DNA from: a virus
Length of the DNA: 33,191 nucleotides
IMG/VR virus record: IMGVR_UViG_3300021519_000037
Coordinates: 1 to 33,191 of that record
Reading direction: 5' to 3' (one strand)
Part shown: positions 1-33,191 of the stretch, piece by piece
How the letters are laid out: each line of letters opens with the position of its first letter
How positions within the stretch are numbered: the stretch's first letter is position 1
Translations under genes and position numbers: made by a program
The notes under the pieces: generated by a model
Told to the model about the DNA's origin: nothing
The model's database searches: none
What the model saw: the letters and a program-made list of their open reading frames with translations, nothing else

Positions 1-782
1 GTACAGAGCCAGAGGTTGACGATCAGGTCGAGGCTGTAGAGGCCGAAGACACTGATTCCGCACCAGCACCGGATAGTGGAGATAACCACGAGAAAACAAT
101 CAAGTTCGATGCAGATCAACAAAGAGTATTTGATGACGCAATAGCCAAGAAAGTCTTCAAACAGCGTGAAGCTGAACGGGAGACCCAACGACTACGGCGT
201 GAGCTAGATGAGGTCAAGGCGAGGTTGCCACAGCAATCAAGGCCAATGATCCCTGAGACACCAGACCCGTTTGCATACTCAGATCAAGAGTATCGCCAGC
301 GGATGGCGTATCGGGACCAGGCACTGGTGCAGGCAGCACATTGGGATCAACAGGAAAGCGGGTTGAAGCACCAAGAACAGGTGCGTCAAAACGACCTGGC
401 TCGTAAGCAGCAGGAAGTCATGGTGAACAACATCAAGACCTACTCTGACCGGGCAGTAAAGTTGGGCATGAAGCCAGAAGAATTGCAGGCAGCAGGCAAC
501 AAGGTGTCGCAGTTTGGGATCGATGATTCATTAGTCAGGCATATTCTGAATGATGAACACGGACCACTGATTACCAAGTACCTGTCGCAGAATCTGCAGG
601 AGCTGGAAGACCTGTCCTACATGGAGCCAATGGATGCTGCTGTGAGAATCTCTACCGTAATCAAATCGAAGCTGGATGCATTGAGACCGAGAATAAATAA
701 AACGCCAGACCCTCTCACCAAAATGAGTGGATCAGGCAGGACTCCTAAACAATCCGGCCCCAGAGGGGCTATATTCGAATAA
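1..782 (+). CDS. Scaffolding protein, P22 gp8-like (5' end cut by window edge)
   Basis: The frame is open from base 3 to the stop at 780-782 (259 codons) with no start, so the gene begins outside the window. An ATG-like beginning further in would be misleading: codon 225 is only an internal TTG. The visible N-terminal part is strongly acidic (runs of E and D over about 30 residues), followed by a charged K/R/E/Q-rich probable coiled coil and a basic tail ending near KQSGPRGAIFE. Scaffolds of P22-like phages are mostly helical, highly charged proteins that direct procapsid assembly and leave or are cleaved before DNA packaging. The assignment rests on composition and on its position directly before the coat gene and after the portal (at the other end of the window), not on a recognised motif. 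A phage protease or other head protein is less likely. Confidence 0.7.
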   Translation, partial: TEPEVDDQVEAVEAEDTDSAPAPDSGDNHEKTIKFDADQQRVFDDAIAKKVFKQREAERETQRLRRELDEVKARLPQQSRPMIPETPDPFAYSDQEYRQRMAYRDQALVQAAHWDQQESGLKHQEQVRQNDLARKQQEVMVNNIKTYSDRAVKLGMKPEELQAAGNKVSQFGIDDSLVRHILNDEHGPLITKYLSQNLQELEDLSYMEPMDAAVRISTVIKSKLDALRPRINKTPDPLTKMSGSGRTPKQSGPRGAIFE

Positions 783-794
783 AGGTAATTTGCA

Positions 795-2063
795 ATGGCT
801 AATAATTTAAGTAGTAACATTACACGGAAGGTGGCAAGGGTATTCCTTGATGCCTTCGAAGATGCACGAGTATTGACCAAGGCTGTTGACACACAGCTTC
901 TGGCTGATAAGTTCAACCCATCCAGCGGCAGCTATGTAGACTTCAAGCGCCCGCATGACTACGCATCGATCCGCACATCTGGTGGTGATATTTCCTCGTC
1001 CACCAAGTCAACCATCATCGCTGGCAAGGCTACTGGTACTGTTCAAAACTACTTCACTGTAGCTACAGAATGGGGCAACGTAGAAGAAGCACTGCAATTG
1101 GATCAGCTTGAAGAAATCCTGGCTCCAATGGCTCGTCGTATCGTAACCGATCTGGAAACAGACTTTGGTTCGTATATGTACAAAAACGCTTCGCTGAAGT
1201 ACGGCTCGCATGGTACTGGTGTGACCAAATGGTCTGACGTAGCAGGTGCAGGCGCACTGATGGATTCAATCGGCATTAGTCCTAGTGCTGAACGATTCTA
1301 TGTAATGAATCCATTTACCACTGCTGGCTTGGCATCTGCTCAGGCCGGTCTGTATGTAGGTGATTCACTGGTACGCACTGCTTGGGAGAATGCACAGATT
1401 TCCACCAATTTCGGTGGTCTTCGTGCACTGGCAACGTCCACCTTGGCCAGCTTCACCTCTGGCACTGGCGCTGACCGAGCTGGCACGCTGTCTGCTGCTC
1501 CAGACGCTACCTACGTAACTGCTAAAGATACTATGACCCAAACTCTGGCTGTCACTGCATTCCAAGCGAGCATGGTAGTCAAGGCTGGCGACATGGTAAC
1601 TATCGCCAACGTCAACCGCCTGAATCTGGCAACTCGCCAGCCGATGGTATCTGCTACTGGGACTGTTGTTGCATGGACTGGTGTGGTAACTGCTGACGTA
1701 ACATTGGGCGCATCTGGCGAGGGTAACTTGGTAGTGGCAGGTCCGGCTATCTACGAGGCTAATGGCCAGTACAACACAGTATCTGCGGCTCCTGCCAACG
1801 GTGCTGTAGTCACCATTTTGTCAGCATCCAATACGCTGTACCAGCCCAACCTGTTCTTCACCAAACAGGCATTCGGTCTTGGCACTGTTAAGCTGCCTAA
1901 GCTGTACTCTACTGACACTGTAGCTACAACCGAAGACGGTATGAGCATCCGTATCAGCAAGTACTCGGATGGTAACGCTAACACTCAAAAAATCCGATTC
2001 GACTTGCTGCCAGCATATGCTGTCTTCAATCCGATGATGGCTGGTCAGGGCTTCGGCGTGTAG
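795..2063 (+). CDS. Major capsid (coat) protein, P22 gp5-like
   Basis: This 422-aa protein is close to the 430 aa of P22 coat protein gp5, which forms the icosahedral shell with the HK97 fold plus an inserted domain. The N-terminal region (about 1-120) resembles this family, with the block GSYVDFKRPHDY and a following TVATEWGNVEEALQLDQLEE-type helix. The middle (about 220-330) is rich in T, A and V and looks like a beta domain, fitting the inserted domain of gp5-like coats. It follows the scaffold gene by 12 nt and is followed by a strong terminator, as expected for a highly expressed late gene. The start ATG at 795 has AAAGG 8 nt upstream. Other HK97-fold coat families are possible but the gene neighbours favour P22 type. 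Confidence 0.88.
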   Translation: MANNLSSNITRKVARVFLDAFEDARVLTKAVDTQLLADKFNPSSGSYVDFKRPHDYASIRTSGGDISSSTKSTIIAGKATGTVQNYFTVATEWGNVEEALQLDQLEEILAPMARRIVTDLETDFGSYMYKNASLKYGSHGTGVTKWSDVAGAGALMDSIGISPSAERFYVMNPFTTAGLASAQAGLYVGDSLVRTAWENAQISTNFGGLRALATSTLASFTSGTGADRAGTLSAAPDATYVTAKDTMTQTLAVTAFQASMVVKAGDMVTIANVNRLNLATRQPMVSATGTVVAWTGVVTADVTLGASGEGNLVVAGPAIYEANGQYNTVSAAPANGAVVTILSASNTLYQPNLFFTKQAFGLGTVKLPKLYSTDTVATTEDGMSIRISKYSDGNANTQKIRFDLLPAYAVFNPMMAGQGFGV

Positions 2064-2074
2064 TGATGGACGAG

Positions 2075-2136
2075 AGGGGGAGTGGAGTAATCTGATTCAG
2101 GTTTTAGCCTAAACAGAACGCTCCCCCTTTTCTTTT
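2075..2136 (+). terminator. Rho-independent terminator after the coat gene
   Basis: AGGGGGAG (2075-2082) pairs perfectly with CTCCCCCT (2121-2128), followed by a T-rich run to 2136. The loop contains further pairing (CTG/CAG and AGG/CCT), giving a long stacked hairpin. It starts 12 nt after the coat stop. It probably reduces read-through so that coat is made in excess over the tail genes downstream. Confidence 0.85.
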
Positions 2137-2182
2137 CGGTAGCAGCCATACTGGTATCTGCTATTGATGGTTATATCTGCTG

Positions 2183-2188
2183 TATAAT
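2183..2188 (+). promoter_or_regulatory. Possible -10 element ahead of the tail-factor genes
   Basis: A perfect TATAAT lies 22 nt before the ATG at 2210 and just after the coat terminator, where a new promoter would be useful. No good -35 hexamer sits 16-18 nt upstream (TTGATG at 2164 is only 13 nt away), so this may be a phage-activated late promoter or chance. A similar TATAAT followed closely by TCAAC or CAAC is found at 26778, ahead of the packaging genes. Confidence 0.3.
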
Positions 2189-2209
2189 CAACCAGGCAAT
2201 GGGATATAT

Positions 2210-2404
2210 ATGAGAGTTTGGATTAAGCCCAACGGCACAGAATTAACCATCAACGCAGAATCCGAGGATATTGCTCGTGAAATGGGATGGAAACCAAAAG
2301 AAGATGTACAAAAGGTAGATCAAAAGTCAGACGCAGCTATGCTTGACGTAGTCAATACAGAGATACCAAGACGCAGGGGCAGACCACCAACACTACGGGA
2401 GTAA
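2210..2404 (+). CDS. Small hypothetical protein with AT-hook-like tail
   Basis: This 64-aa protein has an N-terminal part that reads like a short beta-hairpin and helix (KPNGTELTINAESEDIAREM) and a basic C-terminus containing RRRGRPP, the core of an AT-hook, which binds the minor groove of A/T-rich DNA in other proteins. It lies between the coat terminator and the gp4-like gene, one base before the next start, so it is translationally linked to the tail-factor operon. Small proteins at this place are common in P22-like phages but I do not know their function. The AT-hook reading is inference from a short motif; a basic tail binding DNA or RNA non-specifically would look the same. Confidence 0.65.
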   Translation: MRVWIKPNGTELTINAESEDIAREMGWKPKEDVQKVDQKSDAAMLDVVNTEIPRRRGRPPTLRE

Positions 2405-2405
2405 C

Positions 2406-2885
2406 ATGGCAACGGTAGCACAAGTAGCGAAAGCTGCACTCCAGAGGATTCTGTTCCAAGCATCCGAAGCACCATTAGAGGCAGATGAATATCAAGACTT
2501 CATCTTCGCCATGAATAACTTTATGACCGCGCTGGCAGCAACTGGCGTGAATCTTGGGTACACAGTAGTTGCCAATCTTGGCGATACTGTCACCATTCCT
2601 GTCGGAGCATTACGGGGCTTGATAGCTAATATGGCTGTCGAGGTGGCTCCAGACTACAATGCCACAGTACCAGAAGCACTTGCACTTGCAGCCAGGGAGG
2701 GCATGACTGCGATGCGTATGCTTGGCCAGACTATGGCAGGCTCCAGACTTCCCGGCACTCTACCTGTTGGCTCGGGTAACGAAGGACAATACAACAGCAA
2801 CTATCACTTCTATCGAGAGCTGGAAAACACCATTCTCACAGAAGGCACAGACTCAATTGCTTTGGAGCTAAATACCAATGCCTGA
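2406..2885 (+). CDS. Tail accessory factor, P22 gp4-like (head completion)
   Basis: The 159-aa protein matches the size of P22 gp4 (166 aa), which binds the portal ring after packaging and makes the platform for gp10 and the tailspikes. It is predicted mostly helical, with a typical start (VAQVAKAALQRILFQASEAPLEADE) and a conserved-looking segment about residues 74-100 (ANMAVEVAPDYNATVPEALA) that is characteristic of this family as I remember it. It lies downstream of the coat and upstream of the gp10-like gene, as in P22 except for one inserted gene. The stop overlaps the next start by 8 nt. Peptidoglycan-hydrolase activity has been reported for P22 gp4; nothing here proves it. Confidence 0.8.
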   Translation: MATVAQVAKAALQRILFQASEAPLEADEYQDFIFAMNNFMTALAATGVNLGYTVVANLGDTVTIPVGALRGLIANMAVEVAPDYNATVPEALALAAREGMTAMRMLGQTMAGSRLPGTLPVGSGNEGQYNSNYHFYRELENTILTEGTDSIALELNTNA

Positions 2886-3729
2886 CAGAACGTATGGAAT
2901 TCGCCAAAGCGAGTTTGTAGAACAGACAGCTATACCTTCCGGCTCGTATATCGGAATCTGGAATAATGGTATTAACTACAAGATGGCCTATGGGAATTTC
3001 ATGGCCGGTCTCGGTGTAACTGGGACCATTGTACAGGCTGGAGCAGTCACTGGCACACCAGTTCTCGATGTTGCCGGGACAGTAAATAGTATCCGTAATA
3101 TTGAGAGTGGTTCCGGCATTTATGCTGCCGTGTCTGCATCGAATGGTGTGTCTGTCAAACACAACTTCACCGTTGACGCTACCGGCAAGCCACTGATGCT
3201 AAACCAGACAACAGCCAGCCCAACATTCGTCTCTCTGGTAGCCAGTACAGGCATTACCCTAGCTGCTGTAGGGAATACTGTAACAATCGCAAATGCGTCA
3301 GCAGTATCAGAGGCTAGGGGACAGGTGTATATGCAGGGCAATGCCACGGCTACTGTCATTGCATCAACATCGGTCCCTGTACTTGTGGCTGGTACGTGGA
3401 CTGTCGATCTACAAAGTCAAATGACTGGTACTACTGGTGGCAGACTTACCTATACTGGGACAACTACTCAATATATGAGAGTAAATGCAGCATTGAGTCT
3501 TGATCCTATCAGCGGAGCCAACCAAGACCTGCAAGTATATCTGGCCAAGAACGGGACTGTTATTGCTGGATCGAGAATAGAGACAATCGTAACTCACTCT
3601 GCACACCAAGCTGTTCCACTTACGTGGCAATTGCAGATGGCTACCAATGATTACATTGAGATATTTGTGCAAAATCTTACAGCAACAAATAACATCACTG
3701 TCAGCCGTGTAGTCTTGAGTATCCACTGA
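2878..3729 (+). CDS. Probable tail needle/fibre protein with C-terminal TNF-like domain
   Basis: This 283-aa protein is inserted between the gp4-like and gp10-like genes. Residues about 1-145 are a beta-rich, low-complexity shaft with G/T/V/A repeats. The last about 140 residues (from EARGQVYMQG) look like a jelly-roll of the TNF/C1q kind: alternating strands, a KNGTVIAGSR hairpin and the ending NNITVSRVVLSIH. Phage Sf6 carries such a knob on its gp26-type tail needle, and no other gp26-like gene is seen here, so this may be the needle or a short fibre attached at the tail hub. That role is inference; the fold call is from pattern only. Start ATG 2878 overlaps the previous gene by 8 nt, and the stop overlaps the next ATG by one base. 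Confidence 0.6.
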   Translation: MPDRTYGIRQSEFVEQTAIPSGSYIGIWNNGINYKMAYGNFMAGLGVTGTIVQAGAVTGTPVLDVAGTVNSIRNIESGSGIYAAVSASNGVSVKHNFTVDATGKPLMLNQTTASPTFVSLVASTGITLAAVGNTVTIANASAVSEARGQVYMQGNATATVIASTSVPVLVAGTWTVDLQSQMTGTTGGRLTYTGTTTQYMRVNAALSLDPISGANQDLQVYLAKNGTVIAGSRIETIVTHSAHQAVPLTWQLQMATNDYIEIFVQNLTATNNITVSRVVLSIH

Positions 3730-5174
3730 TGCCGGTAACGATCCTGCCAATTGCTAATGGATTCTATACAAGCCCAAGCCTGCCGATATCTGCGCAGGAA
3801 TGTACGAATTACTATCCCAACATCAATGAGGTAGCATCCCTAAACCAGGAAACTTTATTCGGTACTCCCGGTCTAAGCCTGATGGTAACATCTGGCACAA
3901 TCTCCCAAAATAATCGTGGCTCCATCGAGATGAATGGATTTCCCTATTTTGTGAATGGCACTGTCCTCTATCGGATGGACCAAGTAATCGTCGGGGATGT
4001 ATACAGTTACACATTGTTTGCCATTGGGACAATATCGGGTACGGCTAGGGTATCGATGGCCACCAACGGCAATCAGCTAATGATTCTGGTCCCTGGCGGT
4101 AATGGCTATATTTACAACTGGGTGACGAGTGCCTTTGGTCAAATAACCGATGTGGACTTTACAGCCAACGGTGCGCCACAGATGGTGGCATTTGTTGATA
4201 GTTATTTTGTCTGTACTACTGACACCAAGAAATTCATCTGCTCTGCTCCGAATGATGGCACAAACTGGAATGCACTGGACTTTGGTACGGCAGAATCAAA
4301 CCCAGACGACACCATTGCGCCTATCGTATTCAAGAATCAGCTATTCATTGCAGGTGGATATACGATTGAAGCATTTCAGGATATTGGTGGCACTGACTTC
4401 CCATTCCAACGTAGTGGACTGTTCTTGCAGAAGGGTGTCTATGCCAAATACTCCCTAATCAATATCCAAGACTCATTTGTATTTGTTGGTGGTGGCCAGA
4501 ATGAATCTCCAGCTATATGGAGTTTGGCTGGCAATTCTACCCAGAAGATATCCACCATCCCAATTGATTCTATTCTACAGAATCTCACCAAGACCGAGCT
4601 GTCAAATATCTTTGCATGGACATACGCGCAAAATGGAGCCTATTTTGTAGGATTCTCCCTACCAAAGACCACACTGGTATACGAGATGGCCAGCAAGCGG
4701 TGGCATGAGAGGAAATCATTTGTTGATGGGGCAATTACCAGCTTTCGTGTATCTTCTATGGTACAGGCATACAACAAGGTAATCTGTGGGGACTCTGTTG
4801 ACGGGAGAGTCGGTAATCTTGATCCCAATGTATACACAGAATACAGCGTTAACATTACTCGCACAGTCACTACTCAGCCATTCCAAAACAATATGAACGT
4901 CCTTTTTGTGCCGAGGATAGAGCTGACAGTAGAATCCGGTATGGGCAATGCAAACGTAGACGAGCCAATGGTATCGATGGAGCGTAGCCGAGATGGAAAG
5001 ACCTGGAGTGATCCCAGAGCTAGGTCGATGGGTAAGATAGGTGAATACAACAAGCGGTGCGTGTGGCGCAGGAATGGCTCTGTGACTAGGTTCGAGCTGT
5101 TCAGGTTTACCGTTACTGACCCTGTCAAACCTGTAATTATCCAGATGACTGCTGAAATGTTGGCGGGAATATGA
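3729..5174 (+). CDS. Packaged DNA stabilization protein, P22 gp10-like
   Basis: At 481 aa this is nearly the length of P22 gp10 (472 aa), the tail-hub protein that closes the portal after packaging. The N-terminal MPVTILPIANGFYTSPSLP, the CTNYYPNINE block at about residues 26-35 and repeated beta-propeller-like segments (NGFPYFVNGT, TDTKKFICSAPNDGTNW, FKNQLFIAGGYTIEAF) are typical of the family as I know it. It follows the gp4-like and needle-like genes and overlaps the next start by 4 nt (ATGA). In the virion it should form a hexameric ring below the gp4 dodecamer. Confidence is high because length, motifs and gene order agree. Confidence 0.88.
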   Translation: MPVTILPIANGFYTSPSLPISAQECTNYYPNINEVASLNQETLFGTPGLSLMVTSGTISQNNRGSIEMNGFPYFVNGTVLYRMDQVIVGDVYSYTLFAIGTISGTARVSMATNGNQLMILVPGGNGYIYNWVTSAFGQITDVDFTANGAPQMVAFVDSYFVCTTDTKKFICSAPNDGTNWNALDFGTAESNPDDTIAPIVFKNQLFIAGGYTIEAFQDIGGTDFPFQRSGLFLQKGVYAKYSLINIQDSFVFVGGGQNESPAIWSLAGNSTQKISTIPIDSILQNLTKTELSNIFAWTYAQNGAYFVGFSLPKTTLVYEMASKRWHERKSFVDGAITSFRVSSMVQAYNKVICGDSVDGRVGNLDPNVYTEYSVNITRTVTTQPFQNNMNVLFVPRIELTVESGMGNANVDEPMVSMERSRDGKTWSDPRARSMGKIGEYNKRCVWRRNGSVTRFELFRFTVTDPVKPVIIQMTAEMLAGI

Positions 5175-5425
5175 CCAGCCCATACCTAAACGCATCACTC
5201 CCAATCATAATCGAAGATGGATCGATGTCTCAGCCGTTCAGGACTTGGACGCTGGATGCCAGCCTGAGTATTCCATTTGTGGGGGCAGGATCACCAGAAG
5301 GAGTTATTGAGGCTAGGCAGTACAGCCTATATCTGGATACAACGGCACTTGCAGGAAGCATTGCCTACCGGAAGATGCTGACGAATATCGCTGGAGATAA
5401 GTCTAAAGGGTGGAAACTCAGTTGA
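5171..5425 (+). CDS. Small virion-associated hypothetical protein
   Basis: This 84-aa protein contains GAGSPEGVIEARQYSLYLDT, a form of the GxGSPEGVV...G.LY.DT segment that recurs in many phage tail and neck proteins. It starts within the gp10-like gene (ATGA overlap) and its end overlaps the next gene, so it is co-translated with tail-hub genes. I infer a structural or assembly role at the tail hub; the exact function is unknown. Confidence 0.6.
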   Translation: MTSPYLNASLPIIIEDGSMSQPFRTWTLDASLSIPFVGAGSPEGVIEARQYSLYLDTTALAGSIAYRKMLTNIAGDKSKGWKLS

Positions 5426-6105
5426 TCAAGCGCGAGTTCGATGCAAGATATCTCAACAGCGTGGCGAACCATCCGGCTGTGCGTGGAGGATCAAGGATCA
5501 AGGAAGATATTGATATGACTCCGATGGTTCAGGACTACAGAAACCTGATCCTGACGTATGAGGGCGGTGGATTCTTGGTGCTCTGGAAGGGAAATGGAAT
5601 ATATGAAGTACACACAATGGTGCTCAAGGGCGGAAGGGGAGGTGTGCTCCGGGATGCCATCAATGAGGCACTTGAGTATATGTTCTTCCGTACAGACTGC
5701 GAGAGGCTCATTACGGTGGCCTACAAAGAAAATCCGGCCTCTGTTGCGCTGTCAGATGCCTTCTTTGAGAGGAAGGGATCTACTGAATTACTTAACTATT
5801 ACGAGCTGAGATACTCTAATTGGGTACAACAGTGCAAGACTGCCAAGGATGCTGGCCACCAATTCCATGCTGGAGTAGAAACTAACCACGAGGAAGATGA
5901 CATACACGACTACCATGTGGGTGGGGCTATACAGTTAATTCAGAATGGTAATACATTAAAAGCGATAAAGTTATATAATGAATGGGCGGTGATGAGTGGA
6001 TATGAGCAGGCTATTTTGGTCAATGCTTTTCCACTGATCGTACACATTGGTGACATGAAAGTTATCTATCAAGATAATAAGTTGGGAGAGATTATATGCC
6101 AGTAG
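5410..6105 (+). CDS. Head/ejection assembly protein, P22 gp14-like (GNAT-like fold)
   Basis: The 231-aa product sits where P22 has gene 14, between the tail-hub and ejection genes. Residues about 45-140 have the strand-helix order of an acetyltransferase-like (GNAT) fold: a strand with GGGFLVLWKG, a long helix beginning GGRGGVLRDAINEALEYMF, the strand ERLITVAY, then a helix with ALSDAFFERKGS. This is the pattern of DUF2824-type phage proteins. I cannot show an acetyl-CoA binding loop (no clear Q/RxxGxG/A), so it may be a structural relic. The start is uncertain: GTG 5410 lies right after AAAGGG, while TTG 5422 overlaps the previous stop and has GGTGGA at better spacing. The acidic loop HEEDDIHDYH near residue 158 is unusual. 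Confidence 0.6.
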   Translation: METQLIKREFDARYLNSVANHPAVRGGSRIKEDIDMTPMVQDYRNLILTYEGGGFLVLWKGNGIYEVHTMVLKGGRGGVLRDAINEALEYMFFRTDCERLITVAYKENPASVALSDAFFERKGSTELLNYYELRYSNWVQQCKTAKDAGHQFHAGVETNHEEDDIHDYHVGGAIQLIQNGNTLKAIKLYNEWAVMSGYEQAILVNAFPLIVHIGDMKVIYQDNKLGEIICQ

Positions 6106-6605
6106 GAGCAGTTATAGGAGCAGGCGCATTAGGCGCAGGTGCAAGTATATACGCAGCCAACAAGACTTCGGACACTCAACAGCAGATTGCTGCAGACCAG
6201 AATGCATTCCAAAAGCAGAAAATGCAGCAGGCACTCGGCTACTTACAACCCGCATATTCTAAGGCATCTGACATGGGTAACCAGTATGCTCAACAGGCAC
6301 TAGCACTACAAGGCTCTACATTCATGCCACAGATACAGGCTGCTCAACAGGGCAATGTACAGGCACAGAGAATGCAGATTGCAGCCATGCCACAGTATCG
6401 TAACGCGATCATGGGCGGCAACGTGGACTACTCTGCATTCCAGCCATACACACAACAGTATGACCAGAATGCCCTGTCAGGTCTGTTTAATCCGCAAATG
6501 TTTAAATATACGCCACCAGCAGATCAGGCTGCAGCACAGAATCTGGGTGCATCATTCCAAGACCCAAACAATGCGGCGATGTACTACGGAAACTATCAGG
6601 GTTGA
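6096..6605 (+). CDS. DNA-ejection protein, P22 gp7-like (short)
   Basis: This 169-aa protein begins with a Gly/Ala-rich hydrophobic segment (VGAVIGAGALGAGASIYAANK) followed by Q/A-rich helices (DTQQQIAADQNAFQKQKMQQ), the typical start of virion proteins that enter the host with DNA. The first segment could act as a membrane-inserting or processed N-terminus, as in P22 gp7. It overlaps the gp14-like gene by 10 nt and lies 8 nt before the next long ejection gene; the two may correspond to one longer gene in relatives. The end (AAMYYGNYQG) gives no domain. Function is inferred from composition and order. Confidence 0.6.
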   Translation: MPVGAVIGAGALGAGASIYAANKTSDTQQQIAADQNAFQKQKMQQALGYLQPAYSKASDMGNQYAQQALALQGSTFMPQIQAAQQGNVQAQRMQIAAMPQYRNAIMGGNVDYSAFQPYTQQYDQNALSGLFNPQMFKYTPPADQAAAQNLGASFQDPNNAAMYYGNYQG

Positions 6606-6613
6606 GGTTTTAA

Positions 6614-8296
6614 ATGGCAGCAACAGCAGAGCAAATTCGGGCATGGGAAACAGCTAATCCCGATGCTACGGCAGAACAAATCCAGCAGGCAATGGATGCC
6701 AACGGTGTCACGGCTGTTGATGTCGCAAAGGCCATTCCGACACCACTTGCCAATGCACCTGCAGATGTTGCCCAGGCACAAGCCGACTATGCCAAGTACC
6801 AAGCTGGTGTACAGCAATACAATGCTGTGACAAAAAACAATCCGCTGTGGAGCGATGCCAATACTGGGTTGATGATGAACCGTCTGGGGATTACTCCCGA
6901 GATGATGAACCAGTTCGGTGGAATTGATCTTGCGAAGGCTCAGGGCATACAAGATGCTGCCAAGATTGGACAAGCAGCCAATACCGTAAAGGGCAAGGTC
7001 ACTGACGAGCAGGTCAAGATAGCGATAGCTGGAAATCCCAACATGACACCAGATCAGGTCTATGCTGCCATGCAGCTGTGGGGCGTGACTGCTGAGCAGT
7101 TTGCTCGTGTGATGGGTATACCTATTACCCAAGTTATCAAGGACACTGCTAACTCTATCCCTACTGGTGTGGCAGGCTATGAAAATGCCTTGAATAAGGG
7201 GGTGACAGATGCGACAGGTACATTACGCGCTGCCGAGATATCCTCACGATCAGACCTGACAGATGCACAGGCTAAGGTCGCCGACCTGTACGGTCTCAAC
7301 ATAACCGATATCCAAAATGCTGGAGATAAGGCTCGTACCGATATCCAGAATACATTCAAGACTGCTACAGACTACTACGCTCCCTACCAGCAGGCAGGGA
7401 CTAACGCACTATCACTGCAGCAGGCTCTCTCTGGAGCCAGTGGGCAAGACGCATTCAATCAGGCATACCAAGAGTCACCCTACATAGCATTCTTGCGTGA
7501 ACAGGGCATGAGAGCGAATCTAGCAGGCTCTGCGGCTACTGGCGGACTTGGCGGCGGAAACGTACAGAAAGAGTTGAATAGGTTTGGTCAGGGATTGGCC
7601 AGCCAGGGCTTACAGACCCAGATAGGCAACCTACAGAATCTATCCTCACAGGGATTGAATGCTGCGGGTGGTGCTGCTGCTATACAGCAGAGCATGGGTA
7701 CTAATCTGGCCAATATTGGTACTGGTACTGCGCAGAATGTAGCAAGCCAGCGCGGAGCACTTGCAGGAGCTACTACTGGGTATGGCGTGAATATGGCTAA
7801 CATAGGCCAGACTACAGGGACCAACGTGGCAAACCTACAGGCCCAGACTGCATTAGGAATTGGGAATAATCGGACTGCTGCAGGGAATGCAATTGCCAAC
7901 AATCTGAATTCTGCTGCTATTAATCTTGGCAATCTGGCAAATCAGCAGGGGTCTACCCTTGCCACCCAGATTCAAAATCAGACTGCTGGTGTGCAGGGTA
8001 TTAACTACGCAAATGCTAATAACCAACAAGGCTATACTGCTGGACTTGCTAATGCTCAGGTCAACGCTGTCAATGGACAGCAACTGGCACAAGCCCCTGC
8101 AATGAATTGGGGTACAGTATTAGGCGGTGCGCTGCAGACTGGTGGCAATGCTGCAACCCTGATGGATATGTACAACAAGAGCCAAGCTCCAAATATCCAA
8201 TATCAATACGGGAATTCTCTAAATACAAATCTTCCTACCTACTTGAAAACTAATGTCGGTGGCGGATCAAGTTCGGCACTTGCTGGTTACGCTTAA
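6614..8296 (+). CDS. DNA-ejection/internal virion protein, P22 gp20-like
   Basis: The 560-aa protein has two parts. Residues about 14-175 contain three loose repeats of a roughly 40-residue helical unit with NPDATAEQIQQAMDANGVTA, NPLWSDANTGLMMNRLGITPEM and NPNMTPDQVYAAMQLWGVTA. From about residue 250 it becomes a Q/A/N/G-rich helical region with ATDYYAPYQQAGTNAL, GQDAFNQAYQESPYIAFL and GGLGGGNVQKELNRFGQGLA, a C-terminal pattern common in phage DNA-transfer proteins. In P22-like phages such proteins are carried in the capsid and form the channel through the envelope. Placement directly before two more long ejection-type genes supports this. No enzymatic motif is visible. Confidence 0.65.
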   Translation: MAATAEQIRAWETANPDATAEQIQQAMDANGVTAVDVAKAIPTPLANAPADVAQAQADYAKYQAGVQQYNAVTKNNPLWSDANTGLMMNRLGITPEMMNQFGGIDLAKAQGIQDAAKIGQAANTVKGKVTDEQVKIAIAGNPNMTPDQVYAAMQLWGVTAEQFARVMGIPITQVIKDTANSIPTGVAGYENALNKGVTDATGTLRAAEISSRSDLTDAQAKVADLYGLNITDIQNAGDKARTDIQNTFKTATDYYAPYQQAGTNALSLQQALSGASGQDAFNQAYQESPYIAFLREQGMRANLAGSAATGGLGGGNVQKELNRFGQGLASQGLQTQIGNLQNLSSQGLNAAGGAAAIQQSMGTNLANIGTGTAQNVASQRGALAGATTGYGVNMANIGQTTGTNVANLQAQTALGIGNNRTAAGNAIANNLNSAAINLGNLANQQGSTLATQIQNQTAGVQGINYANANNQQGYTAGLANAQVNAVNGQQLAQAPAMNWGTVLGGALQTGGNAATLMDMYNKSQAPNIQYQYGNSLNTNLPTYLKTNVGGGSSSALAGYA

Positions 8297-8321
8297 ATAA
8301 AACACTGTAGAGATTATAAAG

Positions 8322-9461
8322 ATGGCTGTTTCATTCGGTGACGTATTAAGTGGTATCGGTGCTTCATTACAGGGCACTGGCCAAGAATATATGCAGAATC
8401 TCAATACTCGTGAGGTAAATTCTGCCAACCGTGACATTGCTATGCAGGACCGCACTATGGCTCTGCAGGACAGGGCTAAGGCCCAACAGGGTGCATTGGT
8501 CAAGGCAGTGCAGCAGGACGCAAATGCAGCACTACAGGCACTCGATCATGGCGATGTGCAGGGCGCACTGGCTATTGCACACGACCATATGGTCCATGCC
8601 CAAGGGATTCCAGGCTATGATCCGACTCGTGCTATGCACATTCTTGTACTACTGACTCAGGGTGATCCTGCATCAATTGCTGCTGCTCATGCAGAGTTGT
8701 TGGCTGCCAGTGGTTCTTCGTACTCTAGACCAGAGCCTATGAAGCTAGGGTCTGGCGATGTTGCAATTGATCCGACCACTGGGAAACAACTGTTTAATAA
8801 TCCTGCCAAGCCGCCAGCAGAAGCTGCAGGGATTCAAGAATTGAAATGGAAGGCGGCACAGCTTGGTCTAAAAGATGGCACTCCAGAATACCGGGCATTT
8901 ATACAGTCAAATGGTAGTATGCCATCATCCGATAATAGGAAAACATCTGTAGATCAAAACGGGGTGCTGAGATATATAGATAATGGCACTCCAGTATTCC
9001 CTAATGTTTCCAAGACTGAAATACCAAAAGTTCCAACGGAAGAACAGGGGAAGGTTGCTACCTTTGCGGCAAGGTCAAAGCAGGCGAATGATACCATTGA
9101 TAAACTTGGCTCGCAGTTTGTAGGAGCATTTTCTACTGCCGGTCAGTTTCTTCCCAACATGATGAAAAGTGCGGATAGGCAATTGATAGAGCAGTCAAAT
9201 AGAAACTTTATCAACGCAACACTGCGCAGGGAATCTGGAGCTGCAATATCTCCATCCGAATTTGATAGTGCCAATGCTCAATACTTGCCGCAGCCATTTG
9301 ACAAGCCAGCAGTCTTGGCTGAAAAATCAAAAAACAGACAGCTTGTATTGGCTGGACTGATAGCAGAGGCTCCAGAACAATATCAAAAAGTAATGGAGCA
9401 GTACACCAAGTCTATCCCTGCTAAGTCCAGATTCTCCAATGTCCAAGAGGTGAAGCGGTAA
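8322..9461 (+). CDS. Virion protein, probable DNA-ejection component
   Basis: The 379-aa protein starts with MAVSFGDVLSGIGASLQG, then a Q/A/M-rich helix (to about residue 65). Its last third carries NFINATLRRESGAAISPSEF and the following PQPFDKPAVLAEKSKNRQ, a module I recognise from several phage internal or structural proteins. It ends one base into the next start (TAATG), so it is coupled to the third ejection gene. The role in ejection is inferred from the neighbours; no catalytic motif was found. The ribosome-binding site is weak. Confidence 0.6.
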   Translation: MAVSFGDVLSGIGASLQGTGQEYMQNLNTREVNSANRDIAMQDRTMALQDRAKAQQGALVKAVQQDANAALQALDHGDVQGALAIAHDHMVHAQGIPGYDPTRAMHILVLLTQGDPASIAAAHAELLAASGSSYSRPEPMKLGSGDVAIDPTTGKQLFNNPAKPPAEAAGIQELKWKAAQLGLKDGTPEYRAFIQSNGSMPSSDNRKTSVDQNGVLRYIDNGTPVFPNVSKTEIPKVPTEEQGKVATFAARSKQANDTIDKLGSQFVGAFSTAGQFLPNMMKSADRQLIEQSNRNFINATLRRESGAAISPSEFDSANAQYLPQPFDKPAVLAEKSKNRQLVLAGLIAEAPEQYQKVMEQYTKSIPAKSRFSNVQEVKR

Positions 9462-11143
9462 TGCCAACATATCAATTCACTGATTCATCTACCGGCAAGA
9501 CATATCAGGTAGATGGAGACTCACCACCTACAGAAGATGAAATGCATGAGCTGGTTAGTGGGCTATCTAGTCCTGCCGGATTGGACAGTCAGCCTGCTGC
9601 GAGTTCTGCAGCTAACGCTGATGCTGGCCCTATGTCTATGTCAGATGTTGCAGAACAGGCTCTGGGAAATGCTCCAGCATCTGCGATGGAGTTTGGTAAG
9701 AGTATTGCGCAGGCTGCACTGCATCCAATTAACACGGCCACTACTGCTGTCAAGCTTGGTGGTGGTATTGTTGAATTGCTGCTTGATCCTGCACTGAGGG
9801 CAATCATTCCGGAAGGAAGCTGGATGTGGAATAAGAGCAACAATCCAGATCAGGCAGGTCCAGCACCAGCAGACTTGGCTCGCAGTGTTGGCAAGTTCTA
9901 CGCACAAAAATACGGCAGTGTTGAGGATGCAAAGAGAGCAATTGCCAGTGATCCAGTTGGCGTACTGTCAGACATTTCATCAGTATTTGGTGTGGGAGAG
10001 GCTGCGATTCCTGGGAAGATAGGACAAATGGCTGGAGTTGCATCAAAGGTGACAAATCCAGTAAACATAGCTGCTCAGGCCGCTTATAAGACAGGATCAT
10101 TAGGTGGGCAACTTGCTGGGTCAATAGCAGCAAAAATGCTCGGTGAATCTACTGGAGCTGGAAGTGCAGCTATAAAAGAAGCTGCTATATCGGGGGCTAC
10201 AGGCGGAGCCAATGCTGACCAATTTTTGGAAAATCTACGTGGTAATGTTGATCCTGCCCAAGTAGTTACTATTGCTAAAGATAACCTTGCCAAAATGAGA
10301 GAGGCCAGGGGGCAGCAATATCGGTCAGGCATGGTTGATATTACAAATGATAAATCTATCCTTGATCTTGGTGATGTAGATTCATCAATCAATGCTGCGC
10401 AGGGAAGGGTCTCATTTAAGGGGCAGGTCAAAGATGCCAATGCTGCAGATGCACTTGGACAAGTTAAGAAAATGGTAGATGACTGGAAAGCTCTCGATCC
10501 TGCCCAATATCATACGCCAGAAGGATTGGACGCATTAAAGCAACAAATTGGATCAGTTTTGGAATCAATCCCATTTGAGCAAAGAAATACCAGAGCTGTT
10601 GTTGGTGATATATATAACACAGTAAAAAGCACAATATCTAAGCAAGCACCAACATATAGCAGGGTAATGTCTCAGTATGAAAGTGCCAGTAATACTCTAA
10701 AAGAAACAGAAAAGGCTTTGTCACTTGGAGATAAGGCATCAATTGATACTGCTTTGCGAAAACTGACATCTATCATGCGGAACAATGTTAATACTAACTT
10801 TGGGCAACGGGCTAAACTTGCTGAAAATATGCAGAAAGCTGGCGGCCAGACATTTGTACCGGGTCTTGCAGGTCAGGCTCTAAACTCATGGTCTCCCAGA
10901 GGGATTCAGGGCGGTATAGCAGGATTAACTGGTTTGGGTGCATTTTCTGTAGGTGGATTCCCGGCAGCCGTAGCAACTACAGCATTATCATCGCCAAGGC
11001 TTATGGGGGAGGCTGCTTACTACGCTGGTAAGGCTGGTGGTAAAATAAACTCTCTGGCTGGGATGACTCCTGAAATGTTAAAGAACATACAGATGTATAA
11101 TACAATGCATCAAGTACAGAATGCTGGAAATCAACAGCAATGA
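9461..11143 (+). CDS. Large virion protein, probable DNA-ejection component (gp16 position)
   Basis: This 560-aa protein opens with MPTYQFTDSSTGKTYQVDGD, a small N-terminal motif that recurs in phage ejection proteins, followed by an A/S-rich linker and hydrophobic helices near residues 95-125. The middle (about 230-460) is long helical coiled-coil-like sequence, and the end has a Gly/Ala-rich hydrophobic stretch (GIAGLTGLGAFSVGGFPAAV at about residue 484) able to contact membranes. It occupies the place of P22 gene 16, the last ejection gene before the tailspike. I see no lytic transglycosylase motif, so it is assigned only by order and composition. Confidence 0.55.
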   Translation: MPTYQFTDSSTGKTYQVDGDSPPTEDEMHELVSGLSSPAGLDSQPAASSAANADAGPMSMSDVAEQALGNAPASAMEFGKSIAQAALHPINTATTAVKLGGGIVELLLDPALRAIIPEGSWMWNKSNNPDQAGPAPADLARSVGKFYAQKYGSVEDAKRAIASDPVGVLSDISSVFGVGEAAIPGKIGQMAGVASKVTNPVNIAAQAAYKTGSLGGQLAGSIAAKMLGESTGAGSAAIKEAAISGATGGANADQFLENLRGNVDPAQVVTIAKDNLAKMREARGQQYRSGMVDITNDKSILDLGDVDSSINAAQGRVSFKGQVKDANAADALGQVKKMVDDWKALDPAQYHTPEGLDALKQQIGSVLESIPFEQRNTRAVVGDIYNTVKSTISKQAPTYSRVMSQYESASNTLKETEKALSLGDKASIDTALRKLTSIMRNNVNTNFGQRAKLAENMQKAGGQTFVPGLAGQALNSWSPRGIQGGIAGLTGLGAFSVGGFPAAVATTALSSPRLMGEAAYYAGKAGGKINSLAGMTPEMLKNIQMYNTMHQVQNAGNQQQ

Positions 11144-11154
11144 GGATATAGGTA

Positions 11155-12855
11155 ATGGCACGTTACGGTGACTTAGACAGCCAGTATTTTGACGATAGTG
11201 GCAACCCAGTAGTAAATGGTAAAATTTACTTTTACGAGACTGGCACGACTACGCCCAAAAATACCTATGCAGATATCAATTACACGATTGCTAACACCAA
11301 CCCGGTAATCCTAACTGCTGCAGGTCGTCAGCCTAATATCTTCTTTGCTGGTGTGGCCAAAGCAATCCTGACTACAAATAGTGGTACTCAGATTCTAGTA
11401 CGAGACCCTGTAGGAGTAACTACCAGCGCATTCGGTGATCCGTGGGTATCCTCCAAGACCTACGGGGCGAATGAGGTAGTGCAGGGCAGCAATGGCCAGT
11501 TCTACACATCTCTGGTCAGCAGCAACCTGAATAACAACCCTGTGACGAGTACAGGATCGTGGACATTCCTGTATTCGGTCGAATGGAGTGCAGGTACGAC
11601 TTATACCGTAGGCTCTGTAGTCACATACCAGACCATTGTCTACCAGTCTATCTTGAGCGCAAATACTAACCAGAATCCATCGACTGCTACTACTTACTGG
11701 ACTCCTATCCAGATGGTATGGATGGCCACACAGACCTACGCACTGAATGCCAATATTGTTGGGACCAACGGAGTTCTGTACACGAGTCTCCAGGCGGCTA
11801 ACATCAACCATGAACCATCAGCTAATCCGGCATGGTGGGTAGGAACAAGTGCTGCTGCTGCGGCCTCTGCTACGGCTGCTGCTGCAAGTGCTACGGCTGC
11901 CAGTACCAGTGCAACTAATGCTGCTACAAGTGCTACCACGGCCACTACGCAGGCCACTAATGCTGCTACCAGTGCTACCGGTGCAGCTAGTTCAGCCACT
12001 GCTGCCAGCACATCAGCAACTAATGCAGCTACAAGTGCTACTACAGCATCCACCCAGGCAAGCAATGCTAGTACAAGTGCTACAGCTGCGGCTAGTTCTG
12101 CTACGTCAGCAGGGACCAGTGCCACCAACTCAGCTAATTCAGCTACTGCCGCATCAGGTTCAGCCACTACAGCATCCACACAGGCTACTAATGCTGCATC
12201 TAGTGCTACTACGGCATCTACGCAAGCTAGCAATGCTGCTACCAGTGCTACGTCAGCATCAGGTTCAGCGACTACGGCGACTACTCAGGCAGGGATTGCC
12301 ACTACTCAGGCCAGCAATGCTAGTACAAGTGCCACATCAGCAGGGACCAGTGCTACCAACGCAGCAACATCAGCAACCAATGCGGCTACAAGTGCTACGT
12401 CATCATTAAGCTACTTAAACACATTTAAAGGCCAATACTACGGAGCATTGGCGACAGACCCAACACTTGATCCTCTCGGTGCTGCAATGACTGCAGGTGA
12501 CCTGTATTGGAATACCACATCTAGCGAGATGCGAGTTTATTCTGGCTCGGTATGGGCTGCTGCATATTTACCAACATCTGGATATGCAACTTCTGGTGCA
12601 AACTCAAATATCACAAGTCTTTCAGGTCTAACGACTCCACTAAGTGTCGCTCAAGGCGGTACTGGTGCGGCTACGCTAACTGCTAACTACGTTTTACTTG
12701 GGAATAGTACTAGCGCACTACAAATGATTGCGCCTAGCACATCAGGAAATATATTAACCAGCAATGGAACATCTTGGGTATCACAAGCATCAGCCGCACC
12801 AGTAGTAGCAGCCGGAGCAATCATATACACAGCACTTAACTTTGGAGGATTTTAA
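11155..12855 (+). CDS. Tail fibre protein with carbohydrate-binding-module-like repeats
   Basis: The 566-aa protein has four regions. Residues about 1-90 (MARYGDLDSQYFDDSGNPVV, GKIYFYETGTTTPKNTYAD) match the virion-attachment start of P22-type tailspikes and fibres. About 94-235 holds three repeats of a W...tY..G..V...n..Y.s...n...P......W pattern, like the small chitin/cellulose-binding modules (CBM5/12). About 231-418 is a nearly pure A/S/T/N repeat. The last 150 residues contain ITSLSGLTTPLSVAQGGTG, common near phage fibre C-termini. It probably attaches to the tail hub and contacts surface sugars of the host. No endoglycosidase motif or parallel-beta-helix pattern of P22 tailspike was seen. 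Confidence 0.8.
   Translation: MARYGDLDSQYFDDSGNPVVNGKIYFYETGTTTPKNTYADINYTIANTNPVILTAAGRQPNIFFAGVAKAILTTNSGTQILVRDPVGVTTSAFGDPWVSSKTYGANEVVQGSNGQFYTSLVSSNLNNNPVTSTGSWTFLYSVEWSAGTTYTVGSVVTYQTIVYQSILSANTNQNPSTATTYWTPIQMVWMATQTYALNANIVGTNGVLYTSLQAANINHEPSANPAWWVGTSAAAAASATAAAASATAASTSATNAATSATTATTQATNAATSATGAASSATAASTSATNAATSATTASTQASNASTSATAAASSATSAGTSATNSANSATAASGSATTASTQATNAASSATTASTQASNAATSATSASGSATTATTQAGIATTQASNASTSATSAGTSATNAATSATNAATSATSSLSYLNTFKGQYYGALATDPTLDPLGAAMTAGDLYWNTTSSEMRVYSGSVWAAAYLPTSGYATSGANSNITSLSGLTTPLSVAQGGTGAATLTANYVLLGNSTSALQMIAPSTSGNILTSNGTSWVSQASAAPVVAAGAIIYTALNFGGF
11848..12405 (+). repeat. Ala/Ser/Thr-coding short-repeat tract in the tail fibre
   Basis: About 560 bases consist of variations of GCTACnAGTGCTAC and GCAGCnACATCAGC units, encoding a roughly seven-residue motif SATNAAT / SATTAST / QASNAAT. 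The units are similar but not identical. Such tracts form extended triple-stranded shafts in fibre proteins and can change length by slippage or recombination. They also create long false reading frames on both strands. Confidence 0.85.
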
Positions 12856-12857
12856 TC

Positions 12858-13304
12858 ATGGCAGTCACAGCAACCCCGATCTTCGCACAAACACCTTACG
12901 CCAAATCACTTACGATGGTCGCTCAGACAGCGTGTACGACTCGTGCGCCTACCGCTACAGCGTCACTGGCTGGAGCTAACATCACAGCCTTTGTGCCAGT
13001 GTCTACTAACGGACTGAGGATTGACTCAATCCAAGTCAATGCTTGTGGAACTGGCATAAGCACAGTTAACGCAGCGCAAGTTGTTGGTATCTGGATGTGG
13101 GATGGTACTACTGCTTTCTTGATACAAGAGATATTAGTTTCGGCAGTGACTCCAAGTACAACAGCAGTAGCGTTCACCACAACCTATACTTTCCCGATTC
13201 CACTAAATCTTCCTGCTGCCTTTGCTTTATACGCAAGCACTACAGTAACAACCACTGCTGCTGGTACAGCATTGATGGTCACTGCATATGGTGGAGCGTA
13301 CTAA
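12858..13304 (+). CDS. Small tail-associated hypothetical protein
   Basis: The 148-aa protein is beta-rich with many A, T and V. It has a regular strand pattern (NGLRIDSIQVNACG, AAQVVGIWMWDGTTAFLIQE, VAFTTTYTFPIPLNLPAAFALY), compatible with a small beta-sandwich. It lies 3 nt after the first fibre gene and directly before the second, so it is probably a fibre tip, a baseplate-like piece or a decoration protein. I do not recognise a named family. Confidence 0.6.
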   Translation: MAVTATPIFAQTPYAKSLTMVAQTACTTRAPTATASLAGANITAFVPVSTNGLRIDSIQVNACGTGISTVNAAQVVGIWMWDGTTAFLIQEILVSAVTPSTTAVAFTTTYTFPIPLNLPAAFALYASTTVTTTAAGTALMVTAYGGAY

Positions 13305-13305
13305 T

Positions 13306-14727
13306 ATGCCAAAGACTCCTAGTGCTTTTGGGTATAGTGGAATATCTCAACCGGCAAGCAGTAAATTATGCAGCCTTACCGCAGTTGCGTCTGGCTCACT
13401 AACCATTGGTCTTAGTAGTATTGCGCTTGATTTTAGAGCATCAAGTTTAACTAGCGGTATAATTAACACAATTACAGCTTCGCCTAGCAATATTATTGTT
13501 CCGTCAGGAGCAAAGCTAGGCACATTAGCTGGTTTGTCTGCAAGGATTATTGTTGGCGTAATGAATAATGCAGGAACTGCTGAATTATTTGTAATTAATG
13601 CAAATGGCGGTCTTGCGGTTGATTTATCCGAATCTGGTTTTATCTCCACCACAATACTTAACACTTCGTCTAATTCAAGCACTGTGGCGTACTCAACTAC
13701 CGCTAGAACAAATCTGCCATACCGTTTAGTTGGTTTTATTGTTGTTATGCAGGCAACCGCTGGAACTTGGATAACCGCACCTACTACCGTTCAGGGATAC
13801 GGAGGTCAAGTTGTTGAGCAGACAAAGTATACTGATTCGGCAAAACTTGGCTCAAAATGGATAGGCAGAGTTGCTGGTACTGGTGAGTCGTGGCAAGGGA
13901 TAGCTTGGAATGGAACATTATTTGCTGCCGTTAACTATGGCAGTGGTACTGTTTTAACATCGCCAGATGGAATAACGTGGACATCTAGAACTGCGGCAAA
14001 TTCCAATGCGTATATGGCAATTGCTTGGAACGGAACATTATTTGCAGCAGTAGCACAAAATGGGACGGGCAATAGGGTAATGACATCGCCCGATGGAATA
14101 ACATGGACTGCTAGGACAAGTTCTGTAGATAACAACTGGCAATCTATTGCTTGGGGCAATGGATTATTTGTAGCTGTGGCATCCACTGGGACGGGCGATA
14201 GGGTAATGACATCACCAGACGGTATTACTTGGACAACTCAGGTAAGTGCTGCTGATAATGCTTGGCAAGCTATCGCTTGGAATGGAACTGTTTTTGCAGC
14301 AGTGGCTAATTCTGGATCTCCAAGAGGAATGTATAGTTCTGACGGTATTACTTGGACATCTACCTCTACTGGTGTCAATAACAGTTGGGAAAGTATTGCT
14401 TGGGGCAATGGATTATTTGTAGCTGTGGCATCCACTGGTGGGTATGTAATAACGAGTCCTGACGGTATTACTTGGACAGGTTACTCAAATACAGGTGCTA
14501 GAGATTGGTACGCTATCGCTTGGAATGGAACTGTATTTGCAGCAGTGGCTGGCTCACCTAATGCTATTGGCAGCATGGTAATGACAAGCCCAAATGGATC
14601 ATCATGGGCTGATATTCCAGGCAATGGTTATAATATTGGCGCAAGAGCTATCGCTTGGAACGGAACTGTGTTTGCCGCTATCGGCAGCACCATAACTAGC
14701 TCAGTGCAAGTCATTACATCAGCATAG
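13306..14727 (+). CDS. Receptor-binding fibre with C-terminal seven-bladed beta-propeller
   Basis: From ATG 13306 the protein is 473 aa. The first about 185 residues match a fibre domain found in many phages (LTIGLSSIALDFRASSL, NNAGTAELFVINANGG, STTARTNLPYRLVGFIVV, ATAGTWITAPTTVQGYGG). From about residue 195 to the end come seven units of about 40-45 residues, each with W..IAWNGTLFAAVA or W..IAWGNGLFVAVA followed by SPDGITWT, an Asp-box-like turn. Seven IAW copies fit a seven-bladed propeller, a fold often used for sugar or protein recognition. The gene ends 9 nt before a tail-protein gene. An earlier in-frame ATG (13288) overlaps the previous gene; 13306 is better placed after GGAG. Confidence 0.75.
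   Translation: MPKTPSAFGYSGISQPASSKLCSLTAVASGSLTIGLSSIALDFRASSLTSGIINTITASPSNIIVPSGAKLGTLAGLSARIIVGVMNNAGTAELFVINANGGLAVDLSESGFISTTILNTSSNSSTVAYSTTARTNLPYRLVGFIVVMQATAGTWITAPTTVQGYGGQVVEQTKYTDSAKLGSKWIGRVAGTGESWQGIAWNGTLFAAVNYGSGTVLTSPDGITWTSRTAANSNAYMAIAWNGTLFAAVAQNGTGNRVMTSPDGITWTARTSSVDNNWQSIAWGNGLFVAVASTGTGDRVMTSPDGITWTTQVSAADNAWQAIAWNGTVFAAVANSGSPRGMYSSDGITWTSTSTGVNNSWESIAWGNGLFVAVASTGGYVITSPDGITWTGYSNTGARDWYAIAWNGTVFAAVAGSPNAIGSMVMTSPNGSSWADIPGNGYNIGARAIAWNGTVFAAIGSTITSSVQVITSA
14145..14438 (+). repeat. 45-bp exact direct repeat inside the propeller gene
   Basis: Bases 14145-14189 and 14394-14438 are identical over 45 positions and lie 249 bp (83 codons, two blades) apart. They encode TIAWGNGLFVAVAST-like parts of blades 3 and 5. 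Blades 4 and 6 are also nearly identical at the DNA level (around 14270 and 14513). This alternating pattern suggests duplication of a two-blade unit and gives a substrate for blade gain or loss. Confidence 0.85.
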
Positions 14728-14736
14728 GAGAACACA

Positions 14737-15189
14737 ATGGATAACGCATGGGTGCACAACGGGTTGCCACCACCGGCAAACCCAATCGTCCACACGGAAG
14801 ATGAATTATTTGGTATTGCAAAATCTCTTTTTATTTCTAGAGTTGACACTGACACCGACAGACTAATTCAATCAGTAATTGGTGGGCGTGGATCAGAGTA
14901 CGAACTTGCAGAGAAAGAAGCTACTTCGTTTAAATCTGCTGGCTACACAGGAACAGCACCAAGTAGCGTAACCGCATGGGCTACTGCAAAAGGATGGACA
15001 ACCGCCCAGTCTGCGGACAGTATCATTAGTGCGGCTACTAATTGGCGTACCGCACAGGCTAGATTGAGGTCTGCTAGACTACATTCTAAAGAACTGGCAA
15101 GGCTGGCTGCTGATGGTGTTGAACTGGATGCGGTAAAAGCAGGGTGGGGTATATTATTTGACGGAATTAAAGAAAGTCTAAACGTGTAA
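14737..15189 (+). CDS. Tail protein / fibre-associated hypothetical protein
   Basis: The 150-aa protein starts with MDNAWVHNGLPPPANPIVHT and has a helical C-terminal two-thirds. The segment RGSEYELAEKEATSFKSAGY, then GTAPSSVTAWATAKGWTTAQ and a helix-rich end, is typical of a phage protein family placed directly after fibres. It could be a fibre chaperone or a small structural protein. It starts 9 nt after the propeller gene with AGGAGA ahead of the ATG. Confidence 0.6.
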   Translation: MDNAWVHNGLPPPANPIVHTEDELFGIAKSLFISRVDTDTDRLIQSVIGGRGSEYELAEKEATSFKSAGYTGTAPSSVTAWATAKGWTTAQSADSIISAATNWRTAQARLRSARLHSKELARLAADGVELDAVKAGWGILFDGIKESLNV

Positions 15190-15206
15190 TGACACAAGGA
15201 ATAGAA

Positions 15207-15290
15207 ATGGATTACCAACCAGCTTTTAATCTAGCACTTGGAGCAGCAGCGTTTTGTGGAATATTAGCTGTCATGGGATCATGGCAATAG
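15207..15290 (+). CDS. 27-aa single-membrane-span peptide
   Basis: The frame encodes MDYQPAFNLALGAAAFCGIL followed by AVMGSWQ: a short hydrophobic helix of about 18 residues able to cross the membrane once. AAGGA lies 6-9 nt before the ATG. It stands at the start of the lysis region and could be an accessory holin or lysis regulator. The length is close to chance, so the call rests on the ribosome-binding site, position and composition. Confidence 0.4.
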   Translation: MDYQPAFNLALGAAAFCGILAVMGSWQ

Positions 15291-15331
15291 ACAAGGAAAC
15301 ATCAACAGCAACAATTAACCCATGTAGTTGA
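15281..15331 (+). CDS. Possible 16-aa peptide
   Basis: The ATG at 15281 overlaps the end of the previous small frame and encodes MAIDKETSTATINPCS. No strong ribosome-binding site is seen other than translational coupling. It is listed because tiny coupled frames are common in this region of tailed phages, but it could be meaningless. Confidence 0.18.
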   Translation: MAIDKETSTATINPCS

Positions 15332-15344
15332 GTAGGAACGAGAA

Positions 15345-15566
15345 ATGGATATGCAAATCTTATTTAACATCGCAGTCGGTATTGCAGCATTCTTCGGGGG
15401 CTGGATATTGAATAGGATTTATACGGCCATCGACAGGCTTGATAATGATGTCAGAAACTTGCCGAAAGACTACGTGAGTAAGGACGACTATAGAATAGAT
15501 ATCCAAGACATGAATAAGAAGCTGGATAAAATCTTTGATCTGCTGCAAACCAAGGTGGATAAGTAG
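15345..15566 (+). CDS. Small membrane-anchored coiled-coil protein of the lysis region
   Basis: The 73-aa protein has one N-terminal membrane helix (ILFNIAVGIAAFFGGWILNR, about residues 4-23), then a charged helical part ending with MNKKLDKIFDLLQTKVDK. This one-span plus coiled-coil design, with YVSKDDYR in the middle, is widespread in phage lysis regions, where its job is not well established (class III holin-like or regulator proposals exist). Start ATG 15345 follows AGGAACGAG. The next gene starts 6 nt after the stop. Confidence 0.65.
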   Translation: MDMQILFNIAVGIAAFFGGWILNRIYTAIDRLDNDVRNLPKDYVSKDDYRIDIQDMNKKLDKIFDLLQTKVDK

Positions 15567-15571
15567 AAATT

Positions 15572-16132
15572 ATGAGATTATTTATTCTGTTGATGATGGT
15601 ATCACTTTCAGTTCAGGCTGAGTCTAACTCAGCAAGATATCAGGTGTGTACTGGTGAGTTTGCATTCTGTGGTGCTTCCTCTGCACTTCCTACTGGCAAG
15701 ACAATTACAGTAAATACTCCAACAGGCACAGCTCAGTTTAATGAGGCTGTAGCGCAGTGTCCTGTGATGAATGGCCCTGCCATTGCTGATGTTCTTGGTG
15801 GCAATATGAAAGGAAGCTGTGAGGCATCATCACAGAACCATGTATGGAGTTTGTTTGCTACGTATTCGCAAGTTCCAGCACAGTGGGCTACTCCGGCCTG
15901 GTCAGTTACTTCCGTAACTCCAAGAATTTATATCTCAGGATCGGATTCTAATTTTAGCCAGATGTTCAGCTTTGATTGTGTGAAAACACGAAAAGTTAAC
16001 AACGTACAGATAGCAGATTGTTTCGGCCCCATCAACGAAGGTCTGAGGGGTGATCCAGTTCCTGCCGGCACTCAGATGCTGACTGAAGCTCCTGTTGGTT
16101 CGATTCTTCCTGTATCAGGCCCACTCCCATGA
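15572..16132 (+). CDS. Secreted or periplasmic hypothetical protein
   Basis: The 186-aa protein begins with a clear signal peptide (MRLFILLMMVSLSVQAES; likely cleavage after QA, about residue 17). The mature part has six or more cysteines (for example CTGEFAFCGA, AQCPVMN, MKGSCEAS, FDCVKTRK, IADCFG), fitting disulphide bonds in the periplasm or outside the cell. It ends by overlapping the holin gene by 4 nt (ATGA). No lipobox is present, so it is not an obvious spanin. A role in lysis or in changing the host envelope is possible, but the fold is unknown to me. Confidence 0.6.
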   Translation: MRLFILLMMVSLSVQAESNSARYQVCTGEFAFCGASSALPTGKTITVNTPTGTAQFNEAVAQCPVMNGPAIADVLGGNMKGSCEASSQNHVWSLFATYSQVPAQWATPAWSVTSVTPRIYISGSDSNFSQMFSFDCVKTRKVNNVQIADCFGPINEGLRGDPVPAGTQMLTEAPVGSILPVSGPLP

Positions 16133-16605
16133 TTCTTGAATCTACGCTCGGTGCTGTTGTCGGTGGAGCTTTCAGAATAATTCCTGAAATAATGAAGACC
16201 TTTGACCGTAAAAATGAGCGTAGTCACGAGCTGTCCATGCTAGAAGCTGAGATGAAATTCTCGGTGCTGAAATCAGAGCATGAGATGAAAATGACCGAGG
16301 CATCAATGGCCATCACTGAGTTGGGTGCGGTGACTCAGGCTGTAACTGAACAGGGATCGACAGCCAGGGCTGCTGGATCGTTTGTTGCAGGCATATCGGC
16401 ACTTGTAAGACCTATGGTGACGTATTGGTTTGTTGTGATGTACTCGTCAGTGAAGATCGTGGGAATACAACTGGCAATCATGGCCGGTGGTGACTGGAGA
16501 GAGGTACTGATCAAGAGTTGGACCATTGATGATATGTCTATGCTGACAATGATTTTGACCTTTTGGTTTATCGGAAGAATCTACGAAAGGCAGAGAAGTG
16601 CATGA
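16129..16605 (+). CDS. Probable holin (3TM-holin type)
   Basis: The 158-aa protein has a charged helical N-terminal part (about 25-75, E/K/M-rich coiled coil) and two clear membrane helices near residues 97-119 and 134-151; a weaker hydrophobic stretch at 1-22 could be a third. This layout matches the three-span holin family found with GTA and prophage lysis cassettes. It is followed by an endolysin overlapping by 8 nt, the usual holin-endolysin pair. It should open the inner membrane so that the signal-less endolysin reaches the cell wall. Confidence 0.65.
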   Translation: MILESTLGAVVGGAFRIIPEIMKTFDRKNERSHELSMLEAEMKFSVLKSEHEMKMTEASMAITELGAVTQAVTEQGSTARAAGSFVAGISALVRPMVTYWFVVMYSSVKIVGIQLAIMAGGDWREVLIKSWTIDDMSMLTMILTFWFIGRIYERQRSA

Positions 16606-17056
16606 TATGCAACGCGAGGCGATCCGCATTGCTGCATCGATATGCAAATCGTTTGAGGGATTTAAATCAATACCGTATCTATGTCAAGCAGGTGTACCAA
16701 CAATAGGGTACGGCAGTACGTTTTATCCTGGCAGGATCAAAGTCACGCTACAGGATCAATCCATATCAGCAGAGCAGGCCGAACAAATTCTCATGTACGT
16801 TTTGTCGATGTATGCACAAAACGTGTCGAAATTATCGCCAATACTAAATGAGAATGAATCGCATCTTGGTGCTGTCATCTCGTTTGTTTATAACCTTGGC
16901 GTGGCGCGTTATAGGGCATCGACATTCCGAACACGGATCGATAGCGGGGACTGTGCTGGAGCTAGGGTGGAGATCGTAAAATGGACCAGATGCGGCGGGA
17001 GAGTTCTCCAGGGGCTTGTGAGAAGAAGGCAGGCCGAGGCCAAGTTTCTCGTTTAA
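16598..17056 (+). CDS. Endolysin, GH24 lysozyme family
   Basis: This 152-aa muramidase cuts the MurNAc-GlcNAc bond of peptidoglycan at the end of infection. Catalytic signature: E20 in KSFEGFKS, C29 in PYLCQAG and T35 in VPTIGYGST, which fits the E-8aa-D/C-5aa-T triad of the family with cysteine in place of T4 Asp20. A second typical block is AVISFVYNLGVARYRAST. No signal peptide or signal-arrest helix is visible, so export depends on the holin encoded upstream (8-nt overlap). The C-terminal RRRQAEAKFLV is the common family ending. Confidence 0.88.
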   Translation: MHDMQREAIRIAASICKSFEGFKSIPYLCQAGVPTIGYGSTFYPGRIKVTLQDQSISAEQAEQILMYVLSMYAQNVSKLSPILNENESHLGAVISFVYNLGVARYRASTFRTRIDSGDCAGARVEIVKWTRCGGRVLQGLVRRRQAEAKFLV

Positions 17057-17090
17057 ATCATTAAATGTGTGTTATTTACAAATATAAATC

Positions 17091-17119
17091 TTTACAGGCG
17101 TAAATGACTGCCGTAATAT
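17091..17119 (+). promoter_or_regulatory. Early promoter with palindromic operator ahead of recombination genes
   Basis: TTTACA (17091-17096), a 17-bp spacer and TAATAT (17114-17119) form a sigma70-type promoter in the only gap between lysis and recombination genes. TTTAC-AGGC-GTAAA (17091-17104) is an inverted repeat over the -35 element. The same design recurs at 23672-23700. Downstream, GAGGAGGAGG (17134-17143) is a very strong ribosome-binding site 6 nt before the ATG; CCACCT (17125-17130) could pair with AGGAGG (17135-17140) and partly hide it. Confidence 0.6.
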
Positions 17120-17149
17120 GCGCTCCACCTACTGAGGAGGAGGTATATT

Positions 17150-17737
17150 ATGTCAGCATCAACAATCTGGTCTACATTGTCAAAGATTGACGTATCCGAA
17201 CACGTTGAAAAGAAAAACAATCTTACGTATTTATCCTGGGCTTGGGCATGGGGTACGTTGATGAAACACTACCCTGACACAGGGTACTCTTTCACTGACA
17301 GAAACTTTCCTGATGGCACTATGGAAATTACCTGTGCAGTGACTATTCTGGTGACAAGTTCATCATTGCCAGTCACACGGACAATGTGGCTTCCAGTGAT
17401 GAATCATAAAAATCAGGCAATTGCTAATCCTGACGCATTCCAAATCAACACAGCAAAAATGCGCTGTCTCACCAAATGTTTCGCAATGTTTGGTCTGGGT
17501 CATTACATCTATGCAGGTGAGGATTTGCCGGAAGCCGAGCAGGAAAAATTGAATTTGCCAGTGACTGAAGATCAGTATGTTCACATCAGCGATCTGTTGT
17601 CAGAGACTGATAGTAATCTGGGACAGTTCTGCAAGCATTTCAAAATCAATGATGTATTTGAGCTGAAGCAATCAGACTACGCAAAAGCTAAAATTCTGCT
17701 TGAAGCCAAACTTGCGAACAAGGTGGAGTCGAAATGA
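17150..17737 (+). CDS. Single-strand annealing protein, DUF1071/Sak3-like
   Basis: The 195-aa protein resembles the DUF1071 group of phage annealing proteins, which pair complementary single strands during phage recombination and repair. Diagnostic-looking segments are NNLTYLSWAWAWGTLMKHYP at about residues 24-43, a central IANPDAFQINTAKMRCLTKC and AMFGLGHYIYAGEDLP near residues 113-128. The next gene, overlapping by 4 nt (ATGA), is a YqaJ-type exonuclease, the usual partner that makes the single strands. It is the first gene after the promoter at 17091 and has the strongest ribosome-binding site in the window, so it is probably made early and in quantity. Confidence 0.85.
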   Translation: MSASTIWSTLSKIDVSEHVEKKNNLTYLSWAWAWGTLMKHYPDTGYSFTDRNFPDGTMEITCAVTILVTSSSLPVTRTMWLPVMNHKNQAIANPDAFQINTAKMRCLTKCFAMFGLGHYIYAGEDLPEAEQEKLNLPVTEDQYVHISDLLSETDSNLGQFCKHFKINDVFELKQSDYAKAKILLEAKLANKVESK

Positions 17738-18333
17738 GAATAATCCCATTTGAACAGAGATCACCAGAATGGTTTGCTGCAAGGTTGGGCATTCCTACGG
17801 CCAGTAATTTTGCCAAACTGATCGCATCTACGGGTAAACCGTCCACATCTGCTGATGGCTACATCAATGAGCTAATAGCGGAGCGTATCACTGGGATACG
17901 CCAGGAGATAAAAGTCTCCGAGGCTATGCAGCGTGGTACTGATATGGAACCAGAGGCCAGATCATTCTTTGAGCTTGTGACTGGCTACCAGGTTATCGAT
18001 GCGCCATTGTGCTTGCACGACACTTTGGACGCTGGGGCTAGTCCAGATGGATTCATCATGCATAGTCAAATATTGGAGATTAAGTGCCCATCTGCACACA
18101 CTCACGTTGAATATTTGCGAGGCGGAAAGTTGCCAGCAAAATACATTCCGCAGGTCCAGGGACAGCTATGGATCACTGGCAGAGAATCCTGCCATTTTCT
18201 ATCATATCATCCCGACTTCAAACCTTTACTTGTAGTTGTGGACCGTGATGAGGAATTCATTAAAAAAATGGAAATCGAAGTGATGGATGCATTAGATAGA
18301 ATCAACAAGTTGAGCAAGGAGTTTTTGAAATGA
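17734..18333 (+). CDS. YqaJ-type recombination exonuclease
   Basis: This 199-aa protein carries the lambda-exonuclease/YqaJ nuclease pattern: QRSPEWFAARLGIPTASNFA near the start, AMQRGTDMEPEARSFFE (about 68-84), the acidic metal site ASPDGFI near residue 106 followed by LEIKCPS about 12 residues later, and YIPQVQGQLWITG (about 137-149). These are the D...ExK and following Q/Q helix elements of the PD-(D/E)XK fold. It degrades one strand of double-stranded ends, feeding the annealing protein encoded just upstream. The stop overlaps the next ATG. Confidence 0.9.
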   Translation: MRIIPFEQRSPEWFAARLGIPTASNFAKLIASTGKPSTSADGYINELIAERITGIRQEIKVSEAMQRGTDMEPEARSFFELVTGYQVIDAPLCLHDTLDAGASPDGFIMHSQILEIKCPSAHTHVEYLRGGKLPAKYIPQVQGQLWITGRESCHFLSYHPDFKPLLVVVDRDEEFIKKMEIEVMDALDRINKLSKEFLK

Positions 18334-18476
18334 TGGAGGTAGCTTATCGGGAGTTGTACGGCAGGGAATATTCCACAGCATCGGAGTTTGAGAGGGTGAT
18401 GTGGGCTGACGCATGGAATGCAGCATTAGCTTGTATTTATAAACATTGTAAATTAATTAAATATATCGGAGATTGA
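18330..18476 (+). CDS. Small hypothetical protein of the recombination operon
   Basis: The 48-aa frame (MMEVAYRELYGREYSTASEF ... YIGD) starts in an ATGA overlap with the exonuclease and stops one base before the next start. Its sequence is a plausible pair of amphipathic helices with tryptophans and two cysteines. Coupling on both sides is the main support. Function is unknown. Confidence 0.5.
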   Translation: MMEVAYRELYGREYSTASEFERVMWADAWNAALACIYKHCKLIKYIGD

Positions 18477-18477
18477 A

Positions 18478-18732
18478 ATGGCGTATGACACGACAAACAG
18501 CGGAGCAATGTGGGGGAATAAAGTCTTTCTCACAAATCCAAAGGCTCCAAAATGGACTGGCAAAATCAATGTTGATGGTATTGATTACAATATATCTGCA
18601 TGGCCAGGTGATAAAGAAAAGAATCCAAATGCTCCATCACTGAGTTTGAGGATTCAAAAAATACAAGAGAAGCCGGTCCCAGCAGTTCCATTTAAAGGAG
18701 AGAAATTTGCAGATGACGACCTTCCGTTCTGA
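18478..18732 (+). CDS. DUF736-like protein with SSB-type acidic tail
   Basis: The 84-aa protein begins NSGAMWGNKV and has GKINVDGIDYNISAWPGDKE, close to the small DUF736-type beta proteins. It ends in ADDDLPF, the acidic tip plus Pro-Phe that bacterial SSB proteins use to dock partner proteins. It stands directly after the annealing protein and exonuclease. I infer a single-strand DNA-binding or partner-recruiting role, perhaps a minimal SSB substitute; no classical SSB OB-fold motifs are visible. AT-rich bases with GGAG precede the ATG. The end overlaps the HTH gene. Confidence 0.65.
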   Translation: MAYDTTNSGAMWGNKVFLTNPKAPKWTGKINVDGIDYNISAWPGDKEKNPNAPSLSLRIQKIQEKPVPAVPFKGEKFADDDLPF

Positions 18733-18970
18733 TAATTATCATTTTGGCAAAGGCTTTAAACAGTGGATCACTGACAGCGGTTTTAAACAGCGATTCATTG
18801 CCCAAAAGTTAGGCGTATCGCCACAGATGTTGTGCCAGTGGTGTAAAAGCCGAGACATTCGGCTGAGTACAGCAATAAAAATCTGTGAGGGTACGGGGCT
18901 ATCACTTATGAAATTGCAGGAGATAAGCTGTGGAATACTGGGTAGTGAACAGCCAGCACACGAAGGCTGA
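18713..18970 (+). CDS. Small helix-turn-helix DNA-binding protein (Cro/XRE-like)
   Basis: The protein (about 85 aa) contains KQRFIAQKLGVSPQMLCQWC followed by LSTAIKICEGTGLSL, an XRE-type helix-turn-helix with the usual A.KLGVS...L..W spacing. It is inside the early operon and could repress its own promoter at 17091, which carries a palindrome, but binding is not shown. No CI-like partner or divergent promoter is present. Start choice: ATG 18713 lies 12 nt after AAAGGAG, while TTG 18707 lies 6 nt after it and is in frame. Confidence 0.7.
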   Translation: MTTFRSDNYHFGKGFKQWITDSGFKQRFIAQKLGVSPQMLCQWCKSRDIRLSTAIKICEGTGLSLMKLQEISCGILGSEQPAHEG

Positions 18971-19352
18971 GTTTTTTAAGCACGTAGAAAATTTATTTGA
19001 TAAGAACCATTATCTGAATTTTACCTGGACTACCGGAAAACAGAGGACGACAAAGCAAAATAGTTCTTTGCATCTCTGGTTGAACAGACTGGCAACTGCT
19101 CTGAATGATGCCGGTTTTGATATGAAAAAAGTATTGAAACCATCAGTAGATATCCCTTGGACAAAAGACAGTGCCAAGGAGTATTTGTGGAGACCTATCC
19201 AAATTGCAATCTGCGGAGAGGAATCTACAACAGAGGCAGAGAAGATCGACTACGTAAAAACCTATGAAACGCTGAATCGTCATTTATCAATGAAGTTTGG
19301 AGTATCTATCGAATGGCCCAGCAGTGAAGACAAGACGCTGCAGCGTATGTAG
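18930..19352 (+). CDS. ninB: NinB-like recombination protein
   Basis: The 140-aa protein matches phage NinB: early aromatic segment NHYLNFTWTTGKQRTTKQNS, then SLHLWLNRLATALNDAGFDM, the PWTKDSAKEYLWRPIQIA block and the end EWPSSE. In phage lambda NinB (Orf) helps RecA-independent and RecF-pathway recombination and binds single-stranded DNA. It starts with GTG at 18930 behind AGGAG, overlapping the HTH gene. The end overlaps the NinG gene in another frame, the standard NinB-NinG order in lambdoid phages. Confidence 0.88.
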   Translation: MEYWVVNSQHTKAEFFKHVENLFDKNHYLNFTWTTGKQRTTKQNSSLHLWLNRLATALNDAGFDMKKVLKPSVDIPWTKDSAKEYLWRPIQIAICGEESTTEAEKIDYVKTYETLNRHLSMKFGVSIEWPSSEDKTLQRM

Positions 19353-19920
19353 GTTGAAAGTGCCAACGGGGAGTGCTGTTATAGGCTCCCTTAAGGCTTT
19401 CTGCTCGATGGAACATCTGATCGAATACTCTAGGTCAGATGCTGGGAAGAAGACTGTTAGGAAGGCTGTGCAGCGCACAGTAAGGGCAGAAAAGAAGTTG
19501 GCAGTTGAGAAGCTGAAGACTCGCAGCGATTACACAAAGGAAGCCCAGACCGCATTCAATGCATACGTCAGAGAGCGCGATAATGGCAAGCAGTGTATCT
19601 CATGTGAGACATATCTGAATCAGACTGGCGCAATCGGTGGTAGTTATGATTGTGGGCATTATCGGTCTGTTGGTTCAGCACCACATCTGCGATTCGACTT
19701 GCATAACGCTCATGGCCAGTGCAAGAAATGTAATAAATATAAGTCTGGCAATGTTGCTGACTACCGAGTGAAGTTGCTACGTAAGATCGGTGGAGCCAGG
19801 TTAGAGGCTCTGGAGTGCGATCAGATGCCGAGGAAATACAAAGTGTCAGACTTGCAGAGAATTAAAACAATATTCACAACAAAATTGAAAAGGTTGAAAT
19901 ATAAAAATGGACAATCTTAA
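19324..19920 (+). CDS. ninG: NinG-like recombination endonuclease
   Basis: NinG (Rap) of lambda is an endonuclease that resolves branched DNA. The protein has an N-terminal zinc site (CSVCRLKV ... FCSMEH), a long basic helix, and the conserved core QCISCETYL, YDCGHYRSVGSAPHLRFD and NAHGQCKKCNKYKSGN, all matching the family. From GTG 19324 it is 198 aa, close to lambda NinG. A TTG at 19297 in the same frame would add 9 residues; neither has a convincing ribosome-binding site, fitting coupling to NinB, which it overlaps. It ends overlapping the next ATG. Confidence 0.88.
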   Translation: MKTRRCSVCRLKVPTGSAVIGSLKAFCSMEHLIEYSRSDAGKKTVRKAVQRTVRAEKKLAVEKLKTRSDYTKEAQTAFNAYVRERDNGKQCISCETYLNQTGAIGGSYDCGHYRSVGSAPHLRFDLHNAHGQCKKCNKYKSGNVADYRVKLLRKIGGARLEALECDQMPRKYKVSDLQRIKTIFTTKLKRLKYKNGQS

Positions 19921-20083
19921 ATTGAAGGACTGCCCAAAATGTGGGCGTAAAGCTGTAGAGGTGCTGAATTACGAGACACGAGAACGTAAAGGCTGGTTTT
20001 GTCTCAATCCTGAATGCAAAGGCTTCGAAGAAGCGATACATAGAGAGAGGGTGATCAATGGAAATTCGACAAGTAAAAAGTGA
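19907..20083 (+). CDS. 58-aa zinc-ribbon protein
   Basis: The frame encodes a start MDNLKLKDCPKCGRKAVEVL and a second knuckle FCLNPECKGFEEA, i.e. CPKC ... C-x4-C, a small zinc ribbon related to restriction-alleviation (Lar-like) and similar phage proteins. It overlaps NinG by 14 nt and the next gene by 26 nt. It lacks its own strong ribosome-binding site. Restriction alleviation is one possibility; this is only a guess from the ribbon. Confidence 0.6.
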   Translation: MDNLKLKDCPKCGRKAVEVLNYETRERKGWFCLNPECKGFEEAIHRERVINGNSTSKK

Positions 20084-20222
20084 TTGGTTTATGTTGGTGA
20101 GCGAGGCAGATGACCAGGTTACGCTGACATTCTTCGGCTACAGCAAGGCCGAGGTGATTGGAAAGTTTCGCAAATGGGTAAGAGCATATGACATGATAAA
20201 ACTGAGGAGTATGGGCCGATGA
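20058..20222 (+). CDS. 54-aa hypothetical protein
   Basis: It encodes MEIRQVKSDWFMLVSEADDQ, then a strand-helix segment ending in RSMGR: a small alpha/beta protein with no recognised motif. GAGAGAGG lies 8-15 nt before the ATG and overlaps (26 nt before, 4 nt after) link it to both neighbours. Confidence 0.5.
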   Translation: MEIRQVKSDWFMLVSEADDQVTLTFFGYSKAEVIGKFRKWVRAYDMIKLRSMGR

Positions 20223-20314
20223 AAAAGTTAATAGCAGCAGTAGAATTTATGTTTGCAACTTCATTTGTACTGCTAGTTTTGTATGCTGCGATTATTTTTA
20301 TTTTTACTGTGTGA
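20219..20314 (+). CDS. 31-aa single-span membrane peptide
   Basis: MKKLIAAVEFMFATSFVLLV continues as LYAAIIFIFTV: a short lysine start then one hydrophobic helix. The ATGA overlap with the previous gene supports translation. Possibly a membrane toxin-like or accessory protein of the early operon; function unknown. Confidence 0.45.
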   Translation: MKKLIAAVEFMFATSFVLLVLYAAIIFIFTV

Positions 20315-20320
20315 GGATTT

Positions 20321-20530
20321 ATGCGAGGTAGAGCTGCTGTATTTGTATGCAAGAAGTGCGGAGAGGATGACCGCAGCATGAGACATCATAAATCAATGTA
20401 CTGCGTGATATGCCATGACAATGCGATGAAGCAGGAGCGCATCGATTTCCAAACGTCGAGGATAAGGAGCCGAGGCGAGAAGCACTGGGATATGATGTTG
20501 GCAGCAAAGTGGTTAGCGGTGCAGCTATAA
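20321..20530 (+). CDS. 69-aa zinc-ribbon protein
   Basis: The protein shows VCKKCGEDDRSMRHHKSMYC and CVICHD, a two-knuckle (CxxC...CxxC) zinc site with histidines, then a basic helix. GAGGA precedes the ATG. It closes the early operon; directly after its stop is a hairpin with a long A-tract. DNA- or RNA-binding is likely but no family is recognised. Confidence 0.55.
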   Translation: MRGRAAVFVCKKCGEDDRSMRHHKSMYCVICHDNAMKQERIDFQTSRIRSRGEKHWDMMLAAKWLAVQL

Positions 20531-20558
20531 AAAAACCCCTAGGCTTTTGGCTTCGGGG
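20529..20558 (-). terminator. Leftward rho-independent terminator
   Basis: On the minus strand CCCC (plus 20555-20558) pairs with GGGG (plus 20536-20539), extended by AG/CT inside, and is followed by seven T (plus 20529-20535 are A). On the + strand the hairpin is followed only by CTTGATTT, so it would end rightward transcripts weakly. A terminator facing left implies, or once implied, a leftward transcript from the gene-free stretch. Confidence 0.55.
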
Positions 20559-21189
20559 CTTGATTTGCTACCGGAGGAGGTTTAGCATCATAAATGTCGG
20601 TGGGTTTGCGAAGCCCTTTAGACCGATCCAGACTTGGAGAGAAAGAAATCGACCTGCCCGACAGCGGCAATTATCGTAAATCTTTCCCTTCATAGCAACA
20701 CTAAGTTGCAGTCTGAATCGTCTAAAAGCGTCCAATACTGTCCAATACCGGCCAGGTGTGTAGCAATCACTGACCTGTAAACTCATGTGCTGAAACCAGG
20801 AGTCATATCCTCAGCGTAAGGGATGCCAACTCAGAGCTGATCTGGGGATGCCAATCGAGGCTTAAATCGTGAAGTCACCAGACTTTAAATGGAATAATAG
20901 ATGAGCCACAGGAGTGGTGGGACTGTCTAATCGAGTGTTACGGTATAAGTCGATTAGAGTAAACCGGGTAAAGTGGGCACAGGAGTGGGATTGACACTCT
21001 GTGGTAGATGCATGACCAGCAGCCTAGAGGCGATGGTTCCGGCAATTTGGCTCATATAGGCAAGTAACACAGGATTAAACCAGTGGTGTCCCCTAACCAC
21101 TTATTGCCTACTGTTGCCTGAAAAAAGTGATACAAGTACAAACTCATTAAAAAAAGACAGAATTTGTTCCTACGATTTACGGGAGATAT
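20559..21189. other. Gene-free stretch of about 630 bases, rich in short repeats and hairpins
   Basis: No convincing + strand gene is present. Short direct repeats: GTCCAATAC at 20730 and 20740 (10-bp period), GGGATGCCAA at 20820 and 20845, CACAGGAGTGG at 20907 and 20978, TTGCCT at 21104 and 21114. Inverted repeats are listed under the candidate RNA. On the minus strand there is a 72-codon frame (20568-20786) and a 43-codon open frame ending in APKPKA (20539-20670), neither convincing. No tRNA, tmRNA, intron core or insertion sequence could be recognised. It may be a leader RNA, an origin or a decayed gene. Confidence 0.6.
20820..21119 (+). ncRNA. Candidate structured RNA or leader upstream of the methyltransferase
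   Basis: Seven local stems can be drawn on the + strand: CTCAGA/TCTGGG (20830-20846), TGAAGTC/GACTTTA with tetraloop ACCA (20870-20887), a perfect 9-bp stem TCTAATCGA/TCGATTAGA (20926-20934 with 20950-20958), CACAGGAGTG/CACTCTGTG with one bulge (20978-21003), GCCTAGAG with CTC-ATA-TAGGC (21022-21029 with 21051-21061), AGTGGT/ACCACT (21082-21101) and TAGGCAA/TTGCCTA (21057-21063 with 21104-21110). The last and the fifth compete for TAGGC. The stems also exist in the minus strand. It matches no RNA family I can name. Chance could give some of these, the 9-bp stem least likely. Confidence 0.35.
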
Positions 21190-22170
21190 ATGGCATGGTT
21201 GATAAGCAAAGCACTTTACGAGAAATGGCACTCTTCGCTGGAGCTGGAGGAGGAATTCTTGGAGGACACCTGCTCGGATGGAAAACAGTCTGTGCAGTCG
21301 AATGGGATAACTACGCAGCTTGCGTACTTGCCGCCCGACAAAATGACGGCATTCTCCCGCCTTTCCCGATTTGGGATGACGTTCAAACCTTTGACGGTAA
21401 AAAGTGGAGAGGACTTGTTGATGTGGTTTCGGGAGGATTTCCTTGTCAGGACATATCCTCAGCAGGAAGGGGAGCAGGAATCACAGGAAGTAAATCCAGT
21501 ATGTGGAAACACATGGCACGAATTATCGATGAAGTACGACCTAGATTCGCATTCGTGGAGAACTCACCTTTGCTTGTGGGACGAGGAGCTGCAATGGTCA
21601 TCGGTGATCTTGCCGAAATGGGGTATGACTGTCAGTGGTGCATTGTTTCAGCACAAGACGTTGGTGCGCCCCATCAACGGGACAGGTTTTGGCTTGTCGC
21701 CAAACGGAGTGGACACATTTCACACACCGAACACGACGGGTCTGGATGGCGGCAGCAACAGCCGCGCAGCATTACAAAAACGCAGAAAGGACGGGTTCCC
21801 GAATCTGGAAACGATGGTGGAACGAGCCACTTGGCCTACACCGACAGCACACAATGCGAAGGAAGCGGCATATCCAGCGGAATTCCTCCGCAAAACTCCA
21901 ACATTGGCGGCTACGGTAGCAATGCGGAAGTTTCCGACACCGCAAGCATCCGACAATCGGGACAGGGGGAATATGAGCAACCCTTCAATACAGCGGAGAG
22001 TTGCAATGGGCAAACAAATAATGCTCAGTCAATCGGTAGACAGCAATTCTGGGCAATTGAACCCGATGTGGGTCGAGTGGCTCATGGGGTGGCCTGTAGG
22101 GTGGACAGACTTAAAGCTATTGGAAATGGACAAGTTTCAGCAGTGGCAGCAACAGCATGGAGGATTTTAA
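21190..22170 (+). CDS. Overlapping-frame protein fully inside the methyltransferase gene
   Basis: A 326-aa frame, offset by 5 nt from the methyltransferase start, runs through the whole gene and stops just before the helicase ATG. GGGAG (21181-21185) is 4 nt before its ATG. Its sequence reads as a real protein: MAWLISKALYEKWHSSLELE, paired FSRLSRFGMTF and WPTPTAHNAKE/FPTPQASDN blocks, and near the C-terminus LNPMWVEWLMGWPVGWTDL (290-308), a motif I remember from phage and bacterial proteins next to or within C5-methyltransferase loci. No methyltransferase catalytic motifs occur in it. Function unknown; a partner or specificity factor is one idea. If not translated, it would be an extraordinary open frame. 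Confidence 0.65.
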   Translation: MAWLISKALYEKWHSSLELEEEFLEDTCSDGKQSVQSNGITTQLAYLPPDKMTAFSRLSRFGMTFKPLTVKSGEDLLMWFREDFLVRTYPQQEGEQESQEVNPVCGNTWHELSMKYDLDSHSWRTHLCLWDEELQWSSVILPKWGMTVSGALFQHKTLVRPINGTGFGLSPNGVDTFHTPNTTGLDGGSNSRAALQKRRKDGFPNLETMVERATWPTPTAHNAKEAAYPAEFLRKTPTLAATVAMRKFPTPQASDNRDRGNMSNPSIQRRVAMGKQIMLSQSVDSNSGQLNPMWVEWLMGWPVGWTDLKLLEMDKFQQWQQQHGGF

Positions 22171-22181
22171 ATGGAACTTAG
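21195..22181 (+). CDS. C5-cytosine DNA methyltransferase
   Basis: The 328-aa enzyme (from ATG 21195) should transfer a methyl group from SAM to C5 of cytosine. Motif I is FAGAGGG (14-20), motif IV GGFPCQDIS with catalytic C84, motif VI FVENS (E122), motif VIII QRDRF (Q161-R164), and the last motif AIGNGQVSAVAATAW (308-322). All catalytic positions look intact. The variable region between motifs VIII and the end (about 175-300) would hold target recognition. No restriction partner is seen, so it is probably a solitary enzyme protecting phage DNA or marking it. An upstream TTG (21114) would add 27 residues but lies in the hairpin region; GGGAG at 9 nt supports 21195. Its end overlaps the helicase start by 11 nt. 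Confidence 0.9.
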   Translation: MVDKQSTLREMALFAGAGGGILGGHLLGWKTVCAVEWDNYAACVLAARQNDGILPPFPIWDDVQTFDGKKWRGLVDVVSGGFPCQDISSAGRGAGITGSKSSMWKHMARIIDEVRPRFAFVENSPLLVGRGAAMVIGDLAEMGYDCQWCIVSAQDVGAPHQRDRFWLVAKRSGHISHTEHDGSGWRQQQPRSITKTQKGRVPESGNDGGTSHLAYTDSTQCEGSGISSGIPPQNSNIGGYGSNAEVSDTASIRQSGQGEYEQPFNTAESCNGQTNNAQSIGRQQFWAIEPDVGRVAHGVACRVDRLKAIGNGQVSAVAATAWRILNGT

Positions 22182-23646
22182 ACCGCACCAGCAACTGGCA
22201 ATCGAGCAGATAAGAAACTCCCTGGCCACTGGTCACAGACGACCACTACTGGCTGCACCATGCAGTTTTGGCAAGACATTGACTGCTGCATACATCCTGC
22301 AAAATGCTGCTGAGAAAGGAAAAAGGGCATTCTTTTTTGCTGACCGCATCAAGCTGATCTCGCAGACCTGTGAGCAGTTCGATAGGCTCGGCATGAAGTA
22401 CGGCGTGATGCAAGGTGATCACGAAATGTCGGACTCATCACAGCCAATTCAAATCGCCAGTGTACAGACAATTGCCAGACGAAAAATAAAGCCAGTATTT
22501 GATATTGCAATCGTGGACGAATGTCATATTACGGCCGAAGTCATTAAACAATTGATGGAAAGGTTTGATGCTGTGCCATTTATAGGGCTATCTGCGACAC
22601 CATATGCAAAAGGGCTAGGTAAATACTATGATGACTTGCTGGTCCCAATAACGGCCCAGGAGCTGCTCAAACAAGGCTATCTAGCACCTGTTCACTACTA
22701 CGGCGGTGCTCATATCAACACAAAGGGCATCAAGGCCAAGCAATTGTCCACTGGTGGCTCCGACTATGATCCGCTGGAAATTGCTACAGCGACAGAAAAA
22801 CAGCAGGAAATTCTCACTGGCGACATAGTAAAAAACTGGATGCTACACGGCGAGAATTCACAGACGATTGCATTCAGCCCATCAATCAAGCACAGCAAGT
22901 ATATGGTGGATATGTTTAATCAGGCCGGAGTGCCAGCTTGTCATATCGATGGGTATACGGATGAAAGGGTAAGGCAATCGCTATATAAAAAACACAGTGA
23001 GGGCGAGTTCAAAATCTTATCGTGCAGCAGGCTACTGAATACTGGCTATGACGCACCTTCCGTCCGATGCCTGATTGATTGTTTCCCCACTAGATCATTG
23101 ATTGCATTCCAGCAACGGGCTGGTCGAATCATGCGCATCCATCCTGGCAAAGAGTATGCAATATATCTGGATCACGCGAGTAACGTACAACGATTCGGAT
23201 TTGCCGAGAACATGGTTCCAGATGTCCTAGATGATGGCGAGAAAGCATTTACAGAAAAAGACCAGATCAAAGAAGTAAAAGAGAAAAAGCAAAGCAACTG
23301 CCCAGCCTGCTCAAAAATTATGATTGGCATTCGATGCTCGTGTGGGTACGAAATCCCGATTAGGGAAAGGCTAGAAACAGACTCCTCAACGCTCGTACAG
23401 CTCTCAGGAGCAAAGAATCCGACCACGGCTGATAAGTCCATATTCTACTCTGGTCTGCTGTCCTACGGCCGTGACAAGGGCTATTCGGACGGCTGGGCAG
23501 CACATCAATATAAAACCAAATTTGGTGTGTGGCCGAGGATGCTGGACATCAGGCTCACAAAAGCAATTCCGACATCGGTCACGGGCTGGATACAGCACCA
23601 GCAGATAAAGTGGAGAGCTGGACAAGCAAAACAACATTCATATTAG
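22171..23646 (+). CDS. Superfamily 2 DEAD/DEAH-type helicase with C-terminal zinc ribbon
   Basis: The 491-aa protein has the SF2 helicase motifs: motif I APCSFGKT (29-36, unusual in having SFGKT rather than GxGKT), motif II DECH (116-119), motif III LSATP (140-144), and motif VI QQRAGRIMR (314-322). Region 377-391 has CPACSKIMIGIRCSCG, a zinc ribbon. The resemblance is to type III restriction/UvsW-like and phage replicative or branch-migration helicases. No primase is recognised in the window, so it may act in recombination-dependent replication with the annealing protein and NinG, or unwind origin DNA. It follows the overlapping methyltransferase pair directly (TAA then ATG). Confidence 0.85.
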   Translation: MELRPHQQLAIEQIRNSLATGHRRPLLAAPCSFGKTLTAAYILQNAAEKGKRAFFFADRIKLISQTCEQFDRLGMKYGVMQGDHEMSDSSQPIQIASVQTIARRKIKPVFDIAIVDECHITAEVIKQLMERFDAVPFIGLSATPYAKGLGKYYDDLLVPITAQELLKQGYLAPVHYYGGAHINTKGIKAKQLSTGGSDYDPLEIATATEKQQEILTGDIVKNWMLHGENSQTIAFSPSIKHSKYMVDMFNQAGVPACHIDGYTDERVRQSLYKKHSEGEFKILSCSRLLNTGYDAPSVRCLIDCFPTRSLIAFQQRAGRIMRIHPGKEYAIYLDHASNVQRFGFAENMVPDVLDDGEKAFTEKDQIKEVKEKKQSNCPACSKIMIGIRCSCGYEIPIRERLETDSSTLVQLSGAKNPTTADKSIFYSGLLSYGRDKGYSDGWAAHQYKTKFGVWPRMLDIRLTKAIPTSVTGWIQHQQIKWRAGQAKQHSY

Positions 23647-23671
23647 ATGCACAATATAATCATTAAAAGGC

Positions 23672-23700
23672 TTTACATGAGTAAATGTATCACTTAATAT
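23672..23700 (+). promoter_or_regulatory. Second copy of the early promoter/operator
   Basis: TTTACA (23672-23677), a 17-bp spacer and TAATAT (23695-23700) repeat the architecture of 17091-17119. The inverted repeat TTTAC-ATGA-GTAAA (23672-23685) overlaps the -35 element, and GTAAATG plus a downstream CTCC are also shared. It lies in the 100-bp gap before a block of small genes and would start a second early transcript under the same control. Confidence 0.6.
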
Positions 23701-23746
23701 CACTCCCATACCGAGGCACACCCGCCGAGGACACTGGAGACATAAA

Positions 23747-23896
23747 ATGATTGAAGTTACTTACAGCACATATTCCTCAGTTCTTAATCGCCATTTTGTT
23801 GATGTAAAGACTGTAAAAACGATGGCTGACTTTAGATTGTTTGCTACGGCACTTTTTCATGGAAACTGGTCAATAATCAGCGAGGTGGCAGTATGA
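23747..23896 (+). CDS. 49-aa hypothetical protein
   Basis: The frame MIEVTYSTYSSVLNRHFVDV continues to WSIISEVAV. It has TGGAG 9 nt before the ATG and follows the promoter at 23672. The next gene begins in its stop (ATGA). Predicted small alpha/beta protein; no motif recognised. Confidence 0.5.
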   Translation: MIEVTYSTYSSVLNRHFVDVKTVKTMADFRLFATALFHGNWSIISEVAV

Positions 23897-24072
23897 AAAC
23901 CATTAAATTTGGTAAGACCGAATTCAGTACCCTATCGGGAGAGTATGTATATCTGATGGATTCTATCATGGGCGAGAAGTGCCTTTGCTTTTCCGCAGAG
24001 GAGCTTCGCACAGTATTAAATATGATGGAGTCTAGGGCAGCAGAACGGGCTGCACAGGAGGTCGAAGCATGA
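23893..24072 (+). CDS. 59-aa hypothetical protein
   Basis: The protein MKTIKFGKTEFSTLSGEYVY ... AAQEVEA has a beta-rich first half and an A/E/R-rich C-terminal helix. Overlaps of 4 nt on both sides (ATGA) and GCGAGGTGG ahead of it support expression. No known family. Confidence 0.5.
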   Translation: MKTIKFGKTEFSTLSGEYVYLMDSIMGEKCLCFSAEELRTVLNMMESRAAERAAQEVEA

Positions 24073-24155
24073 AAAGCAGGATTTTCGACTACTTTTTGCT
24101 TGTTGCAGTATTTCTCTCACTGGGCTATGCACTGGCAGTAGGAGCTTTACTATGA
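24069..24155 (+). CDS. 28-aa single-span membrane peptide
   Basis: MKSRIFDYFLLVAVFLSLGY then ALAVGALL: basic start and one hydrophobic helix. It is linked by ATGA overlaps to both neighbours and has AGGAGG 5-10 nt upstream of the ATG, a good ribosome-binding site. Confidence 0.45.
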   Translation: MKSRIFDYFLLVAVFLSLGYALAVGALL

Positions 24156-24502
24156 ACAAATCGGTTCTCAAAATACTAATATCGAATATGGACCAGGTGA
24201 TCCAAGTCTGGGGCGGACACGAGTCTGAGTCGGAATTCCAGCCAACAGATGCTATTTTGGACCTAGTATGGGCTGAGATGGCCAAGGATGGAGACTTTCA
24301 CTGGGATACAATAAACGGGGATGCTCGGTTTGCTGAGCTGGTCCTGGAAGTGGCGAAAGGCGTGACTGGGGCAGACAGTGCTCTACAGCGGTATGTCGTC
24401 GCACAATACCGTAATGCTGCTGAAATGGAATGCTATGAGCTAGAACCTGATGTCTGGGCAGCATTCAACGATAATGATGAAGGCGATGAATATGAGTTAT
24501 GA
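24152..24502 (+). CDS. 116-aa acidic hypothetical protein
   Basis: The protein is acidic and helical, with EFQPTDAILDLVWAEMAKDG in the middle and the tail NDNDEGDEYEL. AGGAG lies 10 nt before its ATG. The acidic tail could mimic DNA or bind a basic protein; this is only inference. It overlaps the next gene by 11 nt. No recognised family. Confidence 0.55.
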   Translation: MNKSVLKILISNMDQVIQVWGGHESESEFQPTDAILDLVWAEMAKDGDFHWDTINGDARFAELVLEVAKGVTGADSALQRYVVAQYRNAAEMECYELEPDVWAAFNDNDEGDEYEL

Positions 24503-24710
24503 ATCTGCTAAAGATATGCAGGTTGGTGGTGACCACTACAAGCACATGAAGATTCAGCCAATGGAATACTCGATGGCTAACAATCTCAATGCCTGCCAGC
24601 ACACTGCTATTAAATATATTACGCGATATAAAACAAAGGGCGGTAAAATGGACTTGGAAAAGGCCATACACTGCATACAGTTACTAATCGAAATGGAATA
24701 CTCAGCATAA
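24492..24710 (+). CDS. DUF3310 family phage protein
   Basis: The 72-aa product contains GGDHYKHMKIQPMEYSMANN and CQHTAIKYITRYKTKGGKMD, the two conserved blocks of DUF3310, a small all-helical phage family sometimes labelled nucleotide kinase-like. Its function is not established. Start: AAGG at 24480-24483 is 8 nt from ATG 24492; an earlier in-frame ATG at 24486 and one at 24450 are possible but less well placed. Confidence 0.82.
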   Translation: MSYESAKDMQVGGDHYKHMKIQPMEYSMANNLNACQHTAIKYITRYKTKGGKMDLEKAIHCIQLLIEMEYSA

Positions 24711-24722
24711 CTAGGAGTCATC

Positions 24723-25940
24723 ATGCAATCAGCGTGGGAATGGAGAAAAGTGCCAGTTGAATTGGCAGATCGATTACCTACACCAGAACAAAAACAAATA
24801 TTTGGCATGATGCAGTCAGGGATGACGCAACCGCAAATGGCTAGTGAGCGAGGGATTTCACTCAGGAATACAGTGAGTGCTATATCGAGGATAAAAAAGA
24901 ATCTTCGCGCAGCAGGATACGATCCAGAAAATCACATGACACTGGTAAGCCCAGAGCCACAAGCTATCAAGGGCAGGACCGCCCTAGTCAAGGTACAAGC
25001 AGACGGTACAGAGACCGTGGCGATGTACTGGAACAAAACAGAAAAGTCTCGACAGGAGACTGGACTGGAAATGCTGGCAGATAAACTTGCCGCCCAAATT
25101 GCTCCCTACAAACCATCGAAACTAATCAAAAATAAACACATCACAGAACTAATGGCGGCAGTATTCATCGGGGATGCACACATAGGGATGTACGCATATC
25201 AGCCCGAGACCCGGCATTCGGATTTCAATGTTGATCTAGCAACTGCACAACTGCGTGAGGCCATCGACAATTTGATCGATAGATCACCAGCGTGTGAGAT
25301 AGGGCTGCTGGTAGATGTTGGGGATTTTATGCACGCTGACACTAGCCATAATAAAACATTTTCTGGTACGGACCTAGATGTAGACACTCGGTACGAACGC
25401 ATACTAGACATGGCTGCACTCGTAATGCGATATGCAATCGACAGGATGCTGAGTAAATTCAAACGAGTAATTGTGGTAGTGGTCAAAGGGAACCATAATC
25501 CAAATGCAGCAGTTGCTGTACAGAAAATCATCAGTGCATTCTATCATGCTGATAATCGCGTAGAAATATTGCGCACAGCATCCTATTTCCATTACATAGA
25601 ATGGGGCAAATGGCTGATTGGATTTAATCACGGAGACAAGATCAAGGCTCAGAAACTGCCAGGCATCATGGCACGAGATCAGTCTGAGGCGTGGGGCAGG
25701 ACGACAAGCAGGATGTGGGCACTCGGACACTTTCACCACCAGAATGTGCTTGAGCTGGATGGATGTGTAGTACAGAAGTTCGCAGCATTACCACCACCGG
25801 ATGGCTGGCACTCTAGCATGGGATACAGCAGCGGCCAGGCAATGCAAATGATCGTGTTCAAAAAAACTGGCGGGAAACACTCGACACTGATCTATGAATT
25901 GGACCGGCAAATGCAGCAGCCAGACTTGAGGATAAAATAG
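24723..25940 (+). CDS. Calcineurin-like metallophosphoesterase with N-terminal HTH
   Basis: The 405-aa protein has two parts. Residues about 17-60 (PTPEQKQIFGMMQSGMTQPQ, then RGISLRNTVSAISRIKKNLR) form a LuxR/sigma-like helix-turn-helix. Residues about 145-380 carry the metallophosphoesterase motifs: GDAHIG (D151, H153), VGDFMHAD (D201), KGNHNP (N257, H258) and GHFHHQ (H336, H338). Related phage proteins include nucleases and phosphatases of the Mre11/SbcD type; no capping domain tells which. With NinG and the exonuclease it may process DNA ends. AGGAG precedes the ATG by 5 nt. The HTH suggests targeting to DNA. Confidence 0.82.
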   Translation: MQSAWEWRKVPVELADRLPTPEQKQIFGMMQSGMTQPQMASERGISLRNTVSAISRIKKNLRAAGYDPENHMTLVSPEPQAIKGRTALVKVQADGTETVAMYWNKTEKSRQETGLEMLADKLAAQIAPYKPSKLIKNKHITELMAAVFIGDAHIGMYAYQPETRHSDFNVDLATAQLREAIDNLIDRSPACEIGLLVDVGDFMHADTSHNKTFSGTDLDVDTRYERILDMAALVMRYAIDRMLSKFKRVIVVVVKGNHNPNAAVAVQKIISAFYHADNRVEILRTASYFHYIEWGKWLIGFNHGDKIKAQKLPGIMARDQSEAWGRTTSRMWALGHFHHQNVLELDGCVVQKFAALPPPDGWHSSMGYSSGQAMQMIVFKKTGGKHSTLIYELDRQMQQPDLRIK

Positions 25941-25942
25941 TG

Positions 25943-26308
25943 ATGTGGTGTGCGCGGATGTTAGTCAAGGCTCCGATTGCCTATGGGCTATGCATGAGCC
26001 AAGAAATGTTCGACGACATCCTTGACCAGATGGAGATGGTCAGCGAGCCGTATATCGAAAAAGAGAATTTTGCACAGGTACATTTCATCAGAGGAAAGGT
26101 GAGGACAAGGATCGTGGTCTGTATCCGTAAGACCAGAAAATCAAGAGAGTTTATTCATGCTGCACTGGTACATGAAGCTGTCCATGTCTGGCAAGAGTTC
26201 AAGAGATTTTTGGGTGAGGAAAAGACGGGTGACGAACAAGAGGCGTATTGCATAGAAACTATCAGCTATAACCTAATGCGATCATACAAAAAGCAGGTGG
26301 GTAAATGA
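25943..26308 (+). CDS. Zincin-like protein with HExxH motif
   Basis: The 121-aa protein contains LVHEAVHVWQEFKRFLGE, an HExxH motif (HEAVH), and about 15 residues later GDEQEAYCIE, where E could be the third zinc ligand. Such small zincin domains occur in phages next to replication genes but their substrate is unknown. A GTG at 25940 just precedes ATG 25943; GAGGA lies upstream for both. The first residues are hydrophobic but not a clear signal peptide. It overlaps the next gene (ATGA). Confidence 0.65.
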   Translation: MWCARMLVKAPIAYGLCMSQEMFDDILDQMEMVSEPYIEKENFAQVHFIRGKVRTRIVVCIRKTRKSREFIHAALVHEAVHVWQEFKRFLGEEKTGDEQEAYCIETISYNLMRSYKKQVGK

Positions 26309-26511
26309 TTGGATGGATTGCTTTCGTAATCAATACGGCAGGGCTTGTCTTGCTGGGCTACAAGTTCCGCATAGGCTGGATATTCGGCATTACAGCAGAA
26401 TGCTTGTGGATATGGGTAGCAACAGAACGAGAGATACCATCACTGGCGTGTATGAGCTTGACGTATATTGTGATGGCAATAGTTAACTGTCGAAAATGGG
26501 GGGTAGCATAA
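26305..26511 (+). CDS. Small two- or three-span membrane protein
   Basis: The 68-aa protein is mostly hydrophobic: IGWIAFVINTAGLVLLGYKF (2-21), then GWIFGITAECLWIWVATE (24-41), and CMSLTYIVMAIVNCRKW near the end. It is similar in style to fragments of PnuC-like transporters often seen in phages. It has no clear motif for transport and may be an accessory membrane protein. Coupled by ATGA and TAATG overlaps to its neighbours. Confidence 0.6.
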   Translation: MIGWIAFVINTAGLVLLGYKFRIGWIFGITAECLWIWVATEREIPSLACMSLTYIVMAIVNCRKWGVA

Positions 26512-26768
26512 TGTCAGACTGGATGAAAACAACATGGTTCATAGAATCCGACTCTTATCGGAGGGTGTGTCCAATATCGGAATCAGATTTACAGGCACAG
26601 ATAGATCGCTATCTTGCTAGTGGAAAAAAAATAGAGCAGGTGGCTATAGGGGACAGCACATATGATCAGGTTTCATATACAACAGCTTTCAAAGTCACAT
26701 CGGCAAAGGAGTGCGAGAGGAAAAGAATAAAAAATGATAAGATGGCATCCAGGGCAGCGGCAAAGTAA
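26511..26768 (+). CDS. 85-aa hypothetical protein
   Basis: The protein (MSDWMKTTWFIESDSYRRVC ...) has a basic tail CERKRIKNDKMASRAAAK. ATG 26511 overlaps the previous stop and follows GGGGGG-like sequence at 26498-26503; an in-frame ATG at 26496 is less likely. It is the last gene before the packaging block. No family is recognised; the basic end suggests nucleic-acid binding. Confidence 0.5.
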   Translation: MSDWMKTTWFIESDSYRRVCPISESDLQAQIDRYLASGKKIEQVAIGDSTYDQVSYTTAFKVTSAKECERKRIKNDKMASRAAAK

Positions 26769-26774
26769 TAATTC

Positions 26775-26783
26775 TGATATAAT
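26775..26783 (+). promoter_or_regulatory. Extended -10 promoter ahead of packaging genes
   Basis: TGATATAAT is a perfect extended -10 element 28 nt before the ATG at 26811. No -35 hexamer is seen 17 nt upstream, which fits an extended -10 or an activator-dependent late promoter. It is located exactly between the early small genes and the terminase genes, and TAGGAG at 26799 then serves the first packaging-block gene. Confidence 0.45.
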
Positions 26784-26810
26784 TCAACATCATCCGATAG
26801 GAGACATAAT

Positions 26811-26966
26811 ATGCCAATGAAAAAAGGTTCCAGCCAGAAGACCATCAGCAAGAACATTGCAACTGAGATGAAGGCTGGCTATCCGCAGAAGCAGGCGGTA
26901 GCGATGTCGCTGGCCAAGGCAGGCAAGACTAAAGCCAAGGCCAAGATGAAAGGCACTATCGAATGA
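26811..26966 (+). CDS. 51-aa basic protein (DUF6496-like)
   Basis: The peptide MPMKKGSSQKTISKNIATEM then KAGYPQKQAVAMSLAKAGK is the pattern of a small lysine-rich phage protein found widely near packaging or structural genes. It has a good ribosome-binding site (GGAG) and its stop overlaps the terminase gene. Function is not known; the basic character suggests nucleic-acid binding, perhaps with terminase. Confidence 0.65.
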   Translation: MPMKKGSSQKTISKNIATEMKAGYPQKQAVAMSLAKAGKTKAKAKMKGTIE

Positions 26967-27346
26967 TAGGCAGACCAACGCTATACACTCCAGAGCTGCT
27001 AGAGAAGGCACAAGCCTACATAGGTGGCGATTACGATTGTATATACAAGCATGGAATTCCATCGCATATGGGTATATGCGAGGCTTTACGCATTAATAAA
27101 ACGACACTGTATCGATGGGCTTCTGAAGAAGGCAAGGAGGAATTTAAGGAGATATTAGCTGAATGTCTTGCAATCCAGCATAACCTGTTGATCGGTAAGG
27201 GCTTGAGTGGTGACTTCAACGCAGCAATTACCAAGTTGGTATTAGGCAAGCATGGCTACCACGACAAGGTGGACCAAGCCGTTACAGGTGCTGACGGCGG
27301 TCCAGTGAAGGCAGACATGACTTGGACCATCAAGGTAGTCGGGTGA
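26963..27346 (+). CDS. Terminase small subunit
   Basis: The 127-aa protein starts GRPTLYTPELLEKAQAYIGG and contains ICEALRINKTTLYRWASEEG, a helix-turn-helix, as in phage small terminases that recognise the packaging site and load the large subunit. HNLLIGKGLSGDFNAAITKL and GKHGYHDKVDQ are typical of this group. It stands before the large terminase gene with one tiny gene between. It starts in an ATGA overlap. Homology to P22 gp3 itself is weak by eye. Confidence 0.85.
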   Translation: MIGRPTLYTPELLEKAQAYIGGDYDCIYKHGIPSHMGICEALRINKTTLYRWASEEGKEEFKEILAECLAIQHNLLIGKGLSGDFNAAITKLVLGKHGYHDKVDQAVTGADGGPVKADMTWTIKVVG

Positions 27347-27420
27347 TGGACCATGCCGTGGCAATCATCCTGATCTGCTACTTTGCTTGCCTGATACTTC
27401 AGTCTATCAGGGATAAGTAA
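27346..27420 (+). CDS. 24-aa single-span peptide between terminase genes
   Basis: The frame (MDHAVAIILICYFACLILQS then IRDK) is one hydrophobic helix with a basic end. It starts in the stop of the small terminase (TGATG) and stops in the start of the large one (TAATG), so ribosomes could translate all three in turn. No separate ribosome-binding site is strong. It may exist mainly to couple translation. Confidence 0.45.
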   Translation: MDHAVAIILICYFACLILQSIRDK

Positions 27421-28850
27421 TGCCTGAGATGCAGATCCCCAGACGGTTGCTGCCACTGGTCCAGATACCTAAGCGGTTCAAGATCGTGATAGGTGGAAGG
27501 GGATCAGGCAAGTCTGTCTCCGTGGGTGACATCTGTCTTATGGATGCTATGTCTAAAGGCATCAAAACTGGCTGCTTCCGTGAGTACCAGGTCAGCATGG
27601 ATGACTCTGTGCTCTCCCTACTAGCGGGTGAGATAGAACGTCTGGGGCTGCAAGGCTTTAACTGCCAGTCTAATGCGATCCAGTACAATGATGAAGATGC
27701 ATTTAAATTCCGGGGGCTGGCTAGGAATGCCGAAGGAATTAAATCAATGTATGGATTTAATCGATTTTGGGTAGAGGAAGCCCAGACGATTTCATTCGAC
27801 TCACTGAAGGCTCTGACACCAACGCTACGTGAGGAAGGCTCAGAGATATGGATGACCGGCAATCCAAGACATTCGGCAGACGCATTCAGCCAACGCTTTA
27901 TCAAACCCTATGAGAAACAGCTTCGCAGGGATCGCTATTACGAGGACGATCTGCATCTGATCATCTGGGCTAACCATAATGACAATCCTTTTTTTCCTGA
28001 AGTGCTCAAGGGCGAGATGGCTCATGACAAGGGCAGTATGTCTCCGGCACTGTACCGGCATATCTGGGAGGGTGAGTATTACGACGAGGTAGAAGACTCA
28101 ATCATTCCAGTGGAGTGGTTTGACGCTGCTATCGATGCCCATATCAAGATCGGCTTCAAGCCGGAGGGAGCAATCATCTGCAGCCACGACCCTAGTGACG
28201 AGGGTGGTGACAGCAAGGGTCTGGTGATACGCAAGGGGTCGGTAATACTTGATGTCCAGGAGAAAACTACGGGTGATAGTGCAGATGGCATTGCCTGGGC
28301 ATTGGCTGAGTGCCGTAAAGCTTGCTCAGATTGGTTTGTCTGGGACTGTGATGGGCTTGGCATTGCGCTAAAGCGGCAGGTCGAGAAAGAGCTGGAAGAT
28401 TCCAGAATACAGTGGTGGATGTTCAGGGGTAGTGAGACTCCAGACGATCCAGAGGCAGCATACGCAAGCAGCGTACATCAGCAGAACAAGACAAATCGGG
28501 ACACGTTCTTGAATAAGAGGGCGCAGTATTGGTGGAAGCTACGGGACCGCTTTGAGGCTACCTTCCGAGCTATCACGCAAAAGGCATATATCAATCCTGA
28601 CGAGATGATCAGCCTGTCGTCCAGTATTTCATGTATCGATCAGCTTCGTTCAGAGGTATGTAGGATTCCACTAAAACGTAATAATAATGGTAAGATACAG
28701 ATTATGAGCAAGGTGGAAATGGCCAAAAAGCCATACGAGCTACCCTCTCCGAACATGGGTGACAGCCTGATGATGTCTATGTTCAGTCCTAAAGTTAAAG
28801 CGGCTCAGGCGCAGTCTATCAATTTTGCAGGGTGGGGCAATGTCAACTGA
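27420..28850 (+). CDS. Terminase large subunit
   Basis: The 476-aa packaging motor has ATPase and nuclease domains. Walker A is GGRGSGKS (25-32) and Walker B ends VEEA (118-121). The coupling region has TPTLREEGSEIWMTGNPRH. The nuclease domain includes SHDPSDEGGDSKG (from 255) and VWDCDGLG (D309, D311), acidic residues for metal binding, with IPLKRNNNGKI near the C-terminus. The size and motifs fit the P22/PBSX-like headful group. It packages DNA into the procapsid through the portal, encoded next (overlap 11 nt). Confidence 0.93.
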   Translation: MPEMQIPRRLLPLVQIPKRFKIVIGGRGSGKSVSVGDICLMDAMSKGIKTGCFREYQVSMDDSVLSLLAGEIERLGLQGFNCQSNAIQYNDEDAFKFRGLARNAEGIKSMYGFNRFWVEEAQTISFDSLKALTPTLREEGSEIWMTGNPRHSADAFSQRFIKPYEKQLRRDRYYEDDLHLIIWANHNDNPFFPEVLKGEMAHDKGSMSPALYRHIWEGEYYDEVEDSIIPVEWFDAAIDAHIKIGFKPEGAIICSHDPSDEGGDSKGLVIRKGSVILDVQEKTTGDSADGIAWALAECRKACSDWFVWDCDGLGIALKRQVEKELEDSRIQWWMFRGSETPDDPEAAYASSVHQQNKTNRDTFLNKRAQYWWKLRDRFEATFRAITQKAYINPDEMISLSSSISCIDQLRSEVCRIPLKRNNNGKIQIMSKVEMAKKPYELPSPNMGDSLMMSMFSPKVKAAQAQSINFAGWGNVN

Positions 28851-31131
28851 TCAAATTAAGTACGAGGGTGGCAGTGAAACCGACTCCGATCCCACCGATA
28901 CAGGTACGCTGTCGGACGCAGCCAGCCAGGTTAAAGGCAAGCTGAAGAAGGCCAAGCTGGATGACGAGGCCCAAGACACCGAGTACATGGGCATTGAGTT
29001 CGAGGAGCACAACACGATCCTCAACCTGCTCAAGTCAGCACAGCTTGCCGACCACGACAACAGGACAGCGGCACGAGAGGCCCATCTGTTTGTTGATAAG
29101 CGGGATGGCCAGTGGGAGCCTTACTGGTGGACCAACAACGTCAACCGTCCTCGATATACTTTTGATATGTGCAATCCGATCATTGACCAGATCACTGGCG
29201 AGATTCAGCAGGCAGACTTCGACGTAAAGGTCTCACCAGCCGGTGGCAACGCTAACAAGAAAATAGCTGCAACTATTGATGGAATCATCCGTAACATTGA
29301 GAACATTTCCAATGCTGGTAACGTGTATGCGGCATCTGCAAGGTCTATGGTGACTTGCGGCTTTGATGCCTGGCGTGTCAGCACCAAGTTCGTGGACGAC
29401 AATTCATTCGACCAAGACCTAGTAGTTGAGCCAATCAGCAACGTAGTAGACCGTGTGTGGTTCGATCCGTCTGCAGAGCTGGAGACCAAGTCAGACTCTC
29501 GGTATTGCTTCGTATTGCACCCCATTGCTGCTGAGGAATACAAGGCGCGCTGGCCAGAACGTGCTGGGCTGTCAGTGCCAACAGACAGAGATGGGAATGC
29601 CTATTATGACAGGGCAGAGACTATCTGCGTGGGTGAGATACTCTACGCAGAGCTGGAGGACCGTACTTTGGTGCTGATGTCCAACGGCAAGGTCTATGAG
29701 GATGACGAAGACTATGAGGCTCTGAAGGATGAGCTGCTGGCTCTGGGTATTAAGGAAGTTCGCAGGCGTGTGAGAAAAGACCGAAAGATTATCTCACGGC
29801 TGTTTGATGCAGATGACTGGCTCGAAGATGGTAGGGATACCGTGTTCAGCTCGATCCCTGTCGTCCCCGTCTATGGCAACTTCAAAGTCTTTGAGAATAA
29901 GACCCTGTATTGGGGTGTAGTCGAAAAGCTACTGGACCCACAGCGTGTCCTCAACTATTCACTGAGCAGGGAGATCGAGGAAGGCGCACTAGCACCGAGG
30001 GCTAAGTATTGGATGACGCTGGCGCAGGCATCTGGCCATGAGCAGACCCTACGCACGCTTAATACTAATGCTGACCCTGTCCAGTTCTTCAATGTCGATC
30101 CCAACTATCAGCAAGTACCACAGCAGCAGGGTGGTGCTGTCGTTAACCCAGGTCTGCGGACTATCAGCGAGAGCATGAGGGGAATGATTGCCCAGACTGC
30201 TGGTATGTTCGCAGCCAATATGGGTGACAACCCAAATGCACAGTCTGGAGTTGCTATAGAAGCTCTCCAGAACAAGGGCGACAATGGGACATACAAATAT
30301 TTCAAGGCCATCGAGGTAGCCATAGGAGCTACTGGCAGGCTCATGGTGGATGCCATACCGAAAGTCTATGATACTCAGAGAACCATCCGTATCTTGAAAG
30401 AGGACGGATCTTTCGACATGGCGGAGCTGAATGAGCAGGTAATGGATCAGCAAACTGGCCAGATCAAGACTCTGAACGACCTATCTATGGGTACGTATGA
30501 CGTAGTGTGCAGGGCTGGTCCGAGCTTCAAGAACCGTCAGCAGGAGACCATGCAGTTTATTATTGACATGGCCAAGGTTGACGAATCAATCATGCCTATC
30601 GCTGGAGACATTATCCTGCAGGCCGTATCGACTCCTGCAGCAGCAATGATCGCAGAACGCAAGCGTATGCAGATGGTGACACAGGGGCTGATTCCACAGT
30701 CACAGCTCACCGATGACGAGAAGCAAGAGCAGGCTCAAAAGCAGCAGGCACAGCAGGGACAGCAGCCACAAGATCCGAACATGATCTTGGCTCAGGCAGA
30801 GCTGGTGAAGGCCCAGGCTATGCAGCTAGATGCACAGACCAACGCAGCCAAGGCACAGGCACTGGTAATGGCGATGCAGCTTAAGCAGCATCTTGAGGAG
30901 GAGAAGATTGCTCTGCAGTCTGGGGCTAATCAGATAAGCGCATTCGACTCACAGACAAGGCGGATGGATGTAGAGGTTAAGGCACAACAGGCTGGTGCTA
31001 ACGTCAATCTCAACACATCCAAGGCGCAGGGGCAGGCAATCGACAACCAGATCAAGATGAAAGACCTGCAGAATCCCTACGCACATCTGTCGGATGAAGA
31101 ATTAATCAGAATGGCAATGGGAGGCCAGTGA
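28840..31131 (+). CDS. Portal protein, P22 gp1-like
   Basis: The 763-aa portal forms the dodecameric ring for DNA entry and the platform for the tail (P22 gp1, 725 aa). Typical blocks: YWWTNNVNRPRYTFDMCNPI, DVKVSPAGG, YNVLNYSLSREIEE-like region near residue 370, RTISESMRGMIAQTAGMFAA and GVAIEALQNKGD. The last about 150 residues are Q/A/M-rich helix (EQAQKQQAQQGQQPQDPN onwards), matching the long barrel of P22 portal. ATG 28840 with GGTGGGG ahead was chosen; an in-frame TTG at 28825 lies earlier. Overlaps the next ATG by one base. Confidence 0.9.
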   Translation: MSTDQIKYEGGSETDSDPTDTGTLSDAASQVKGKLKKAKLDDEAQDTEYMGIEFEEHNTILNLLKSAQLADHDNRTAAREAHLFVDKRDGQWEPYWWTNNVNRPRYTFDMCNPIIDQITGEIQQADFDVKVSPAGGNANKKIAATIDGIIRNIENISNAGNVYAASARSMVTCGFDAWRVSTKFVDDNSFDQDLVVEPISNVVDRVWFDPSAELETKSDSRYCFVLHPIAAEEYKARWPERAGLSVPTDRDGNAYYDRAETICVGEILYAELEDRTLVLMSNGKVYEDDEDYEALKDELLALGIKEVRRRVRKDRKIISRLFDADDWLEDGRDTVFSSIPVVPVYGNFKVFENKTLYWGVVEKLLDPQRVLNYSLSREIEEGALAPRAKYWMTLAQASGHEQTLRTLNTNADPVQFFNVDPNYQQVPQQQGGAVVNPGLRTISESMRGMIAQTAGMFAANMGDNPNAQSGVAIEALQNKGDNGTYKYFKAIEVAIGATGRLMVDAIPKVYDTQRTIRILKEDGSFDMAELNEQVMDQQTGQIKTLNDLSMGTYDVVCRAGPSFKNRQQETMQFIIDMAKVDESIMPIAGDIILQAVSTPAAAMIAERKRMQMVTQGLIPQSQLTDDEKQEQAQKQQAQQGQQPQDPNMILAQAELVKAQAMQLDAQTNAAKAQALVMAMQLKQHLEEEKIALQSGANQISAFDSQTRRMDVEVKAQQAGANVNLNTSKAQGQAIDNQIKMKDLQNPYAHLSDEELIRMAMGGQ

Positions 31132-31562
31132 TGAAAGATGAAATGGGTGGTGATGGCATGGGTGCAGGACCGCTGTCAGGTAGTGTGCACATTATGATCA
31201 TGGGCGGTGAGGGTGAGGAAACTCTCGACACCAAGACCAACAAGAAGCACCGCGATATTGTGATGAGCGACTGGAATCTTGGCCCCGCTGTGATGGCTGC
31301 AGACAACACTGACTACTGGCGTAACCTGGCTCGTATCTGGATGGTGACCGTGGGAGAGGCCAAACGTCAACGCTGTGCCAACTGTGAATACTTCGACAAC
31401 ACTCCAGAATCCATGCAGATGATGGAGGCTGTACCGGAGGACAAGTACGACAAGGATGGTGGTGGCCGTGGCTACTGCACCAAGTTCGACTTCATCTGCC
31501 ACAATCTGCGAGTGTGTCAGGCTTGGGAGAAAAAGGAATACGTTGACCCAGAGGAAGATTGA
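31131..31562 (+). CDS. Cysteine-cluster protein, HiPIP-like or zinc-binding
   Basis: The 143-aa protein has an N-terminal acidic/Gly-Met part, a helix NTDYWRNLARIWMVTVGEAK, then CANCEYFDNT ... GYCTKFDFICHNLRVCQAW. C-x2-C, later GYC and VC-x-AW resemble the cysteine order of high-potential iron-sulphur proteins, with one extra Cys; zinc binding is an alternative. It stands between portal and the 532-aa gene, absent in P22. GTG 31128 precedes ATG 31131, which overlaps the portal stop. Role in head assembly is inferred only from location. Confidence 0.6.
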   Translation: MKDEMGGDGMGAGPLSGSVHIMIMGGEGEETLDTKTNKKHRDIVMSDWNLGPAVMAADNTDYWRNLARIWMVTVGEAKRQRCANCEYFDNTPESMQMMEAVPEDKYDKDGGGRGYCTKFDFICHNLRVCQAWEKKEYVDPEED

Positions 31563-31564
31563 TC

Positions 31565-33163
31565 ATGGCACAGTCTGCACTGAGGGCGCTCTATAACAGC
31601 TTCATGGAGCCAACTGTTACCAGCGGCTCAGACAGTGCACCACAAGGCTCTATGGACGAGCGTGGCGTAGTGTCTGGCTCGTCAGTACCTATGCAGGCTG
31701 GTGATAACGGTCAGCAGCAGGTCAACATACCTGCATACACACAGAGCTGGTCAGGCATCGACCCTAATGTACAGGACAGGCCAAGTCTATTACCTATACG
31801 GCAGAACGGTGAGTGGACAGCACCGGAGTGGATGAAGGGTGCTGCAGACGCTGGCTCAAGCTTATACCTTGGATCAAGGGGATACCCGGTAGGCAAGTCA
31901 GACGCTATGGCACTGGCTGGCAACTTCACTGGTGGTGGATTCCTGGGTGGTCAGGCACTCGGCCCTGCAGCAGAGGCTGGCTCTACAGTCTTGAGCATGA
32001 ACGGAGCAGGTGGCCGTAGTGCTGAGGCAATGGCAGAGCTTGTGAGGCGTGGGAAATACCGTGACATCTCTGGTGGTATCCCAAAGGTAACCAGAGATAC
32101 TTCACTGCTCATGCGCGTGGGTGATGCCAAGTCTGTCAATGATATGAATGTCCAAATGGGTGATCCGGAGCTTAGGTACGTCCCTGTCGTAAAGGCTGAG
32201 GACTTAATTGATAGGGCTGGAATAACTGGCATCACAGATACGAGCCGGTCAGACTTGGCCACTGTCAACTCAGTAAACAATGTACCGGTAGAGAGCGTGC
32301 AACATGGCGGAGCATATTACGGAAGCCAGCCAAATAATATAAGGAGGGGTGATGCATTCGCCTCTGCAGAGACCGCAATAACTAGCCAACTTAACAGGGC
32401 TAGATATGCGCAGGAAAGCAGCAAGAGACCCGGCGTAGTATTTGCCCCACATGGCATGATGGGATCAAGCCCTGACTACGCAACAATGATGACGGACATT
32501 GCAGTTCCATATGCGAGCCAGCAAATGTCTGTAGGAGCAAAGGCTGCAGCTAATAAGGTAATAGGTAAGAGCGTAGATGGATGGCCGGGAATAGATAATG
32601 CAACTCAATCATATCTATCAAGCATTGGCGGCAAGCGTAAAACTGTCTTAAAGGTTCTTGATGATTTCAGGGACGAGGGAGCACTTAGCCTGTCTCATCT
32701 TCGTACAATCGTCACAGACCCTAACCAGTTCGACAGGCCGTGGGGTGACGTCAATGCCATGTATCTATTGAATCCAAAAAACTATATGGATGGGAACATC
32801 ATCACCGATAGCACTCACGCATCATATGCCAAAGCTCTGCAAGGCATCCCACTTGGTGCTACAGTAAAACCGACGAGTATATTAGATTTGAACCCTCGCA
32901 TGGGTATGGATGCATCCACTGAGAAAAACTTCGTAGGAGAGATGCAGGCGCGCACACAGTCTGCGCTCAGAAACCTAAAGGCTGCAGAGACATCTGGCGA
33001 CAGAGAAAACGCCAAGAAGTATGCATTTGCACTGTCCGGACTCAACTTGAGTCCAAACAACATTGGCTCATCTGTGCAGGCTACGCTCAAGGGTGGAGGT
33101 CAGTTTAACTTCACACAGCCCATTGTTGATGACTTGATCAAGAGGGGAATCATCCTTCCATAG
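31565..33163 (+). CDS. Large unknown protein between portal and scaffold
   Basis: From ATG 31565 the protein is 532 aa. The first 60 residues are Q/S/G-rich and disordered-looking. Residues about 65-150 contain YLGSRGYPVGKSDAMALAGN and small-residue helices. From about 150 an A/M/R/D-rich globular region contains VESVQHGGAYYGSQPNNIRR, then AMYLLNPKNYMDGN and PTSILDLNPRMGMD. It resembles domains of phage polyvalent proteins in style but no enzyme motif can be proven. P22 has no gene here. It could be injected with DNA or act in head assembly. A TTG at 31559 is an alternative start. It has no long hydrophobic span. Confidence 0.55.
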   Translation: MAQSALRALYNSFMEPTVTSGSDSAPQGSMDERGVVSGSSVPMQAGDNGQQQVNIPAYTQSWSGIDPNVQDRPSLLPIRQNGEWTAPEWMKGAADAGSSLYLGSRGYPVGKSDAMALAGNFTGGGFLGGQALGPAAEAGSTVLSMNGAGGRSAEAMAELVRRGKYRDISGGIPKVTRDTSLLMRVGDAKSVNDMNVQMGDPELRYVPVVKAEDLIDRAGITGITDTSRSDLATVNSVNNVPVESVQHGGAYYGSQPNNIRRGDAFASAETAITSQLNRARYAQESSKRPGVVFAPHGMMGSSPDYATMMTDIAVPYASQQMSVGAKAAANKVIGKSVDGWPGIDNATQSYLSSIGGKRKTVLKVLDDFRDEGALSLSHLRTIVTDPNQFDRPWGDVNAMYLLNPKNYMDGNIITDSTHASYAKALQGIPLGATVKPTSILDLNPRMGMDASTEKNFVGEMQARTQSALRNLKAAETSGDRENAKKYAFALSGLNLSPNNIGSSVQATLKGGGQFNFTQPIVDDLIKRGIILP

Positions 33164-33191
33164 AATGTCAAGGGACAAAACTAACCATTTT

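Follow-up and report, generated by a model that had tools for sequence, protein, structure and literature searches.

Two almost coextensive reading frames on one strand of a phage genome, here called alpha and beta, likely encode the two subunits of a single C5-cytosine DNA methyltransferase, a reading to which we assign a probability of roughly 0.86. The window analyzed is the whole 33,191-nucleotide stretch of IMG/VR record IMGVR_UViG_3300021519_000037, a phage record in which portal, Sak, NinG and helicase genes are present, and the features of the system are collected in Table 1. It is shown that both frames are conserved, that amino-acid selection acts on both, that the methyltransferase motifs are divided between them and that the two halves are fused elsewhere. 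Translation, complex formation, methylation and the purpose of the enzyme are inferred, and the two-subunit reading rests on no expression, binding or methylation data.

Table 1. Coordinates of the overlapping frames and neighboring features in the window.
Feature	Position	Strand	Description	Basis
Beta ORF	21190..22170	+	ATG 21190 (MAWLIS...) to TAA 22168-22170, 326 codons; putative specificity/motif IX subunit	phrog_1008 E 4.9e-28; conserved in 315 ORFs; purifying selection
Alpha ORF	21195..22181	+	ATG 21195 to TAG 22179-22181, 328 codons; C5-cytosine methyltransferase catalytic subunit, motifs I-VIII and X	PF00145 E 1.5e-32; phrog_363 E 5.7e-65; structure model vs. M.HhaI large domain, Foldseek E 1e-12
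GGGAG	21181..21185	+	Probable ribosome-binding site common to both starts	Sequence
Alpha motif IV (GGFPCQDIS)	21432..21458	+	Catalytic	Sequence; G80 G81 F82 P83 C84 D86 S88 invariant in 86 alphas
Alpha motif VIII (HQRDRFWLVA)	21672..21701	+		Sequence; H160 R162 R164 W166 invariant
Alpha linker / beta recognition-domain-like segment	21717..22049	+	Disordered and nearly neutral in alpha; constrained in beta, with WPTPT/FPTPQ blocks	
Beta motif IX, LNPMWVEWLMGWPVGWTDL	22057..22113	+	Beta residues 290-308	P292, E296 invariant in 110 betas; equals in-frame motif IX of fused MelBins gp5
Alpha C-terminal helix with motif X (RLKAIGNGQVSAVAATAW)	22068..22172	+	Helix 292-326 in model	G310 N311 G312 Q313 invariant
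DNA helicase	22171..23646	+	Operon context, outside the system	phrog_16 E 6.2e-82

An earlier note, made by a model without database searches, had described the two frames with their starts, lengths and ends and one GGGAG serving both; the frames are as described, and the GGGAG can probably serve both starts. Beta is the +1 frame of alpha, such that each beta codon consists of alpha positions 2, 3 and 1', and it starts 5 nt ahead of alpha, with the two frames 99% coextensive; a TTG at 21114 is an alternative alpha start that would give 355 codons. The GGGAG lies 4 nt from the first ATG (beta) and 9 nt from the second (alpha), and of 243 related loci, 193 have a Shine-Dalgarno-like motif in the 18 nt preceding the beta ATG. 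Since the helicase ATG directly abuts the beta stop codon, beta matches operon spacing no worse than alpha, whose end the helicase gene overlaps by 11 nt.

The most immediate objection is that beta is a shadow ORF, open only through the amino acids and codon choice of the methyltransferase, with database matches that reflect the same accident elsewhere. In its favor, no stand-alone beta was found among the loci from two alignment scans and two genome surveys, and the +1 frame over the catalytic region is open for ~170 codons even in distant methyltransferases of ~30% identity. The remaining evidence all but excludes it. When the synonymous codons of the methyltransferase were shuffled in 20,000 trials and the +1 frame scored for stops, the frame was stop-free in 0.02% of shuffles when the methyltransferase's codons were reused, and never when codon usage was taken from 13 other genes of the window, corresponding to a chance of 0.0002 or less; the +1 and +2 frames of those 13 genes contain 12-49 stops. 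Searches with both proteins yielded about 140 viral loci, and alignment scans added further genome and viral loci. Among the relatives above ~40% alpha identity (about 110), the +1 frame is practically free of internal stops, compared to mostly 12-30 in the +2 frame, the exceptions being positions right at the frame ends and a few loci with an indel in a run of G. Three ordinary C5-methyltransferases with an in-frame motif IX have 7-21 stops in the corresponding +1 frame. All 315 detected beta ORFs overlap an alpha ORF, nearly always as its +1 frame. Beta begins with ATG at 236 of 243 loci, mostly as MSWL, whereas the alpha codon just upstream varies (ATG in 81, GTG in 74, TTG in 17, TTA in 14, or another codon). 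The count of AAT/AAC at the beta start is biased, as loci were picked for ATG there, and carries no weight.

In evolutionary terms, then, beta is a genuine gene, its double coding is conserved, and the pair is co-inherited at every locus found. The claim of the earlier note that both frames are translated and co-inherited holds to this extent, with translation itself still an inference. That note had also proposed two outcomes that would make beta an artefact. The first, stops closing the frame in relatives, is not borne out, as the frame is essentially open in the ~110 relatives. The second, that beta would match nothing except accidental overlaps of methyltransferase genes, is literally true as far as the overlaps go, but these are not accidental because beta is under amino-acid purifying selection and in an actinophage enzyme its C-terminal half forms one polypeptide with the catalytic half.

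Selection was examined in each frame, as the note had suggested, and both frames are constrained. Transversions at alpha codon position 1 that alter alpha were split by whether they also alter beta. For ordinary genes of the same loci, used as a control, the ratio of beta-changing to beta-silent changes is 0.9-1.7, meaning that the two occur with about equal frequency. In the alpha/beta family beta-changing transversions are less frequent by a factor of 2.5-4, and where alpha changes are synonymous the beta replacements tend to be conservative. Restricting the comparison to 92 disjoint (independent) pairs gives a beta ratio of 0.162 (CI 0.12-0.21), i.e., beta-changing transversions are ~6 times rarer than beta-silent ones, which is difficult to reconcile with a shadow ORF. 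By region the ratio is 0.47 over alpha residues 9-70, 0.33 over 71-165, 0.036 over 166-284 and 0.114 over 285-326, and the first two values show that the N-terminal half of beta is also selected. The reciprocal test gives an alpha dN/dS of 0.09 in the catalytic part and 0.75 (CI 0.33-2.85) in 166-284. This relative behavior means that beta, rather than alpha, matters most between motifs VIII and X, where beta is also the more conserved of the two (0.61 vs. 0.51), again against a shadow ORF. Purifying selection on amino acids thus acts on both frames. These tests speak to translation over evolutionary time and not to production in a given infection.

The identification of alpha as a C5-methyltransferase, also claimed in the earlier note, held on the basis of its match to PF00145. 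Alpha meets the criterion of motifs I-VIII with a PCQ loop and ENV/ENS, and its GGFPC-D-S, ENS and RxR residues are invariant. In the structure model 176 columns align to the large domain of M.HhaI, followed by predicted disorder from ~180 to 290 (pLDDT 40-50, almost no secondary structure) and then by the C-terminal motif X helix. Motif X, with its invariant GNGQ and this helix, is in alpha at nearly all loci. Motif IX is not recognizable in the alpha frame, and the note's statement that this frame holds all of the C5-methyltransferase motifs failed in this respect, since motif IX is in the other frame.

Beta ends in the motif LNPxWVEWLMGWPxGWTDL, in which most positions besides the two invariant residues of Table 1 are above 90% across 110 betas. 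The key to its identity is gp5 of Gordonia phage MelBins, a single ORF comprising PF00145 (residues 1-185) and phrog_1008 (258-493), which runs from the catalytic half through a PTP-block segment and a beta-type motif IX to motif X, all in one polypeptide. In an alignment with three ordinary methyltransferases, the MelBins motif falls on their canonical motif IX (RKLTPREC..QGFP). As the motif and the PTP-block segment are fused in this enzyme and align in this way, the C-terminal half of beta is the recognition/motif IX part of a C5-methyltransferase. The motif IX criterion is met only in beta, and so is the target-recognition region criterion met in beta, although DNA recognition by beta is inferred. 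The N-terminal half of beta is missing from the fused enzyme and has no known homologue. AlphaFold of beta alone is of low confidence (pLDDT 57, pTM 0.27), which would be expected if folding needs a partner, yet it gives no positive support. Pfam and NCBIfam returned nothing consistent on 110 betas, and a PDB sequence search with a beta profile gave only chance-level matches and no solved relative.

It is also important to consider that motif X changes place. In the natural REARRANGEMENTS (loci L052, L105, L223, L267 and L302) the alpha frame terminates ahead of motif X, which is encoded in the beta frame instead. All five swaps are nested among X-in-alpha relatives in the catalytic-domain tree, with support of 0.84-0.996 for four of them and weak support (0.28) for L302. 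The five nested swaps indicate that either subunit can supply a motif of which the enzyme needs a single copy. A further candidate, L053, was excluded because its beta frame has no motif IX and resembles a plain frameshift. Separately, in L197, L198 and L211 alpha stops soon after motif VIII or earlier and motif X is seen in neither frame; these may be decayed genes or may carry motif X elsewhere.

A second alternative is that beta is a separate protein, for instance anti-restriction or regulatory, that merely overlaps the methyltransferase. The absence of a known homologue and of any Pfam or NCBIfam match for its N-terminal half is compatible with this. The placement of motif IX in beta and not alpha, the natural fusion and the movement of motif X between subunits all point instead to one enzyme and make this alternative very unlikely. 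Of the roles suggested in the earlier note, a partner protein or specificity factor is supported as the best reading, while no support was found for an anti-restriction protein.

A third alternative is programmed frameshifting, with ribosomes leaving the alpha frame for that of beta once past motif VIII, which would give a fusion of motifs I-VIII, the target-recognition domain (TRD) and motif IX, with the upstream beta frame incidental. It is suggested by Gordonia phage Float294 gp62/61 and Mycobacterium phage Dorothy gp71/72, in which the catalytic and TRD-IX-X halves occupy consecutive frames. This too is very improbable, as beta starts from a conserved ATG of its own (236 of 243) and its N-terminal half is selected, and as the fusion in the window would be without motif X unless a second shift led back; no systematic search for slippery sites was made.

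The two-subunit reading can be placed among known enzymes. M.AquI and M.EcoHK31I are two-polypeptide C5-methyltransferases; in M.EcoHK31I motif IX is on the smaller polypeptide while the large subunit has motifs I-VIII and X and the predicted recognition domain, and in M.AquI (CYCGRG) alpha carries I-VIII and beta IX-X (PMC3404938). In M.EcoHK31I the gene for the 176-aa small polypeptide is reportedly nested, in an alternate reading frame, within that for the 309-aa large one (Lee, Kam and Shaw 1995). M.EaeI is grouped with M.EcoHK31I (YGGCCR) as a comparable split system. The window pair meets the M.EcoHK31I criterion of motif IX on one polypeptide (beta) and I-VIII and X on the other (alpha). 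It differs in that beta is about twice as long, starts before alpha and is almost fully coextensive with it, and in that the recognition domain is apparently in beta. The criterion of recognition in the large subunit is not met because alpha 166-284 is near neutral and modeled as disordered while beta is constrained there. We regard the pair as a variant of the M.EcoHK31I-like motif division, leaving homology to M.EcoHK31I open. With M.AquI it shares the split, and the M.AquI motif layout recurs in L223 and L302. The window itself differs in having motif X in alpha and almost completely overlapping genes, and the criterion of IX and X together on beta is not met here and is met only in the five swap loci.

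The actinophage enzymes belong to the same families as the window pair, phrog_363 and phrog_1008, and differ in being fused in one frame (MelBins) or split in tandem at motif VIII (Dorothy, Float294), with TRD, IX and X in one frame. The fused, tandem and fully overlapping arrangements look as though a single gene had undergone no, one or two changes of frame, respectively, in an order that is inferred. The name of phrog_1008 ("DNA methyltransferase") implies a whole enzyme; this is the beta-frame family and covers only the TRD/IX part. For Float294 gp61 (L001 2771-3388) beta-type homology (phrog_1008 26-319) extends far ahead of the annotated start, and this start is therefore probably too far downstream. 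In Paenibacillus phage Shelly gp56 (L005 2114-2818), another member of phrog_1008, the depositors labeled the beta frame "g55 internal gene" and thereby recognized the overlap independently, by human annotation. No paper on overlapping methyltransferase frames in phages was found in the literature searched. Split C5-methyltransferases are thus already known, and the earlier note's view that near-complete double coding over a metabolic enzyme is rare must be qualified by the two characterized precedents; the new elements are the complete co-extension of the frames, the assignment of the recognition domain to beta and how widely the arrangement occurs.

In the mechanism we propose, alpha would be the catalytic large domain, with AdoMet binding, the PCQ catalytic loop and motifs I-VIII, and its chain would cross the unstructured linker to the motif X helix, which would pack back onto the large domain. 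Beta would contribute what alpha is without, the target-recognition segment and motif IX, i.e., the small domain of ordinary C5-methyltransferases, and its N-terminal half would probably tether it to alpha. Both subunits may be made together because their adjacent start codons share one ribosome-binding site. The enzyme would probably methylate phage DNA, for example against host restriction, an inference for which there are no methylation data.

A bolder reading, for which we find the case as strong as the case against, is that these enzymes form a large and mostly unrecognized C5-methyltransferase class in phages, prophages and plasmids, with catalysis and recognition in two frames, arisen by reciprocal overprinting and with specificity free to change. 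In such a history a frameshift would split an ordinary enzyme, beta would acquire a new N-terminal half by extending over the catalytic gene, and alpha would keep a new linker over the recognition gene. As alpha is nearly neutral over the recognition gene, beta could then change specificity without cost to alpha.

Surveys of one enterobacterial family and of the phylum to which it belongs recovered betas in 20 of 295 and 25 of 398 genomes, respectively, and each one examined lies +1 to a methyltransferase frame; beta is also carried by two prophage-like loci of E. coli. Short methyltransferases on Bacteroides and Trichormus (cyanobacterial) plasmids (L372 820-1554 and L374 1002-1763) have, by eye, a long +1 frame, which may suggest a much deeper family. 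The family supplies hundreds of natural cases of near-complete same-strand double coding in one of the most thoroughly studied enzyme folds. Gene prediction programs rarely assign two genes to one set of bases, and one subunit is therefore often missing from annotation: only beta is annotated in Pseudomonas phage VB_PaD_phPA-G, as a hypothetical protein, and only alpha in Acinetobacter phage ABMM1. Methyltransferases of this kind cloned or scored from alpha alone would appear inactive or recognition-less. Substitutions synonymous in alpha can disrupt beta, which makes a direct test of the two-subunit reading possible.

Several individual loci deserve mention. The +1 frames of the two plasmid genes end in motif IX-like blocks (HPDLLESLMNFPIGWT; NPEFLRWLMGFP). 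In E. coli PCP07014 (L315 1512-2273) a TGAATAG stretch stops alpha and beta at the same place, and RefSeq gives alpha as a pseudogene with an internal stop. About 15 loci (L012, L014, L038, L111, L112, L114-L116, L119-L121, L187, L240, L247 and L248) have 9-11 consecutive G immediately behind the PCQDIS codons, where one G gained or lost swaps the frames, joining the alpha N-terminus to the beta C-terminus in L012, L014 and L119-L121 and the beta N-terminus to the alpha C-terminus in L187; the run may be a phase-variation tract or a sequencing error. Lastly, in Propionibacterium phage B22 gp50 (L368) an intein apparently interrupts the methyltransferase immediately ahead of the catalytic Cys, with DLTVERDHSFIAAGIVVHN preceding the break and CQDLS following it.
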